This document shows, one piece after another, positions 1 through 64,000 of a stretch of 64,000 nt of DNA. The notes beneath the pieces are model-generated. The model worked only from the letters and a program-made list of their open reading frames with translations. It did no database searches and had not been told where the DNA came from. The position numbers were made by a program, and so were the translations under genes. This stretch comes from Selenomonas sp. AB3002. GTDB lineage: Bacteria; Bacillota; Negativicutes; Selenomonadales; Selenomonadaceae. The first letter of the stretch is position 1. Each line of letters starts with the position of its first letter. The stretch is from positions 620,001-684,000 of the forward strand of contig NZ_JNIO01000008.1 of NCBI RefSeq assembly GCF_000702545.1, in the 5' to 3' direction.

Positions 1-2091
1 GGCCAGCTGCTCTATATCTGCCTCTTCCTGCAAGCGCCCGTCCAGCATAAGCGCAAAGAGCTTTTCTGTGGGCAGCTCAAAGGGGGCATCAGCGAAGGTC
101 TCGGGCGCAAGTGCGGCCTTATCCATTTCCAGCAGGGCAATGTCTGAGCGCAGGCCTGCACAGAAGCGGTCTTCATAGGCTTCGGCCGCAAATTCCAGAT
201 ACATGGAAGCCTCTCCTTCAAAGGTGGAACTGCTGCGGATGCCCAACAGGGCGCTGACGCCATCGAAAAGCCTGCCTGCGCTGGTGGATTTGATGGCATT
301 GAGTTTCTTGTCTGCCATGAGGAACTGGGAGGCAAGTTCCTTTGCGGGGCAGAGCTGCAGTTTTTCATTGAGCTGCCGCACTTTGTCCTGTTCTTTGGTG
401 AGGCCGTAAAGCATGGCAATGGCTATGCGCCAGCCTTCCCGGGAGGCCTTGTCGCCTCCCGTCTGCAGGAAGGGGCGGATATGGCCCAGGCGTTCAAAGC
501 CATGGTAATCTGCTTTCAGTATCTCGCCGCCCCAGACAGTGCCGTCCGTGCCGTAGCCCGTGCCGTCAAAGGAGATGCCAAGCACCGGCTCCTGCCAGTC
601 ATTTTCTGCCATGCAGGAGAGGATATGGGCATAGTGGTGCTGGACAGGCAGCAGGGGCAGGCCAAGTTCCCTGGCCACGGCAGTGGTGTTGTAGCGGGGA
701 TGGAGATCGCAGGCAACGATTTTGGGCTCGGTTTCCAACAGCTCGCCCATGCGCCTGACTGACTCCCGCAGAGCTGCCACTGTGCGCAGGTCGCTCATAT
801 CGCCGATATAGGGGGAGGGATAAAGCAGGCTGCCCTTGCCCAGGCAGAAGGTGTTCTTCAGTTCGCCGCCAATGCCCAGCACCGCGCCTTCAGGGGAAAA
901 GTCTCCGCTCATCATAAAGGGCAGGGGAGCATAGCCGCGGCTGCGGCGTATCATGTAGGGCTGCCCTTCCAGCCAGTCCATTACTGAATCGTCTGCCCGC
1001 AATCTTATCTTGCGGTTGTGGGAAAGCATCAGGTTGCAGATAGGGGAAAGGGCTTCTGCAGCGTCCTCGTCTGTGCGGCAGATGGGGGCGCCTGAAGGGT
1101 TGCCGCTGGTCATCACCAGGCTGTCGGGGAAGTCCTCTCCGTCCGGATAATCAAAGAGCAGCATGTGCAGGGGGGTGTAGGGCAGCATAATTCCTACCTT
1201 GGGATTGCCCGGGGCGACTTCCTGGGCCAGCTGGCTGTCAACCCTGCGCTTCAGGAGCAGGATGGGCTTCTGGTGTCCTGTGAGGATTTCCTCCTGCCCT
1301 GGCTCTATGACACATTCCTTTTCTATGGCGGCCATATCCTTCATCATCAGGGCAAAGGGCTTCACAGGACGGTGCTTGAGCTTCCTGAGCCTGGCCACGG
1401 TTTCCCTGTTTTTTGCATCGCAGGAGAGGTGGAAGCCGCCAATGCCCTTGATGGCCACAATGCCGCCCTGCCGCAGGCACTGCCTGGCTCTTTGCAGGGC
1501 TTCGGTTCCCCGCACCTGTGGCTCGCTTATGAGGTAAAGTTCCGGACCGCAGTCATTGCAGCACACAGGCTGGGCATCGTAGCGGCGGGTGGCAGGGCTA
1601 TGGTATTCCTCTGCGCATTTGGCGCACATGGGGAATTCTCCCATGCTGGTGCGTTCCCTGTCATAGGGCATGGAGTCAAGGATAGTGAGCCGGGGGCCGC
1701 AGGCGGTGCAATTGATGAAGGGGTGCAGGTAGCGGCGGTCTCCAGGATCAAAGAGCTCAGCCCGGCACTTGTCGCAGGTGGCGATATCCGGGGAGACAAA
1801 GATTTCCCCGGCTTCTTTGGCGCTTTCGATGATTTCAAAGTCATGGAATTCTTTCCCGGCGCATTCTTCTGTTTCGACCTTCAGGATGGCGGAGCGTTCC
1901 GGGGGGCGTTCTTCCAGGGTTCTGAAGAAATCAGCCAGGTTTTCCCTTGTGCCCTGGGCATAGATTTCCACATAGGGCCCCTTGTTGCATACGTTGCCGC
2001 AAATATGGAATTCATCGGCCAGACGGCTGACAAAGGGGCGGAAGCCCACTCCCTGGACAATGCCGTAGATTTTGCTATGAAAAAGTGCCAT
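1..2091 (-). CDS. hypF: Carbamoyltransferase HypF (5' part; gene runs off the left edge)
   Basis: HypF converts carbamoyl phosphate to a carbamoyl-adenylate and passes the carbamoyl group to the HypE C-terminal Cys, the source of the CN ligands of [NiFe]-hydrogenase. The frame stays open from the ATG at 2091 to base 1, giving 697 residues of a family usually about 750-770 long, so only the C-terminal end is missing. An N-terminal acylphosphatase domain carries GIVQGVGFRPF (residues 10-20). It is followed by two C-x2-C-x18-C-x2-C zinc modules (CDKC..CTAC, CAKC..CNDC), a YrdC-like domain and a Kae1-like domain with the VQHHYAH metal motif near residue 485. An in-frame ATG at 2097 lies too close to the AGGAG at 2101-2105, so 2091 (9-nt spacing) was chosen. 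A TATAAT (2125-2130, minus strand) lies upstream without a clear -35. It is divergent from pncB. The presence of the gene implies a nickel hydrogenase elsewhere. Confidence 0.95.
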   Translation of the reverse strand, partial: MALFHSKIYGIVQGVGFRPFVSRLADEFHICGNVCNKGPYVEIYAQGTRENLADFFRTLEERPPERSAILKVETEECAGKEFHDFEIIESAKEAGEIFVSPDIATCDKCRAELFDPGDRRYLHPFINCTACGPRLTILDSMPYDRERTSMGEFPMCAKCAEEYHSPATRRYDAQPVCCNDCGPELYLISEPQVRGTEALQRARQCLRQGGIVAIKGIGGFHLSCDAKNRETVARLRKLKHRPVKPFALMMKDMAAIEKECVIEPGQEEILTGHQKPILLLKRRVDSQLAQEVAPGNPKVGIMLPYTPLHMLLFDYPDGEDFPDSLVMTSGNPSGAPICRTDEDAAEALSPICNLMLSHNRKIRLRADDSVMDWLEGQPYMIRRSRGYAPLPFMMSGDFSPEGAVLGIGGELKNTFCLGKGSLLYPSPYIGDMSDLRTVAALRESVRRMGELLETEPKIVACDLHPRYNTTAVARELGLPLLPVQHHYAHILSCMAENDWQEPVLGISFDGTGYGTDGTVWGGEILKADYHGFERLGHIRPFLQTGGDKASREGWRIAIAMLYGLTKEQDKVRQLNEKLQLCPAKELASQFLMADKKLNAIKSTSAGRLFDGVSALLGIRSSSTFEGEASMYLEFAAEAYEDRFCAGLRSDIALLEMDKAALAPETFADAPFELPTEKLFALMLDGRLQEEADIEQLA

Positions 2092-2218
2092 GATCATTCA
2101 CTCCTAAATTCTGCCTTTCCCTTGATTATACTAGGTTTTGCAGTCAACGGCTACCAAAAGGCGCGGATAAGTTGTATAATAGCAGGGTATCGGTTTTTAT
2201 GTAAATTTTAGTTTGAGT

Positions 2219-2282
2219 ATGCATAAAGGGAGCACAGGCATCATGGTGGCTCCTTTATCAGCACTAAGCAAAGGAGCCTGTC
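2219..2282 (+). promoter_or_regulatory. pncB leader: hairpin hiding the ribosome site, with an alternative hairpin and an overlapping short ORF
   Basis: A perfect 9-bp stem (GGCTCCTTT at 2248-2256 with AAAGGAGCC at 2270-2278, 13-nt loop) places the pncB Shine-Dalgarno AGGAG inside its 3' arm, only 5 nt before the ATG. The 5' arm can instead pair with AAAGGGAGC at 2225-2233 with one bulged G, which would free the ribosome site. A short frame (ATG 2219 or ATG 2243, stop 2294-2296) runs through the hairpin and overlaps the pncB start. The ATG at 2243 has AAAGGGAG upstream as a possible ribosome site. A TATAAT at 2175-2180 may be the -10 box. The pairing is seen in the sequence; a switch function is inferred. 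Confidence 0.5.
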
Positions 2283-3743
2283 ATGACCCAGTTTGATAAA
2301 CGCAATATTTCCATGATGATGGATTTCTACGAGATGACCATGTCCTATGGCTATTTCAATGACCACGACACGGATACCAAGGTGGTTTTTGATGTGTTCT
2401 ACCGTCAGAACCCCGATGGGGGTGGTTTTGCCATTTTTGCCGGACTGGAGCAGGTCATTGAGTATGTGGAGAATATGCGTTTTTCGGAGGATGACATTGA
2501 GTATTTCCGCCAGCAGAATATGTTCTCTGAGGAATTCCTGGCCTTTTTGAGGGATTTCCGTTTCCATGGGGATATCTATGCCATGCCCGAGGGTACGGTG
2601 ATGTACCCTAATGAGCCTATCCTGACGGTGGTGGGTTCCCTGATTGATGCCCAGCTGGTGGAGACGGCCATCCTCGCCCAAATCAACCACCAGTCACTGA
2701 TTGCCACTAAGGCCCGCCGCATCGTAAAGGCTGCAGGTGAGGGGCGGGCTGTGTCCGATTTCGGCGCCCGCCGCGCCCACAATATGGATGCAGCCACCTA
2801 CGGGGCCAGGGCTGCCTACATCGGCGGTGTGGTGGGCACTGCCACTGTGTCTGCTGGCCAGATGTTTGACATTCCCGTCAGCGGCACCATGGCTCACAGC
2901 TGGGTCATGTTCTATGGTGATGAGTACGAGGCCTTCCGGCACTATGCCGAGAATTATCCCGATGCCACGGTGCTGTTGGTGGATACCTATGATGTCATCC
3001 ACTCCGGCATTCCCAATGCCATTCGCGTGGCCAGGGAAGTGTTGGAGCCTATGGGCAAGCGCCTCAAGGGCATCCGCATAGATTCCGGCGACCTGGCTTA
3101 CCTTTCCAAGCGGGTGCGCAAGATGCTGGATGAGGCAGGCCTTGAGGACTGCATGATTGTGGTGTCCAACAGCCTGGACGAGTTCACCATCGCTTCCTTG
3201 CTGTCCCAGGGGGCCTGCATTGACAGCTTCGGCGTAGGCGAGCGCCTGATCACCGCCAAGTCCGAGCCGGTCTTTGGTGCGGTCTACAAGCTGGCTGCTG
3301 TGGGCGAGAACGGCAATTTCTCCCCCCGCATCAAGGTGTCTGAGAATGTGGAGAAAATCACCAACCCCGGCCTCAAGGACCTCTACCGCGTTTACGACAA
3401 GGACGGCCATGCGGTGGCGGATATGCTGGCAGTCTGCGGGGAGAAGGTTGACATGGAGCAGCCCTTCCGCTATGTGGATCCCCAGAAGCCTTGGAAAAAC
3501 CGCAATTTCGAGGGCTGCACTGTGAAGAACCTGCGCCGCCTGTACGTGCAGGATGGCAAGCGCACCCAGGAACTGCCCACTTTAGGAGAGATTCGCGACT
3601 ATGTGAAGTCCCAGCTGAAAGAAGAAATCTGGGAGGAAGAGCAGCGCTTTGAGAATCCCCACCGCCACTATTTGGATATGACGCCGGACTACTACGAGAT
3701 GAAGATGGAACTGCTGTCCGAAACCAGGAAGCAGCACGGCTGA
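2283..3743 (+). CDS. pncB: Nicotinate phosphoribosyltransferase
   Basis: Joins nicotinate to PRPP to give nicotinate mononucleotide, the first step of the Preiss-Handler NAD salvage route; cytosolic. The 486-residue product belongs to the long NAPRTase class. Recognisable segments are DFYEMTMSYGYF near the N-terminus, FGARRAHNMDAA around residue 160, RIDSGDLAYLSKRVRKML (PRPP/phosphate region, near 265) and SFGVGERLITAKSEP (near 317). The ATG at 2283 follows AAAGGAG. That ribosome site lies inside a perfect hairpin, so translation is probably controlled by RNA structure. aroE starts 10 nt after the stop, so the two genes are probably cotranscribed. Confidence 0.95.
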   Translation: MTQFDKRNISMMMDFYEMTMSYGYFNDHDTDTKVVFDVFYRQNPDGGGFAIFAGLEQVIEYVENMRFSEDDIEYFRQQNMFSEEFLAFLRDFRFHGDIYAMPEGTVMYPNEPILTVVGSLIDAQLVETAILAQINHQSLIATKARRIVKAAGEGRAVSDFGARRAHNMDAATYGARAAYIGGVVGTATVSAGQMFDIPVSGTMAHSWVMFYGDEYEAFRHYAENYPDATVLLVDTYDVIHSGIPNAIRVAREVLEPMGKRLKGIRIDSGDLAYLSKRVRKMLDEAGLEDCMIVVSNSLDEFTIASLLSQGACIDSFGVGERLITAKSEPVFGAVYKLAAVGENGNFSPRIKVSENVEKITNPGLKDLYRVYDKDGHAVADMLAVCGEKVDMEQPFRYVDPQKPWKNRNFEGCTVKNLRRLYVQDGKRTQELPTLGEIRDYVKSQLKEEIWEEEQRFENPHRHYLDMTPDYYEMKMELLSETRKQHG

Positions 3744-3753
3744 GGTGAGGGCA

Positions 3754-4614
3754 ATGAACACAGGCAAGACAAAGAATCTTGGGGTCATGGGGTGGCCCAT
3801 CGCCCACTCCCTTTCCCCTGCCATGCAGCAGGCGGCCATTGAGCAGGCTGGCATCGACTACAGCTATGTGGCCCTGCCCGTGGAGCCTGAGAAACTGCCT
3901 CAGGCAGTGGAGGGGCTGAAAGCCCTGAACTTTTCCGGCTGGAACGTGACCATTCCCCACAAGCGGGCCATCATGCCTTTGCTGGATGAGATAGATGAGG
4001 ATGCTGTCATCATTGGGGCAGTGAATACCGTGGTGAACAGGGAAGGCCAGCTCAAAGGCTATAACACTGATATGCTGGGTTTCCTGAGTCCCTTGCAGGA
4101 AAAGGGCGTGAAGCTGGCAGGCGCCAGGGCACTTATCCTGGGGGCGGGGGGCGCTACCAGGGCAGTGCTTTGGGGCCTCCTGAGAAGCGGTGTGGCTGCT
4201 GTGACTTTGGCTGTGCGCACACCGGAGAAGGGGGAGTCTCTGGCAGAGGAATTCAGGAGCCGCACTGAGGCAGATATTTCTGTCTGTGCCTTTGGCAGTG
4301 AAGCCTTCCGCAAGGCTGAAGCTGAAGCGAATATCCTGGTGAACACAACCCCTTTGGGCATGACACCAAAAGTCGAAGAAGCTCCTCCTGTGGACTGGGA
4401 TTCAGTAAAGGCTTCTGCCTTTGTCTACGATATAATCTATACTCCCGCCGAGACTCGTTTCCTGCGGGAGGCCAGGGAGCATGGCTGTGCCATTCAGAAC
4501 GGCGAAGCCATGCTGGCAGGGCAGGGGGCGGCAGCCCTGGCCCTTTGGACGGACATTGAGCCGGATGCAGCCTGTATGTGCCATGCACTGAGAGCGGAAC
4601 TTTCCAAGAGATAA
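3754..4614 (+). CDS. aroE: Shikimate dehydrogenase (NADP+)
   Basis: Reduces 3-dehydroshikimate to shikimate in the aromatic amino acid pathway. The substrate-binding half shows GWPIAHSLSPAMQQAA near the N-terminus, NVTIPHKR (with the catalytic Lys) and GAVNTVV. The NADP half has the Rossmann loop LGAGGATRAV, then NTTPLGM and IQNGEAMLAGQGAAAL at the C-terminus. About 286 residues, normal for the family. ATG 3754 was chosen because AGGTG at 3743-3747 lies 6 nt upstream; an in-frame GTG at 3745 would add three residues but has no room for a ribosome site. It follows pncB closely and precedes the pheST T-box. Confidence 0.95.
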   Translation: MNTGKTKNLGVMGWPIAHSLSPAMQQAAIEQAGIDYSYVALPVEPEKLPQAVEGLKALNFSGWNVTIPHKRAIMPLLDEIDEDAVIIGAVNTVVNREGQLKGYNTDMLGFLSPLQEKGVKLAGARALILGAGGATRAVLWGLLRSGVAAVTLAVRTPEKGESLAEEFRSRTEADISVCAFGSEAFRKAEAEANILVNTTPLGMTPKVEEAPPVDWDSVKASAFVYDIIYTPAETRFLREAREHGCAIQNGEAMLAGQGAAALALWTDIEPDAACMCHALRAELSKR

Positions 4615-4639
4615 ACAGTGGCAGCAAGTGCATCTGCCA

Positions 4640-4668
4640 TTGCAAAAAGCGCCTGAATATGCTAAACT
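4640..4668 (+). promoter_or_regulatory. Putative sigma-A promoter of the pheST T-box transcript
   Basis: TTGCAA at 4640-4645 and TAAACT at 4663-4668 are separated by 17 bp. The predicted start near 4675 falls just ahead of T-box stem I. Assigned from spacing and match only. Confidence 0.55.
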
Positions 4669-4675
4669 TGATACC

Positions 4676-4901
4676 ATCGTGACGATGATGGAGAAGAGTA
4701 AGTCAGATTGGCATCTTCAGGGAGTCCTGCCTAGACTGGGAGCGGGATGGTGCGGCTGGCTGAAAGTTCGCTCCGGAGCCCTTCGGTGAGAGCCGGACGT
4801 AGGCCTGCGTTAAAGGCATCGAGTGATAAATCAGGGTGGTACCGCGAAGTTTGCAGCTTCGCCCCTCGTTTTGCGTTTGCTTTGAGGGGCGGAGCTTTTT
4901 C
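4676..4901 (+). promoter_or_regulatory. T-box riboswitch (tRNA-Phe responsive) with intrinsic terminator
   Basis: The conserved T-box AGGGTGGTACCGCG lies at 4833-4846. Stem I shows AGAGTAAGTCAG near 4693-4705 (AGUA-type motif) and GGATGGTGCGGC in the apical part. A TTC codon at 4767-4769, in the context GAAAGTTCGCTCCGGAG, is the likely specifier and matches Phe. The terminator stem is AGCTTCGCCCCTC (4855-4867) with GAGGGGCGGAGCT (4884-4896), one G-U pair, then T5. By family knowledge, uncharged tRNA-Phe pairs with the T-box sequence and the specifier, prevents the terminator and lets pheST be transcribed. Confidence 0.93.
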
Positions 4902-4978
4902 TATTGTTTGAAAAGTTGTCCCTAAGGAACTGGCAATAAATGAACAGTTCCTAAGCCGTATCTGTAGGAGGTTAGATG

Positions 4979-6019
4979 ATGGAAGAAAGAATCAAGGCAC
5001 TCAGGGCTCAGGCCTCGGAGGCCATCAAGAAGGCTGCAGGCAGCCTGGAGGAACTGGACGATATCCGTGTGCAGTTCCTGGGCAAGAAAGGTGAGCTCAC
5101 CAGTATTCTGCGGGGCATGGGCGCCGTGGCCAAGGAAGAGCGCCCCCGCCTGGGCAAGATTGTGAACGAGGCCAGGAGCGAGCTGGAGAAGCTCATCGCT
5201 GAGAAGAATGAGGAGCTCAAGGCCCGTGCCATGGAGAACCGTCTCGCCAGCGAGAAGATTGATGTGACCCTGCCGGGCCGCACCCAGCCTTTGGGACATC
5301 TGCATCCCCTGACCCTGACCCTTGAGCGTATCAAGGACATCTTCGTCCACATGGGCTTTTCCGTGGAAGAGGGACCGGAGATTGAGCGGGACTACTTCAA
5401 CTTCGAGGCCCTGAACCTGCCCAAGGATCACCCTGCCCGGGATATGCAGGATTCCTTCTATATCACTGAAGAAATCCTCATGCGCTCCCAAACTTCTCCG
5501 GTGCAGGCCCGCACCATGCAGCGCTACAGTCAGGCTGGTGAGGCCAACAAGCCTATCCGCATGATTGCTCCCGGCCGGGTCTATCGCCGTGATGAGTACG
5601 ATGCCACCCATTCTCCCATGTTCACTCAGGTAGAGGGCCTGGTCATTGATGAGGGCATCAGCCTGGCAGACCTGAAGGGCACCCTGGAGACCTTCCTGCG
5701 CCAGATTTTCGGCGAGAAGGTGGGTGTGCGCTTCCGTCCCAGTTTCTTCCCTTTCACGGAGCCTTCTGCTGAGGTGGATATTTCCTGCGTCATGTGCCAC
5801 GGCAAGGGCTGCCGGGTGTGCAAGGGCACGGGCTGGCTGGAAATCCTGGGGGCAGGCATGGTGCATCCCAATGTGCTGGCCATGAGCGGCTATGACCCCA
5901 AGAAGGTCAGCGGCTTTGCCTTCGGCATGGGCGTGGAGCGCATTGCCATGCTCTCCTATGGCGTGGATGATTTGCGCCTGTTCTACGACAACGATATGCG
6001 CTTCCTGCGCCAGTTCTGA
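4979..6019 (+). CDS. pheS: Phenylalanine-tRNA ligase alpha subunit
   Basis: Catalytic subunit of the (alpha-beta)2 phenylalanyl-tRNA synthetase. The roughly 346-residue product has an N-terminal coiled coil (residues 1-90), the class II motifs with [19 protein letters not shown] (around 160) and the C-terminal motif 3 [18 protein letters not shown]. There are two adjacent ATGs at 4976 and 4979; AGGAGG at 4966-4971 gives a better 7-nt spacing to 4979. A small 8-bp inverted repeat (4925-4932 with 4945-4952) lies between the T-box terminator and the start. It is cotranscribed with pheT (17-nt gap) under T-box control. Confidence 0.97.
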
Positions 6020-6036
6020 TTGGGAGGTTTAGATAA

Positions 6037-8475
6037 ATGCAGGTATCCATGAAATGGCTTCAGGACTATATTGACCTGAAAGATAAAGTCACCGCCGAGG
6101 AACTGGCGGATAAATACACCATGGCCGGCGTGCCCGTGGAGAATGTCATCCGGGCCGACGAGGGCCTGGAAAAAGTGGTGACGGCCCGGGTGGAGAAAAT
6201 CGTGCCCCATCCGGACTCCGACCACCTCTGGGTATGCACCCTGGATGTGGGCAAGGAGGAAAGAGTGCAGATTGTCACCGGCGCCCAGAATGTGAAGGAA
6301 GGGCATATTGTGCCTGCTGCTATGGTGGGAGCGCTGCTGCCCACCGGCCAGAAGATTTCCAAGGGCAAGCTGCGCGGCGTGCCCTCCAACGGCATGATGT
6401 GCTCTGCCGGGGAGCTTAAGCTGGACATTGAGGGCCTGCCCGAGGAGCAGCTGAACGGCATCTACATCCTGCCTGCTGATACTCCTGTAGGGGTTCCTGT
6501 GGCAGATGTATTGGGCATGGATGATGTGGTGCTGGAGTTCGAGCTCACCGCCAACCGTGGCGACTGCTTCAGCGTCTGGGGCCTGGTGCGTGAGGCCTCC
6601 GTGCTGACGGGGCTCCCGGCCAAGTATCCTGAAATCAAGGTCAACGAAGATGACGAGGCCAGCGCTGCCGAGATGGTGAAAATCGGAATCGAGGCCCATG
6701 ACCTTTGCGACCGTTTCTCCGCCCGAGTGGTGAAGAACGTGAAGATTGGGCCGTCTCCGGCCTGGATGCAGGCTCGTCTGGAAGGAGCAGGCATCCGCGC
6801 CATCAATAACGTTGTGGATGTCACCAACTTCGTCATGGTGGAGCTGGGGCAGCCCATGCACGCCTATGACTACGATGAGGTGAAGGGGCACAGCCTCACT
6901 GCCCGCCGTGCCGTGACTGGGGAGAACCTCCACACCCTGGATGATTCCGAGCGCACCGCCAAAGGTGAGGAACTGGTCATTGCCGATGCAGAGCATCCCG
7001 CAGGACTGGCTGGCATCATGGGCGGCCTGGAGAGCGAGGTCACGGAGAAGACCACCACGGTCATCTTCGAGGCAGCTTCTTTCAACGGCCCCAGCATCCG
7101 CCGCACCTCCCGTGCCTGCGGACTGCACTCCGAGGCTTCCGGCCGCTTCGAGCGCGGTGTGGATGTGACCAAGACCTGCCGTGCCCTGGACCGCGCTTGC
7201 CAGCTGCTGCAGGAGATGGGTGCCTGCACCGTCACCAAGGGCATTGTGGATGTCTATCCCGAGCCCAAGGAACAGGTGACTGTGGAGTACACTTGCGATG
7301 CCATCAACAAGCGCCTGGGCACCGACCTGCCCGCTGAGAAGATGACGGAAATCCTTGAGAGCCTGGGCTTTGAGGTCAGGGCCAAGGGGGAGGGCTTTGA
7401 AGCTCTGGTGCCCACCTGGCGCAATGACGTGAGCCTCATGGAAGACCTTTCCGAGGAAGTGGCCCGCATTGTGGGCTTTGACAGCATTGAGAGCACCGCC
7501 CCCCGTGGTGATATGATGCAGGGCACCCAGAGTGCACGCCAGACCTTCATCGACAGCATCAAGCGCGTGCTGGTTTCCCTGGGCATGACGGAGGAGCTGT
7601 CCTTCAGCTTCACCAGCCCTGAGGCTCTGGACAAGCTCTGCGTACCGGAGGACAGCGAGCTTCGTAATGCTGTGCCTATCATGAATCCTTTGACGGATGA
7701 ATATCCGCTGGTGCGCACCACGCTGCTCACCAGCATCATGGAGAATGCCGTGCGCAACTTCTCCCGCAAGAATCTGGACCTGCGCCTCTTTGATGTAGCG
7801 CCTGTGTTTGCCCCCAAGGCCCTGCCTGTGACGGAGCTGCCCAACGAGGTAGTGAAGCTGGTGGGCCTGATTTCCGGCCGCCGCTACGAGGCTCTCTGGA
7901 ACCAGCCTAATGATATGGTGGACTTCTATGATATGAAGGGCATTGTGGAACAGCTGCTTGCTGCTCTTTCCATCAGCAAGTACACGGTGGAAGCCGGAGA
8001 GCACTACGCCATGCACCCGGGCAAGACCGCAGTCTTCAAGAAGGGCCGCGAAGTCATTGCCACCGTGGGTGAGCTCCATCCCCAAGCAGCAGAGAACTAT
8101 GGCGTGAAGCAGCCCGTCTACCTCTTCGAGATGGACGTGGAGACTCTCATGAAGTACACGGCCAAGTCCTTCAAGTATGAGTCCCTGCCCAAGTATCCTG
8201 CCATCAGCCGTGATCTTGCCATGCTGGTGGATGCAGATGTGCAGGCTGCTGATATCGAGAAGGTTATCTCCAAGAATGGCGGCAAGTTCTTCCAGGGCGT
8301 GACCCTCTTTGATGTCTACACTGGCAAGCAGGTGGCAGAGGGCAAGAAGAGCATGGCCTTTAATCTCATGTTCCAGTCCAAGGACAAGACTCTGACGGAT
8401 GAAGAGGCAGACAGCGCCTTCAAGAATATCCTGCAGGCTGTGGAACGCGAGTTCCAGGCTGAGCTTCGCGCCTGA
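6037..8475 (+). CDS. pheT: Phenylalanine-tRNA ligase beta subunit
   Basis: Partner subunit of PheS; binds tRNA-Phe and hydrolyses mischarged Tyr-tRNA. The 812 residues include an EMAP/Arc1p-like tRNA-binding domain (about 40-150, HPDSDHLWVCTLDVG), B3/B4 editing and B5 regions in the centre, a catalytic-like core (MEDLSEEVARIVGFD) and a C-terminal ferredoxin-like anticodon domain (SLPKYPAISRDLAMLVD). Length is normal. It sits directly after pheS, with zapA following 14 nt after the stop. Confidence 0.97.
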   Translation: MQVSMKWLQDYIDLKDKVTAEELADKYTMAGVPVENVIRADEGLEKVVTARVEKIVPHPDSDHLWVCTLDVGKEERVQIVTGAQNVKEGHIVPAAMVGALLPTGQKISKGKLRGVPSNGMMCSAGELKLDIEGLPEEQLNGIYILPADTPVGVPVADVLGMDDVVLEFELTANRGDCFSVWGLVREASVLTGLPAKYPEIKVNEDDEASAAEMVKIGIEAHDLCDRFSARVVKNVKIGPSPAWMQARLEGAGIRAINNVVDVTNFVMVELGQPMHAYDYDEVKGHSLTARRAVTGENLHTLDDSERTAKGEELVIADAEHPAGLAGIMGGLESEVTEKTTTVIFEAASFNGPSIRRTSRACGLHSEASGRFERGVDVTKTCRALDRACQLLQEMGACTVTKGIVDVYPEPKEQVTVEYTCDAINKRLGTDLPAEKMTEILESLGFEVRAKGEGFEALVPTWRNDVSLMEDLSEEVARIVGFDSIESTAPRGDMMQGTQSARQTFIDSIKRVLVSLGMTEELSFSFTSPEALDKLCVPEDSELRNAVPIMNPLTDEYPLVRTTLLTSIMENAVRNFSRKNLDLRLFDVAPVFAPKALPVTELPNEVVKLVGLISGRRYEALWNQPNDMVDFYDMKGIVEQLLAALSISKYTVEAGEHYAMHPGKTAVFKKGREVIATVGELHPQAAENYGVKQPVYLFEMDVETLMKYTAKSFKYESLPKYPAISRDLAMLVDADVQAADIEKVISKNGGKFFQGVTLFDVYTGKQVAEGKKSMAFNLMFQSKDKTLTDEEADSAFKNILQAVEREFQAELRA

Positions 8476-8489
8476 GTGAGGTGACTGCT

Positions 8490-8756
8490 ATGGCAAATGA
8501 GAAAGATATGAAAAAAGGTCCCCAGCGTGTGGTGCTGGAAATCTTCGGCGACAGTTTTGCCCTGAAGACCGATGATCCGGAGCATATGGAGACCTTGGGG
8601 AAATTGGTAGACCAGCAGATGAAGAAGGTGGCTCATCAGGTGCATAGTTTCGACAGCACCAAGATTGCCATCCTGACAGCTTTGCAGCTGGCAGATGACT
8701 ACTGCCAGCTCAAGAAGGATTATGACGAGCTGGTAGAGCTGATTAACGAAAAATAA
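8490..8756 (+). CDS. zapA: Cell division protein ZapA
   Basis: Small FtsZ-ring associated protein that bundles FtsZ filaments at mid-cell. The 88-residue product has the typical short beta N-terminal part (VVLEIFGDSFALKTDDPEH) and a long C-terminal helix (KIAILTALQLADDYCQLKKD) that forms the dimer coiled coil. ATG 8490 is preferred over GTG 8481 because AGGTG (8479-8483) lies 6 nt before it. Placement after pheT is common in Firmicutes. A strong terminator follows at 8812. Confidence 0.9.
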   Translation: MANEKDMKKGPQRVVLEIFGDSFALKTDDPEHMETLGKLVDQQMKKVAHQVHSFDSTKIAILTALQLADDYCQLKKDYDELVELINEK

Positions 8757-8811
8757 TGAAGTCCTGAAATCAAAACACTCCCCGTCAACTGGAGAACAAA
8801 AATATTTTTGG

Positions 8812-8838
8812 CTGGCAGATTCGTCTGCCAGTCTTTTT
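8812..8838 (+). terminator. Intrinsic terminator after zapA
   Basis: An 8-bp stem CTGGCAGA/TCTGCCAG (8812-8819 with 8824-8831) closed by a TTCG tetraloop, followed by TCTTTTT. Ends the pncB-to-zapA block. Confidence 0.9.
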
Positions 8839-9000
8839 GTATAACAAGAGTCCATGGTTAGTCATAACATCGTTGTTTAAATTTTCAACCGGGATTTGCT
8901 TTGAAGTGGCATAGCATTTTTATTCATGGTAAAATAAGAGCCGAAATAGTGATGCAAAGGATTGAGATTAGCTGAATTGAAGATGAAATGAGGGTTGACG

Positions 9001-9864
9001 GTGAAATACGCATGCATAGATATTGGCGGAACATCAATCAAGTATGCAATGTTGACAGAACATGGCCAAATATTGATGCAGGACCAGATTCCAACAAATG
9101 TAGAAAAGGATGGCAGCGGCGATATTCCGAGGAAAATAGCGGCTATTGTGTGCGACCTGCAAGATGAATGTGGCAAAGCAGAGGGGGTAGCCGTATGTTC
9201 GCCTGGTCTGATTGATGCAGAGCGGGGAGAGGTCATATTCGCAGGCGCCAACTTTCCTGGTTACAGCGGCATGAAACTGCGGGAAGAAATCGAGGCTTTG
9301 ACCAATTTGCCCTGCACAGTGGAAAATGATGTGAATGCGGCAGGCTTGGGGGAAAGCTGGCTGGGAGCAGGCAAAGGGGCAAGAAGTGCATTTTGTGTCT
9401 TTGTTGGTACAGGCATAGGCGGTGCGCTGGTGCTGGATGGCAAGCTGGTTCATGGTGCTTCGGCTGCGGCAGGTGAAATCGGATTTCTGCCTCTGGCTGC
9501 AGGTTCCCTGGAAGAAATGGCAAGTGTGACGGCTTTGCTTAAAAAGACAGGAGCAGCTACAGGGGAGGAAGTTTTCAAACAAGCAGGAAATGGTGATGAA
9601 AAAGCGCTGGCTGCCTTGGAAGACATGGCCCGGAAGATTGCTTGCGGCCTGGCAGGGATTTGCTGCATTGTGAATCCGGAAGTATTGATAATGGGGGGAG
9701 CAGTGATGTCCCAGCAAGAGTTTTTTGAGCCGCGCCTTGATAAGTATTTGCGCGAAATGCTCCCACCAGCTTTGCTCACCAATACACGTATTGCCTTTGC
9801 CCAGTTGGGTACGGCGGCAGGCTTTACCGGCGCTTTGAGGCACTTCCTGCAAAAGCACAAGTAA
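9001..9864 (+). CDS. ROK-family sugar kinase without the zinc motif
   Basis: ATP-dependent hexose or glycoside kinase of the ROK family; the substrate cannot be named from sequence. The 287-residue protein starts with the phosphate loop IDIGGTSIKYAML and has ENDVNAAGLGE and the ROK signature FVGTGIGGALVLDGKLVHG (about residues 135-153). The usual zinc site is lost: GEIGF replaces GEIGH, and no CxCGxxGCxE follows. Zinc-free ROK kinases of the beta-glucoside kinase type are known, so this is a possible role. GTG 9001 has GAGG 7 nt upstream; TTG 8995 is an alternative. It is a single-gene unit between two terminators. Confidence 0.88.
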   Translation: MKYACIDIGGTSIKYAMLTEHGQILMQDQIPTNVEKDGSGDIPRKIAAIVCDLQDECGKAEGVAVCSPGLIDAERGEVIFAGANFPGYSGMKLREEIEALTNLPCTVENDVNAAGLGESWLGAGKGARSAFCVFVGTGIGGALVLDGKLVHGASAAAGEIGFLPLAAGSLEEMASVTALLKKTGAATGEEVFKQAGNGDEKALAALEDMARKIACGLAGICCIVNPEVLIMGGAVMSQQEFFEPRLDKYLREMLPPALLTNTRIAFAQLGTAAGFTGALRHFLQKHK

Positions 9865-9973
9865 GCAGATTTTTTTATAGAGGCGCGGTCTTATTTCGTC
9901 TGCCCCTGAAAATATGAAATCAAGGTTTAAGGATCTCATGACTGAACCGGCAGGCTTGAGCATAGCAGGCAGG

Positions 9974-10008
9974 TTGGCACGGAAATAAGGCCCCGTGCCA
10001 ATTTTTTT
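9974..10008 (+). terminator. Intrinsic terminator after the ROK kinase
   Basis: A 9-bp stem TTGGCACGG/CCGTGCCAA (9974-9982 with 9993-10001), 10-nt loop, then seven T (10002-10008). Confidence 0.9.
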
Positions 10009-10036
10009 GGTTTATTTTCTTATTTTATGGTAGAAT
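10007..10036 (+). promoter_or_regulatory. Putative promoter of the cysS operon
   Basis: TTGGTT (10007-10012) and TAGAAT (10031-10036) with 18-bp spacing, starting in the T-tract of the preceding terminator. No T-box was seen before cysS. Confidence 0.45.
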
Positions 10037-10091
10037 GATTGTTATATGATTTAGCACGGTATCAAGTTTATATGACTATTTGGAGGACCCT

Positions 10092-11519
10092 ATGCTTAAA
10101 GTCTATAATACACTTACAAGACAGAAAGAAGAATTCAAGCCCTTGAAGGAAGGGGAGGTCAGCATTTATTGCTGCGGTGTTACCCCGTATAATGACCCGC
10201 ATATAGGCAACGCCCGCCCCTTCGTGACCTGGGATGTGATAAGGCGTTACTTTGCCCTGCATGGCATGAAGGTCAACTATATCCAGAACTTCACTGATGT
10301 GGATGACAAGATCATCAACACTGCCAACAAGGAAGGTGTGACATGGAAGGATATTTCTGACAGATATATCAAGTCCTACTTTGAGTCCATGGATGCCTTG
10401 AATGTGCGCCATGCTGATGTCTATCCACGGGTCAGCGAGACCATGGCAGACATCGTGGCCATGGTGCAGAAGCTGGTGGACACGGGCTATGCCTATGCCC
10501 TGGACAATGGTGATGTGTTCTACAGTGTGGAGAAGTTCGCCGGTTATGGCAAGCTCAGCGGCAGGAAGCTGGAGGATATGCAGGCAGGTGCCCGCATTGA
10601 GGTGGATACCCGCAAGCATCACCCCATGGACTTTGCCCTCTGGAAGGCTGCCAAGCCCGGCGAGCCTGCCTGGGACAGCCCCTGGGGCAAGGGACGTCCT
10701 GGCTGGCACATTGAGTGCTCCACCATGTCCCTGAAGTATCTGGGGGAGAAATTCGACTTCCACGGCGGCGGCAGCGACCTGATTTTCCCCCACCACGAGA
10801 ACGAGATTGCTCAGTCCCAGGCCTGCCTGAATGATGAGCACAGCTTTGCCCAGTATTGGCTCCACAACGGCTTCATCACCATTCACGATGAGAAGATGTC
10901 TAAGTCCAAGGGCAACTTCTTCACGGTGAAGGATATCTTGAAGAAGTATCCTGGTGAGGTAGTGCGTTTCTTTATTTTGCAGACTCATTACAGAAGCCCG
11001 CTGGACTTCAGCGAGGAAAGGCTGCAGGAGGCCCAGACCAGCTTGGGCAGGCTCCAGAACACCCGTGAGTATATGGAGGAGCTGCGGGGCAGGGACGGCA
11101 AGGGCGGAAGCGCCGCAGAACTTGCTGAGAAGGCACAGTCCCTCTGGCAGGTCTTTGACGAGGCCATGGAGGACGATTTCAACACGGCGTTGGCCATCAG
11201 TCAGATGTTTGCCCTGTCCAAGGAAATCAACATCTACTACCAGGCAGTGAATGCAGGAACCGAATTTGACGCGGAGAACTTTGTCAAGGCTGTCAAGGTT
11301 TATGAGGATATGGCCTCTGTCATCGGCATTTTCGAGCAGCAAGAAGCTGCAGAGGACGACGGCCTGACTGACAAGCTCATGAATATCATCATCGGCCTGC
11401 GTCAGGATGCCCGCAAGGAAAAGAACTGGGCTATGGCAGACAGAATCCGCGACGAGCTGAAGGAAGCTGGCGTGGTCCTGGAAGATACCAAGAATGGGGT
11501 GCGGTGGAAGAAGGCATGA
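10092..11519 (+). CDS. cysS: Cysteine-tRNA ligase
   Basis: Class I synthetase that charges tRNA-Cys. The 475-residue product has the first zinc Cys in [18 protein letters not shown] (HIGH motif as HIGN, around residue 30), HIECSTMS and [11 protein letters not shown] (further zinc ligands) and the KMSKSKGN loop near residue 270. ATG 10092 has GGAGG 5 nt upstream. The stop overlaps the mrnC start (ATGA), so the two are translationally coupled, a conserved Firmicutes arrangement. Confidence 0.97.
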
Positions 11520-12016
11520 AGTTCGATCATTTCAAGCTGCTGGTGGATATGATGTTCCAGCCAGATGGGGCAGGGGGCGTCAGCCAGAAATATGATTCCG
11601 TGGACGTTAAGCAGCTCAGTCCCCTGGTGCTGGCTTATGTGGGGGATGCTTATTTTCACCTGTTCGTCCGCACCCGCCTGCTGTCTTATGAGCAGGGCAA
11701 GGTGCAGGCGCTCCACTCCTTCAGTGCCCAGATAGTCTCAGCTGTCTGGCAGTGCAGGGCCTATCAGGGGCTTGAGAAAATGCTGACGGAGGAAGAAAAG
11801 GGCATCTATCGCCGGGGGCGCAATGCCAAGAGCCATGCTCCCCGCAGTGCCAGCGTGGCAGAGTATCACGCCAGCACGGGCTTTGAGGCCCTTCTGGGCA
11901 GCCTTTACCTCACGGAGCAGCACGAAAGGCTTCATGAGATAGCTGAGGCAGCTTTCAATATCATCTCCCGGGCCATGATGAAGGAGATACAGGAAAAGAA
12001 AGGAAACGCTGATTAA
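11516..12016 (+). CDS. mrnC: Mini-ribonuclease III (23S rRNA maturation)
   Basis: RNase III-like nuclease without a dsRNA-binding domain that trims 23S rRNA precursor in Firmicutes. The 166-residue product carries the RNase III core motifs LAYVGDAYFHLFVRTRLL (near 45) and EYHASTGFEALLGSLYL (near 125), which supply the acidic metal ligands. It overlaps cysS by 4 nt. Length fits the family. rlmB, also acting on 23S rRNA, follows two genes later in the same cluster. Confidence 0.93.
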   Translation: MKFDHFKLLVDMMFQPDGAGGVSQKYDSVDVKQLSPLVLAYVGDAYFHLFVRTRLLSYEQGKVQALHSFSAQIVSAVWQCRAYQGLEKMLTEEEKGIYRRGRNAKSHAPRSASVAEYHASTGFEALLGSLYLTEQHERLHEIAEAAFNIISRAMMKEIQEKKGNAD

Positions 12017-12055
12017 TAAGTGTTTCCAACAGATTGACAGGAGATTTTTTGATAG

Positions 12056-12745
12056 ATGATTAAAGTAAAATTACTGGAGTATACCCCGGAGCCGGAGCGG
12101 GTGGTGGCTATGGCCGCCCGCCTTTGCTACTCTGCGGCCGGGGCTGAGGAACTCAGCGAGAGGCTCTCTGAGGAGCAGGTGGAGAAGATGGTTAAGAAGA
12201 TGGTGGCTCTGGGCCATGCCTCCACCATCGAGCATGTATCCTTCACCTTTGGCATTGAGGGCGTCAGCCGGGTGCTGACCCATCAGCTGGTACGCCACCG
12301 TATTGCTTCCTATGACCAGCAGTCCCAGCGCTATGTGGCTGCCCACGGTTTCCAGTACATTACCCCGCCCACCATTGAGGAGAACCCTGCTGCCAAGGAG
12401 CGCTTTGACAAGCTTCTTTCCGAGATTCGCAGCGCATATGATGATCTGGTGGAAATGGGCATTCCCAAGGAAGATGCCCGCTATGTGCTGGCCAATGCCG
12501 CCGAGACCAAGATCCTGGTGACCATGAACGCCCGCACTCTGCTGCATTTCTTCAACCTGCGCTGCTGCAACCGGGCCCAGTGGGAAATCCGTTACATGGC
12601 CTACAAGATGCTGGCTGAGGTGAAGAAGGTGGCGCCCACCCTCTTCCACAATGCAGGTGCTTCCTGCGTGAATACAGGCCGCTGCCCTGAGGGGGAACTG
12701 GCCTGCGGCAAATTTGCCGAAATGATGAAACTGCGTGAGGACTGA
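12056..12745 (+). CDS. thyX: Flavin-dependent thymidylate synthase
   Basis: Makes dTMP from dUMP with methylene-tetrahydrofolate, FAD and NADPH. The 229-residue protein contains the ThyX signature [14 protein letters not shown] (around residue 80, the RHR-x7-S motif) and downstream [14 protein letters not shown]. ThyX produces tetrahydrofolate rather than dihydrofolate, so the strain may not depend on DHFR for this step. Start ATG 12056 follows AGGAG with roughly 10-nt spacing. It lies within the cysS-mrnC-thyX-rlmB run. Confidence 0.96.
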
Positions 12746-12750
12746 GGCAG

Positions 12751-13647
12751 ATGAAAGAGCAGGAAAAAAAGAGAGGCGGCAGCCGCAAGGCCGTCCGTGG
12801 TGAGGAGAAAAAATCCTTCTCCGGCCAGAAGGAAAAGGCCCGCAGGGAGCGTCCGGTGCAGAAGCAAGTGAGGTCCCGGATGGAGCCGCAGGAACTTCCC
12901 GATGACGTATTGGTGGGCCGCAATGCCGTGACGGAAGCCCTTAAAGCAGGACGCGGCATCAACAAGATCCTGCTGGCTGAGGGGGATAAGGAAGCCTTTG
13001 CTTCAGAAATCATGAACCTGGCCAAGGAGCGGAAGATCATCTGCCAGTTCGTGGAACGCAGCAAGATAGAAGCCATAGCGGCAGGCCATCGCCATCAGGG
13101 GGTGCTGGCCTATGTGGCTCCAGTGGAATATGCTGAACTGGAGGATATCCTGAAGGCGGCAGAGGAAAGGGGGGAGGCTCCCTTCCTGCTGCTTTTGGAT
13201 GAACTGGAGGACCCCCACAATCTGGGAGCGCTACTGCGCACGGCAGATGCCACCGGTGTCCATGGGGTGCTGATACCCAAGCATCGCAGCGTGCCCCTGA
13301 ATGCCACCGTGGCCAAGACTTCGGCAGGGGCCATCGAGTACGTGCCTGTGGCCCGCATAGGCAATATCTCCCAGACCCTGAAAGCCCTGAAGGAAAAGGG
13401 CTTCTGGGTGGCAGGGGCGGATATGGACGGTGCCCAGGCTTACAACGAAGCTGACCTTACCGGCGCACTGGTGCTGGTGGTGGGTAGCGAAGGCCGTGGC
13501 ATGAGCCGCCTTACCAAGGAAGCCTGCGACTTCATTGTCAGCATGCCCATGGTGGGCCGCATCAACTCCCTCAATGCCTCTGTGGCAGGTTCCATTCTCA
13601 TGTATGAGTCCATGCGGCAGAGACTGGCCAGGAAGTCAGGACTTTAA
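12751..13647 (+). CDS. rlmB: 23S rRNA (guanosine-2'-O-)-methyltransferase RlmB (TrmH family)
   Basis: SpoU/TrmH-class knotted methyltransferase that 2'-O-methylates G2251 of 23S rRNA in E. coli. The first 45 residues are a basic Lys/Arg-rich tail. An L30e-like substrate-binding domain (about 50-125) follows, then the SPOUT domain with motif 1 DPHNLGALLRTADATG, motif 2 LVVGSEGRGMSRL and motif 3 GRINSLNASVAGSILMYE. 298 residues. It begins 5 nt after the thyX stop and ends the operon at a terminator. Confidence 0.93.
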   Translation: MKEQEKKRGGSRKAVRGEEKKSFSGQKEKARRERPVQKQVRSRMEPQELPDDVLVGRNAVTEALKAGRGINKILLAEGDKEAFASEIMNLAKERKIICQFVERSKIEAIAAGHRHQGVLAYVAPVEYAELEDILKAAEERGEAPFLLLLDELEDPHNLGALLRTADATGVHGVLIPKHRSVPLNATVAKTSAGAIEYVPVARIGNISQTLKALKEKGFWVAGADMDGAQAYNEADLTGALVLVVGSEGRGMSRLTKEACDFIVSMPMVGRINSLNASVAGSILMYESMRQRLARKSGL

Positions 13648-13654
13648 AATGATG

Positions 13655-13684
13655 AAAATCCAGCATCTATGCTGGATTTTTTGT
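13655..13684 (+). terminator. Intrinsic terminator after rlmB
   Basis: A 10-bp stem AAAATCCAGC/GCTGGATTTT (13655-13664 with 13671-13680), 6-nt loop, T-rich tail. Confidence 0.88.
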
Positions 13685-13769
13685 TGCATTTTATGTATAA
13701 TGTTTTTATTTGATTGTAGTGTTGCGGAGAGCTCCAGGGATTAATACAACGGGAAAAGAGGTTTTGATC

Positions 13770-14228
13770 ATGCCAAAAAATATTGACATGGATTATTTGA
13801 AGAAGAAACTGCAGGAGCGTCAGCATAAGATGACCCCGCAGCGGCAGATTGTACTGCAGATTTTTCTGGACCATCCCGGAGAGCATCTTAGCGCCGAGGA
13901 TGTCCATGGGATGCTGCGTGATAAAAGGGCTGAAATTGGTCTTGCTACTGTTTATAGGAGCCTGGAATTGCTTTCCAGCCTGAGCATCCTCCAAAAAATG
14001 GAGTTCGGTGACGGCTGCAGCCGCTATGAGGTGAATACCACCGATCCCAAGGCCCATCACCATCATCATTTGATCTGTACCAGGTGCAACAAGGTCATTG
14101 AGTTCGAGGACGACCTGCTGGATGATTTGGAGCGGGATATTTGCAGCAAGTCCGGCTTCAAGATCCAGGACCATCAGGTGAAGTTCTTCGGTATCTGCAA
14201 GGAGTGTCAGGCAGACAGTGAAGATTAA
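13770..14228 (+). CDS. Fur-family transcriptional regulator
   Basis: Metal-responsive repressor. The 152-residue product has a winged-helix N-terminal half (MTPQRQIVLQIF; recognition helix near GLATVYRSLELL) and a C-terminal metal/dimer half with AHHHHHLICTRCNKVIEFE and a final CxxC (ICKEC), i.e. two CxxC pairs for structural zinc. This pattern fits Fur best, but PerR or Zur cannot be excluded without alignment. ATG 13770 sits about 9 nt after AAAAGAGG. A TATAAT at 13696-13701 may serve as -10. The gene overlaps the start of hemZ by 11 nt, which links metal sensing to heme synthesis. Confidence 0.9.
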   Translation: MPKNIDMDYLKKKLQERQHKMTPQRQIVLQIFLDHPGEHLSAEDVHGMLRDKRAEIGLATVYRSLELLSSLSILQKMEFGDGCSRYEVNTTDPKAHHHHHLICTRCNKVIEFEDDLLDDLERDICSKSGFKIQDHQVKFFGICKECQADSED

Positions 14229-15735
14229 GACCTTTACCCTGAACAGCCGGCAGGAAGTGATTTCCAAGATTGTCAGGGAAATCCTGAACCTCTTCAAGGT
14301 GGAAATCACAGGTTCCAAAGGTGAAGCAGATTTCCTGCAGCTTTCCGTGGTGAACCGCCAGCTGACTCCTTCGGAGGATGGCACAGGCAGGGGGGTGACG
14401 GTGGAAAGCCGTCTGCTGCTCTTTGACAAGGAGGGCAATCAGCAGGAATTCTGCCGCCGTGATGAGGGCAAGGGTGACGAGCGGGAAGCAGCCGCCCGCC
14501 ACCGCCTCATCAAGCTGAACCTATATCATATCTTCAGGGAATATCTGGGAGCAGAGGCTGCTCCCTGGGGCATCCTCCACGGGGTGCGTCCCACCAAGAT
14601 TGTCCATCGCTGGATCAGGGGCGGGGCAGGGCAGCAGGAAATAATCGAGCGCATTCAAAAGGATTACGCCTGCAGCCTGGAAAAGGCAGAAATCATCGTG
14701 CCCATGGCTTTCCGCCAACTGCCCTTCCTGCAGACCTCCGATGACAAGACAGTCAGCATCTATGTGGGCATTCCCTTCTGCCTGACCCGTTGCCTTTACT
14801 GTTCTTTCCCCGCCAATATCCTGCCGGGGGAGAAGCAGCTCAGGCAGTTCATGGAAGTCTTCCGCAGGGACCTGGAGGCAGGGAAGAAGGCTGTGGAGCA
14901 ATACGGCTTCAAGGTACAGAACATCTATGTGGGAGGGGGCACCCCTACCAGCCTGCCGGGTGAGTTTTTTGCGGAAATGCTGGAAATGGTATATAATGCC
15001 TTTTATGGGCCGGGACTGGCAGAATTCACCGTGGAGGCAGGAAGGCCGGACAGCATAACCCCTGGCAAGATTGAAGCCATGCAGCGCTTCAGGGTCAGCA
15101 GGGTCAGCGTGAACCCTCAGACCATGCAGCAGCGCACGCTAAAGCTTATAGGGCGCCAGCATACCCCGGAGGCGGTGGAGGAGATGTTCCACGCCCTGCG
15201 GGGGGCTGTTCCTCACATCAATATGGATCTCATCCTGGGTCTGCCCGGGGAGACGGCGGAGGATGTGCGTGATACACTGGAGAAGGTCACGGCTCTGGAG
15301 CCTGATGACATCACCCTCCATGCCTTGGCCATCAAGCGAGGTTCCCGGCTGAAGCTCCTGATGGAAGAGCGTCATGTGGAACTGCCTTCTGACGCGGAAA
15401 CCCGCAAGATGTCTGAAGTTGCTTTGAGCTTTATGGAGCGTGGGGGCTATCAGCCCTATTATCTCTACCGTCAGGGCTATATGTCCGGGGATTTGGAGAA
15501 CATCGGCTGCGCCCGTCCGGGAGCCGAAGGCATGTACAATATCCAGATCATGGAGGAACACCAGACCATCATCGGCATTGGCGGTTCGGCTACCACCAAG
15601 GTGGTGGATCCTGTTACCAGCAGGCTCAGGTCAGTTTTCAATGCCAAGGATCTGGCCACCTACCTGCGGGATATTGATGTGTATATAGAGAAGAGAAAGC
15701 AATTACTGGAAGAAATATACGGTAATGCTAGGTAA
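14218..15735 (+). CDS. hemZ: Coproporphyrinogen III dehydrogenase-like radical SAM protein HemZ
   Basis: Radical-SAM protein related to oxygen-independent coproporphyrinogen oxidase (HemN). The 505-residue product has an extra N-terminal region of about 165 residues typical of the HemZ group. The [4Fe-4S]/SAM motif CLTRCLYC (CxxxCxxC) follows near residue 188, with VGGGTPTSL around 240 and MDLILGLPGETAEDV around 340. It starts at GTG 14218, overlapping the fur-family stop, so the pair is coupled. Whether it decarboxylates coproporphyrinogen or is a heme chaperone cannot be decided by eye. Confidence 0.88.
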   Translation: MKIKTFTLNSRQEVISKIVREILNLFKVEITGSKGEADFLQLSVVNRQLTPSEDGTGRGVTVESRLLLFDKEGNQQEFCRRDEGKGDEREAAARHRLIKLNLYHIFREYLGAEAAPWGILHGVRPTKIVHRWIRGGAGQQEIIERIQKDYACSLEKAEIIVPMAFRQLPFLQTSDDKTVSIYVGIPFCLTRCLYCSFPANILPGEKQLRQFMEVFRRDLEAGKKAVEQYGFKVQNIYVGGGTPTSLPGEFFAEMLEMVYNAFYGPGLAEFTVEAGRPDSITPGKIEAMQRFRVSRVSVNPQTMQQRTLKLIGRQHTPEAVEEMFHALRGAVPHINMDLILGLPGETAEDVRDTLEKVTALEPDDITLHALAIKRGSRLKLLMEERHVELPSDAETRKMSEVALSFMERGGYQPYYLYRQGYMSGDLENIGCARPGAEGMYNIQIMEEHQTIIGIGGSATTKVVDPVTSRLRSVFNAKDLATYLRDIDVYIEKRKQLLEEIYGNAR

Positions 15736-15761
15736 ATATTTAGGTAAGGGGAAGATGAGCA

Positions 15762-17021
15762 TTGCTTACTAATGCGCCCAGAGGCACCAAGGATATACTG
15801 CCGGAGAATGTAGCCGGCTGGAATTATGTGGAGCAGAAGATTCGCGACATCTGTGCCCGCTTCGGCTATGAGGAGATACGCACCCCCATGTTCGAGCATA
15901 CGGAGCTTTTCCACCGTGGCATCGGCGAGGGCACGGACGTGGTGGACAAGGAAATGTATACCTTCGAGGACAGGGGCGGACGCAGCATCACCCTGCGTCC
16001 CGAGAACACGGCTTCTGCTGTCAGGGCCTACCTGCAGAACAAGCTTTACGGGGACAGTGCCCTGACGAAACTCTTCTACATTGGCTCCATGTTCCGCTAT
16101 GACCGCCCCCAGGCAGGCCGCATGCGGGAATTCCACCAGTTTGGCGTGGAGGCTCTGGGAGAGGCCAATCCGGCCGTGGATGCAGAAATTATCCTGCTGG
16201 CCATGGAATTCCTGAAGTCCCTGGGGCTGAAGGATTTGAAGCTCAGCCTGAACTCCGTGGGCTGCCCTTCCTGCCGCCCCGCTTACCGCAAGGCTTTGCA
16301 GGATTATTTCCAGCCCCATTTGGAGGAGCTTTGCGGGGACTGCAAGGACCGTTTCGAGCGCAGCCCCCTGCGCATCCTGGACTGCAAGGCTGATGCGGAC
16401 AAGGAATTCATGGCAGGGGCGCCGAAAATCACGGACTGCCTCTGCGACGAGTGCCGTGATCATTTTGAGCAGGTTCAGTCCCTGCTGACGGAAGCCGGCG
16501 TGGAGTTCGAGCTTGACCCGCGCCTGGTGCGCGGCCTTGACTACTACACCAAGACCGCTTTTGAAATCAAGTACGCTCCTCTGGGGGCACAGAGCGCCGT
16601 GGCAGGCGGTGGCCGTTACGACGGCCTCATTGAGGAGATGGGGGGCAATCCCACTCCTGCCGTCGGCTTCGCCACGGGCCTGGAGCGCGTGCTGCTGGCG
16701 CTGGAGAAGCAGGGCCTGCTGCCGGAGACGAAAAAGCAGGCTGATGCCTTCGTAGTGGCTCTGGGAGAAGCAGCCCAGAAGCCTGCCTTCAAACTCCTGC
16801 AGCAGCTTCGCGGTGCGGGCCTCAAGGCTCTCATGGACTACGCGGGCCGCAGCATGAAGGCGCAGATGAAGCAGGCCGGCAAGGCCGGGGCACGTTTTGC
16901 CCTGATATTAGGTGAGGATGAAATCAAGGAAAATGCTGTGATGCTCAAGGATATGGAAAAGAGCGAGCAGCAGAAGGTATCCCTTGATGAAGTCATAGAT
17001 CAGATCCAAAATTCAATCTGA
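15762..17021 (+). CDS. hisS: Histidine-tRNA ligase
   Basis: Class II synthetase for tRNA-His. The 419-residue product has APRGTKDILPE at the N-terminus, motif 2 in FRYDRPQAGRMREFHQFG, the histidine motifs (GLDYYTKTAFE) and GGGRYDGL, then an anticodon-binding C-terminal domain. The start is TTG 15762, because the frame reads through the conserved N-terminus and no ATG is available. A five-codon frame (ATG 15755) with GGGGAAG before it overlaps this TTG and may couple initiation. aspS follows after 13 nt. Confidence 0.95.
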   Translation: MLTNAPRGTKDILPENVAGWNYVEQKIRDICARFGYEEIRTPMFEHTELFHRGIGEGTDVVDKEMYTFEDRGGRSITLRPENTASAVRAYLQNKLYGDSALTKLFYIGSMFRYDRPQAGRMREFHQFGVEALGEANPAVDAEIILLAMEFLKSLGLKDLKLSLNSVGCPSCRPAYRKALQDYFQPHLEELCGDCKDRFERSPLRILDCKADADKEFMAGAPKITDCLCDECRDHFEQVQSLLTEAGVEFELDPRLVRGLDYYTKTAFEIKYAPLGAQSAVAGGGRYDGLIEEMGGNPTPAVGFATGLERVLLALEKQGLLPETKKQADAFVVALGEAAQKPAFKLLQQLRGAGLKALMDYAGRSMKAQMKQAGKAGARFALILGEDEIKENAVMLKDMEKSEQQKVSLDEVIDQIQNSI

Positions 17022-17034
17022 GGTGAAAGTTTAA

Positions 17035-18846
17035 ATGGAAATGGAAACACTGAAAGGCATGGAGCGCACCCATCACTGCGGCCAGCTCCGCAAGTCTGAG
17101 GTAGATCAGGAAATCGTTATCTGCGGCTGGGTCTCCCGCCGCCGCGACCATGGCGGTCTTATCTTCGTGGATATGCGCGACCGCAGCGGTCTGGTGCAGG
17201 TTGTCTTTGACGAGGCAGCCATGGGGGAGGGTACCTTCCACAAGGCTGAGTCCCTGCGTTCCGAGTTCGTCGTGGCTGTCCGCGGCAAGGTCCGCGCCCG
17301 CAGCAGCGAGACTGTGAACCCCAACATGGATACCGGTGAGATTGAGGTGGTCTGCGAGGAGCTGCGCATCCTCAACAAGTCCAAGACTCCTCCCATCGAG
17401 ATTCAGGATGGCATCACCACCGATGAGATGGTGCGCCTGAAGTACCGCTATCTTGACCTTCGCCGTCCGGAGATGCAGCAGAACATCATCCTGCGCCACC
17501 GGGTCACCAAGATTATGCGCGACTTCTTTGACCGTGAGGGCTTCCTGGAGATTGAGACCCCCATGCTCTGCAAGAGCACCCCTGAGGGCGCCCGTGACTT
17601 CCTGGTGCCCAGCCGCCTGAATGCCGGCGAGTTCTACGCTCTGCCCCAGTCTCCCCAGATTTTCAAGCAGCTCCTCATGGTGTCTGGCTTTGAGAAATAC
17701 TTCCAGATTGTCCGCTGCTTCCGTGACGAAGACCTTCGCGCTGACCGTCAGCCGGAGTTCACCCAGCTGGATATTGAGACCTCCTTCCTGAATCAGGAAG
17801 ACATTCTCCAGCTCATGGAGAACATGGTAGTGGAGCTCTTCGACCGCGCCATTGGCGCCAAGATTGAGAAGCCCTTCCTGCGCATGACCTGGGACGAGGC
17901 TATGCGCCGCTTTGGTTCCGACAAGCCGGACCTCCGCTTCGGCATGGAACTTATGGACATCTCCGAGTATGTGAAGGGTTCTGAGTTCAAGGTCTTCAAC
18001 TCCGTGCTGGAAGCTGGCGGACAGGTGAAGGTCATCAACGTGGAAGGCTACGCTGATATTCCCCGCCGCGAGCTGGACGGTCTTGTGCAGTACGTCCAGG
18101 GTTACGGTGCCAAGGGCCTGGCCTGGATTCAGTATGCTGAAGAGGGCGTCAAGTCTCCCTTCAAGAAGTTCTATAGCGATGAGACCTTCGAGGAAATCAA
18201 GCAGGCAACCGGCGCCAAGACCGGCGACCTGCTGCTGGTCATTGCTGACAAGCCGCTGGTGGTAGCACAGGCCCTGGGCCAGCTCCGTCTGGAGATGGGA
18301 CGCCGCCGCGGCCTCATTGATGACAACAAGCTCAGCTTCCTGTGGGTAGTTGACTTCCCCATGTTCGAGTACAGCGAGGAAGAGAAGCGCTGGAAGGCCA
18401 TGCACCATCCGTTCACTTCTCCCCGTCACGAGGATATCCAGTATCTCCTCAGCGACCCGGGCCGCGTCAAGGCAGATGCCTACGACATGGTGCTCAACGG
18501 CGTGGAAATCGGCGGCGGCAGCCTCCGTATCTACAACGCCGACCTGCAGGAGAAGGTCTTCGAGGCTCTGGGCCTGTCCAAGGAAGAGGCTCACAATAAG
18601 TTTGGCTTCATGATGGATGCCTTCCAGTACGGCACGCCTCCCCATGGCGGTCTGGCCTTCGGCCTGGACCGTCTGGTGATGCTTATGGCCAAGAGGAAAT
18701 CTATCCGTGACGTCATCGCTTTCCCGAAGAACCAGAGCGCTGCAGATGTTATGAGCCAGGCTCCCAGCATTGTTGATGAGAAGCAGCTTCGCGAGCTCTA
18801 CATCCGCACGGCTGTGCCCAAGAAGAAGGAAAAAGAGAATAACTGA
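17035..18846 (+). CDS. aspS: Aspartate-tRNA ligase (bacterial type)
   Basis: Class II synthetase for tRNA-Asp, possibly also tRNA-Asn. The 603 residues comprise an N-terminal OB-fold anticodon domain (CGWVSRRRDHGGLIFVDMRD), the catalytic core with FLEIETPMLCKSTPEGARDF and PQSPQIFKQLLMVSG, FRDEDLRADRQPEFTQLD (motif 2), the bacterial GAD insertion (about 285-420) and motif 3 GLAFGLDRLVMLM. hisS-aspS is a standard Firmicutes pair. The operon ends at the terminator at 18865. Confidence 0.97.
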   Translation: MEMETLKGMERTHHCGQLRKSEVDQEIVICGWVSRRRDHGGLIFVDMRDRSGLVQVVFDEAAMGEGTFHKAESLRSEFVVAVRGKVRARSSETVNPNMDTGEIEVVCEELRILNKSKTPPIEIQDGITTDEMVRLKYRYLDLRRPEMQQNIILRHRVTKIMRDFFDREGFLEIETPMLCKSTPEGARDFLVPSRLNAGEFYALPQSPQIFKQLLMVSGFEKYFQIVRCFRDEDLRADRQPEFTQLDIETSFLNQEDILQLMENMVVELFDRAIGAKIEKPFLRMTWDEAMRRFGSDKPDLRFGMELMDISEYVKGSEFKVFNSVLEAGGQVKVINVEGYADIPRRELDGLVQYVQGYGAKGLAWIQYAEEGVKSPFKKFYSDETFEEIKQATGAKTGDLLLVIADKPLVVAQALGQLRLEMGRRRGLIDDNKLSFLWVVDFPMFEYSEEEKRWKAMHHPFTSPRHEDIQYLLSDPGRVKADAYDMVLNGVEIGGGSLRIYNADLQEKVFEALGLSKEEAHNKFGFMMDAFQYGTPPHGGLAFGLDRLVMLMAKRKSIRDVIAFPKNQSAADVMSQAPSIVDEKQLRELYIRTAVPKKKEKENN

Positions 18847-18864
18847 GGGTAACTCCCTTTTATC

Positions 18865-18897
18865 AGAGCAAGGCATGAATTTGTGCCTTGCTCTTTT
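18865..18897 (+). terminator. Intrinsic terminator after aspS
   Basis: An 11-bp stem AGAGCAAGGCA/TGCCTTGCTCT (18865-18875 with 18884-18894), then TTT(C). Confidence 0.88.
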
Positions 18898-18942
18898 CGA
18901 TGCCATAAAATTTATTAAAATGGACATTTGACCACTTTTCCC

Positions 18943-18971
18943 TTGCATTTGTCCACGAGATGTTATACAAT
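18943..18971 (+). promoter_or_regulatory. Putative upstream promoter (P1) of the pyr leader
   Basis: TTGCAT (18943-18948) and TACAAT (18966-18971), 17-bp spacing. A transcript from here would begin near 18978 and carry about 238 nt of leader before pyrB, including a small GCAGG/CCTGC hairpin (18981-18995) and the attenuator. Confidence 0.5.
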
Positions 18972-19018
18972 AGCACAAAAGCAGGCGGGACCTGCGGCAA
19001 GAGAATATCGCCCTTTAA

Positions 19019-19162
19019 ATGCGTACTGTGATGCGCGAAAGAGGAAGTTTGACGCTATGGATCATACAAGGCCAGGAGCTTTCTTATGCATACACGCATG
19101 AGGGAGCTCCTTTTTTGCAGCTTCTTTGGCAAGTGGTACACCGGGGAATATTTTTCTTGTAA
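19019..19162 (+). CDS. Candidate pyrL-like leader peptide (47 codons) reading through the pyr attenuator
   Basis: An open frame from ATG 19019 to TAA 19160-19162 runs through the whole terminator hairpin and ends 53 nt before pyrB. E. coli pyrBI has a leader ORF (44 codons) laid out the same way, where a ribosome close behind RNA polymerase disrupts the terminator when UTP is low. The ribosome site of ATG 19019 is weak (AAGAGA about 14 nt upstream). A second frame, ATG 19057 to TGA 19099-19101 (14 codons), has a better site, GAGGAA, 10 nt upstream and also covers the 5' arm. That either is translated is inference. Confidence 0.35.
   Translation: MRTVMRERGSLTLWIIQGQELSYAYTHEGAPFLQLLWQVVHRGIFFL
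19074..19116 (+). terminator. Intrinsic terminator/attenuator in the pyr operon leader
   Basis: A continuous 16-bp stem, allowing four G-U pairs, joins 19074-19089 and 19096-19111 around the loop ATACAC. The outer part is AGGAGCT/AGCTCCT and six T follow (19111-19116). It lies about 100 nt before pyrB. No PyrR-type binding loop was recognised. Confidence 0.85.
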
Positions 19163-19186
19163 GTTTATGCATTTTATGTGTATAAT
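19157..19186 (+). promoter_or_regulatory. Putative second promoter (P2) directly before pyrB
   Basis: TTGTAA (19157-19162) and a perfect TATAAT (19181-19186) with 18-bp spacing, downstream of the attenuator. If active it would bypass the leader and give a 5' UTR of about 23 nt. Confidence 0.5.
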
Positions 19187-19215
19187 TATTACATATCAAA
19201 GAAGGAGTGAGCGGC

Positions 19216-20163
19216 TTGGATAAGAACACTGTCTCCCTGCGGGGACGCAATATCCTGGGGCTGGAGGATTTTTCAACGGAGGAAATAAGGCTGGTGCTGG
19301 ACACGGCGAAGGAAATGAAGAACATCATCCATCGCGATATCAAGAAAGTACCTGCCCTGAGGGGAAAATCCATTGTCACCCTGTTCTACGAGCCAAGCAC
19401 CCGTACACGCACTTCCTTTGAGCTGGCTGGCAAGTACCTGGGAGCCGATGTGGTGAACATCACTGCAGGCACCAGCAGCATCGTGAAAGGCGAGAGCCTG
19501 CGTGATACCCTCTACACCATTGAGGCCATGGGGGTAGATGCCATTGTCATGCGCCATAAGGCAGAGGGCGCAGCTGAGTACGCCTCAAAGATTGCCACTC
19601 CTGTTATCCTCAACGCAGGTGACGGTGCCCACGCCCATCCCTCCCAGGCTCTGCTGAACCTCTTTACCATCCAGCAGCACAAGGGCAGGCTGGAGGGACT
19701 GAAGGTGGCCATCTTGGGAGATGTGCTCCACAGTCGCGTGGCCCGCTCTGATATCCAGGGCATGCGCAAGATGGGCATGGAAATCCATATTGCAGGCCCC
19801 AAAACCCTGCTGCCCCGCTTCCTTTACGAGGAACCCGGTGTAGTGGTGCATGAGCGCGTGGAAGAAGCCATCGAGGCAGCTGATGTCATCGAAGTCCTGC
19901 GCATACAGCTGGAGCGCATGCAGGGCGGTCTTTTCCCCACCACTCGCGAGTATGCCCGCATCTTCGGCCTCAACAACGACAGGCTGAAGCTGGCCAAGGA
20001 TGATGTGCTGATCCTGCACCCGGGGCCCATGAACAAGGGCTGGGAAATCTCTCCCTTCGTGGCCTACGGCGATAATTCAGCCATTCAGGAAGAGGTTCAG
20101 AACGGCGTGGCAGTGCGCATGGCGCTGTTCACTTTGGTACTCACGGGAGGTAAGCAGGCATGA
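19216..20163 (+). CDS. pyrB: Aspartate carbamoyltransferase catalytic subunit
   Basis: Condenses carbamoyl phosphate with aspartate, step 2 of UMP synthesis. The 315 residues include the carbamoyl-phosphate loop FYEPSTRTRTSFE (near 50), the aspartate-domain segment LGDVLHSRVARSD and HPGPMNKGWE (near 270). No regulatory pyrI is present. TTG 19216 is chosen because GGAGTG (19204-19209) is the ribosome site; an in-frame GTG at 19207 would overlap it. First gene of the pyr operon, overlapping pyrC by 4 nt. Confidence 0.96.
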   Translation: MDKNTVSLRGRNILGLEDFSTEEIRLVLDTAKEMKNIIHRDIKKVPALRGKSIVTLFYEPSTRTRTSFELAGKYLGADVVNITAGTSSIVKGESLRDTLYTIEAMGVDAIVMRHKAEGAAEYASKIATPVILNAGDGAHAHPSQALLNLFTIQQHKGRLEGLKVAILGDVLHSRVARSDIQGMRKMGMEIHIAGPKTLLPRFLYEEPGVVVHERVEEAIEAADVIEVLRIQLERMQGGLFPTTREYARIFGLNNDRLKLAKDDVLILHPGPMNKGWEISPFVAYGDNSAIQEEVQNGVAVRMALFTLVLTGGKQA

Positions 20164-21449
20164 AAATCTTATTGCAGGGCGGCCGGGTCATCAATCCGGA
20201 AAATAAATTCGACCAGATAGCAGATGTGCTGATTGAGGACGGCAGGATTGCAGCTATCGGCAAGGGCCTCAAGGCCGAGGGAGCAGAAGTTTATGATGCT
20301 TCCGGCAAAGTGGTGGCTCCGGGCCTCATTGACATGCACGTGCATTTCCGTGAGCCTGGCCAGGAGGCCAAGGAGGATTTCATCTCCGGCTCCAAGGCAG
20401 CAGCGGCAGGCGGTTTTACCCGGGTTGCCACCATGCCCAATACCAGGCCGGTAGTGGATACGGCAGCTCTGATCCGCAGCCTGAAAGAGCGTGCCAGAGA
20501 GGCAGGGCTCATCCATATCGAGCTGATTGGCGCTGTAACCAAAGGCCAGAAGGGTGAGGAACTTGCAGAGATGGGTGATATGCTCCAGGCGGGGGCGGTG
20601 GCCTTCTCCGATGACGGGCATTTCGATTCATCTGCCAAGGTCATGCTGAACGCCTTTGACTACCTTCACGGCTTTGACAAAATCATTATCAACCACGAGG
20701 AAGAAACTACCCTCTGTGCCGAGGGTGTCATGAACGAGGGTCACCGCAGCGCCATGCTGGGCATGAAGGGACGCCCCACGGTGGCTGAGGATATTGCGGT
20801 AGCCCGTGATATCCTGCTGGCCGAGTACGCTGACGCGCGTCTCCATGTGGCCCACATCAGCTCAGCCCGTTCTGTGGAACTGGTGCGCGAGGCCAAGAAG
20901 CGGGGCGTGAAAGTCACTGCCGAGGTTACGCCCCAGCATCTGACCATGACGGATGAATGCGTGGAGCTTTTCGACAGCTCCACGAAAATCAACCCGCCCC
21001 TGCGGGCCAGGGAAGACTGCGAAGCCTTGCTGGAGGGACTGAAGGATGGCACCATTGATGCCATCGTCACTGACCATTCTCCTCATGCCCAGGAGGAAAA
21101 GGACAAGGAGTACGCCAATGCTCCCAGCGGCTTCCCGGGACTGGAGACTTCTGTAGGCATCATGCTGACAGACCTTTACCACGAGGGCAAGCTGGACCTG
21201 CCTCTGGTGATTTCCAAGATGAGCTATGAGCCGGCCAAAGTCTTCGGACTAGAAGCAGGCACCCTGACAGTGGGCAAGGCTGCAGATGTGACGGTCATTG
21301 ACCCTGAGCTGGAATGGACAGTGGAAGCAGAAAAGTTCTATACAAAAGGAAGCCACAGCCCCTTTGCAGGACGCAAACTGAAGGGCAAGGCTGTGCTGAC
21401 CATAGTGGATGGCCGCGTCGTCATGCGTGATGGCAAGGTTACTGAATAA
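20160..21449 (+). CDS. pyrC: Dihydroorotase (class I)
   Basis: Zinc amidohydrolase that cyclises carbamoyl aspartate to dihydroorotate, step 3. The 429 residues show [17 protein letters not shown] (metal HxH, near 58), [29 protein letters not shown] (metal His) and [11 protein letters not shown] (catalytic Asp region). ATG 20160 overlaps the pyrB stop. Confidence 0.96.
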
Positions 21450-21463
21450 ATGAGGTGACTTCT

Positions 21464-22540
21464 TTGGAGCAAAAAGGCAAACTTATCTTGGAGGACGGTA
21501 CGGTATTTTCCGGCAAGCTGCTGGGAAAGGCTAGGGCCACAGGGGAGGTGGTGTTCAACACCAGCATGACGGGCTATCAGGAGAGCCTGACGGACCCTTC
21601 CTACTGCCGCCAGCTTCTGACCCTGACCTATCCCCTGGTGGGCAACTACGGCACGGCAGAGCTTTTCATGCAGTCCCGCAAGGCTTTCGTGGGCGGTTTC
21701 ATCATCGGCGAGCTCTGCAACGAAGGCAGCAACTGGCACTATGAGCACTCCCTGGCAGAATTCCTGCAGGAACAGGAGATTCCCTGCCTCTACGGAGTGG
21801 ATACCAGGGCTGTCACCCGCCATATCCGCGCTGCCGGTACCATGAAAGGCATCATCGTGCCGGAGGACGCTTCCAAGGAGGAAATGGACGAATTGATGGC
21901 TGTGCCCATCGAGACCCAGGTGGTGCGTGAGGTTACCACCAGGGAAACATACGAGATAGCGGCAGAAGGGGATAATCCTCCCCATGTGGTGGCCCTGGAT
22001 TTCGGCGTGAAGCAGAATATCCTGAATTCCATGACTGCCAAAGGCTGCCGCCTGACGGTCATGCCCGCAGATACCAAGGCAGAGGAAGTGCTGGCCCTGA
22101 ACCCGGATGGCATCTTCCTCTCCAATGGTCCCGGCGACCCTGCCGATGTTGACGATATTGTATCTGAGGTGAAAAAACTCCTGGGCAAGAAGCCCATCTT
22201 CGGCATCTGCCTGGGGCATCAGTTGCTGGCCCGCGCTCTGGGAGCTGAGACCTACAAGCTGAAGTTCGGCCACCGTGGCTCCAACCAGCCGGTGAAGGAC
22301 CTGCGCACGGGCAGGGTCACCATCTCCTCCCAGAACCACGGCTATGCTGTGCGGGAAGATTCCCTGAAGGATCTGCCCCTGGAAGTGACTCATATCAACG
22401 TGAACGATGGCACAGTGGAGGGCATGCGCCACACGGAACTGCCCATCTTCTCCGTGCAGTACCACCCCGAGGCCTCACCGGGCCCCGATGACAATATGTA
22501 CCTGTTTGACGAATTCTTGGAATTGATGAGAGGGGAATAA
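21464..22540 (+). CDS. carA: Carbamoyl phosphate synthetase small (glutaminase) subunit
   Basis: Hydrolyses glutamine and channels ammonia to CarB. The 358 residues hold the N-terminal CPSase_sm domain ([13 protein letters not shown], then [13 protein letters not shown]) and a class I amidotransferase domain with [11 protein letters not shown], the nucleophile [14 protein letters not shown] (near 243) and YHPEASPGP (catalytic His/Glu). TTG 21464 follows GAGGTG at 6 nt; GTG 21455 in frame would overlap that site. It precedes carB by 3 nt. Confidence 0.96.
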
Positions 22541-22543
22541 GCT

Positions 22544-25500
22544 TTGCCAAAGAAGGAAAATCTCAAAAAAGTCATGGTTATTGGCTCAGGCCCCATCATC
22601 ATCGGCCAGGCAGCAGAGTTTGACTATGCAGGCTCCCAGGCTTGCCGCGCCCTGAAGGAAGAAGGGCTGGAAGTGGTGCTGGTAAACTCCAACCCGGCTA
22701 CCATCATGACTGATGCCCATATTGCTGACAGGGTCTATATTGAGCCGTTGACGGTGGACTTCCTGGAGGAAATCATCTCCAAGGAGAAACCGGATGGCTT
22801 GCTGGCTACCCTGGGGGGACAGGCAGGCCTGAACCTGGCTGTGCAGCTGGCTGAAAAGGGCGTGCTGGAGAAATACAATGTGGAGCTTTTGGGTACGCCC
22901 CTCAAGGCCATTGAGCAGGCCGAGGACCGCGAGCTTTTCAAAGAGACTATGCAGAAGCTGGGGGAGCCTATCCCGGAAAGCACCATTGTGGAGGATGTTC
23001 CCTCTGCCGTGGCCTTTGCCAATGGGATTGGCTACCCGGTAATCGTGCGTCCTGCCTACACCATGGGCGGTACCGGCGGCGGCATTGCAGAGAATGAGGA
23101 AGAACTCATTGAGATTGTCATCAAGGGCCTCAACTACTCCATGATAGGCCAGGTGCTCATCGAGCGCAGCGTGGCCGGCTGGAAGGAAATCGAGTACGAG
23201 GTCATGCGTGACGGCAATGACAACTGCATCACCGTCTGCAATATGGAAAACTTCGACCCGGTAGGTGTCCATACCGGCGACAGCATCGTAGTGGCACCTT
23301 CCCAGACCCTGTCTGACCATGAGTACCAGATGCTGCGCTCTGCCAGCCTGCGCATTATCCGCGAGCTGGGCATCGAAGGCGGCTGCAATGCCCAGTATGC
23401 CCTGGACCCCAACAGCAACCGCTACTACGTCATTGAGGTAAATCCCCGTGTCAGCCGTTCCTCTGCCCTGGCGTCCAAGGCCACAGGCTATCCCATTGCC
23501 AAGGTTTCTGCCAAGATTGCCATTGGTTACACTTTGGACGAAATCACCAATGCCGTAACCCAGAAGACCAAGGCCTGCTTCGAGCCTGCCCTGGACTACT
23601 GCGTGGTGAAGTTCCCCCGCTGGCCCTTTGACAAGTTCGTTTACGCTGACAAGACTCTGGGCACTCAGATGAAGGCCACCGGCGAGGTCATGAGCATTGA
23701 CCGCAGCTTCGAGGGGGCTCTCCTGAAGGCAGTGCGCTCTTTGGAAATCGGCGTGCACCGCCTGCACATGGAAAAGATTGCTGCCTGGGATGATGCACGG
23801 GTGAAGAAGAACCTGGCCCGGGTCAATGACGAGCGCATCTTCGTCATTGCCGAGGCTCTGCGCCGTGGCATCGCCACCATGGAGGAAATCCATGCTGTTA
23901 CCAAGGTAGACCGCTGGTTCCTGTCCAAGATCAAAAACATCACGGATATCGAAGTGCAACTGGCCAGCGAGCCTTTGACCCCCAGCCTCTTGTCTGCAGC
24001 CAAGAAGGTAGGTCTGGCTGACCGCTCCATTGCCGAGATTTCCGGCAAGTCTACGGACGAAATCCGCACACTGCGCAAGACCCAGGGACTCCTGCCCTGC
24101 TACAAGATGGTTGATACCTGCGCTGCCGAGTTCGAAGCAGCTACGCCGTACTACTACTCCACCTTCAATGCGGAACAGGATGAGGTGCAGGTGAGCCATG
24201 CCCGCAAGGTCATCGTGCTGGGCTCCGGTCCCATCCGCATCGGGCAGGGCGTGGAGTTCGACTACTGCTCAGTACATTCTGTCTGGGCCCTCAGGGAAAT
24301 GGGCATCGAGGCCATCATCATCAACAACAATCCCGAGACAGTGAGCACGGACTTTGATATTTCCGACCGCCTGTATTTCGAGCCTCTCACCACGGAAGAT
24401 GTGCTGAATATCATTGACAAAGAGCAGCCGGAGGGCGTCATCGTCCAGTTCGGCGGCCAGACCGCCATAAACCTGGCAGCTTCCCTGCAGAAGGCCGGCG
24501 TGAAGGTCTTCGGCACGGCAGTGGATGATATCGACAGGGCAGAAGACAGGGAGCGCTTTGATGAAGTCCTCACCCAGGTTGGCATTCCCCGCCCTCAGGG
24601 CATCAGCGTCACCAATCTGGAAGATGCGGTAAGCGGGGCAGCTAGTATCGGCTACCCTGTCATGGTGCGTCCCTCCTACGTGCTGGGTGGCAGGGCCATG
24701 GAGATTGTCTACAACGAGGCGGAGCTGCGTGACTACATGAGCCGCGCCGTGAAGGTGACTCCTGACCACCCGGTACTGGTGGACCGCTACATGCAGGGCA
24801 CCGAGGTGGAAGTGGACGGCATTTCCGATGGCGTGGATGTGATGATTCCCGGCATCATGGAGCATGTGGAACGCGCAGGCGTTCACTCCGGCGACAGCAT
24901 CGCCGTCTATCCGCCCCGTACCCTGTCCTCCAAGGTCATCTATACCATCATCGATTACACTAAGCGCCTGGGCACGGCCCTGCATGTCAAAGGCCTGCTG
25001 AATATCCAGTTCGTAGTGGTGGAGGGCGAGGTCTACATAATCGAGGTTAATCCCCGCTCCTCCAGAACCGTGCCTTTCCTTTCCAAAGTCACGGATATCA
25101 AGATGGTGAACCTGGCCACCCGCATTGCCATGGGCGAGACTCTCAAGGACATGGGCTACAAGTCCGGCCTGGTGCCGCCAAAGCCCTATGTGGCAGTGAA
25201 AGCCCCTGTCTTCTCCTTCGCCAAGATGACGGATGTGGATATTTCCCTGGGACCCGAGATGAAGTCCACTGGCGAGGTCATGGGCATTGACTATCACTAC
25301 GCCCGCGCCCTCTACAAGGCCATGGTGGGCTCCGGACTCAATGTCCCCGTCAAGGGCTGCGTGCTCTTTACCGTAGCCGACAAGGACAAGAATGAGATGA
25401 AGCAGCTGGCCAAGGCCTTTGCGGACCTTGATTTCCGCCTGGTGGCCACTGAAGGTACCGCCAAGGCCATCAAGAGCATGGGCATTGATGTGGACGTAGT

Positions 25501-25771
25501 GGGCAAGGTACACGAGCGCAGCACGGACATCATTCAGATGATCAAGCAGGGCCAGATCAACATGGTCATCAATACCCTGACCCAGGGCAAGCATTCCGCC
25601 AAGGACGGCTTCCGCATCCGCAGAGCTACAGTGGAGCACGGCATTGCCTGCCTTACATCCCTGGATACAGCCTGGGAAGTGCTCCGGGTGCTCTCCTTCA
25701 TGCGTGAGCGTCGCCTGGTGTACTCTCTGGCTGTGCAGGACTATGTAGGAGGTGGCGATGACCTTGCATGA
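22544..25771 (+). CDS. carB: Carbamoyl phosphate synthetase large subunit
   Basis: Builds carbamoyl phosphate from bicarbonate, ammonia and two ATP. The 1075 residues contain two homologous ATP-grasp halves (each with GSGPI.IGQ..EFDY near its start, about residues 12 and 560, and VNPR loops) and a C-terminal MGS-like allosteric domain (about 930-1070, [22 protein letters not shown]). TTG start with AGAGGGG upstream. The stop overlaps pyrK by 14 nt. Confidence 0.97.
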
Positions 25772-26582
25772 ACATGCAACTCCGGCAGAAAAAGTTGCCG
25801 CCATGGGCAGCCTGCCAGCCAAGGTTGACGTCAAGGCTCCCCTGGTCAGCCAGGAGGCGCTGACAGAAGGTGTGCTCAAGCTGACGGCAGTTGCACCCAG
25901 CATTGCCTTGCGGGCCATGCCCGGCCAGTTTGTGCAGGTGGGAGTAAACAGGGGAGGCACACTCCTGCGCCGCCCCCTGGGCATTGCCGAAGCTGATCCT
26001 GCTACAGGTCATGTGAGCCTTATCTACCGGGTGGCAGGGAAGGGGACCCTTGCCCTGTCACAGCTGAAGCCTGACGATGAAATCAAGCTTCTGGGTCCTT
26101 TGGGCCACGGTTTCAGCACCAAAGCTGAAAAGCCCCTTCTGGTAGGGGGTGGCATGGGACTTTCGCCGCTGCTCTATGCAGCAGAATATCTTTTAGGGCA
26201 TAAGACCGAAACAGATGTGCTGATGGGCGGACGCACGGAAAAGGAACTTTTCTGGCAGCAGCTTTTCAAGGACTGCGCCAAGAATATCCATCTTACCACC
26301 GATGATGGCAGTCTGGGCACCAAGGGCTTTGTCACTACCATTCTGCCGGAGCTGCTGAAGGAAAATGGCTATGACCTGGTCATAGCCTGCGGCCCGGAAA
26401 TCATGATGAAGAATGTGGCCAAGGTGTGCAAGGAGCATGACGTTCCCTGCGAGGTTTCCCTGGAGCGCCGCATGGGCTGCGGCCTGGGAGCCTGCCTGTC
26501 TTGTTCGATCGATACTGTCTCTGGCAGGCGCAAGGTCTGCAAGGACGGCCCGGTTTTCCCTGCTGAGGAGGTGTTTTTTTGA
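25758..26582 (+). CDS. pyrK: Dihydroorotate dehydrogenase B, electron-transfer subunit
   Basis: FAD/[2Fe-2S] subunit passing electrons from PyrD to NAD+. The 274 residues have the FAD motif [12 protein letters not shown], an NAD-binding stretch [17 protein letters not shown] and the C-terminal cluster CGLGACLSC plus a fourth Cys 11 residues on (C-x4-C-x2-C-x11-C). ATG 25758 has GGAGG 5 nt upstream. Overlaps carB and pyrD. Confidence 0.96.
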
Positions 26583-27499
26583 AGCAATTTGAACGCCTTC
26601 ACACCAATCTCCTGGGCATAGATATGAAGACCCCTGTGCTCACAGCTTCCGGTACCTTCGGTTTCGGGGAGGAGTTTGCAGATTTCGTGGACCTGTCCCT
26701 GCTGGGGGGCGTCATGGTGAAAGGCACTACGCTGAAGCCCCGCCGGGGCAACGAAGGAGTGCGCATCACGGAAACTGCTGGCGGAGCAGGCATGCTGAAC
26801 TGCATCGGCCTGGAAAATCCCGGAGTGGAACTTTTCCTGCGGGAAACCCTGCCCCGCATCAGCCAGTATGGCATGAATGTGATTGTGAATATTTCCGGCA
26901 GCACCGTGGAAGAATACGGCGTACTGGCTGAAATGCTGGATGTGCCGGGAGTGGCAGCCATAGAGCTCAATGTGTCCTGTCCCAACGTCAGGGAAGGGGG
27001 CATCGTCTTTGGCACTGATCCTGAGGCAGCCTCTGCCGTGGTCAGGGAAGCCAAGGCCCATACCAAGAAGCCTGTCATCATCAAGCTTTCTCCCAATGTC
27101 ACTGATATCGTGCAGATGGCCAAAGCGGTGGAAGCAGCAGGCGCAGATGCCATTTCCCTTATCAATACCCTGATGGGCATGGAAATCGACATTGAACGCC
27201 GCCAGCCTGTGCTGGGCAATGTCACCGGAGGTCTTTCAGGACCATGCGTGAAGCCGGTGGCCCTGCGCATGGTCTATCAGGTCTCACGGGCAGTAAAGGT
27301 GCCCATCATCGGCATGGGGGGCATTTCCTGCTGGCAGGATGCGGTGCAGTTCTTCCTGGCCGGGGCTGATGCCATCGCAGTGGGGACAGCTAATTTTGCC
27401 AATCCTGCCGTGACCATGGAAATCTGCGAAGGACTGGAAAAATACTTGGAAAGCCACGGCCTGAAGAATATAACGGAACTGGTGGACTGGCTTGAATAA
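26579..27499 (+). CDS. pyrD: Dihydroorotate dehydrogenase B, catalytic subunit (class 1B)
   Basis: FMN enzyme oxidising dihydroorotate to orotate. The 306 residues show [13 protein letters not shown] (near 24), [13 protein letters not shown] (with the catalytic Cys of class 1), [10 protein letters not shown] and [15 protein letters not shown]-type FMN-phosphate loops near 240. TTG 26579 follows GAGGAGGTG and overlaps pyrK by 4 nt. With pyrK next door it forms the NAD+-linked PyrDK complex. Confidence 0.96.
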
Positions 27500-27518
27500 A
27501 TACAAAGGGGCTTTGAAG

Positions 27519-28238
27519 ATGGCAGATGACCGCTTGATAGTAGCCCTAGATTTCCACCACATGGAGGAAGTCAGGGAACTTGTAAACAAACTCGGAGACA
27601 GCGTCAGCGCCTACAAGGTAGGCATGGAACTTTACTACAGCGTGGGCAGGGAAGCGGTTATATGGCTCAAGGACGAGGGCAAGAAAGTTTTCCTGGATTT
27701 GAAGCTGCATGATATTCCCAATACCGTAGCCAGCGGTCTCTGCTCTTTGATGGACTTGGGAGCGGATATGCTGAACGTCCATGCCGAGGGCGGCTACACC
27801 ATGATGAAGACGGCAGCAGAAAGGCTGCACAAGGCAGCTGAGGAAGCGAATGTGCCCTGTCCCAAGCTCATTGCAGTGACGGTGCTCACCAGCATCAGTG
27901 AAGAAGAATGGGCAGATCTGGGCTTCGCCCAGGATGTGAAAATCAAGAGCATTGCCGTACGGCTGGCTAAACTGGCCAAAAAGGCAGGTCTTGACGGAGT
28001 AGTAGCTTCTCCCCATGAAGCAGCTCTGATTCGCGAAGCCTGCGGAAAGGATTTCCTGATAGTGACTCCCGGGGTGCGGCCTGCAGGCAGCAGCGTTGAT
28101 GATCAGAGCCGCATAGCCACACCGGCAGCTGCCCTGAAAAATGGTGCCACCCATCTGGTGGTAGGGCGTCCTGTCAGGTCAGCAGAAGATCCTGTACAGG
28201 CGGCAAAGAATATTATCAAAGAAATGGAGCAGGTATGA
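27519..28238 (+). CDS. pyrF: Orotidine 5'-phosphate decarboxylase
   Basis: Decarboxylates OMP to UMP, the last step. The 239 residues have LIVALDFHHMEE at the start, the catalytic DxKxxD as LDLKLHDIPNTV (near 60) and TPGVRPAGSSVDDQ near 190. ATG 27519 (AAAGGGG 8 nt upstream) is preferred to an in-frame TTG at 27492 that overlaps the pyrD stop. Confidence 0.95.
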   Translation: MADDRLIVALDFHHMEEVRELVNKLGDSVSAYKVGMELYYSVGREAVIWLKDEGKKVFLDLKLHDIPNTVASGLCSLMDLGADMLNVHAEGGYTMMKTAAERLHKAAEEANVPCPKLIAVTVLTSISEEEWADLGFAQDVKIKSIAVRLAKLAKKAGLDGVVASPHEAALIREACGKDFLIVTPGVRPAGSSVDDQSRIATPAAALKNGATHLVVGRPVRSAEDPVQAAKNIIKEMEQV

Positions 28239-28816
28239 TAATGACTGAAGCAGAAGTAAAGGAACTCTTGATCAAGACCGGTGCCATCATGGACGGTCAT
28301 TTCCTCCTGACCTCTGGTCTGCACAGCCCCCACTATGTGGAGAAGTTCAATGTGCTGCAGCAGCCCCAGTACACCCAGCAGCTCTGCGAGGCCATGGCCG
28401 AGAAATTCAAGGATGCCAACATCGAGACGGTGGTGGGTCCCATGACCGGCGGCATCCTGCTGGCACATGAGACAGGCAAGGCATTGGGCACCCGCGCCAT
28501 CTTCACGGAGCGCGTGGACGGCAAGATGACCTTCCGCAGGGGCTTCTCCCTCCATGAAGGTGAGCGCGTGCTGATTGTGGAAGATATCGTCACCACCGGC
28601 GGTTCCATCAAGGAAGTCATCGAAGTGGTAAAGGCCCACGGCGGCGTACCCGTAGCCGTGAGCATGCTGGTAGACCGCAGCGGCGGCAAGGCAGACTTCG
28701 GCGACGTGCCCTGCACGGCACTGCTGCACATGGATGTGGAAACATATCAGCCTGAGGAATGCCCTCTCTGCCAGCAGGGTGTACCAATGACCAAGAGAGG
28801 CAGCACTGGAAAGTGA
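28235..28816 (+). CDS. pyrE: Orotate phosphoribosyltransferase
   Basis: Transfers ribose phosphate from PRPP to orotate giving OMP. The 193 residues have the PRPP motif VLIVEDIVTTGGSIKEVIE (near 115) and the flexible loop around TERVDGKMTFRRGF. ATG 28235 overlaps the pyrF stop; ATG 28241 is also possible. Last gene of the operon; together the eight genes encode all six pathway steps. Confidence 0.95.
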   Translation: MIMTEAEVKELLIKTGAIMDGHFLLTSGLHSPHYVEKFNVLQQPQYTQQLCEAMAEKFKDANIETVVGPMTGGILLAHETGKALGTRAIFTERVDGKMTFRRGFSLHEGERVLIVEDIVTTGGSIKEVIEVVKAHGGVPVAVSMLVDRSGGKADFGDVPCTALLHMDVETYQPEECPLCQQGVPMTKRGSTGK

Positions 28817-28848
28817 CAGGTATAGAGTATAATATTTGAATCCTTATG

Positions 28849-28884
28849 GGCAACGCCTGACCTTTGTGGGCGTTGCCTATTTCA
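28849..28884 (+). terminator. Probable terminator after pyrE
   Basis: A 9-bp stem GGCAACGCC/GGCGTTGCC (28849-28857 with 28869-28877), then the weak tail TATTTC. The rest of the gap to 29036 is A-rich and shows nothing else. Confidence 0.5.
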
Positions 28885-29036
28885 ATGGAGATGGTGAGGG
28901 TCCAGAGTTTTACATGAATTATGTATGAAGGGGAAGTTTTTCAAAATACCACAAAGAAGGAAAAATATTTTATGATTGAGATGGCAGGAATAGGGGGAGA
29001 GAAAGTGGAATGAAAATAAAAATGCATTGAGGGGCG

Positions 29037-29615
29037 CTAGTGCCATTCTACGCCCAGTCCTGCTCTTGGATTTCGGAAAAACTCTGTGACCGTGCCATCA
29101 TCAAGATTCAGCACGTTATAGCTGCAGTCCACAATATCAGTGGGGTCAGCCTCATCAGAGGGATTGGCTTTCATGTACAGGATTTTCCGGCCGTCTGGGG
29201 ATATCGTACATTGCCCAATATGCCCGGCATTGCCGGGGGCAAGGCGTTCCAATGTTTTGCGTGCATTGCTGTTTAAGTTTTCGCCATGATAGGAGAAATC
29301 GACTGGTTCATCTGTTTTTGTCAATCCCCAGAATGAGCGTTTGTAGGCTGTATTAGTATCATAATCCTTGAGGATGATTCCTTCATAATTGTCGATGCTT
29401 GTATACTCCTGGGATAAGTCCATCATTGTCCATGAAATAATCAGCTTATAAGTTCCGACTAACAATAAAAATAATACGAGTGCTATTTGCAGACATATCA
29501 TTAGGCGGAAAATGTTGTAGATAAGCCTGGCTATTATTCTGGATAAGATTTTTATCTTTGCCATAATCACTGGAGTGTTTGGCATTATAAAGTATCTCCT
29601 GCAAAATTTATTCAT
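29037..29615 (-). CDS. Hypothetical membrane-anchored protein with a TolB-like repeat
   Basis: A 192-residue protein not recognised as a known family. Residues about 30-58 form one strong hydrophobic segment (IFRLMICLQIALVLFLLLVG) after a basic N-terminal stretch, suggesting an N-in, C-out single-pass anchor. The C-terminal part (GQCTISPDGRKILYMK.., then VLNLDDGTVTEF) resembles one or two blades of a TolB/DPP-type beta-propeller, too few for a full propeller. ATG 29615 has GGAG 9-10 nt upstream. Its AT content is higher than the pyr genes. It is convergent with pyrE and divergent from the methyltransferase, so probably a single-gene unit. Confidence 0.65.
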   Translation of the reverse strand: MNKFCRRYFIMPNTPVIMAKIKILSRIIARLIYNIFRLMICLQIALVLFLLLVGTYKLIISWTMMDLSQEYTSIDNYEGIILKDYDTNTAYKRSFWGLTKTDEPVDFSYHGENLNSNARKTLERLAPGNAGHIGQCTISPDGRKILYMKANPSDEADPTDIVDCSYNVLNLDDGTVTEFFRNPRAGLGVEWH

Positions 29616-29711
29616 ATCTGGTTTATCTCCTAAATAATGTGATATCGTATACTATGATAGCAAAGTATGATTAGGATTATCTTAGAGGATGATGCAGGGG
29701 GAGGTTTTTCA

Positions 29712-30455
29712 GTGGATATTGAGAGCATGGCCCGCTACTGGTCACAGGATGCGGAGAACTATGGAAACATCATAGAAAGGGAACTGTCAAGTTTCCGGGT
29801 AGGTGCATGGCAGAGATTATTGAAAGAAAAAATTCCAGAGGGAGCAAAACAGGTGCTGGATTTAGGCTGTGGTCCGGGATTCTTTTCCATCATCTTGTCC
29901 AGTCTTGGGTATGAAGTGACTGCTGTGGACTGCTCTGAAGGAATGCTTGAGCAGGCCGGGTCAATGATAGAAAAGTCTGGAGCAAAGGTAACTTTGCTCC
30001 AGATGGACATAAACAATATGGATTTTGCTGATGGTTCCTTTGACGCCATTGTCAGCCGGAATGTAACCTGGACGCTGTCTGACCCGTGGCGGGTATATGG
30101 CGAATGTCTTAGGCTGCTTAGAAACGGTGGCAGGCTGCTGTTTTTTGATGCCAACTGGCATATGCCTCTCTATGATGAGAAGATGGCAGACAGGGCTGAG
30201 AAACGCAGGTTGGAATGTCTGAAGCGTTACGGTGATGCCTTGGAATGTTCGGATGAAATCACGGAACCCTTTGATCCGATGACGCTGCCCCTTAGCGGTA
30301 CCAAACGTCCCTACTGGGATGTGGAACTGCTGCGCAGCCTGGGCTTCGGTGAGGTACACAGTGATTTTGATTTGACGGACAGGCTTTGGGATGACAAAGA
30401 AAAGCTTCTGTATGGAGAGACACCTCTGTTCGGAGTGTTTGCCACCAAGTTTTAG
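29712..30455 (+). CDS. Class I SAM-dependent methyltransferase, substrate unknown
   Basis: The 247-residue product has the Rossmann motif I VLDLGCGPGFFSIILSSLG (near 48), an acidic residue ending strand 2 (VTAVDCSEGMLEQA), the NMDFADGSFDAIVSRNV stretch (motifs II/III) and LRLLRNGGRLLFFDAN. It looks like the UbiE/type-11 group acting on small molecules. GTG 29712 is favoured because GGGGGAGG lies 8 nt upstream; an in-frame ATG at 29667 has no ribosome site. A 33-nt gap to glycerate kinase suggests cotranscription, though no shared pathway is evident. Confidence 0.82.
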   Translation: MDIESMARYWSQDAENYGNIIERELSSFRVGAWQRLLKEKIPEGAKQVLDLGCGPGFFSIILSSLGYEVTAVDCSEGMLEQAGSMIEKSGAKVTLLQMDINNMDFADGSFDAIVSRNVTWTLSDPWRVYGECLRLLRNGGRLLFFDANWHMPLYDEKMADRAEKRRLECLKRYGDALECSDEITEPFDPMTLPLSGTKRPYWDVELLRSLGFGEVHSDFDLTDRLWDDKEKLLYGETPLFGVFATKF

Positions 30456-30488
30456 AAGGTTGCAATGGTTTGTGATTTGGAGGATAAT

Positions 30489-31649
30489 ATGAATATTGTT
30501 GTGGCAATAGATTCCTTCAAGGGATGCCTGACTTCACTTGAAGCAGGAAAGGCTGCTGGTGCAGGCGTTTCAGCTGTATTCCCTGGGGCTGATGTTAAAG
30601 TCATGCCCCTGGCAGATGGCGGGGAAGGGACGGTGGAGGCTCTTACGCGGGGAATGGGAGGAGCGCTTAACAACCTTGAAGTTACCGGGCCTATGAAGAA
30701 GAAGGTCAAAGCTCAGTATGGCATTTTGCCGGATGGAAAAACAGCTATTGTAGAAATGTCATCAGCGGCAGGAATAACTTTGGTGCCCCAGGAGGAAAGG
30801 AATCCTCTTCATGCGACTACTTATGGCGTGGGCGAAATACTGGTGGATGCTATACGCAAGGGATGTCGTCATTTTATTGTGGGCATTGGTGGAAGTGCCA
30901 CCAACGATGGCGGAGTGGGCATGCTTCAGGCACTGGGCTTTGATATGCAGGACGGGCAGGGAAAGCAGGTAACTCTGGGAGCTGTTGGACTAAAAAAACT
31001 GGCCATCATTGAGGATAAGAATGTATTGCCAGAGCTGAGGGAGTGTACCTTCCGCGTTGCCTGCGATGTTGCCAACCCACTGTGTGGCAGAGAAGGCTGC
31101 AGTGCAGTGTTTGCCCCGCAGAAGGGGGCTGGCCTGTCAGAGATCAGGGATATGGACGAATGGATGAAGCATTATGCGGAAATTTCCTGCCTGAAATATC
31201 CTCATGCTGATCCTGAATATCCGGGTGCCGGGGCAGCCGGGGGAATGGGCTTTGCGTTTATGACCTACATGGGTGCAAGGCTGGAATCCGGGATTGGCAT
31301 TGTATTGGCTGAGACGAAGCTGGAGAAATATATAGCCAGGGCTGATCTCGTCATCACGGGGGAGGGGAGGCTGGATGGACAAACCATAATGGGTAAGGCA
31401 CCTATCGGAGTGGCAAGGCTGGCAAAAAAATATGGAAAGCCCGTCATAGCCTTCTGCGGCAGTGCAACCCCGGAAGCCATGGCATGCAATGAGCATGGCA
31501 TAGACGCCTATTTCCCCATTCTAAGGCAGCCTGCAACGCTGGCAGAGGCAATGGACAGGGAAATGGCTCGTCAAAATATGATTGACACAGTGGCGCAGGT
31601 GATGCGGGCTATCAGAATCAAAGTTCCATCATGCACTGCTGATACATAA
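30489..31649 (+). CDS. Glycerate 2-kinase (GlxK/GarK family)
   Basis: Phosphorylates D-glycerate, feeding glycolysis. The 386-residue product shows the family start IDSFKGCLTSLEAGKA, GGSATNDGGVGMLQALG (near 130), a glycine-rich segment GAGAAGGMGFAF and ITGEGRLDGQTIMGKAPIG (near 290). ATG 30489 has GGAGG 5 nt upstream; an in-frame ATG at 30465 has none. Family members make 2-phosphoglycerate. Regulation is not visible. Confidence 0.92.
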   Translation: MNIVVAIDSFKGCLTSLEAGKAAGAGVSAVFPGADVKVMPLADGGEGTVEALTRGMGGALNNLEVTGPMKKKVKAQYGILPDGKTAIVEMSSAAGITLVPQEERNPLHATTYGVGEILVDAIRKGCRHFIVGIGGSATNDGGVGMLQALGFDMQDGQGKQVTLGAVGLKKLAIIEDKNVLPELRECTFRVACDVANPLCGREGCSAVFAPQKGAGLSEIRDMDEWMKHYAEISCLKYPHADPEYPGAGAAGGMGFAFMTYMGARLESGIGIVLAETKLEKYIARADLVITGEGRLDGQTIMGKAPIGVARLAKKYGKPVIAFCGSATPEAMACNEHGIDAYFPILRQPATLAEAMDREMARQNMIDTVAQVMRAIRIKVPSCTADT

Positions 31650-31681
31650 AGATAAGATTTGCGTAATAGGAGGGATAACTA

Positions 31682-33124
31682 TTGGCAAATGTATTGAGCG
31701 TTTTGGAAAAGGCCATGGATGATGATATACGAAACCAGGTTGCCATATTTGAAGTTGTCACTGTCAAAAACATAATGGGAACAGAAGGGGTAAAGGTAGC
31801 TGAAAAGGCTGCCGGGATGGTGAACTCTGTGGGGCGGCTCTTGGGGGCAAAGAATCGTCTTGTGAAGGATATGAGACCCCGCAGCATTGAAGAGCAGATC
31901 GAGGACAAGATTGAGGAGTGCGCCAATGACAGCCGGGGGATGCTGGATGCAGAGCTTCGGAAACTCTTGGCAGAGAGACTTGATCTGGAGGATGAAGCTT
32001 CGGACGAGAGAATTGCCAAGGAGCTTGTAAACCATGCGGCTGAGTATATGGAGCTTGATGAGGTGCTGGCTCCGGCAGAGATGACTGATGCCGTGCTGCA
32101 ACAGTACAAGAAACAGCAGGAAAAGAAAACGGGATGGCCAGCCCTGGCTATGCTGGGGATGTGGCAGCAGATGACGGGTACCTCCAAAGTGGACGGGGAG
32201 GTGTACTGCCAACTGATTTCCATGGCCAGGTCTGTTTACGGCAGGAATTTTGCGCCAGAGGATGACGACATGCCTGACTGGATTATAGGCAGGACGGTTG
32301 ACACCAGGCGGGAGATAGAGGAATCGGATGCGTCTTATCAGGCAAGGGAAGTTGAACTGAAAGAGGCGCAGACTGCCCGCGAAGTGGCAGAGAGGAAGCT
32401 CCTGGAAGCCCGAAGAAGCGAGGAGGCTGCCAAGGCTGAATTGGAGACCCATACAAGGTATATTGAAGACATTCGGGTATGGCTTGCTAACTACGACAAT
32501 TTTAGGTTGAGCCAGGAGATTGAGCTTGGGGTGCTGGAGGGGCAGCTTGTGTCGGCTGCCAGTGAAGCCAGGAAATCAGCCCGCACTATCAACAAGCTTA
32601 AGCGGGCGATAATACAGCAAAGGAAAAAGCTTACTAACCTCCATGCAGAGCGGGAAACTAATCTGGCAACGCTGGAGAATGCTCCCCAAAGGGAAATGGA
32701 GATTCGCCAGCTGATAGAGCAAACTGAGGCAGAAAGTGCAAGCATGACGAAAATTTTCCATGAAGCTGAGGAGGAGTATGCATTTGCCCAGGCAGCCAGG
32801 GATGAAGAACGTCGCAGGCGCATCGAAAACATCATTCGGGGCATGGAGGAATGGGGCGAGCAAGATTACAGCGGAAAGGTCTTTGAACTGGATGAAGTCA
32901 TTCTTCGCCAGCTGGCCATGACTAATAATGAACACAGGATTGGTGTATTCAAAACCATGAAGCAGGTGTTGGATGCGGCTGCGCCCCAGGATCTTGGGGA
33001 TAAGGTCAACGATGAAAGTCTGGGGCTGCCAATCAAGGAAACTGGGAGTTACCTGATATATCAGTTAGACGCAGCTGGTAAAATTACGTTTGCACGGTTC
33101 ACGGATGAGGACAGCCTTTATTAA
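31682..33124 (+). CDS. Large cytosolic coiled-coil protein of unknown function
   Basis: Not recognised. The 480-residue product has no signal peptide or membrane segment. The N-terminal 200 residues look globular and helical. Residues about 210-400 form a long heptad-rich, Lys/Glu/Arg-rich coiled coil broken near WLANYDNFRLSQEIELG. The last 80 residues form a small mixed domain ending in TGSYLIYQLDAAGKITFARF. There is no Walker A motif, so it is not an SMC ATPase on its own. TTG 31682 follows GGAGG (8-nt spacing), 32 nt after glycerate kinase. A structural, tethering or phage-defence-like role is possible but unsupported. Confidence 0.6.
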   Translation: MANVLSVLEKAMDDDIRNQVAIFEVVTVKNIMGTEGVKVAEKAAGMVNSVGRLLGAKNRLVKDMRPRSIEEQIEDKIEECANDSRGMLDAELRKLLAERLDLEDEASDERIAKELVNHAAEYMELDEVLAPAEMTDAVLQQYKKQQEKKTGWPALAMLGMWQQMTGTSKVDGEVYCQLISMARSVYGRNFAPEDDDMPDWIIGRTVDTRREIEESDASYQAREVELKEAQTAREVAERKLLEARRSEEAAKAELETHTRYIEDIRVWLANYDNFRLSQEIELGVLEGQLVSAASEARKSARTINKLKRAIIQQRKKLTNLHAERETNLATLENAPQREMEIRQLIEQTEAESASMTKIFHEAEEEYAFAQAARDEERRRRIENIIRGMEEWGEQDYSGKVFELDEVILRQLAMTNNEHRIGVFKTMKQVLDAAAPQDLGDKVNDESLGLPIKETGSYLIYQLDAAGKITFARFTDEDSLY

Positions 33125-33195
33125 GCACTTATACTATGATAACAGAGGGCGATTATGATTCTCCAAGAAGTGAAAAATCAAGTTATCGTTAACAC

Positions 33196-33236
33196 AAAAA
33201 AAAGCATTATCCATGAGAATGATTCATGGATAATGC
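33196..33236 (-). terminator. Intrinsic terminator of a minus-strand transcript
   Basis: A perfect 13-bp stem (GCATTATCCATGA at 33204-33216 with TCATGGATAATGC at 33224-33236), 7-nt loop. It is followed on the minus strand by eight T (the A run at 33196-33203). There is no T-tract on the plus strand, so it acts only leftward, 15 nt after the stop of the small ORF at 33252. Confidence 0.9.
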
Positions 33237-33251
33237 CCCTCAATTTAATGA

Positions 33252-33392
33252 TTAAATTACGAATGTGGAAATACACAAAATGGCGATAAGAAACACGTTT
33301 ATTTTTATGCATTCACGTGAAACTGAATATACAAGATAAGCAAAAATATCAGATTCAGATGGAACTTTTTCTGAGTTTTCGTAGTAGTTCAT
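33252..33392 (-). CDS. Small putative membrane peptide (46 residues)
   Basis: A short frame supported by context rather than length. The ATG at 33392 follows AGAGAGG with 7-nt spacing, and a strong minus-strand terminator begins 15 nt after the TAA. The peptide starts polar and acidic (MNYYENSEKVPSESD) and ends in a hydrophobic stretch (KINVFLIAILCISTFVI), so it could be a small inner-membrane protein or a toxin-like peptide. Without it the minus-strand terminator has no gene to serve. It is divergent from the PheC-like gene across a region with two operator-like repeats. Homology is unknown. Confidence 0.6.
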   Translation of the reverse strand: MNYYENSEKVPSESDIFAYLVYSVSRECIKINVFLIAILCISTFVI

Positions 33393-33466
33393 ATTGAGTC
33401 CTCTCTTTCATAAATCTTGTTGCATTTGAACTTTTAAATTCTGCAATATATATCGTAGATATTTAG

Positions 33467-33485
33467 GAAAACTTAAATGTTTTTT
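33467..33485. repeat. Operator-like repeat, copy 1
   Basis: GAAAACTTAAATGTTTTTT, identical to the copy at 33597-33615. The core AAAAC-N6-GTTTT has inverted arms, like a dimeric repressor site. It overlaps a possible -35 (TTAAGT, minus strand) of the small peptide gene. Confidence 0.6.
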
Positions 33486-33596
33486 TCATTTGCATATTAT
33501 ATCTTGGTTTTGTATGTGGGAGAACAAAAAGCACAGGTTTGGCTTATGCCAGGACAGGAATAACGGCACTACGAACTATATATCGGATAAAATACA

Positions 33597-33615
33597 GAAA
33601 ACTTAAATGTTTTTT
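33597..33615. repeat. Operator-like repeat, copy 2
   Basis: Same 19-nt sequence as at 33467-33485. It lies just downstream of a possible -10 (TAAAAT, 33588-33593) of the PheC-like gene and is followed by a partial copy (TAGGAAAACTT) that also flanks copy 1. The rest of the 33125-33648 gap is AT-rich with no other gene seen. Confidence 0.6.
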
Positions 33616-33648
33616 AGGAAAACTTTTGAGTAGCAGGGAGGAATTGCC

Positions 33649-34470
33649 ATGATGAAGAAACTTGGGAGTCTGATGGTGTTAAGCATTGTTGCTGCTATGC
33701 TGCTTACCCAGCTGAACCTTGCAGAAGCAGGGCATCTTGAAGATATTTCGGCAAGGGGGACTATACGCGTAGGTACCACGGGGGATTACATTCCTATGTC
33801 CTATTTGAATCCTCAGACTGGAGAATATGAGGGAATAGATGCAGAACTGTCACGTATTATTGCAGATTCGCTGGGGGTGAAGCTGGAGTATGTGCCAACT
33901 ACCTGGCCATCTTTGGCAGAAGATACCTTGGCAGGCAAGTTTGATATAGCCATTTGCGGTATTTCCAGAAACTATGCCAGAGCCAGGACTATGGCCATGT
34001 CTGATGCCTATGGCGAAGGTGCTTTTGGCAAAACCATACTCTGTCGCAAGGCTGATGCCAGGAAGTTCCGCAGCCTCGCTGACATCGACAAAGCTGACGT
34101 AAGGGTCATGATCAACCCTGGGGGAACCAATGAGAAATTTGCCAATGCCAACTTAAAGAAGGCACAGCTTATCGTACATAAGGAAAATGCCGATATTCCC
34201 AGGCAGATTGCTGAGGGGAATGCCGATATCATGATAACGGAGCCTGTGGAAGCGGCCCGCTATGTGGAAATGGATGCCAGGCTGGCGGCTCCCCTGATCA
34301 GCAAGCCATTTACAAAACATTCCTGCGGCATACTTATGGCCAAGGGAGATCAGGAGTTTTTGAATTACATCAATTTTGTTTTGGCGGAGCTGCGCATGGA
34401 TGGAACGCTGCCCAGGCTGGAAGCTGAATATTTGCGTGTCAAACCATCTAAGCAGCAAGCGGAAAAATGA
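33649..34470 (+). CDS. Periplasmic substrate-binding-fold protein resembling cyclohexadienyl dehydratase (PheC)
   Basis: A 273-residue exported protein. The signal peptide is about residues 1-26 (MMKKLGSLMVLSIVAAMLL..AEA), cleaved before GHLEDI. The mature part is a family 3 binding fold (GTIRVGTTGDYIPMSY, EGIDAELSRIIADSLG, FDIAICGISRN). The stretch NPGGTNEKFANANLKKAQLI closely matches what I recall of Pseudomonas PheC, a periplasmic enzyme of this fold that dehydrates prephenate or arogenate. No permease or ATPase gene is adjacent, which favours an enzyme over a transporter subunit. ATG 33649 follows GGGAGG at 7 nt. Catalytic residues were not verified. Confidence 0.75.
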   Translation: MMKKLGSLMVLSIVAAMLLTQLNLAEAGHLEDISARGTIRVGTTGDYIPMSYLNPQTGEYEGIDAELSRIIADSLGVKLEYVPTTWPSLAEDTLAGKFDIAICGISRNYARARTMAMSDAYGEGAFGKTILCRKADARKFRSLADIDKADVRVMINPGGTNEKFANANLKKAQLIVHKENADIPRQIAEGNADIMITEPVEAARYVEMDARLAAPLISKPFTKHSCGILMAKGDQEFLNYINFVLAELRMDGTLPRLEAEYLRVKPSKQQAEK

Positions 34471-34539
34471 GATGTCATTTGAGGTGGGCAAAAATAAGCC
34501 TGTAATCATAGGCAGGTTGCTGGAGGAGGCGTGAGGAAA

Positions 34540-35307
34540 ATGCGACTCGTCATTACAGATTCCTACGAGCAGATGGGGCTGGAGGCAGCCAACATTGTAG
34601 CAGGACAAATTTACTTGAAGCCAAATAGCGTACTGGGGCTGGCCACCGGCAGTACGCCCGTTTCTATGTATGAGCGTCTTGTATTGGTGCATAGAACCGT
34701 GGGACTGGATTTTTCTGAAGTGACCACATTCAATTTGGACGAGTATATCGGCATGCGCCCAGACAATTCTCAGAGCTATCACTATTTCATGCAGGAAAAT
34801 TTCTTCAGGCATATCAATATCAGGCAGGAAAATGTCTATATTCCTGATGGCATGGCAGAAGATACCGTTGCAGAGGGGCGTCGCTACGAGCAGCTTATAG
34901 CGGCCAAGGGCGGCATAGACTTGCAGGTGCTGGGCATTGGCCAGAACGCGCACATAGGCTTCAACGAGCCTGATGTGAAGTTTGCAGCCACTACCCACAA
35001 GGTAGAACTGGATGAGGAAACCATACAGGCCAATTCCCGCTTCTTCAATGATGCCAGCGAAGTGCCCCGCTATGCCATAAGCATGGGTATAAAGACCATC
35101 ATGATGGCTGAACATGTCATCATGCTTGCAAACGGCAAGAACAAGGCCAGGGCTGTGTATAAGGCTCTTTGCGGAGATGTCACGCCTGAGGCGCCGGCCT
35201 CAATCCTGCAGCTGCACAGGGATGTGACTGTAATCGTGGATAAGGAAGCAGCCTCCCTGCTGCCGGCTGACATTCACGATATCCAGATAAAGAATTTGTG
35301 TCGATGA
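34540..35307 (+). CDS. nagB: Glucosamine-6-phosphate deaminase
   Basis: Converts glucosamine-6-phosphate to fructose-6-phosphate and ammonia. The 255 residues have LGLATGSTPVSMYERL (near 34), TTFNLDEYIGM with the catalytic Asp (near 65), GIGQNAHIGFNEP (near 130) and MLANGKNKARAVYKAL (near 195). ATG 34540 is chosen over GTG 34531, which is too close to GGAGGAGG (34522-34529). No nagA or transporter neighbours it. The recombination gene downstream starts 24 nt later. Confidence 0.95.
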   Translation: MRLVITDSYEQMGLEAANIVAGQIYLKPNSVLGLATGSTPVSMYERLVLVHRTVGLDFSEVTTFNLDEYIGMRPDNSQSYHYFMQENFFRHINIRQENVYIPDGMAEDTVAEGRRYEQLIAAKGGIDLQVLGIGQNAHIGFNEPDVKFAATTHKVELDEETIQANSRFFNDASEVPRYAISMGIKTIMMAEHVIMLANGKNKARAVYKALCGDVTPEAPASILQLHRDVTVIVDKEAASLLPADIHDIQIKNLCR

Positions 35308-35331
35308 GGATAGAGGGAGCTGGCTGAAAGC

Positions 35332-37956
35332 ATGGATTTATCAAAACTAAACAAGGAACAGAGAGAAGTGGCAGAGGAGCTGGAACAGCACGTGCTGCTG
35401 CTGGCCCCGGCGGGCACTGGCAAGACGGATACTTTGTCCTGCCGGGTGGCCAATATCATAGAGCAGAGCAGGGCTTTGCCTGAGGAAATCCTATGTCTTA
35501 CCTTTACCAACAAGGCTTGCAGGGAAATGCGGGAACGCATTGAGGAAAAGGTCGGGGAAGCAGGGAACCGGGTAATGGTGCGTACGTTTCATGGTTTCTG
35601 CTTTGACCTCGTCAAGACTGAGGCCAAGCGGCATGCTGATTTCTTTGCAGACTTTGCCATTGTGGATGAGGTGGACTGCCAGAGCATTCTGCGGGAGGTC
35701 AGTGAAGGACACTGGCCTTTGCGCGCTTTGCAAAGCCTGGTGGGACAGCTGAAAGAAAGCCGGGCTGTCTTTGGACTGGCGGAAGGTGCAGTCATGCCCG
35801 CCCGGGGAGAGGAAAGCACAGCAGGGCGGCGGCAGGAATATGAACAGGTCTTGCAAAGATTGCTGAAGGAAACACCTGAGAAGGTAAAAGCGCTGGCCAT
35901 AGACGATCGCTATGAATTTTATCCCCAGCTTTACGCAGGCTGGCAGAAATGGGGCCCCGGACTAACAGCCGCCTATGACGAGCGGCTGCTTGATATGCAT
36001 GGACTGGACTTTACTGACCTTATCGTCAACGCCCAGCGTCTTTTGATGGATCCTGAGATTGCAGGCAGGTGGGCCAGGCGCTTTGCCTATATCAGCATTG
36101 ACGAGGTGCAGGACACAAGTGAGCTGGAGTATGCTGTCATATCACGCATCTTTGGCATGAGCCGGCTGCTCCTGTGCGGGGATTATTTTCAGACCATTTA
36201 CGAATGGCGTGGTTCCAGGCCTGAGAAGGTGCTCAGAAGCTATCAGCGGGATTATCACCCCCGGCGCATTGTACTCCATGAGAACTATCGAGCCACCCAA
36301 AAGCTTTTGAATGCTTCCTTTGCCTGTCTCCAGTCATTCTTCCCGGAGCGGGTTTCCGCCCTCTATCCCGAAGGTCTGACGGCGGAAAGCCCGGAGGAGG
36401 GGGAATTCATCGAACTCAAAGGAGCCATGGAGTTTGCCGAGGAAGCGCAATGGATTTACTACCGCATTCAGCATTTGCCTGTAAAAAATTACTCCAGGGT
36501 ATGTATTCTTACCCGCAGCAACCGTTATAACAAAGATTTGTCTTCCCAGTTCCGCTCTCTGGGACGCAATCTGCCGGAAAACGAGCGCCTGCCCTTTATG
36601 CTCATTGATGAAATGCGCTTTTTCCGCCGTCAGGAGATCAAAGATGTGCTGGCCTTCCTGCATCTGGCGATGAACAGGCATGATGCAGCCAGCCTCATCA
36701 GGCTGCTTTCCCGCTTCGGCAGGGGCATAGGTCCCGCCACCATCAAGGCCATTGGGGCTGAGGAGGTACGAAGGACAGGGCTGAAGCTTACTGACTTTTT
36801 GGAACTGGGGGCAAGGCGCACTGGAGATCCCTTCAGCGACTTGATAGAAGCCATGTCCCAGGGACAGGTGGTGGTCTTTGATGTGGAGTCCACCGGGGTG
36901 GACATCACCCGTGACGAAATCATTCAGATTGCAGGCATCCGCCTTGCTCCGGACGGCAGTGTGGCTGAGGAATTCTATCGGAATTTGCGGCCTGATAAGG
37001 GAGTGGGCCAGTCTGTAAGAGTGCATGGCCTTACAGACGCTTATTTGCAGAAACATGGAGAAAGTCCGCAGCAGGTGCTGGAAGAGTTCTGTCATTTTGC
37101 CAGAGGATGCGTGCTGGTGGGGCACAATGTCACCTATGACCTGGGAATTTTAGGCAGCGAGCTGGCAAGGCTGGGAATGCCACAGCTTGACTATCCCTGT
37201 TATTATGATACGTTGGAGATTTTCAGGCGGTTTTATCCGAACCTGCCAAACCACAAGCTTGAGTTCTTGTCTGAACATTTCCAGACAGAACATGCTTCCT
37301 CCCATGATGCTATGGACGACATACGGGCTACGGCAGATATACTGAATTATGCCCTGGCTCATGATGTAGTGCCACGCACTGAGGATAGGCGGGCTTATTT
37401 CGCGCAATGGCAGGGCATCTTCGAAGAAATGGCAGAGCTCATGGCGAGTTTCCGTCAGCAGGCACCGCTCCTGCGTCCCTGGAAGCTGATCACGGAGGTG
37501 GTCCTGCGCGGCGGCGTAAAAGAATATTACCAGCGCCACAAGGAGGAACAGCGCATCCAGAATCTGCGGGAGCTTTATTTGCAGGCGAGGGACCTTGACG
37601 ATGTTTCCCTCTGTCCACTGGATGCTCTGGCAAGGTTCCTGCAGTATACAACCCTTTCCAATACGGAGCTGGAGGCGCTTAATCAGCGGTCTCAGATTCC
37701 CATCATCACGGTGCATCAGGCCAAAGGCAGCGAGTTTGATTACGTGTTTCTGGCAGGTCTGCAGGAAGGCACCTTCCCGGGATTCCACGCTCAGGAGAAA
37801 GGAAAGCTGCCAGAGGAACAAAGGCTTTTCTATGTGGGCATAACCAGGGCCAAAAAGCAGCTTTTCCTCTCCTGGACTCAGCGGCAGTATGGTCACAGCC
37901 GCCATATAAGTCCTTTTATCCATGCCATACCCAGAAAATACCTGAAGAATATGTAA
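35332..37956 (+). CDS. UvrD/Rep-type helicase with an inserted DnaQ-like 3'-5' exonuclease domain
   Basis: Superfamily 1 DNA helicase of 874 residues. Q-motif LNKEQREVAEE and Walker A APAGTGKT lie near 30, TFTNKACREMRER is motif Ia, SIDEVQD is Walker B near 256, and LCGDYFQTIYEWRGS is motif III. Motifs V and VI are near 790-855 (TVHQAKGSEFDYVFLAGL; RLFYVGITRAKKQLFLS). Residues about 510-665 are a DEDDh exonuclease: FDVESTGVD, VLVGHNVTYDLGIL and SSHDAMDDIRAT. The insertion sits between the two parts of the second helicase domain. Its presence suggests coupled unwinding and 3'-end trimming in repair. Start ATG 35332 has GAGGGAG about 12 nt upstream. Confidence 0.88.
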   Translation: MDLSKLNKEQREVAEELEQHVLLLAPAGTGKTDTLSCRVANIIEQSRALPEEILCLTFTNKACREMRERIEEKVGEAGNRVMVRTFHGFCFDLVKTEAKRHADFFADFAIVDEVDCQSILREVSEGHWPLRALQSLVGQLKESRAVFGLAEGAVMPARGEESTAGRRQEYEQVLQRLLKETPEKVKALAIDDRYEFYPQLYAGWQKWGPGLTAAYDERLLDMHGLDFTDLIVNAQRLLMDPEIAGRWARRFAYISIDEVQDTSELEYAVISRIFGMSRLLLCGDYFQTIYEWRGSRPEKVLRSYQRDYHPRRIVLHENYRATQKLLNASFACLQSFFPERVSALYPEGLTAESPEEGEFIELKGAMEFAEEAQWIYYRIQHLPVKNYSRVCILTRSNRYNKDLSSQFRSLGRNLPENERLPFMLIDEMRFFRRQEIKDVLAFLHLAMNRHDAASLIRLLSRFGRGIGPATIKAIGAEEVRRTGLKLTDFLELGARRTGDPFSDLIEAMSQGQVVVFDVESTGVDITRDEIIQIAGIRLAPDGSVAEEFYRNLRPDKGVGQSVRVHGLTDAYLQKHGESPQQVLEEFCHFARGCVLVGHNVTYDLGILGSELARLGMPQLDYPCYYDTLEIFRRFYPNLPNHKLEFLSEHFQTEHASSHDAMDDIRATADILNYALAHDVVPRTEDRRAYFAQWQGIFEEMAELMASFRQQAPLLRPWKLITEVVLRGGVKEYYQRHKEEQRIQNLRELYLQARDLDDVSLCPLDALARFLQYTTLSNTELEALNQRSQIPIITVHQAKGSEFDYVFLAGLQEGTFPGFHAQEKGKLPEEQRLFYVGITRAKKQLFLSWTQRQYGHSRHISPFIHAIPRKYLKNM

Positions 37957-37985
37957 GAATTAATAAAGAATTTTCAATAAATCTA

Positions 37986-38013
37986 TTGAAAATAATAAAT
38001 GAGATGTTAAAAT
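37986..38013 (+). promoter_or_regulatory. Putative promoter of the small acidic exported protein
   Basis: TTGAAA (37986-37991) and TAAAAT (38008-38013), 16-bp spacing. It overlaps an AT-rich hairpin (37970-37979 with 37984-37993) just after the helicase gene that lacks a T-tract. Confidence 0.5.
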
Positions 38014-38114
38014 AGAATTGGTTGAATCGGAAAGCGGCTTTCTCAAGGCGTGCACACCGATTAGCCATTTTAAGAGAGGGAGTAAGGGACAAAGGATTTG
38101 AAAGGGGTATTTTC

Positions 38115-38297
38115 ATGAAAAAGGTTATGAGCCTGGCTTTGGCAGCCGCATTTGTCGCAGGGGTACAGGGTATGGCTTTGGCCAGCACGCCGCAGATGGT
38201 CATGCTGGACGAAGAAGTTATCCTGGAAGTGGACGAGCCGGTAGAGTCCGGTGACATTCTCGTGGACGAGGATGGAGAAGTCTGGGAAGTCCAGTAA
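38115..38297 (+). CDS. Tiny exported acidic protein (60 residues)
   Basis: A 60-residue precursor with a clear signal peptide (MKKVMSLALAAAFVAGVQG, cleaved after ALA near 23). The mature part is about 36 residues, strongly acidic: roughly 14 Asp/Glu, no Lys or Arg, no Cys. It ends in two repeated hairpin-like phrases (LDEEVILEVDEPVE, ILVDEDGEVWEVQ). Family not recognised. ATG 38115 has GAAAGGGG upstream; frames starting further upstream would hide the signal peptide. It has its own promoter and a strong terminator. Function could be metal or cell-envelope binding, but this is a guess. Confidence 0.75.
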   Translation: MKKVMSLALAAAFVAGVQGMALASTPQMVMLDEEVILEVDEPVESGDILVDEDGEVWEVQ

Positions 38298-38320
38298 AGA
38301 AAATATCTGAAGTTTTTAAG

Positions 38321-38356
38321 AAAAGCACCCGTCCAGACTTCGGGCGGGTGCTTTTG
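38321..38356 (+). terminator. Intrinsic terminator of the small acidic protein gene
   Basis: An 11-bp stem AAAAGCACCCG/CGGGTGCTTTT (38321-38331 with 38345-38355). The A/T flanks would let it work in both directions. Confidence 0.85.
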
Positions 38357-38392
38357 GAATAAAGAGAAATGAGCAAGCATAGATAAAACGAT

Positions 38393-38434
38393 AAAAAACT
38401 GCACGGTCAAAGAATCTTTGCCGTGCAGTTTTTT
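38393..38434. terminator. Bidirectional terminator between convergent units
   Basis: A 14-bp perfect stem (A6 plus CTGCACGG at 38393-38406; CCGTGCAG plus T6 at 38421-38434) with an inner CAAAG/CTTTG extension. It ends the minus-strand ABC operon and backs up the terminator at 38321. Confidence 0.9.
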
Positions 38435-38456
38435 AGGTTGCATTGTCAAAACTTAT

Positions 38457-40013
38457 TCATTCTACGTCCAGGTCAGCAGTCACCTGATAGTAATCGCAGG
38501 CATGGGAGGTGTAGTTCTTCACATTGGCCTTGGAAATCATGCTCATCTTCAGGAAGGAGCAGAAGACAAAGGCGTGGTCATCCAGGATGACCTGCTGCAT
38601 CTCAAGGGCCAGCTGGGCGCGCTTGGCCGGGTCGAACTCGCGGCTAAGCTGTGCTTCCAGGGCATCCAGCTTCTCGTTTTTGTACTTGCCCTGATTCTTG
38701 GTAGCATTTGAGGTGGCAAAGACGGTGAACCAATATTCAGGGTCACCCGTAGGAGCCTGGACATTGGCCATGGCGTAGACATCCCAGGCTTTGGGGTCCT
38801 TTACTACCTGGTTATTGTCAGCGGTGTTGTTGATATCTACTTCCATGCCGATATCCTTGAGGGTGGCCTGGGCAGATTCTGCCAGCAGGGGAAGTTCCTG
38901 ACGGCTTGGGTAGGTGAGCCATTTCACGACGAGTTTCTTGCCGTTCTTCTCTCTGATACCGTCTCCATCAGTGTCTGTCCAGCCCGCATTTTCCAGTACC
39001 TTTTTGGCTCCCTCCGGGTCAAATTTCTCTGCCTTCACTTTGTCGCCACCAAAGGCAGGCCCAGCAGGGAAGACACCGTTGGCAGGGAAGCCATTGCCAT
39101 CCAAAAGCTTATTGACAAAGTTTTCCTTGTCGATGCCCATGGAAATGGCCTGGCGCACTGCCGGGTCGGCACAGACGGAATCCGGGTCGAAGTTCATCTT
39201 GCCGAAGAAGCAGCGGGAGGTGGAAATCTGGGAGATAGTGTACTTGTCATTGCGGAACAGGGGATAGCTTTCGTAAGCCATGCCGTAGGCAGCCTGTACT
39301 TCCCCGGACTGGAGTGCATTGGCGAGGGTATTGCCATCGGTGATGGTGCGGATGGTGATCTTATCCAGTTTTGGTGTGCCACCCCAGTAGTTCTCGTTTT
39401 TCTTGAGAGTCAAGTGGTCATCGGTTTTCATGTCCGTGGCTATGTAGGGGCCGGTGCCTGCCACCAGACCGTTTTCAAAGCCCGCGTCCACATCAATGAT
39501 GCAGCCGTAAGGGTCGCCCAGATAATTCAGCAGGGCAGGCTTGGGCTCGGTGGTCTTGATGATGAGTTCCATGCCATTTGCCTCCATGGAGGCAATCTTC
39601 AGATCCTGTGCTGCCCGCTTGTTGCTGGCAACCAGATGCTCGAAGCACTGCTTGACAGCTGCGGCATCAAGTTTGCGGCCAGAGGAAAAGGTTACATTAT
39701 CCCGCAGGGTGAACTTCCAGGTGAGCTCATCCAGATTTTCCCACTTGACAGCCAGCCAGGGCTGGATTTCCATGTTATCCGTATACTTGATAAGCGTTTC
39801 GCCAACACCATAGCGAATGCAGGCCCAGCCGGCATAGGCGTTGTGGGGATTGACATCAGGCTCCTCGTTGGAGCTGTTGAAGGTGGTGTCGCCGATGGTG
39901 AGCATCTTCTGTCCGCCGGTAGTGGCAGCCTTGTCGCTGCCGCAGCCAGCCATGACTCCCAGGCTCAGGCAGACGCCCAAAGCCAGGGCTGTGAGTTTCT
40001 TCCAGTTGTGCAA
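38457..40013 (-). CDS. Peptide/nickel-type ABC transporter, substrate-binding lipoprotein
   Basis: SBP family 5 solute receptor of 518 residues. A lipoprotein signal (LGVCLSLGVMAGC, Cys near 24) shows it is membrane-anchored outside the inner membrane. The mature protein has the family start TFNSSNEEPDVNPHNAY, YGVGETLIKYTDNMEIQPWLA, a YWGGTPKLDKI segment and a DTDGDGIREKNGKK calcium-like loop. It is last in the operon, 32 nt after the second ATPase. The NikB-like permease suggests nickel or a metallophore, but di/oligopeptides remain possible. Confidence 0.88.
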   Translation of the reverse strand: MHNWKKLTALALGVCLSLGVMAGCGSDKAATTGGQKMLTIGDTTFNSSNEEPDVNPHNAYAGWACIRYGVGETLIKYTDNMEIQPWLAVKWENLDELTWKFTLRDNVTFSSGRKLDAAAVKQCFEHLVASNKRAAQDLKIASMEANGMELIIKTTEPKPALLNYLGDPYGCIIDVDAGFENGLVAGTGPYIATDMKTDDHLTLKKNENYWGGTPKLDKITIRTITDGNTLANALQSGEVQAAYGMAYESYPLFRNDKYTISQISTSRCFFGKMNFDPDSVCADPAVRQAISMGIDKENFVNKLLDGNGFPANGVFPAGPAFGGDKVKAEKFDPEGAKKVLENAGWTDTDGDGIREKNGKKLVVKWLTYPSRQELPLLAESAQATLKDIGMEVDINNTADNNQVVKDPKAWDVYAMANVQAPTGDPEYWFTVFATSNATKNQGKYKNEKLDALEAQLSREFDPAKRAQLALEMQQVILDDHAFVFCSFLKMSMISKANVKNYTSHACDYYQVTADLDVE

Positions 40014-40045
40014 AATAATCCCTTCCTTTCAAAAAATAAGCTATA

Positions 40046-40801
40046 TCATAGAACACTCTCAATCAGCTTCTTTGTATAAGCCTCATGAGGTTGCCTTATA
40101 ACGTCGTCAGGCGTTCCTTCTTCCACAATCCTGCCTTCATGCATGACTATCACTCTGTCGCAGAAGTCCTGCACCAGGGCAATGTCATGGCAGATAAACA
40201 GATAGGCCATCGTGTGCTCTTTCTGCAGCTGCTGCAACAGCTGCAATATCTCTGCCTGCACAGTCACATCCAGGGCGGAGGTGGCCTCGTCCAGTATCAG
40301 CAGCTTCGGCTCGATGGCCAAAGCCCTGGCAATGGCTGCCCTTTGGCATTGCCCGCCGCTGACCTCATGGGGATAGCGGTTGGCAAACTCTTTGGACAGG
40401 CCACAGAGGGAGAGCAGTTTCAGGCATTCCTCAAGGGCAGCCGCTTTCTTCAGGCCGTGGTTGAGCAGGCTTTCCATGATGCCGTCCCCCAGGGTCAGCC
40501 GGGGGTCAAAGCTTTCAATGGGGCTCTGGAAGACCATCTGCATTTTCTTGTAGGCCTCTTTGAGCCGCTTTCCCCTAGCGTGGGTGATATCATCGCCCTC
40601 CAGGAAAATCTTTCCGTTGCTGGCATCTGTCAGTCGGGTGACAAGTCTGGCCACGGTGGTCTTGCCGCTGCCGCTTTCCCCGATAATGGCCAGCTTTTCA
40701 CCCTGCTTCAGTGAAAAATTCACATCGTCCACTGCAAGGACTTCCCTATCCTTGGAGGAAAAGACCTTGCGCAGGTGCTCTGCTTTCAGTATCTCTGCCA
40801 A
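40046..40801 (-). CDS. ABC transporter ATP-binding protein (DppF/NikE type)
   Basis: Second ATPase of the importer, 251 residues. Walker A GESGSGKTTVARLV (near 38), Q-loop MQMVFQSPIESF, signature VSGGQCQRAAIARALA, Walker B LLILDEATSALD and the H-loop FICHDIALVQ are all present, so it should be active. It starts 4 nt after the previous ATPase stop. Confidence 0.92.
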   Translation of the reverse strand: MAEILKAEHLRKVFSSKDREVLAVDDVNFSLKQGEKLAIIGESGSGKTTVARLVTRLTDASNGKIFLEGDDITHARGKRLKEAYKKMQMVFQSPIESFDPRLTLGDGIMESLLNHGLKKAAALEECLKLLSLCGLSKEFANRYPHEVSGGQCQRAAIARALAIEPKLLILDEATSALDVTVQAEILQLLQQLQKEHTMAYLFICHDIALVQDFCDRVIVMHEGRIVEEGTPDDVIRQPHEAYTKKLIESVL

Positions 40802-40805
40802 ATCT

Positions 40806-41585
40806 TCACCTCCTCAGCCTGGGCATGGCGGCCAGCAGTTTCCTGGTATAGGGGGAGGAAGGATGGGCCATGACCTCGGCAGTTTTGCCGTACTCCATGG
40901 CCCTGCCTCCCTGCATCACCAGCATCTTGTCTGCCATGGCCCGCACCACGCCCATATTGTGAGTCACTAAAATAATGGCGGTACCGAAGAGCTGACGGGC
41001 CAGCAGCATTTCTTCTATGACCTGTTTCTGCACAGTCACGTCCAGGGCGGAGGTGGGTTCGTCGGCCAAGAGCAGCTTGGGCTTCAGGAGCATGGCAGCT
41101 GCCACGCCTACCCTTTGCTGCATGCCTCCGGAGAGCTCAAAGGGATAGCTTTGCAGGATGCGCTTTGGTTCCGTAAAGCCGAACTTCTCCAAAAGTTCCA
41201 TAGCAGCTTTTTCAGTTTGTCCCTTATCCTTATGCCCTTTGGCTTCCATCATTTCCTGCAGCTGCACACCCACGGTGCGGATGGGGCAGAAGCTGGCTCC
41301 GGCATTTTGGAAGATCATGCCGATGCCGCTGCCGGAGATGGCCCGCAGTTCCTCAGGCGGGAGGTCGGGCAAATCCCGACCTTCGTAATAAATATCCCCC
41401 CTGGTTACCAGACCGTCCTTGCCCAGCATGCCCAGGGCGGCTTTCAGCAGGGTGGATTTGCCACTGCCGCTTTCGCCCACGATGCCCAGAATCTCTCCCT
41501 GTCCAAGAGAGAAGCTGATGTCCTGTACCATGAGCTGGCCGTTGTAGCTGACGTCCACGTGTTCATAGCTAATAATCTCTGCCAC
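40806..41585 (-). CDS. ABC transporter ATP-binding protein (DppD/NikD type)
   Basis: First ATPase, 259 residues. Walker A GESGSGKSTLLKA (near 37), signature LSGGMQQRVGVAAAML, Walker B LLLADEPTSALD and VTHNMGVVRAMAD. All catalytic motifs are intact. It lies 3 nt downstream of the second permease gene and forms a heterodimer with the next ATPase by family knowledge. Confidence 0.92.
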   Translation of the reverse strand: MAEIISYEHVDVSYNGQLMVQDISFSLGQGEILGIVGESGSGKSTLLKAALGMLGKDGLVTRGDIYYEGRDLPDLPPEELRAISGSGIGMIFQNAGASFCPIRTVGVQLQEMMEAKGHKDKGQTEKAAMELLEKFGFTEPKRILQSYPFELSGGMQQRVGVAAAMLLKPKLLLADEPTSALDVTVQKQVIEEMLLARQLFGTAIILVTHNMGVVRAMADKMLVMQGGRAMEYGKTAEVMAHPSSPYTRKLLAAMPRLRR

Positions 41586-41588
41586 GGC

Positions 41589-42443
41589 TTACCTCCTGTT
41601 TTTCGGATCCAGATAATCCCGCAGGGTATCACCAAGCAGGTTGAAGATTATCACGGAAATGAAGATGGCAAAGCCAGGTGCCAAAGTCACCCATGGCTGG
41701 GTAGGCAAGAGATTGCGGGTATCGCTCATCATGCTGCCCCATTCAGGGATAGGAGGCTTGGCTCCAAGTCCCAGGAAGGAGAGTCCCGCCAGTTCCATCA
41801 TCATGGTGCCGATATCCAGCATGGCAGTAACTAGGATGGGGCCGGAGATATTGGGCAGAACGTGCTTGCAGATAAGCTTCAGGGTGCTGCTGCCAGCCAT
41901 TTTGGCTGCCTGCATATAGGCGGCTGACTGCTGGGCCAGGGTCTGGCTGCGTGAGAGGCGCGCGTATTTGGGCCAGCTGATGGCCGCCAGGGCAAAGATG
42001 GCATTGTGTACGCCGCCCCCCAGCACCGCTGCCACAGCCAGGGCGAATACCAGCCCCGGGAAAGCTAGGAACATATCTGACAGACGCATGAGGACGGTAT
42101 CAACCTTTTTCCCTGCCCAGGCACAGATAATGCCAATGAGGCTGCCGAAGACGGTGATGAAGCCAACCAGCAGCAGGGTGGATAAGATGCTGGTCTTGCT
42201 GCCTGCGATGACCCGGGAGAGCATATCACGTCCATAGCGGTCAGCTCCCAGCAGATGCTCAGAGGAGGGAGGTGCCTTGGCCAGGGAGAGATCCTGCAAA
42301 TAAGGATCGTAGGGGCAGAGATATTCGCTGAAAAAAGAGGCGATGATCAGCAGCAGGGCCAGGGCAGAGAAAAAGCAGAGCTTCTTTTGCAATTGGTTCT
42401 GCCGTACTTTCTGTACGCGTATGGTGGGGGCTCCTTTGTTCAT
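41589..42443 (-). CDS. ABC transporter permease (DppC/NikC type)
   Basis: A 284-residue inner-membrane permease. The first helix is about 22-40 (LCFFSALALLLIIASFFSEY), followed by the OppC-type external segment with HLLGADRYGRDMLSRVI. Further helices follow, and the cytoplasmic EAA-like loop lies near YMQAAKMAGSSTLKLICKHV. It overlaps the upstream permease stop by 4 nt (ATGA). Confidence 0.92.
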   Translation of the reverse strand: MNKGAPTIRVQKVRQNQLQKKLCFFSALALLLIIASFFSEYLCPYDPYLQDLSLAKAPPSSEHLLGADRYGRDMLSRVIAGSKTSILSTLLLVGFITVFGSLIGIICAWAGKKVDTVLMRLSDMFLAFPGLVFALAVAAVLGGGVHNAIFALAAISWPKYARLSRSQTLAQQSAAYMQAAKMAGSSTLKLICKHVLPNISGPILVTAMLDIGTMMMELAGLSFLGLGAKPPIPEWGSMMSDTRNLLPTQPWVTLAPGFAIFISVIIFNLLGDTLRDYLDPKNRR

Positions 42444-43381
42444 TTGCTGTTCACCCCCAGCCTTATGCGTGGGTCAAGGTGGTGGTAAAGGAGATCTGCC
42501 ACCAGATTGACAAAGACATATATAATGGCCATCCACATGACATAGGCCTGAATGATGGGGTAGTCACGCATATTGATGGCATCTACCGCCAATTTACCCA
42601 CACCGTCCCACATGAAGATGCTCTCAATAATGGCGGTGCCTCCCAGGAGGCTGCCGATGGACAGGGCCAGCAGGGTCAGGATGGTGAGCATGGCCGCTTT
42701 TATGACGTTCTTCCAGAGGATGATGCTGTCGCTCACTCCCCGGGCCCTGGCTCCCAGCACATAGTCCTTGTTCAGTTCCTCCAGCACGGCGGAGCGCACC
42801 TGTCGCATGTACTTGGCAGACATGGCAATGGAGAGAGTCAGAGTGGGCATGATGGCGCTTTTCACATCCATGCCGCTGGAAATCACTGGCAGCAGCCCCA
42901 GCTGGATGCCAAGGAATTCCATCAGCAGCATGGCCACGAAGAAATTGGGCATGGCGTTGCCCAGGAAAGAGCAAAAGCGCAGGCAAAGGTCAGGTATGCG
43001 GTCATGTTTCACAGCAGCCAAGATGCCCAAGGGCAGGGAAATAATGACCGTCAGCCCGATGGAAAGGACGGTCAGCAGAAGTGTGGCAGGAAGTTTTCTG
43101 AGGAAAGCCGCCAGCACATTTTCTCCCGTCACGTAGCTGGTGCCCATATCCCCGTGGAACATGGCCCAGAGCCAGTTGATATACTGTTGGAGGAAGGGCA
43201 GGTTCAGCCCTAGTTCCGCTTTCTTTTCATCGATGATTTCCTGGGCGACCTCCACGCCCCGGTTGGTATACATCTCCGTCACCGCATCGCTGCCCGCCAG
43301 GTACATGAGCAGGAAGGACAGGAAGGTGATACCAAAGAGGATGGGGAGCAGTTGCAGGAAACGCTTCAGTGCATAATTCAA
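42440..43381 (-). CDS. ABC transporter permease (DppB/NikB type)
   Basis: The 313-residue first permease. N-terminal helix ALKRFLQLLPILFGITFLSF, periplasmic loop, EAA-like loop DYVLGARARGVSDSIILWKN, and near the C-terminus ESIFMWDGVGKLAVDAINMR, which resembles NikB as I recall it. TTG 43381 is preferred because CCTCC (43393-43397) gives GGAGG 11 nt upstream; a longer reading would start at 43423. First gene of the operon. Confidence 0.9.
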   Translation of the reverse strand: MNYALKRFLQLLPILFGITFLSFLLMYLAGSDAVTEMYTNRGVEVAQEIIDEKKAELGLNLPFLQQYINWLWAMFHGDMGTSYVTGENVLAAFLRKLPATLLLTVLSIGLTVIISLPLGILAAVKHDRIPDLCLRFCSFLGNAMPNFFVAMLLMEFLGIQLGLLPVISSGMDVKSAIMPTLTLSIAMSAKYMRQVRSAVLEELNKDYVLGARARGVSDSIILWKNVIKAAMLTILTLLALSIGSLLGGTAIIESIFMWDGVGKLAVDAINMRDYPIIQAYVMWMAIIYVFVNLVADLLYHHLDPRIRLGVNSK

Positions 43382-43424
43382 GGCTGGCAGGGCCTCCTTT
43401 TCAAAAGTCAGGAATGATAACAAT

Positions 43425-43453
43425 AGTATACAAAATAAAAGGGCAGAATTTAA
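43425..43453 (-). promoter_or_regulatory. Putative promoter of the ABC importer operon
   Basis: On the minus strand TTAAAT (43453-43448) and TATACT (43430-43425) with 17-bp spacing. It lies in the gap after ppk, which also holds a C/G-rich hairpin-like stretch. Confidence 0.5.
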
Positions 43454-43492
43454 GCCCCCCAGGGGGTTAGAAGCCCAATGGGAGGCTTGTGA

Positions 43493-45670
43493 TTATTCTT
43501 CATGGTGTCCTATCAACGGCTGAAAAACCTCCGGCTGCTGCCGGGCTTCTTCTTCAAGTTTCCGCAGGCGGGCGCTGTGGCGTTCTGCCTGGTCTATGAA
43601 CTGGGCTTGGGAGTTGAAGGGCTGCTGGCCCCGGCGGTCCTGGCGGACGAAGGTATCATCCCGGAGCACCCTGCCCTTGATATTGTCAGCCCACATATCG
43701 TCAAAGATCTTGTAGAGCCGCTCACGCAAATCATCCTGCTGCACGGGGAACAAGAGCTCCACCCGGCGGTTCAGATTGCGGGTCATCATGTCAGCGGAGG
43801 AGAGGTAAATATCCTCCAGCCCCTCGTTGTAGAAATAGTAGATGCGGCTGTGTTCCAGGAATCTGCCTACAATGGAATGCACCTCAATGTGGTCGCTGAC
43901 TCCCGGGATATCCGTGCGCAGGCAGCATATTCCCCGCACGATGAGCTGTATGGTCACGCCTGCTGCCGAAGCCTCGTAGAGCCTGGCAATGACGTCCGGA
44001 TCTGACAGGGAATTCATTTTCATGCGTATTATGGCCGGACGGCCGTTCCTGGCGGCTTCCATCTCCCTTTCTATTTTCTTGTAGATAAAGGTGCGTATGC
44101 CTCCGGGGGAGATATGGAGCTTATGGAAGTAGGGGGGGCGGGAGTAGCCGGAGAGCATGTTGAAGATATTGGTGGCGTCCACCCCCATGGCCCTGTCGCA
44201 GGTCAGCAAGCCTATATCCGTGTAGAAATGGGCCGTGACATCATTGTAATTGCCGGTGCCAAGGTGCAGGTAACGTCGTATGCCATCATCGTCCCTGCGT
44301 ATCACCAGGGCAATCTTGGAATGAGTTTTAAGGCCAACCAGACCGTAGATAACATGGCAGCCGGTTTTCTCCAGCTGCTTGGCCCAGCGCACGTTGTTCT
44401 GCTCATCAAAGCGGGCCTTGACTTCCACCAATACCGTCACCTGCTTGCCGTGCTGGGCCGCCTTGCCCAGGTATTGGATAATGGGGGAACTGGCGGAGAC
44501 GCGGTAAAGGGTCATCTTGATGGCCAGCACTTTTTCGTCGTTGGCGGCCTGGTGGATGAAGTTGATGACAGATGAAAAGGAGTCATAGGGGTGATGCAGC
44601 AGGAAATCCTGCTGGCGGATGGCGTCAAACATATTGCCATGAACGGAAAGTTCGGCGCTTTCCCTGGCCTTGGGCATCTGCAGCTGCAGGCGGTGGAAAC
44701 TGGAAAATGGTTTGTACCTCAGCTCCTCATGACCTTCGATGGCTCCGGGCAGCTTCTTCAAAAAAGTCAGGTCAATGGGGCCATTGATGCGGTAGACCAT
44801 GGAATCAGGCACCTGCAAGGTCTTGATGAGATGGTCAGCCAGTTCCTCGTCCATGGTGCTTTCCACTTCAAGCCGCATGACAGAGCCATGCTCACGTTCC
44901 CGTAGCTGGGTCTGCACCGCCCTCAGGAGGTCGGAGGTATCCTGTTCTGCCACGTCCAGATCCATATCACGGATAACCCGGTAGGTGCTGGCATTGTCCA
45001 CCTGATAGCCATGGAAAAGACTGGTGAAGAACTCCCGGATAATATCCTCCAACAGCACGAAATCATTGGGGGCATCCGGCAGGCGCATAAAGCGTGGAAA
45101 GAGGTCAGGCACCCTTAGTGTGGCAAAGGCCGAAGCATTGCTTTCCTCGTCCGTCAGATGCAGGGCTATATTCAAGGAATTGTTCTGCAGGAAGGGGAAG
45201 GGCCGTGAGGAGTCATCTGCCATGGGGGTGAGCACGGGGTAGAGTTCGTCATTGTAGTAGCGGCGCAAAAATTCATACTGATGTTCTGACAAGTCACCCA
45301 TCTTGAGCAGGTGAATATTCTCTTTGGCCAGCTGGGGCACCAGAGAGCGGTTGTAGGTAGAGTAGCGCTTTTCTACAGCCTGGTGCTCTCTGAGGTTTAT
45401 TTCCCGGATTTGGTCAATAGGGGTGAGACCAGCCAAATCCAGGGAGTCGATGTTCACTGCGTCCAGCTTGATGAGGGAGGCAACCCGCACCATGAAGAAC
45501 TCGTCCACATTGCTTTGGGAGATGCCCAAAAAGTTAAGCCGTTCCAGCAGTGGATTTTCCGGGTCGCGGGCTTCTTCCAGCACCCTGTCGTTAAAGTCCA
45601 GCCAGCTGAGCTCCCGATTGGTGTAGTAGGCTGTATTCTTGAAATCTATCTTGTCCTTGATTTTTGTCAT
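43493..45670 (-). CDS. ppk1: Polyphosphate kinase
   Basis: Reversibly makes long-chain polyphosphate from ATP; peripheral membrane enzyme. The 725 residues show the N domain (NRELSWLDFNDRVLEEARD), head domain, and the two PLD-like C domains with KARFDEQNNVRWAKQLEK, GLKTHSKIALVIRRD (autophosphorylated His) and HLGTGNYNDVTAHFYTDIG. Near the end are SSADMMTRNLNRRVELLFPV and RILRD-type segments. ATG 45670 has GGAGG 8 nt upstream; a longer frame to 45751 would overlap the upstream gene. The start overlaps the ppx-like stop (ATGA). Confidence 0.95.
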   Translation of the reverse strand: MTKIKDKIDFKNTAYYTNRELSWLDFNDRVLEEARDPENPLLERLNFLGISQSNVDEFFMVRVASLIKLDAVNIDSLDLAGLTPIDQIREINLREHQAVEKRYSTYNRSLVPQLAKENIHLLKMGDLSEHQYEFLRRYYNDELYPVLTPMADDSSRPFPFLQNNSLNIALHLTDEESNASAFATLRVPDLFPRFMRLPDAPNDFVLLEDIIREFFTSLFHGYQVDNASTYRVIRDMDLDVAEQDTSDLLRAVQTQLREREHGSVMRLEVESTMDEELADHLIKTLQVPDSMVYRINGPIDLTFLKKLPGAIEGHEELRYKPFSSFHRLQLQMPKARESAELSVHGNMFDAIRQQDFLLHHPYDSFSSVINFIHQAANDEKVLAIKMTLYRVSASSPIIQYLGKAAQHGKQVTVLVEVKARFDEQNNVRWAKQLEKTGCHVIYGLVGLKTHSKIALVIRRDDDGIRRYLHLGTGNYNDVTAHFYTDIGLLTCDRAMGVDATNIFNMLSGYSRPPYFHKLHISPGGIRTFIYKKIEREMEAARNGRPAIIRMKMNSLSDPDVIARLYEASAAGVTIQLIVRGICCLRTDIPGVSDHIEVHSIVGRFLEHSRIYYFYNEGLEDIYLSSADMMTRNLNRRVELLFPVQQDDLRERLYKIFDDMWADNIKGRVLRDDTFVRQDRRGQQPFNSQAQFIDQAERHSARLRKLEEEARQQPEVFQPLIGHHEE

Positions 45671-47187
45671 GCGTCGGTCCTCCTCTGTTTCAGGCTGGGC
45701 TTGATGCCGTAGAGTTCGTTGAACAGCTGGGCTTTTCGATTGAAGGCCCATTTTTCCAGGGAAAGGTCCTGGGGTGAAAAGGCTGTGAGAATCAGCTGTT
45801 CATTCTTTAGGGATACTGTGAGCTTGCTGATCTTTTGCTGATGGGAATCGTCCAGGGCGTCTGCCAGGCGAAGGATGGCCACCAGCTTGGCAATGGTCAT
45901 TTGCAGCTCCGGGGGCAGGCTGTGGAAATGCAGCTGGTCAGCTCCCGGAGACTCCGTGCTGTGATAGCGGGCAATTTCTGACACAATGGTGTTTTCCTGA
46001 TCTGACAGCCCAATCAGGGGATTGGCTTCCATAATGTAAGCGCTATGATGATAGTGGTTGTGCTGGCTGATGGCATTGCCGATATCGGAAATGGTGGCGG
46101 CTATGCTCAGGAGCAGTCTTTCCCGGCTGCCCAATCGATGGAGTTTTTTCAGCTGGTCGAAGATATGCAGGGCCAGTTTCCGCACCAGGCTGCGATGAGC
46201 CTCTTCTTTGATATAGAGCTGGGCTATGTTTTCTGCCGAGGTCTGGGTGATAATGCCGTAGTCTTTATGGGTGAAGCCAAAATCTGCTCCTGTCTGGATG
46301 GCCAGTCCATCCATGATGTTCAGGCGGGTGAGGTAAAGCTGCTGCGCCTGGGTGTAACTGAGAAGCCTTCTGGCAATAAGAAAGCCGGGCAGGATGCGTC
46401 CAGAAAGACTATCTTCTACATGGAAGTGGTCGCAGATATACTGGCTGGAAGCCTCTCCTGCCTGTTTGAGCTCCTGGCTGAAGGCCGCATAGGGCAACTC
46501 TGTCAGTCGTTTGTTAAGAGGCAGGTAGATATTGTTGAGGGCGGCAAAATCCTGCAGGATCAGACAGGTGTCAGGTTCGCCTCCTGCCAGTTCTGATTTC
46601 AGATAATCCAGCTTGCTGGAGATGTAATCGTCAAGCACCTCATTGGGGTCGTTGGCAGAGTTGCGCAGAGCCTGGGAAAGCTGGTCCAGCTCCAGATACC
46701 CCAGGCCGATATTCCAGGCCTGCACGAATTCCTCCTGGCTGAACTTGAAAAGGGTCACTGCCGCCGACCCCATGTACAGGAGATACACCGTGCGTCCGGC
46801 AAAGCTGTGGAAAGCCTTGGTATGCCCCATGAGAGACAGGGCCCGAAAGTAGTTTATCTGACTGGTATTAAGCCAATTGACTTTGACACCGGAACGCAGG
46901 AGAATTTGCTCGGAGAGATACCTGGCGCTCACATCGTCTATGAGCTGCTGGCTGGCCCAGAACTTGTAAGACTTGACCCCGTAGTCTGCCATAAGCTGCA
47001 GGAAGCCTGTGAGGGAAAAGACTATCTTGGTTATCTCATTCTGGTATATTTCCGATTTGTCCGCCGTCTGCACAAAATTGGCCGAGGATACCCGCTCTAT
47101 GAGCTCATGGGTCTTGAGGTTTACAATCATGAGTTCCAGCCTGGTGGTGCTCATGTAAATGATACCGAATAATTTCTTGCCTGCCAT
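45667..47187 (-). CDS. Ppx/GppA-like protein with HD domain, degenerate phosphatase motifs
   Basis: A 506-residue protein in the position of exopolyphosphatase. The N-terminal half keeps the actin-like fold pattern, but the usual DxGSNSxR start is replaced by IIYMSTTRLELMIVN. The DxGGGSxE-type loop reads LYMGSAAVTLF, and the Glu-containing SGxEEA motif appears as NTSQINYFRAL. The C-terminal half is HD-like (ISDIGNAISQHNHYHHSAYI). It may bind rather than cleave polyphosphate or (p)ppGpp. It is coupled to ppk by a 4-nt overlap. A TATAAT lies upstream (47236-47231). Confidence 0.78.
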   Translation of the reverse strand: MAGKKLFGIIYMSTTRLELMIVNLKTHELIERVSSANFVQTADKSEIYQNEITKIVFSLTGFLQLMADYGVKSYKFWASQQLIDDVSARYLSEQILLRSGVKVNWLNTSQINYFRALSLMGHTKAFHSFAGRTVYLLYMGSAAVTLFKFSQEEFVQAWNIGLGYLELDQLSQALRNSANDPNEVLDDYISSKLDYLKSELAGGEPDTCLILQDFAALNNIYLPLNKRLTELPYAAFSQELKQAGEASSQYICDHFHVEDSLSGRILPGFLIARRLLSYTQAQQLYLTRLNIMDGLAIQTGADFGFTHKDYGIITQTSAENIAQLYIKEEAHRSLVRKLALHIFDQLKKLHRLGSRERLLLSIAATISDIGNAISQHNHYHHSAYIMEANPLIGLSDQENTIVSEIARYHSTESPGADQLHFHSLPPELQMTIAKLVAILRLADALDDSHQQKISKLTVSLKNEQLILTAFSPQDLSLEKWAFNRKAQLFNELYGIKPSLKQRRTDA

Positions 47188-47387
47188 GGGCCTCCGACCT
47201 TTCCATTATCTAATATGATACCCTGAATATATTATAACGCCATTGTGGAAATTTTTCTGCAAGAAAATCTGTCTGAAATTACAATCATGTGTAGAAGGAG
47301 TTTTTAAATAAAGTGGAGAAGTTTACTCCTTGAGTTGAGAACATACTGACTTCAGCCCATGGGAGCGGTATACGAGGAGGCGCAAGC

Positions 47388-48332
47388 ATGAAGAAGTGGA
47401 AGAATGCCTTGGCAGCTTTTGTTGTGGGAGGTACGCTGCTGGCGGGAAGTCCTGTCCAGGCAGCAGAACCAGCCCAGAATGGTATGGCGGCCTTTAGAGA
47501 AGCATATCAGGCTGTATCAGATGATTACCGGGTCTTTGATGAGGATCTGACCCTCTTCGGGCCAGCGTTCCATGTGGATCTGGACAGCCGGGGACAACTG
47601 GCAAAGAATGGCTCCCTGCTTCTTTCTGGCAATCTGAAATTGATATTTACAGATCAGGATTCTGGCAAGATAAATAATTTTGAGATTCCTTTCTACTTTG
47701 ATCACAACTCTAAAGCATCAACTTTCTACGTCCAGTGGGGGGAGGAGTGGAACAAACTTTCCCTGCCTGGCACTGATGAAATATCAGATGCCCTGGAAAC
47801 CACGCCAACAGAAATAGCCGAGAACATGGCGCTGGTCAAATCTGTGGAGTTAGTGAAGGAAACTGAGTCTCAGCGTAGCATGAAGCTGACTCTGGATGGC
47901 AGGAAGCTGGCCGCACTGGTAGCAAAGCACTGTCAGGAAACCTCGAAGAACCTGACTCCTGAGGAAAAAGCTACTCAGCAGCTGCAGGTAGAGCGTCTCA
48001 CCAGGGCTTTTGAGTCTGTAGATCAGGAAGTCACCTGGGTAGTTGACAAGAAAAATTGGCAAACAATAACCGCTGGCGTAAACCTTACGGGATTGATGCG
48101 AGCCTATGCCAAGGTCGTGCTGCAGGAGGCGGCAGATGGCAAGACTGTGCTTTCAGACGGAGAACGGGAGTTTTGGGAAACCTTGGGGTATTACGCAGAG
48201 CTTCACTCCTATACCACCTATCCCACGGATAAGGCAAAGGTAGAAATACCCGCCAAGGTGAAAAAAACAGCTGCAGAATTGGATTTGCTGAAAGAAATAA
48301 AGGAAGGAGCAGCTGCTCAAAAAACTGAGTAA
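47388..48332 (+). CDS. Exported protein of unknown function
   Basis: A 314-residue protein with a Sec signal peptide (MKKWKNALAAFVVGGTLLAG..VQA, cleaved near 26). The mature part begins AEPAQNGMAAFREAYQAVSDDYRVF. It has beta-rich stretches (LTLFGPAFHVDLDSRG, GSLLLSGNLKLIFTDQ, IPFYFDH) reminiscent of periplasmic lipid-carrier or LppX/LolA-like folds, then helical Glu/Lys-rich segments. The family is not recognised. ATG 47388 follows GAGGAGG at 7 nt. Divergent from ppx/ppk; ended by a terminator. Confidence 0.75.
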   Translation: MKKWKNALAAFVVGGTLLAGSPVQAAEPAQNGMAAFREAYQAVSDDYRVFDEDLTLFGPAFHVDLDSRGQLAKNGSLLLSGNLKLIFTDQDSGKINNFEIPFYFDHNSKASTFYVQWGEEWNKLSLPGTDEISDALETTPTEIAENMALVKSVELVKETESQRSMKLTLDGRKLAALVAKHCQETSKNLTPEEKATQQLQVERLTRAFESVDQEVTWVVDKKNWQTITAGVNLTGLMRAYAKVVLQEAADGKTVLSDGEREFWETLGYYAELHSYTTYPTDKAKVEIPAKVKKTAAELDLLKEIKEGAAAQKTE

Positions 48333-48363
48333 GCATAAGTTCACCGCATACTTATTTCTAGAT

Positions 48364-48408
48364 AGGGTCCCTGTTTGCAGGTTATGGCATGCAGGGGCCT
48401 TATTATTT
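48364..48408 (+). terminator. Intrinsic terminator after the exported protein gene
   Basis: A stem of about 10 bp (AGGGTCCCTG at 48364-48373 with CAGGGGCCTT at 48392-48401, two G-U pairs), then TATTATTTC. Confidence 0.7.
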
Positions 48409-48530
48409 CATAATTTTTTACGAATCTTTTTGAAGCAGGAGGAATCCAGGATTTTTCAGAGAATAAGGAAAATATGAAACATATCAGAGAATCACACCTG
48501 GACATCGAGCTTTAGAAGGAGGAAGATTCG

Positions 48531-50603
48531 ATGAAAATGTACAAGAGCACGAACATAAGGAATGTTGCAGTGGTAGGCCACGGTAAGACAGGCAAGACCA
48601 GCTTGCTGGATGCCTGTCTCTTTGATACCGGGGCAGTGAAGAGGCTGGGCAGTGTCGAGGAGGGCACCAGCTCATTGGACTATGAACCTGAAGAAAGCAA
48701 GCGGGGCATGACTATCAGCACCAAGCTGGTGGCCTGCGAATGGGGAGAGTTCAAGCTGAACTTCCTGGAGACTCCGGGTTACCCGGATTTTGTAGGCGAT
48801 GTGAAGGGGGCCCTGGCAGCAGCCGACAGCGCCCTGATCCTTATTTCCGCCACCTCCGGCATTGAGGTGGAGACGGAGAAACTTTGGCAGTATGCCGAGG
48901 AAGCCGAATTGCCCAGAGCCTTCTTCGTGAACAAGATGGACAGGGAACATGCCGACTTCACAAGCGTGGTGGAGGAACTGCGGGTGCGCTTTGGCAGCGG
49001 GGTAGTGCCTGTGCAGGTGCCCATCGGCAAGGAAGCGGCCTTCCAGGGCGTGGCAGACCTTTTGACCCTGCACATGAAGATCGTGCCCAACAGGAATGAC
49101 CATGAATACATAGTGGCAGAATTGCCGGAATACATCAAGGGCGAGGTCGAGGAAGCCCGCCAGCAGCTGATTGAGGCTGTGGCTGAGTTCAACAATGAGC
49201 TCATGGAGAAATACATAGAGGGCACAGAAATCACCGAAGTAGAGGTGGCTGCCGCCCTTATCGAAGGCATCCAGGCCGGGAAGATCTTCCCTGTGTTCTG
49301 TGGCTCTGCCAAGCAGAATGTGGGGGTCAAGAACCTCATGAACGGCATTGTGGAGTATATGCCTACGCCGTATTTCAAGGTTTCCATCGGCACCAGCCCT
49401 GCAGACGGGGAAATCAAGGAGCGCAAGACAGAAGATCCCTTCTCTGCTCAGGTCTTCAAGACCATCGTGGATCCCTTTGTGGGCAGGCAGAGCTTTATCC
49501 GCATCCTGTCCGGGGATATGAAGGGCGATGCCACTTACTATCATGTGAATAAAGATGAGTCTGAGCGCATTGGCACCCTGTTCACCATGCAGGGCAAGCA
49601 GCAGTTCAATCTGGCTCAGGCTGCAGCAGGTGATATTGTAGTTACTTCCAAGCTTCAGGAAGTAAAGACCGGTGATACTCTTTGTGACAAGTCTGATCCC
49701 ATCCAGTATGAGGCTATCTCTTATCCTGAGGCCATGCTGGAAATGGCGGCATCTGCTGGCAAGAAGGGTGAAGAGGACAAGGTCTTCTCCGCCCTGGCCA
49801 AGCAGCAGGAGGAAGATGCTACCCTTATTGTCTGCAAGAATAAGGAAACCAGGGAGACACTGCTCCGTGGCATTGGCGAAGTGCATCTGGAAATCCTGGC
49901 AGAGAAGCTGGAGCGCAAGTTCGGCGTGCAGCTGAAGCTCACCCAGCCCAGGGTAGCTTACCGCGAGACCATCCGCAAGAGCGTGAAGGTACAGGGCAAG
50001 CACAAGAAACAGAGCGGCGGCCACGGCCAGTATGGCGATGTGTGGCTGGAAATCAGCCCCCAGGCTGCCGGCGAGGGAAATGCCTTCACGGAAACCATTT
50101 TCGGCGGCAGTGTGCCCCGCCAGTATATCCCCGCGGTGGAAAAGGGGACAGAGGAGACTTTGGCAGGAGGCGTACTGGCAGGCTATCCCGTGGTGGATGT
50201 GAAGGTCAATCTCTATGACGGCTCCTATCATGCCGTGGATTCCTCCGAGGCGGCCTTCAAGACCGCGGCAGCCCTGGCCATCAAGAAGGGCATTATGGAG
50301 GCAAGTCCTATCCTGCTGGAGCCTATTGACAAGATTACCGTGACTGCACCCGAATATTACATGGGCGATGTCATGGGCAAACTGAATTCCAAGCGGGCAC
50401 AGATCATGGGGGTAGACAGCAAGGGCAAGGACATGAGCGAGATCCAGGCCAGGATTCCCGTGGCAGAGCTTTTCAAGTTCGCTACGGATCTCCGTTCCCT
50501 GACCCAGGGCCGCGGCTCTTACAGTCTGGAATTCTCCCATTACGAACCTATGCCGGAAAAAGCAGCCGAGAAAGTCATTGCTGAGTCGACGGCAAAGGAA
50601 TAA
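48531..50603 (+). CDS. Elongation factor G-like GTPase
   Basis: Translational GTPase of 690 residues with all five EF-G domains. The G1 loop is VVGHGKTGKTSLLDA instead of the usual AHIDAGKTT. Switch I reads EESKRGMTIS, G3 is LETPGYPDF (the DxPGH catalytic His is Tyr), and G4 is NKMD. Domain IV/V segments follow (KSGGHGQYGDVWLEI.., SFEFSHYEPMP-like end). This is the EF-G-like class (as in Thermus EF-G-2 and mycobacterial FusA2), probably not the main translocase. ATG 48531 follows AAGGAGG at 7 nt. Single-gene unit. Confidence 0.9.
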   Translation: MKMYKSTNIRNVAVVGHGKTGKTSLLDACLFDTGAVKRLGSVEEGTSSLDYEPEESKRGMTISTKLVACEWGEFKLNFLETPGYPDFVGDVKGALAAADSALILISATSGIEVETEKLWQYAEEAELPRAFFVNKMDREHADFTSVVEELRVRFGSGVVPVQVPIGKEAAFQGVADLLTLHMKIVPNRNDHEYIVAELPEYIKGEVEEARQQLIEAVAEFNNELMEKYIEGTEITEVEVAAALIEGIQAGKIFPVFCGSAKQNVGVKNLMNGIVEYMPTPYFKVSIGTSPADGEIKERKTEDPFSAQVFKTIVDPFVGRQSFIRILSGDMKGDATYYHVNKDESERIGTLFTMQGKQQFNLAQAAAGDIVVTSKLQEVKTGDTLCDKSDPIQYEAISYPEAMLEMAASAGKKGEEDKVFSALAKQQEEDATLIVCKNKETRETLLRGIGEVHLEILAEKLERKFGVQLKLTQPRVAYRETIRKSVKVQGKHKKQSGGHGQYGDVWLEISPQAAGEGNAFTETIFGGSVPRQYIPAVEKGTEETLAGGVLAGYPVVDVKVNLYDGSYHAVDSSEAAFKTAAALAIKKGIMEASPILLEPIDKITVTAPEYYMGDVMGKLNSKRAQIMGVDSKGKDMSEIQARIPVAELFKFATDLRSLTQGRGSYSLEFSHYEPMPEKAAEKVIAESTAKE

Positions 50604-50636
50604 ATGAAAAACGGATAAACTGGAATAAGCAAACAG

Positions 50637-50669
50637 AATCGCAGGTCATTTAGCGGCCTGCGATTTTTT
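50637..50669 (+). terminator. Intrinsic terminator after the EF-G-like gene
   Basis: A 9-bp stem AATCGCAGG/CCTGCGATT (50637-50645 with 50657-50665), then TTTT. Confidence 0.88.
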
Positions 50670-50757
50670 GCTTGGCAGTAAAAATTCCTTTTAATCTTTC
50701 AGTTGCATCGTGACATCATTGACAAGACAGTTGATGGAAGTATTTCTCGTTATCTGA

Positions 50758-50786
50758 TGGACAAAAGTCAATAAAGGTGATAAAAT
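50758..50786 (+). promoter_or_regulatory. Putative lexA promoter
   Basis: TGGACA (50758-50763) and TAAAAT (50781-50786) with 17-bp spacing; start predicted near 50793. Confidence 0.6.
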
Positions 50787-50793
50787 ACTAAGA

Positions 50794-50805
50794 GAACATA
50801 TGTGC
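50794..50805 (+). promoter_or_regulatory. lexA box: LexA (DinR-type) operator
   Basis: GAACATATGTGC matches the Gram-positive SOS box GAAC-N4-GTTC with one mismatch, placed at the predicted transcription start of lexA. Supports self-repression. Confidence 0.65.
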
Positions 50806-50830
50806 GCAAGATATCGAAAGGATGTTTGAA

Positions 50831-51448
50831 GTGCAAAAGAAGAACAAAACATCTGCTGAGAGGCAGGAACAAATATATGAATACCTGAAAAAATTCCAGC
50901 GTGAGCATGGTTATCCTCCTTCTGTGCGGGAGATAGGTGCAGCAGTGGGGCTGAAGTCTGCCTCTACTGTACATGGATACCTGCGCTGCCTGGAGGAGCG
51001 CGGCCTCATAGAGCGTCAGCCGGATAAGCGGCGCGCATTGGATATTTTGGGAGAAAAGCCCCGGCATGATTTTGTACGCGTGCCGCTGGTAGGGACCGTA
51101 GCTGCCGGAGTCCCTATCCTGGCCGAGCAGAATGTGGAAGATGTTTTTGAGCTTCCTAAAAGCATGGTGCGCAATTCTGATGATGTTTTCATGCTGAGGG
51201 TGCATGGCGACAGCATGATCAACATTGGCATTTATGAGGATGACTTTGTCATTGTCCGTCAGCAGGCTGACGCTTGCAACGGCGATATTGTAGTGGCTCT
51301 GGTAAATGGAGAAAGTGCCACTGTCAAAAGGTATTTTCTGGAGTCTGACTGCATAAAGCTTCAGCCGGAAAATGATGATATGGAACCTTTTTATGAGCGT
51401 GATGTGCGTATTTTGGGCAAGGTCATTGGTGTTTACCGGCAAATGTGA
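50831..51448 (+). CDS. lexA: SOS repressor LexA
   Basis: Repressor that self-cleaves when stimulated by RecA filaments. The 205-residue product has a winged helix (PSVREIGAAVGLKSASTVHGYL), the cleavage site Ala-Gly in VGTVAAGVPI (near 93), the catalytic Ser in VHGDSMINIGI and the catalytic Lys in ESATVKRYF. GTG 50831 gives GAAAGG a 9-nt spacing; ATG 50822 is in frame but too close to that site. Confidence 0.95.
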   Translation: MQKKNKTSAERQEQIYEYLKKFQREHGYPPSVREIGAAVGLKSASTVHGYLRCLEERGLIERQPDKRRALDILGEKPRHDFVRVPLVGTVAAGVPILAEQNVEDVFELPKSMVRNSDDVFMLRVHGDSMINIGIYEDDFVIVRQQADACNGDIVVALVNGESATVKRYFLESDCIKLQPENDDMEPFYERDVRILGKVIGVYRQM

Positions 51449-51461
51449 GACAGCTTTTTCT

Positions 51462-51509
51462 ACTGCGGCATGCTGAACCTGTTTTGGTTTGGTATGCCGC
51501 AGTATTTTT
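51462..51509 (+). terminator. Intrinsic terminator after lexA
   Basis: A 10-bp stem ACTGCGGCAT/ATGCCGCAGT (51462-51471 with 51494-51503), 22-nt loop, then ATTTTT. Confidence 0.85.
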
Positions 51510-51532
51510 GGCTATGGTTAGGTTCAGCTTGA

Positions 51533-51560
51533 TTGACAAATGCTTCCATTGCGGTAAAAT
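51533..51560 (+). promoter_or_regulatory. Promoter of the phoH-ybeY-era-DUF502-recO cluster
   Basis: TTGACA (51533-51538) and TAAAAT (51555-51560) with 16-bp spacing; consensus -35. Confidence 0.7.
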
Positions 51561-51609
51561 GTTACTTATATATTGTAGAATTGTATAGAAAAGCGGGTGA
51601 GGATTTCTT

Positions 51610-52611
51610 TTGCAGCAGGCTTTAGAAAAAATAGTATACTTCCAGGACAGGTCAGAGGCTTATGCGCTCTTAGGGGCTCAGGATGAGTTCTTGCAAATGC
51701 TGACTGAGGAGTTTGACTGCCAGATGGTCAGCCGGGGAGACCGGCTGGAAATCCTGGGAGAGGCTGTGGAAGTGCATGGAGCTGCTCATGTCATGGAGGA
51801 GCTTCAGTACCTTTATCGTCAGGGCACAGCTATCACCAGCCATGAAGTGAGTTACAGTATCATGATGGTGCGTCGTGGGGAAGCAGAAAAGCTGCATGCC
51901 ATGTTCGGAGAGACCATTCTGGTGACAGCCCGCGGGAAACAGGTGAGACCCAAGACTTTAGGCCAGCGGCTGTACCTTGAGACCATCAGGAAAAACTCCG
52001 TAACGCTGGGAATTGGCCCTGCGGGAACTGGCAAGACATATCTGGCTGTGGTAATGGCAGTGGCAGCCCTGCGCAATAAGGAAGTCAAGCGCATTATCCT
52101 CACCCGCCCGGCTGTGGAAGCAGGGGAGAGGCTGGGGTTCCTGCCAGGCGACTTGCAGGACAAGGTGGATCCCTATCTTCGCCCCCTTTACGATGCTCTC
52201 CAGGACATACTGGGCATGGACGCCTATCAGAAGCTGATGGCGCGGGGGACGATTGAAATAGCACCGCTTGCTTATATGCGTGGCCGCACCCTTTCCGATG
52301 CCTTTGTTATCTTGGATGAGGCTCAGAACACCACCACCAGTCAGATGAAGATGTTCCTTACCCGCCTTGGTTTTGGTTCCCGCATGGTAGTGACAGGGGA
52401 TCTGAGCCAGGTGGATTTGTCACGAGGCGTAAGCTCCGGACTCAGAGAAGCCAGCAAGGTGCTGGCAGGAGTGAAAGGCATTGGCATTGTGCGCATGGCT
52501 CCGGTGGATGTGATACGCCATGATGTGGTAGCCCGCATTGTAGAGGCTTACGGCAATTACGAAGCAGGCAAAAAGAGCAGTGAAAAAGTTTTAGAAAAGC
52601 AGGAAAAATAA
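51610..52611 (+). CDS. PhoH-family ATPase
   Basis: Predicted ATP-binding protein, possibly an RNA helicase linked with YbeY. The 333-residue product has a small KH-like N-terminal domain (to about 90), GPAGTGKTYLAVVMAV (Walker A near 138), TRPAVEAGERLGFLPGDL, and VILDEAQNTTTSQMKMFLTR with VVTGDLSQVDL. TTG 51610 follows GGTGAGGA. Adjacent to ybeY with no gap, a conserved pairing. Confidence 0.93.
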   Translation: MQQALEKIVYFQDRSEAYALLGAQDEFLQMLTEEFDCQMVSRGDRLEILGEAVEVHGAAHVMEELQYLYRQGTAITSHEVSYSIMMVRRGEAEKLHAMFGETILVTARGKQVRPKTLGQRLYLETIRKNSVTLGIGPAGTGKTYLAVVMAVAALRNKEVKRIILTRPAVEAGERLGFLPGDLQDKVDPYLRPLYDALQDILGMDAYQKLMARGTIEIAPLAYMRGRTLSDAFVILDEAQNTTTSQMKMFLTRLGFGSRMVVTGDLSQVDLSRGVSSGLREASKVLAGVKGIGIVRMAPVDVIRHDVVARIVEAYGNYEAGKKSSEKVLEKQEK

Positions 52612-53076
52612 ATGGACGTAATAATCAGCAACTACCCGGAAGAATTGACCTTTCCAGAGGAAATAGAGGCCAATGTCAGAGCGGCGGCAGAAATGGTGGG
52701 CCAGCTTTATGGGGTGGAGAATGGCGAAGTCAGCGTGACTCTTACCAATAATGCGTATATCCACACCCTTAACAAAGAGTACCGGGGCATTGACCGGCCT
52801 ACAGATGTGCTTTCTTTTGCCCTCAATGAGAGTGAGGAGCCGGAGATGGTGGACGGCCCGGAGGTCAATATGCTGGGAGATTTGATCATTTCCGTAGAGA
52901 GGGCAGAGGAACAGGCTGCGGATTACGGGCACAGCCTGCGGCGGGAAGTGGCTTTCCTCACAGTGCATGGCATGCTTCATCTTTTGGGCTATGACCACAT
53001 GGAAGATGAAGAACGGGAAGAGATGGAGGCAGAACAGCGCTTTGTGATGGAGAAGCTGGGCATTCCCCGCGAATGA
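52612..53076 (+). CDS. ybeY: Endoribonuclease YbeY (rRNA maturation)
   Basis: Metal-dependent RNase for 16S 3'-end maturation and ribosome quality control. The 154 residues include [15 protein letters not shown] and the zinc motif [11 protein letters not shown] (H-x3-H-x5-H, near 123). Starts directly after phoH and overlaps an ATG of the next frame. Confidence 0.95.
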
Positions 53077-53111
53077 GCAAGAACGTTTACCAAATAGATG
53101 GAGGAGGAAAA

Positions 53112-54029
53112 ATGGATAACCTTTCCAACAAGCAGCACAAATCCGGCTTTATTGCCGTAATCGGACGGCCCAATGTGGGCAAGTCCACTCTGATAAACAC
53201 CCTTATCGGCCAGAAAATAGCCATTATGAGCGATAAGCCCCAGACTACCCGCAACCGCATTCTTTGCATCCTGACGGAACCGGATGCCCAGATTGTCTTT
53301 TTGGACACGCCGGGCATTCACAAGCCTAAGCATAAGCTGGGCGAGTATATGGTGAAGTCTGCCGAAGGCACGCTGAAAGAAGTAGATGCTATCTTCTTTG
53401 TGGTGGATGCCACTGAGAAAATGGGACCTGGCGAGTATTATATCCTGGAGAGGCTTCAGGCTACTCACAGGCCTGTCATCCTGGTGGTGAACAAGCTTGA
53501 CCTCATTGAAAAGGAGCAGGCGCTGCCTATTATTTCCTACTACACGGAGAAATACCAGTTCGCAGGTGTGGTTCCCATTTCCGCCAAAGAGGAAACCAAT
53601 CTGGACGGCCTGCTGGCTGAAGCCAAGAAATATCTGCCTGAGGGACCTCAGTACTATCCTGATGATATGGTGACGGACCAGCCGGAGCGGTTGATTGTGG
53701 CTGAGCTTATCCGCGAGAAGGTGCTGCACCTCACCCGTGACGAAGTGCCTCATGCCATTGCGGTAGAAACTGATGAAATGACTACCCGCCCCAATGATGA
53801 TGTCTATATTCGCGCCACTATCTTTGTTGAGCGCGACTCACAGAAGGGGATTATCATCGGTGCCAAGGGTGCCATGCTCAAGGAGATTGGCGGTCTTGCC
53901 CGCACGGATATTGAAACCCTGCTGGGTTCCAGAGTTTTCCTTGACCTGTGGGTAAAGGTCAAGAAGGACTGGCGCAACCGCACGGGAGTCCTCCATAACT
54001 TCGGTTTTGGAGGCAAGGACAATGCCTGA
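53112..54029 (+). CDS. era: GTPase Era
   Basis: Binds the 3' end of 16S rRNA and assists 30S assembly. The 305-residue protein has G1 GRPNVGKSTLI, switch I SDKPQTTRNRI, G3 LDTPGIHKPKHKLGEYM, G4 NKLDL and the C-terminal KH domain (QKGIIIGAKGAMLKEIG, near 255). ATG 53112 follows GAGGAGG; an ATG at 53073 overlapping ybeY is also in frame but has no strong site. Confidence 0.96.
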   Translation: MDNLSNKQHKSGFIAVIGRPNVGKSTLINTLIGQKIAIMSDKPQTTRNRILCILTEPDAQIVFLDTPGIHKPKHKLGEYMVKSAEGTLKEVDAIFFVVDATEKMGPGEYYILERLQATHRPVILVVNKLDLIEKEQALPIISYYTEKYQFAGVVPISAKEETNLDGLLAEAKKYLPEGPQYYPDDMVTDQPERLIVAELIREKVLHLTRDEVPHAIAVETDEMTTRPNDDVYIRATIFVERDSQKGIIIGAKGAMLKEIGGLARTDIETLLGSRVFLDLWVKVKKDWRNRTGVLHNFGFGGKDNA

Positions 54030-54642
54030 AAATGACGAGCGCCATACACCTCTTTCCAAGCTGGTGTCACGCCGCTTCATAAATGGCCTGATACTGCTGG
54101 TGCCCTTGGCAATCACCATCTTCGTGGTGTTGGAAACCTTGAACTTCACAGAGGGTGTGTTGGGCAAGCATCTTCCCTTTTATTTTCCGGGCATGGGCAT
54201 CATAACCTTGGTGCTCTTTGTCTATTTGACAGGCTGGCTTTCCTCTTACTGGCTTACCAAGCGCTTCATCGGCTATGGAGAGTGGGTGTTGGGCAAGATT
54301 CCTGTGGTGAAGTTCATTTACAACTCAGTTAAGCATCTTTCCACAGCGGTCTTTGAGTCCAACAGCATGTTCGAACATGTGGTGCTGGTGCCTTTTCACC
54401 AGTCCAAGGCCTTAGGCTTCATCATGGCTGATGTGCCCCAGACCTTGAAGGCGGAACTGGGAGAGGATTACGTCTGCGTGTTTGTGCCCTGGAGCCTTAA
54501 TATGACCTCCGGCACCAACCTCTTCGTGCCCAAGAAGGATGTCATCTATCTGGATATCAGCAGCGAGTCAGCCTTGCAGTACATGCTGACGGCAGGGGCA
54601 GTTATGCCCAAGAAGGTGCATGATGGCTCTTTACCAGACTGA
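54022..54642 (+). CDS. DUF502 family membrane protein
   Basis: A 206-residue inner-membrane protein with helices at about 18-40 (FINGLILLVPLAITIFVVLE) and 55-78 (MGIITLVLFVYLTGWLSS). It also has the family block GEWVLGKIPVVKFIYNSVK and a soluble C-terminal beta domain (VVLVPFHQSKALGFIMAD). Function unknown for the family. ATG 54022 has GGAGG 8 nt upstream and overlaps the end of era by 8 nt. Confidence 0.88.
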   Translation: MPENDERHTPLSKLVSRRFINGLILLVPLAITIFVVLETLNFTEGVLGKHLPFYFPGMGIITLVLFVYLTGWLSSYWLTKRFIGYGEWVLGKIPVVKFIYNSVKHLSTAVFESNSMFEHVVLVPFHQSKALGFIMADVPQTLKAELGEDYVCVFVPWSLNMTSGTNLFVPKKDVIYLDISSESALQYMLTAGAVMPKKVHDGSLPD

Positions 54643-55351
54643 GGCAGTGGTAGTAGGCGCCAAGAACTGGGGGGAGGCAGACAAGATGGTCACCCTCTTT
54701 ACCAGGGAGCGTGGTCTGGTAGAGGCGGCGGCCTTTGGCTGTCGTCGTCCAAGGAGCCCGCTGGCAGCAGGCATGCAGCTGTTTTCTTATTTGGAACTGC
54801 AGCTGGCAGAGGGACGGCGCCTTGATACCGTGAAGCAGATTCAGCTAAAGCGGCATTACAAGAAGCTCAGCGAGGATTTGTCCGTCATGGCCTATGGGGC
54901 ATTGGTGGCGGAAGTAATGCGTGAATTCATGCCTGCAGGCGTGCCTGAACCGAAGCTTTTTGCTACACTGCTGGAAGTATTGGAAGCCTTTGAGCAGCGC
55001 AATCCCAGGGTTACAGCTCTGGCTGCGATCCTGCAGATCATGGAATTTACGGGGCTGCAGCTTCACTATGAGCACTGTCTTCATTGCGGCAAAAATGTGG
55101 AAGGTGATGGCGCCTTTAGTATCATAGAAGGCGGAATTCTATGCGATGAATGCAAAGTTGACGGACTGATGCCCTTTCCTGAGAAGCTGCGCAAAACAAT
55201 TATCGCCTTGCGTGACTTGAACTGGCAGGATAACGGCTCGCTTAAGCTGCAGGGAAGCCTTATCATGCAGGCGGAGCAAATTACTTTGAGTCATCTGCAG
55301 AATCTTTTGGGACATAGCCTGAAAGCCATGGATTTCATCAATCAGCTTTGA
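54623..55351 (+). CDS. recO: DNA repair protein RecO
   Basis: Mediator that loads RecA with RecR on SSB-coated DNA. The 242 residues have the OB-fold start YQTEAVVVGAKNWGEADKMV, a helical C-terminal part, and a zinc site (CLHC near 157, CDEC near 177). ATG 54623 is preferred to 54620 given AAGGTG at 54613-54618. Overlaps DUF502. era-recO linkage is conserved. Confidence 0.94.
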   Translation: MALYQTEAVVVGAKNWGEADKMVTLFTRERGLVEAAAFGCRRPRSPLAAGMQLFSYLELQLAEGRRLDTVKQIQLKRHYKKLSEDLSVMAYGALVAEVMREFMPAGVPEPKLFATLLEVLEAFEQRNPRVTALAAILQIMEFTGLQLHYEHCLHCGKNVEGDGAFSIIEGGILCDECKVDGLMPFPEKLRKTIIALRDLNWQDNGSLKLQGSLIMQAEQITLSHLQNLLGHSLKAMDFINQL

Positions 55352-55360
55352 TATCGACAA

Positions 55361-55410
55361 AATGACTGCCCCCGGGCTGGATGCTGTTGCAATCCGCCCG
55401 GGGGTCATTC
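55361..55410. terminator. Probable bidirectional terminator between recO and the branching enzyme
   Basis: CCCCCGGGC (55369-55377) with GCCCGGGGG (55396-55404), plus flanking AATGA/TCATT pairs around a 2-nt bulge. The T-tracts are weak, so efficiency is uncertain. Confidence 0.55.
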
Positions 55411-55429
55411 TATTGAATCAATATTAATT

Positions 55430-57463
55430 TCACTTCTTGCGCAGTACCACGGCGCTACGGGCAGGAATATAGATCTTCAGCCATTCCTTGCCGTCTTTTT
55501 CATACAGGGGGTCAAAGTTGGTGGCGTGGATTACGCTGTCGTCAGCCAGTCCGTTGCCGCCGAATTCCACTGCATCGGTATTCAGCATGACCTTGTACTT
55601 CCCTTTGGGCACCAGGAAGCCGTAATCCGGGAAGGAACGGGTGGGGGAGAAATTAAAGACGAAAATCAGATCGCCACGCATATAGGCCAGTACCTGGTCG
55701 CCGTCATTGTGCCAGATTTCAATGACAGGCTGCTTTTGGAAGTTCTTTACGGTCTTGATGCAGGAGAGCATAGCCTGGTCGAAATCTCCCAAATAATGGT
55801 AGCAGAGAGCTTTATCGTCTACCAGATGCCACTGACGGCGGGCATACTTGTAGCTCCAGCCATTGCCTTCACGGGGGAAGTCAATCCACTCGGGATGGCC
55901 AAACTCGTTGCCCATGAAGTTCAGATAGCCGCCATTGATGGTGGAAGCAGTAACCAAACGGATCATCTTGTGAAGAGCAATGCCGCGATCTACTACACCG
56001 TTGCGGTCCTGCTTGCTGAAGTGCCAGTACATATCAGCATCGATGAGCCGGAAAATGATGGTCTTGTCTCCCACCAGTGCCTGGTCATGGCTTTCTGCAT
56101 AAGAAACAGTCTTTTCATCCTGACGGCGGTTGGTCACTTCCCAGAAAATGCTGGAAGGCTTCCAGTCCTCATCTTTCTGTTCCTTGATGGTCTTGATCCA
56201 GTAATCAGGCACATTCATAGCCAAACGGTAATCGAAGCCATAGCCGCCATCTTCAAACTTGGCAGCCAGGCCGGGCATGCCGCTGACGTCTTCAGCTATG
56301 GTGATGGCACCGGGCTTCACTTCATGGATGAGCTTGTTTGCCAAAGTCAGGTAGCAGATGGCATTATCATCCTGATGACCGTTGAAATAATCTCCATAGC
56401 TCATGAAGGCTTCACCCAGACCGTGGCTGTAGTAGAGCATAGAGGTTATGCCGTCAAAGCGGAAGCCATCGAAATGGAATTCTTCCAACCAATACTTGCA
56501 GTTGGAAAGGAGGAAATGAAGCACATCGTCCTTGCCGTAGTCGAAGCAAAGGCTGTCCCAGGCAGGATGCTCGTGACGGTCACCGGGATAGAAGAACTGG
56601 TTGGGGTCGCCACAAAGGTTGCCCAAGCCCTCCACCTCGTTTTTCACGGCATGGCTGTGGACGATATCCATAATAACTGCCAGACCCATGCTGTGAGCAG
56701 TGTCAATCAGGTCCTTCAGCTCCTCAGGCGTGCCGAAACGGCTGCTGGGGGCAAAGAAGGAGCTGACATGATAGCCGAAGCTGCCGTAGTAGGGGTGCTC
56801 CTGGATAGCCATAATCTGCACGCAGTTGTAGCCGTCCTTCTTTACGCGGGGCAGGACATTATCCTTGAATTCCTTGTAAGAGCCAACCTTTTCTGCATCC
56901 TGTCCCATGCCAACATGGCATTCATAGATGAGAAGGGGAGCCGTATCCGCCTTGAACTTCTCATCGTGCCAGGTGAACTTTTTGCGAGGATTCCAAACCT
57001 GAGCAGAGAAAATCTTCGTCTCCTCATCCTGCACCACGCGCTGTGCCCAGGCAGGAATGCGCTCGCCTTCGCCACCACGCCAGTGAACCTTCATCTTGTA
57101 AAGATCACCGTGTTTTAGCTTCCCGGCGGGAATGACCAGTTCCCAATCCCCTGTACCGGGAATATGCTTGAGTTTGTAATCCTCATTTTCCTGCCAGTTG
57201 TTGAAGTCACCCACCAAGTAAATGGAAAGAGCGTTTGGAGCCCACTCACGGAATACCCAGCCACGACCCTGCTTATGCAGGCCATAGTATAGATGGCCCG
57301 TAGCAAAATCCGACAGGGAACGCTTGCCATTCTGAGTCAGCTGACTGATTTTCCAGAGGGCATGATCATGACGTCCACGGATAGCATGCTCATAAGGCCG
57401 CAGCCACTCATCATGCACGATAATACCCAAGTCTTTGTTTCTTGCCATAAAATTCGTCGCCAC
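55430..57463 (-). CDS. 1,4-alpha-glucan branching enzyme, eukaryotic-type (GH13_8-like)
   Basis: Makes alpha-1,6 branches in glycogen. The 677 residues have a CBM48-like N-terminal domain (about 55-140, HLYYGLHKQGRGWVFREWAP), a GH13 barrel and a C-terminal beta domain. Catalytic residues by position are Asp337 (DGFRFDGITSM), Glu391 (TIAEDVSGMP) and Asp460 (YAESHDQALVGDK). Phrases such as FGTPEELKDLIDTAHSMGL, LNFMGNEFGHPEWIDFPR and SYKYARRQWHLVD match animal/plant/yeast branching enzymes far better than bacterial GlgB as I recall them. GTG 57463 follows AGGA; ATG 57448 is an alternative. No other glg gene is adjacent. Confidence 0.9.
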   Translation of the reverse strand: MATNFMARNKDLGIIVHDEWLRPYEHAIRGRHDHALWKISQLTQNGKRSLSDFATGHLYYGLHKQGRGWVFREWAPNALSIYLVGDFNNWQENEDYKLKHIPGTGDWELVIPAGKLKHGDLYKMKVHWRGGEGERIPAWAQRVVQDEETKIFSAQVWNPRKKFTWHDEKFKADTAPLLIYECHVGMGQDAEKVGSYKEFKDNVLPRVKKDGYNCVQIMAIQEHPYYGSFGYHVSSFFAPSSRFGTPEELKDLIDTAHSMGLAVIMDIVHSHAVKNEVEGLGNLCGDPNQFFYPGDRHEHPAWDSLCFDYGKDDVLHFLLSNCKYWLEEFHFDGFRFDGITSMLYYSHGLGEAFMSYGDYFNGHQDDNAICYLTLANKLIHEVKPGAITIAEDVSGMPGLAAKFEDGGYGFDYRLAMNVPDYWIKTIKEQKDEDWKPSSIFWEVTNRRQDEKTVSYAESHDQALVGDKTIIFRLIDADMYWHFSKQDRNGVVDRGIALHKMIRLVTASTINGGYLNFMGNEFGHPEWIDFPREGNGWSYKYARRQWHLVDDKALCYHYLGDFDQAMLSCIKTVKNFQKQPVIEIWHNDGDQVLAYMRGDLIFVFNFSPTRSFPDYGFLVPKGKYKVMLNTDAVEFGGNGLADDSVIHATNFDPLYEKDGKEWLKIYIPARSAVVLRKK

Positions 57464-57534
57464 AGTCCATCCTGCAACGACTCAATCCTCCCATCTCAAT
57501 GAAAATATATCCCTTGCAAAATTTTTACAATCTT

Positions 57535-57543
57535 ATTATAGCA
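57535..57543 (-). promoter_or_regulatory. Putative extended -10 promoter of the branching enzyme gene
   Basis: TGCTATAAT on the minus strand (57543-57535), a full extended -10. The -35 region is poor, as often with this class. Confidence 0.5.
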
Positions 57544-57589
57544 TAAATTCTTCGGAAATGCTTGTTTTAAATTTGTAGACCATGTCCTG

Positions 57590-57619
57590 TAGACAAATGG
57601 CAAACAATGGCGTTATAAT
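57590..57619 (+). promoter_or_regulatory. Putative promoter of the 57674-60648 gene run
   Basis: TAGACA (57590-57595) and TATAAT (57614-57619), 18-bp spacing. A direct repeat TGTAGAC-N7-TGTAGAC (57574-57580, 57588-57594) overlaps the -35 and may be an activator or repressor site. Confidence 0.5.
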
Positions 57620-57673
57620 GGCAGGTACCGTATTATTTCCAGAGGCTGTATCAGGTGTTGAGGTGAAGATGGT

Positions 57674-58375
57674 ATGCAGGAGGAAACAAAAGCCAAGATA
57701 GAAGCTGAAATAAAGGATTGGGAATATCTCAAGGAACTGCCTGAGATAATCCACGGGTTCCAGCTATGCCGGGAACAACGCATCGTTGAGAGCATGTATG
57801 ACCTCTACAGCTATGTTCATCCTCAGCTGCACAAAAAAGCCGTCATCTACTATCATGAAGAGACTCATGAATATAAGGTACGCGTATATATAGGATTGAT
57901 TGAGTTCTGTCGCATAGAATTCATCACAGCCAAACTGAAAGATTTTGAAAGACTTTTGCGTATGCAATTCGATGACCTTCTGAAGGATATGGAGACTTAC
58001 AATCCTGACAGCCTCAGCAGCATAGTAATGAAAATGGGCATAAGAGAATGGGGAGATACTTGTTCTCTGCCGGAAAGCTGTGAAGGTTTCAATCTTTTCA
58101 TTCGTCCACAGATACCAGAGAAAATAAACAACGGTTCTTATGTACTGATAAATTATGTAGATTTTACTATCGAAAGCGATTTTACCATCTACTACAATAT
58201 CTACCGCAACGAATTTTTTGGCGAAGCCCGCATTTGGGATATACCAGATGTGAATTATGATTTTGATTCGTCCTCTCTTGAAGAACTAGCGGAGAAATTG
58301 CGTATTTACATGGTGCCGCGCTTGCAGGAAATAAGACAGAGAGCTTTGAAAGAAGCTGCATCAAAAGGAAGGTAA
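57674..58375 (+). CDS. Hypothetical protein with an internal duplication
   Basis: A 233-residue cytosolic protein of unrecognised family. It seems to be two copies of a module of roughly 100 residues. IKDWEYLKELPEIIHGFQL (near 14) parallels IREWGDTCSLPESCEGFNL (near 120). Both continue with a beta-rich part (AVIYYHEETHEYKVRVYIG; DFTIYYNIYRNEFFGEARI) and end in a helix rich in Leu and acidic residues (KLKDFERLLRMQFDDLL; SLEELAEKLRIYMVPRL). ATG 57674 follows GAGGTGAAG. It lies 5 nt before the nucleoid-associated protein gene, so the two probably act together. Confidence 0.7.
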   Translation: MQEETKAKIEAEIKDWEYLKELPEIIHGFQLCREQRIVESMYDLYSYVHPQLHKKAVIYYHEETHEYKVRVYIGLIEFCRIEFITAKLKDFERLLRMQFDDLLKDMETYNPDSLSSIVMKMGIREWGDTCSLPESCEGFNLFIRPQIPEKINNGSYVLINYVDFTIESDFTIYYNIYRNEFFGEARIWDIPDVNYDFDSSSLEELAEKLRIYMVPRLQEIRQRALKEAASKGR

Positions 58376-58380
58376 GAGGC

Positions 58381-59382
58381 ATGATTATCATAGATAAAGC
58401 TGTGCTGCATATCATGGATTTGAATTCTGGCATGACGGTTTATTCAGATGAAGAACTTTCCATAAAAGACAGTATCGAAACATTTCTTTTAAAACATATC
58501 GAAAAATCCTGGAATAGTCAGGAGGCTAAGCCTGGCGAATTTTATGAGGACAGCTCCTTCAAAGATAAATTGAACTCATATATGATGGGAGAGACAGATT
58601 TCATTTCCTTCAGCAAGGATGTAGGCCGTACCTTTGAAGAAGCTTTCTGCCATGCTGAAGAGATGACTTCAGCCGACCTCATTATGGCAGATGTACGCAT
58701 AGATGACCGCCGCCAAATCGTCATCTTCAAATGCGACAGTCATATTGGCTATATCCATCAAGTGAATCAGACGGAAAATGGCATCAAGAATGAGATTATC
58801 AATCATTATGCCATCATGCCAAATCTAACCCAGAAAATGGATGAATTTGCCTTTATTGATGCAGAAAATATGACAGTTTCAGTCAGCCCAAAACGTTATA
58901 CAATTGATGGCAATCGCATTTTTGTTTTCCCGGAAATCATGCTGGAATGTTCATTGGACCCTTCGCCTAAGGAGGCAATCAAAAGTCTCAATAAAACAGT
59001 AAAAAAAGTTGCAGAAGCATACGGGCAGAATGAAGCTTCTTTGTCTGCTGCCGTCAAGAATTGTGTAGCCGAAACTATGCAAAGTGCAGATGAATTAGAT
59101 CTGCAGGCTGTGGGCAAGGAAGTATTCAAAGATAATCCATCTATGCAGGCTGATTTTGAGGCAGCAATTCAGGAACAAGGTTTTGAAAAACCGGTAAAAA
59201 TGGATCAGGAAAGCACTTTGAAAAAGATGTGCAAGCATAAATTAAAGACTGACACAGGCATAGAATTAACCATTCCCACAGACTATATGGACAATATTGA
59301 ATATGTGGAATTCAATAATAATGAAGACGGTACTTTGTCAATAACCTTGAAACATATTTCTAATATTGTAAGCCGTAATTAA
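58381..59382 (+). CDS. 37-kDa nucleoid-associated protein (YejK/NdpA family)
   Basis: A 333-residue protein starting MIIIDKAVLHIMDLNSGM, the usual opening of this family, with a conserved EIINHYAIMPNLTQKMDEF stretch (near 138) and a C-terminal beta part (NIEYVEFNNNEDGTLSITLK). E. coli YejK binds nucleoid DNA; in other bacteria the family also sits in accessory and defence-like contexts. It uses fewer G/C-ending codons than the synthetase genes. Follows the duplicated-domain protein by 5 nt. Confidence 0.78.
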   Translation: MIIIDKAVLHIMDLNSGMTVYSDEELSIKDSIETFLLKHIEKSWNSQEAKPGEFYEDSSFKDKLNSYMMGETDFISFSKDVGRTFEEAFCHAEEMTSADLIMADVRIDDRRQIVIFKCDSHIGYIHQVNQTENGIKNEIINHYAIMPNLTQKMDEFAFIDAENMTVSVSPKRYTIDGNRIFVFPEIMLECSLDPSPKEAIKSLNKTVKKVAEAYGQNEASLSAAVKNCVAETMQSADELDLQAVGKEVFKDNPSMQADFEAAIQEQGFEKPVKMDQESTLKKMCKHKLKTDTGIELTIPTDYMDNIEYVEFNNNEDGTLSITLKHISNIVSRN

Positions 59383-59403
59383 AAATGAAAGGAAGTAGTT
59401 CTT

Positions 59404-60648
59404 TTGGCATTTTCAGATAAGCTGTTGTCGTTGAAAAAAGAAGTTCTGCAGGAATCTGCGCCGCTGTTCAAGAAAGTTGAGGAGATAGCCGAAACCAATA
59501 CTTTGAAGGTGCTTGACGCTATGCGTGAGTGCAAGGTATCGGATAGTCATTTCAATACCACTTCAGGCTACGCCTATGACGATATTGGCAGAGGCAAGCT
59601 TGAGGAACTTTATGCTAAGATTTTTGGAGCAGAACGAGCTCTGGTGCGTACCCAGTTCGTGTCTGGCACCCACGCTTTGGCCACGGTGCTCTTTGGCATC
59701 CTGCGGCCTGGCGATGAACTGGTATCATTGACCGGAAAACCTTACGATACCATGCAGACTGTCATTGGTTACGATAATCCGTCGCCAGGTTCTTTGAAGG
59801 AATTTGGCATCCAGTACAAGGAACTGCCCATGGAAGAGGGAAAAGTTGTGGTTGATAAAATCAACCACATTGTCAGCCGGGATACAAAATTAGCCCTGAT
59901 TCAGCGTTCCCGTGGCTACAGCATGAGAAATCCTCTGTCCATTGAGAATATCAGGAAAATCACTGCAGAGGTTCATCGCATCAATCCGGATTGCATCTGC
60001 TTTGTGGATAATTGTTATGGGGAATTCGTAGATGTCCTTGAGCCGACACAGGTGGGGGCCGATATCATGGCAGGCTCCCTGATCAAGAATCCCGGTGGCG
60101 GCATTGCGCCAACTGGTGGTTATATCGCAGGCAGGGACAAACTGGTGGAGCTGGCCTCTTACCGCCTGACTGCGCCTGGCATGGGTGATGAGCTGGGAGC
60201 CAGCCTGGCTAATAACAGACTGCTGTTCCAGGGGCTGTTTCTGGCGCCTCATGTGGTTTCCCAGGCCATCAAAGGGGCAATCTTTGCTGCGGGCATGTTT
60301 GAGAAGCTGGGCTACAAGACGCTGCCCTTGGGCAATGAGGTGCGCGGGGATATCATCCAGGCCATTGAGCTGGGTTCAGCAGAGAAGCTGATTGCTTTCT
60401 GCGGGGGCATCCAGAAGTATTCGCCGGTGGATTCCTTTGCCAAACCGGAGCCCTGGGACATGCCGGGTTATGCTGATCAGGTAATCATGGCTGCAGGAAC
60501 CTTCGTGCAGGGTGCTTCCATTGAGTTCAGTGCGGATGGGCCCCTCAGGGCACCTTACAATGTTTACCTGCAGGGTGGCTTGACCTTTGAACATGCAGTC
60601 ATAGGCATCATGGGGGCAGCGCAGGCTATCGAGGATCTGCAGAGCTGA
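59404..60648 (+). CDS. Aluminium-resistance / methionine-gamma-lyase-like PLP enzyme
   Basis: Fold-type I PLP protein of 414 residues. Visible are FVSGTHALATVLFGILRPGDE, RSRGYSMRNPLSIENI, the aspartate strand CICFVDNCYGEFVD and the likely Schiff-base Lys in GSLIKNPGGGIAPTGGY (near 225). The family is widespread in Firmicutes and is annotated as aluminium resistance or methionine gamma-lyase; the true reaction is not established here. TTG 59404 follows AAAGGAAG. Terminated at 60702. Confidence 0.87.
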   Translation: MAFSDKLLSLKKEVLQESAPLFKKVEEIAETNTLKVLDAMRECKVSDSHFNTTSGYAYDDIGRGKLEELYAKIFGAERALVRTQFVSGTHALATVLFGILRPGDELVSLTGKPYDTMQTVIGYDNPSPGSLKEFGIQYKELPMEEGKVVVDKINHIVSRDTKLALIQRSRGYSMRNPLSIENIRKITAEVHRINPDCICFVDNCYGEFVDVLEPTQVGADIMAGSLIKNPGGGIAPTGGYIAGRDKLVELASYRLTAPGMGDELGASLANNRLLFQGLFLAPHVVSQAIKGAIFAAGMFEKLGYKTLPLGNEVRGDIIQAIELGSAEKLIAFCGGIQKYSPVDSFAKPEPWDMPGYADQVIMAAGTFVQGASIEFSADGPLRAPYNVYLQGGLTFEHAVIGIMGAAQAIEDLQS

Positions 60649-60701
60649 GAAAGGTCTTGCCAAGGCTTGCTAAAAATACTAAAATAAATACAGCAGATAG
60701 G

Positions 60702-60726
60702 ACAGGCCAAATTTGGCCTGTTTTTT
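60702..60726 (+). terminator. Intrinsic terminator after the PLP enzyme gene
   Basis: A 20-nt palindrome ACAGGCCAAA/TTTGGCCTGT (60702-60721), followed by TTTTT. Confidence 0.88.
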
Positions 60727-60734
60727 CCTCAAAA

Positions 60735-60770
60735 TTCAACTGTGTTGTATTCCCGTACAACACAGTTGAA
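60735..60770. repeat. Perfect inverted repeat, candidate dif-like recombination site
   Basis: Arms TTCAACTGTGTTGTA (60735-60749) and TACAACACAGTTGAA (60756-60770) are perfect complements of 15 bp around the 6-bp spacer TTCCCG. No T-tract follows, so it is not a terminator. Tyrosine-recombinase core sites have inverted arms of about 11-13 bp around a 6-8 bp spacer, and canonical dif uses 6. It ends 45 bp before the recombinase ATG. A repressor operator is the main alternative. Confidence 0.65.
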
Positions 60771-60815
60771 CGTCAGAACAGAACATTTGGCATATTTTCC
60801 AGCGAGGATTTTTAC

Positions 60816-61868
60816 ATGAAAAAAGTGTATGACAATGTCAACCACATTTCTGAAGATGATTTTTCCGCAGTTTCCTTTGTCAACGACAACCCCCTGGCGC
60901 AGATTTCCATCAGCCAAACCATTACCCCGGATTATTTTGCCGCTCATTACCATGAATTCCTGCCACGCTACATAGCCAATGGCAATCCCAGCAGCAACAC
61001 ACTGAAAACTTATTGTTCCTGGATTGACCATTTCATCGGCTGGTGCCTGGATAATGGCCTGCATCCTGTATCCGTCACGGACTACCAGATGCGTCTTTTC
61101 CGGGAATACCTCATTGCCGAAAATTACCAGCCTGGCACCAATCACACAGTTTTCATGTCAATCAGGGCTTTTTTCTCTGCCGCCCAGCAACTTGGCCTCA
61201 TCAATAATAATCCCTGCCAGGATGTCAGCGTAGCCAGCACTACTTCCCACAATCTGCTGAATTTCTATAGTCAGGATCAGATGCGGGAAATCTGCGAGTT
61301 TTTCGACCAGGAACCCGATCCGTTCATCCGCAACCGCAATATCCTGATACTTTATCTGATGGGCGTTGAAGGTCTGCGCAATATCGAGGTACACAGGCTA
61401 TGCCGCGAGGATATCCGCTGGGACATCAAGATCATCATGATTCGGGGCAAGGGTGCTGCCGGGCGTCTGGACCCCATTTATCCCTGCTCTGAGACTTTCG
61501 ATATACTCAAAGCCTACATAGATGCCATTCCTTCGGATAAGCCAATCAAAAAGGAGGGCTCCCTCACCCCCCTTATTTTATCAGACTCCAACAACAACGA
61601 TTTGGGCCGCATTTCCCGCAATGGCCTGCGCTATATCATGAACAAAGCCCTGAAGATAACCGGCCTCAAGCAGCCCGGCCAGACCTGCCATATCTTCCGT
61701 CACAGCTGTGGCACCAATCTCTACCAGCAAACAAAAGACCTCCGCGTAGTCCAGGATACTTTGCGCCATAGAGACCCAAAAATCACCGCCCGTTATGCCC
61801 ATGTGAATCAGCAGCTGAATAACAGAGTAACCTCAGGACTGGCCTTGCGTGGAGACAACGAGCAATAA
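60816..61868 (+). CDS. Tyrosine recombinase (XerC/D/S/H-like)
   Basis: Site-specific recombinase of 350 residues. An SAM-like N-terminal core-binding domain (about 35-130) precedes the catalytic domain with the complete set Arg188 (EGLRNIEV), Lys212 (RGKGAAG), His292 and Arg295 (HIFRHSCGTNL), His318 (LRHRDP) and Tyr327 (RYAHV). It is longer than XerC/XerD (about 300) and close to single recombinases such as XerS and XerH. ATG 60816 has GAGG 9 nt upstream; a longer frame from 60657 has no support and would run across the terminator. No excisionase, phage genes or att repeats are near. Confidence 0.9.
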   Translation: MKKVYDNVNHISEDDFSAVSFVNDNPLAQISISQTITPDYFAAHYHEFLPRYIANGNPSSNTLKTYCSWIDHFIGWCLDNGLHPVSVTDYQMRLFREYLIAENYQPGTNHTVFMSIRAFFSAAQQLGLINNNPCQDVSVASTTSHNLLNFYSQDQMREICEFFDQEPDPFIRNRNILILYLMGVEGLRNIEVHRLCREDIRWDIKIIMIRGKGAAGRLDPIYPCSETFDILKAYIDAIPSDKPIKKEGSLTPLILSDSNNNDLGRISRNGLRYIMNKALKITGLKQPGQTCHIFRHSCGTNLYQQTKDLRVVQDTLRHRDPKITARYAHVNQQLNNRVTSGLALRGDNEQ

Positions 61869-61903
61869 AATCTTCCGAATCCATATATTTCCCTGGCAGT
61901 CAA

Positions 61904-61945
61904 AAAACCCGTGAGTAATTTCCTGGAGAAATGCCCACGGGTTTT
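61904..61945. terminator. Bidirectional terminator between the recombinase and hisIE
   Basis: AAAACCCGTG (61904-61913) with CACGGGTTTT (61936-61945), with an inner ATTTC/GAAAT pairing. A-rich and T-rich flanks serve both strands. Confidence 0.88.
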
Positions 61946-61952
61946 ACTATAA

Positions 61953-62669
61953 TTACATATCAGGACGGATACCAGTCTTGCCGGTAAATTTATGATAGCT
62001 GCCACCCTTGCGGCGCTTCATGAGTTCGTTGAAAAGCTCCTCCGGGGTGATGTTGTGATAGGCCAGCAGCACCAGGCAGTGGTACCAAAGGTCTCCCATT
62101 TCGTAGACGATTTCATCTTTGGCCTGGTTCTTGGAGGCGATGACAGTTTCAACTGCTTCTTCGCCTACCTTCTTGAGAATCTTGTCCTGCCCTTTTTCAA
62201 ACAGGTAGTTAGTGTAGGAACCCTCCACAGGATTCAAACGGCGATCCTGGATAACATCATAAAGGTCATTCAGTACCTTGGCCAGGGCAACTTGGGGTTC
62301 TTGCGGAACTACAGCAATGCCCTTTTCCTCAGTTCCCATCAGTTTCCTGCCGCTGAAGCAGGAATAAGTACCCGTATGGCAGGCAACACCAGTCTGGTGC
62401 ACGCGCAGGAGCAGTGTATCGCCGTCACAGTCGTAGGAAATTTCCTTTACTTTCTGCACGTTGCCGGAAGTTTCTCCTTTTTTCCACAGGGACTGGCGGC
62501 TGCGGCTGAAGTAGTGGGCATAGCCTGTCTCAAGAGTTTTCTTCAATGACTCTTCATTCATGTAGGCAAGCATCAGCACCTGGCCGTTTTCTTCCTGCAC
62601 TACTGCAGGCACCAGGCCTTTCTCGTCAAATTTAACCATGGAAACATCAACATTTGCTGCATCTATCAT
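61953..62669 (-). CDS. hisIE: Bifunctional phosphoribosyl-AMP cyclohydrolase / phosphoribosyl-ATP pyrophosphatase
   Basis: Carries out steps 2 and 3 of histidine synthesis. The 238 residues contain the HisI part (about 1-125: [10 protein letters not shown]-like [34 protein letters not shown] with zinc Cys) and the HisE part (about 135-230: [27 protein letters not shown]). ATG 62669 overlaps the hisF stop. Last gene of its unit. Confidence 0.95.
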
Positions 62670-63436
62670 AATCTTACCTCCACTCCTCTGGACCTCAGAT
62701 ATTCTTTGACCTGCCTGATGCTGAACTGGCCATAATGGAACACAGAAGCAGCCAGCACCGCATCAGCCTTGCCTTCTGTCAACACATCGTAGAAATGGGA
62801 CAATTCCCCTGCTCCGCCGGAAGCGATTACCGGCACCTGCACAGCTTCGGAGACAGCCCGCGTCAGGGGAATATCGTAGCCAGCCTTGGTGCCGTCTGCA
62901 TCCATGCTGGTGAGGAGGATTTCTCCCGCCCCCAGTCCTACGGCTTTCCTGACCCATTCCAGGCAGTCAAGGCCTGTAGGCGTCCTGCCGCCGTTGATAT
63001 ATACCTCCCAGCTGTTTTCGCCATTCCTGCGGGCATCAACCGCCAGGACAATGCACTGCCGTCCGAATCGCTCCGCCCCTTCGCTGATAAGCTCTGGTCT
63101 CTTGATGGCGGCGGTGTTCAGGGAAATCTTATCCGCTCCGGCTTTCAGCAAAGCCCGCATATCCTCTGTAGTACGTATGCCCCCCCCTACGGTAAAGGGA
63201 ATGAACACCTGGGAGGCACAGTCGCTGGCCACCTGCACCATGGTATTGCGCTTGTCACTGGAAGCAGTAATATCCAAAAAAACCAGCTCATCGGCGCCTT
63301 CTTCATCGTATTTGGCTGCCAGTTCCACAGGGTCGCCTGCATCCCGCAAACCCACGAAGTTAGTGCCTTTCACTACCCTGCCGTCCTTCACATCCAGACA
63401 GGGGATAATGCGTTTGGTGTAAGTAGATTTCTGCAT
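62666..63436 (-). CDS. hisF: Imidazole glycerol phosphate synthase, cyclase subunit
   Basis: TIM-barrel subunit that closes the imidazole ring with ammonia from HisH. The 256 residues have the catalytic Asp in [19 protein letters not shown] (near 12), [21 protein letters not shown] and the second catalytic Asp in [15 protein letters not shown] (near 130), then [12 protein letters not shown] 63436 has AGGAG 11 nt upstream. The other his genes are not in the window; glpK lies directly upstream instead. Confidence 0.95.
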
Positions 63437-63472
63437 CTATGCTGCCACTCCTTCTTCAACATCGTTGGTGAC

Positions 63473-64000
63473 TCAATCCGGCCAGCCCAGCACCTTGTCC
63501 ACGGCGTTCTGCCAGCCATCATACAGGGCGCGGCGGTGTTCTTCATCCATCTGAGGGGTAAAGCGAACTCCCTCATGCCACAGGTCGCGCAGGGCGTCTA
63601 CATCTTTCCAGACTTTGGTGGCAAGGCCTGCCAGATAAGCCGCCCCAAGGGAAGTAGTTTCCGTGATATAGGGCCTGATGATGGGTATGCCCAGCATATC
63701 CGCCTGGAACTGCAATAGGAAATTGTTCTGGCTGGCTCCGCCGTCCACCCGCAAGTCCTGGATTTCCACATCTATGTCTGAACAGACAGCCTCGTACACA
63801 TCCCTGACCTGATAGGCCAAAGCACAAAGCGCGGCCCTAATGATATGGGCCTTTTCAGTGCGCTCCTTGAGGCCGATGATCATGCCTGTGGTACGCATAT
63901 CCCAATAGGGAGCTGAGAGCCCCCTGAAGGCAGGCACGAAGTAAACATTGTCCGTGTCCGGCACCTGTTTGGCAATCCACTCAGAGTCTGACATGGAAGA
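63473..64000 (-). CDS. glpK: Glycerol kinase, C-terminal part (gene runs off the right edge)
   Basis: Phosphorylates glycerol to glycerol-3-phosphate. The 175 residues seen are the C-terminal part of the FGGY fold: VYFVPAFRGLSAPYWD, DLRVDGGASQNNFLLQFQAD, then ETTSLGAAYLAGLATKVW. The frame is open to base 64000, so about 320 residues lie outside. Same strand as hisF with a 36-nt gap. Confidence 0.93.
   Translation of the reverse strand, partial: SSMSDSEWIAKQVPDTDNVYFVPAFRGLSAPYWDMRTTGMIIGLKERTEKAHIIRAALCALAYQVRDVYEAVCSDIDVEIQDLRVDGGASQNNFLLQFQADMLGIPIIRPYITETTSLGAAYLAGLATKVWKDVDALRDLWHEGVRFTPQMDEEHRRALYDGWQNAVDKVLGWPD

Follow-up and report, generated by a model that had tools for sequence, protein, structure and literature searches.

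The window, by which is meant the whole 64 kb stretch of DNA that was analysed (G000, contig C8, positions 620001–684000), contains a gene for a tyrosine recombinase with a long palindrome immediately upstream. The features of the locus, numbered from the first letter of the window, are as follows.

59404–60648, + strand: methionine gamma-lyase-like PLP enzyme, left neighbour of the recombinase gene
60702–60727, + strand: terminator-like hairpin and T-run of the upstream gene (ACAGGCCAAA/TTTGGCCTGT)
60706 (C8:680706), no strand: maximum of the cumulative GC skew, from 182 contiguous kb
60735–60770, no strand: 36 bp palindrome, candidate dif site, with arms of 15 bp and a spacer of 6 bp
60739–60766: conserved 11-6-11 core of the palindrome, ACTGTGTTGTA-TTCCCG-TACAACACAGT
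60816–61868, + strand: 350 aa tyrosine recombinase, candidate single Xer recombinase (R188, K212, H292, R295, H318, Y327)
61953–62669, - strand: hisIE, right neighbour of the recombinase gene

The recombinase ORF has an ATG start codon and a plausible ribosome-binding site and lies 45 bp 3' of the palindrome. Its product combines the Phage_integrase domain (Pfam, 4.6e-20) with the R-K-H-R-(H/W)-Y residues by which tyrosine recombinases are recognized, and the first-pass annotation was correct in ascribing to it a complete catalytic set and a length of 350 aa. An alignment with 23 relatives showed R188, K212, H292, R295 and Y327 to be invariant, while position 318 was Q rather than H in some of them. 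The predicted structure was weak (pLDDT 72.6, pTM 0.54), and the top Foldseek matches obtained with it (XerA, XerH and XerD) indicate the fold class only.

The palindrome reads TTCAACTGTGTTGTA-TTCCCG-TACAACACAGTTGAA and is the longest perfect inverted repeat with a short spacer among those of the window. Perfect inverted repeats with arms of at least 13 bp did not occur in 30 random windows generated with a first-order Markov model. It had been described as a perfect 15-6-15 repeat ending 45 bp before the ATG; both arms were indeed perfect and the distance was the same. The full repeat occurred once genome-wide and the 15 bp arm was found as an exact match only in that pair. The palindrome is intergenic, present as a single copy in the chromosome and low in GC (39% versus 53%); published hallmarks of dif sites are an intergenic position, low GC content and palindromic sequence (PMC2731167). 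The search for further copies of the repeat also returned a degenerate site on contig C2 (C2:43935–43962, L013:1484–1511; ACTGTGTTGTT-GTGGAG-TACAGCACAGT) with one mismatch per arm. This site adjoins a match to a phage terminase small subunit and an IS3-type transposase, and is possibly a dif mimic of a phage or other element that integrates through the Xer system of the window.

The position of the locus relative to the replication terminus was assessed from contiguous GC skew over 182 kb (C8:600001–781660) and from sampled stretches (29 of C8 and nine of C2) of a genome that is in several contigs, with dnaA on a third contig, C7. A distance of 29 bp separates the palindrome from the peak of the cumulative skew, which by this measure is the replication terminus. 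Known proteobacterial dif sites lie at a median distance of 7277 bp from the skew maximum, the closest at 146 bp (PMC2731167). All sampled stretches to the left of the site had positive skew and all of those clear of it to the right had negative skew, with a value near zero in the 20 kb stretch containing the site. Left of the site, the fraction of coding sequence on the + strand was mostly 0.8–1.0, and right of it this fraction mostly stayed under 0.35, a flip at the scale of the chromosome. The strand switch that the first-pass annotation had read as the mark of a terminus is thus real, and its proposal that the locus should lie at an extreme of the skew was borne out. The gene for an FtsK that has the gamma domain lies at C8:716400, 35 kb from the site. 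The skewed word GGGGGAG flips its orientation between 676.0 and 691.5 kb, an interval that brackets the site, with three exceptions among 43 occurrences; gene orientation biases such words, and GGGGGAG is therefore only a candidate guide sequence.

A palindrome located at the terminus and between two transcription units could also serve to trap replication forks or to terminate transcription, and not in recombination. This is hardly credible. The palindrome is not followed by a T-run, and a separate terminator-like hairpin (60702–60727) belongs to the upstream gene, so that the palindrome is not the terminator of that gene. A fork trap would need several directional, non-palindromic sites, whereas the locus has a single copy of near-perfect symmetry, and in most genera the palindrome is linked to a recombinase gene.

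Ten Phage_integrase matches, representing tyrosine recombinases, were identified in the genome and none approached the cut-offs of the XerC and XerD models. The highest scores among the ten were those of the window protein and a paralogue on contig C5 (108–125 bits, compared with cut-offs of 330–335); the window protein itself scored 113.9 bits against the XerC model (TIGR02224, cut-off 335.15) and 107.5 bits against the XerD model (TIGR02225, cut-off 329.6). The genome consequently contains one Xer-type recombinase, plus the plasmid-type paralogue on C5, and neither XerC nor XerD. The same pattern extended across the family, with XerD above the model cut-off in none of 189 Selenomonadaceae genomes but in 13 of 16 other families sampled from the class (about 360–406 bits). 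This indicates that loss of XerCD is a property of the family.

Homologues of the window recombinase (E≤1e-30) were present in all six genomes of the genus, in 72 of 189 genomes of the family and in 56 of the 99 good family genomes, and relatives with the recombinase include Selenomonas, Mitsuokella and Schwartzia. Among the sequences gathered, these recombinases formed one clade apart from the XerD proteins of the class, with long branches in places. A palindrome was detected upstream of relatives down to about 35–40% identity and was always of 11-6-11 geometry while the letters of the arms diverged (variants beside ACTGTGTTGTA include AGTGTGGCTAA and ACTGTGGTTAA), confirming conservation of the repeat upstream of orthologues. 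For 23 of 30 loci the upstream site outscored all 1880 shuffles, a control that is partly circular because some of these loci had contributed to the consensus used for scoring. Scanning for palindromes only, which is not circular, identified 11-6-11 sites upstream of the gene in three groups: ACTGTAGGTAA-TTACAA-TTACCTACAGT in g3, ACTTCCTATTT-CATAAA-AAATAGGAAGT in g7 and AAGTCCTACTT-CATAAA-AAATAGGACTT in g9. Location at the terminus was also observed in other genera. In one genome (G147), the site (1812343–1812370) is tens of bp from the regional maximum of the cumulative skew (1812403) and the skew changes sign chromosome-wide in the region of the site. In another (G039, group g7), the gene is on the plateau where the skew flips, and the site and the maximum of this flat top are about 7.6 kb apart.

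These distributions also bear on the possibility that a plasmid or integrative element inserted at the terminus by chance, with the recombinase as its integrase and the palindrome as its attachment or resolution site. Presence of the recombinase is patchy across the family, plasmid-borne relatives with their own site exist (the C5 paralogue and the plasmids of Selenomonas ruminantium TAM6421), and the chromosomal system may descend from a plasmid or integrative module. Nevertheless, chance insertion is very unlikely: the flanks in the window are housekeeping genes (hisIE, hisF and methionine gamma-lyase) and element genes are absent, the recombinase is found in six of six genomes of the genus with identical neighbours wherever the contig reaches, and the terminus position recurs independently in other genera. 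The methionine gamma-lyase-like gene is a neighbour of the same-genus loci and also of some loci in other Selenomonadaceae.

A different arrangement was found in one genus (group g6), in which the recombinase gene is away from the terminus and without an adjacent site (G033, G035 and G037); for the two genomes that were mapped (G037 and G033) the gene is 0.8 Mb from the terminus. The palindrome-only scan of the terminus detected an identical perfect 11-6-11 palindrome in both of these genomes, ACTATCCATAA-TTACCA-TTATGGATAGT, at 757 bp (G037) and 327 bp (G033) from the skew maximum, and in G037 there was no recombinase gene beside it. A loose pattern, ASTGT-N18-ACAST, had missed this site since its arms differ. 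With two mismatches allowed, all 14 g6 genomes had the palindrome, one copy each, and the 175 other genomes lacked it. It adjoins hisIE, the gene to the right of the window recombinase, in 12 of the 14. Group g6 therefore provides a natural separation of the site, which is fixed at the terminus, from the gene, which has moved. A dif site would be expected to remain at the terminus, as this palindrome does, while a mere operator would be expected to move or vanish with the gene. The detached palindrome is the strongest result of the analysis and is not explained by an operator, a terminator or an attachment site. The distant recombinase presumably acts upon it.

Control of the recombinase gene through the palindrome, by the recombinase itself or by another regulator, would account for a symmetric sequence just 5' of the start codon, where operators of this kind are common, and repression of its own gene may well be a by-product of recombinase binding there. 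It is improbable that the palindrome is an operator and nothing else. Besides the g6 terminus palindrome, with the gene 0.8 Mb away, regulation leaves unexplained why sites in several genera lie from tens of bp to some kb from the skew maximum, and a 6 bp spacer that stays fixed while the arms diverge fits a recombination site.

Taken together, the terminus position, the absence of XerC and XerD and the conserved repeat support the first-pass interpretation, and it is highly likely, as judged from sequence, that the gene and palindrome constitute a single-recombinase system for chromosome dimer resolution. Under the predicted mechanism, two recombinase protomers would bind the two identical arms of each site (11 bp, extended to 15 bp in the window). 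The two sites of a dimeric chromosome, the presumed physiological substrate, would meet at the septum and form a tetramer, which would exchange strands across the 6 bp centre so that two monomers are formed shortly before the cell divides. FtsK would deliver and activate the site, which marks the terminus. As the arms are identical, asymmetry is confined to the 6 bp centre, which alone would set the direction of exchange.

Dimer resolution by a single recombinase is known from streptococci and lactococci, epsilonproteobacteria, archaea and Legionellales. A Negativicutes family that is abundant in the rumen and the mouth would add a further case, with its own clade of recombinases. No publication naming an Xer system in Selenomonas or Negativicutes was found in the open-access literature. 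The best reading is of a one-enzyme Xer/dif system that is new to Selenomonadaceae and resembles XerS, XerH and XerL, without demonstrated membership of any of them. As with XerS/difSL of streptococci and lactococci, there is one recombinase of about 350 aa and a site adjoining the gene at the terminus. However, the arms of the 31 bp difSL are imperfect and unequal and its central region is 11 bp long (PMC5357621), while the window site has equal, perfect 11 bp arms and a 6 bp centre and is not of the difSL type; the window protein scored 57 bits against the XerS model (PRK05084, cut-off 267). XerH/difH of Campylobacter and Helicobacter likewise consists of one recombinase with a site beside its gene and a hexanucleotide centre (PMC2731167), but the arms of difH differ in sequence from those of the window site. 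In a search of the PDB, the match to XerH (5.6e-7) did not surpass those to XerD or XerA and thus gave no sign of special kinship with XerH.

XerL of the Legionellales is a single recombinase that homology searches had missed and that acts with long, uninterrupted inverted repeats of 10–12 bp, and its site and gene are sometimes far apart and plasmid-borne copies occur (PMC9765430). Compared by description only, the system described here is similar in its uninterrupted symmetry, its plasmid copies and the separation of site and gene in g6, but it belongs to another lineage and in the window the site and gene are adjacent. With XerCD/dif it shares the 11-6-11 geometry, while differing in its single recombinase and two identical arms. 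Most known dif sites are less symmetric than these, which therefore make it possible to test directly what sets the order and direction of strand exchange if the two half-sites are alike. The letters ACTTCCTA occur both in the g7 arms (ACTTCCTATTT) and in the left half of B. subtilis dif, ACTTCCTAGAA (PMC3025954). Arms of both g7 and g9 (L160, L161 and L165–L167) resemble this left half, as if a half-site had been duplicated.

The single-recombinase system is not universal in this XerCD-less family, as 43 of the 99 good genomes were without a homologue at E≤1e-30. A profile search at 1e-12 of 16 genomes from this set found no homologue in 14 and weak ones in two. Good genomes with neither XerC/XerD nor a window-type recombinase were observed in groups g8, g11, g19 and g21; one example, G092, is 99% complete, and in it the XerD model matched nothing at E≤0.001. 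The alternatives are that the family has other systems still or that certain lineages manage without any.

Copies of the recombinase were also detected outside chromosomes. The C5 paralogue (C5:68094–69056, L002; 57–59%) is on a 140 kb contig of the same genome, which is probably a plasmid, and has a degenerate site upstream (AGTATTGCTAA-TTCCAG-AAAGCCACATT); the pair likely serves plasmid multimer resolution. In S. ruminantium TAM6421 (G144), the only recombinase copy found was on a 285 kb plasmid, and the site motif was confined to two contigs, C8 and C10 of that assembly, neither of them chromosomal. These copies indicate that the recombinase family is also a plasmid module. TAM6421 may be compared with Coxiella, in which the chromosome depends on a plasmid-borne Xer (PMC9765430). 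A scenario joining these observations is that XerCD was lost in Selenomonadaceae and a symmetric module, probably shared with plasmids and directional through its 6 bp centre, was adopted, that in one genus the gene moved while the site stayed, and that in strains such as TAM6421 a plasmid-only copy might serve the chromosome. As a whole this is proposed tentatively, and some part of it may well be wrong.

In viral sequences, an exact pattern search of viral contigs returned no phage carrying the site, and relatives of the recombinase within phage records were distant integrases only. Four IMG/VR contigs filed as viral (L250–L253, 45–224 kb) encode relatives with 49% identity to the recombinase, and in two of the four the palindrome ACTGTGGTTAA-N6-TTACACACAGT is located upstream of the relative. 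These contigs may represent large phages or phage-plasmids, or plasmids that were misfiled.
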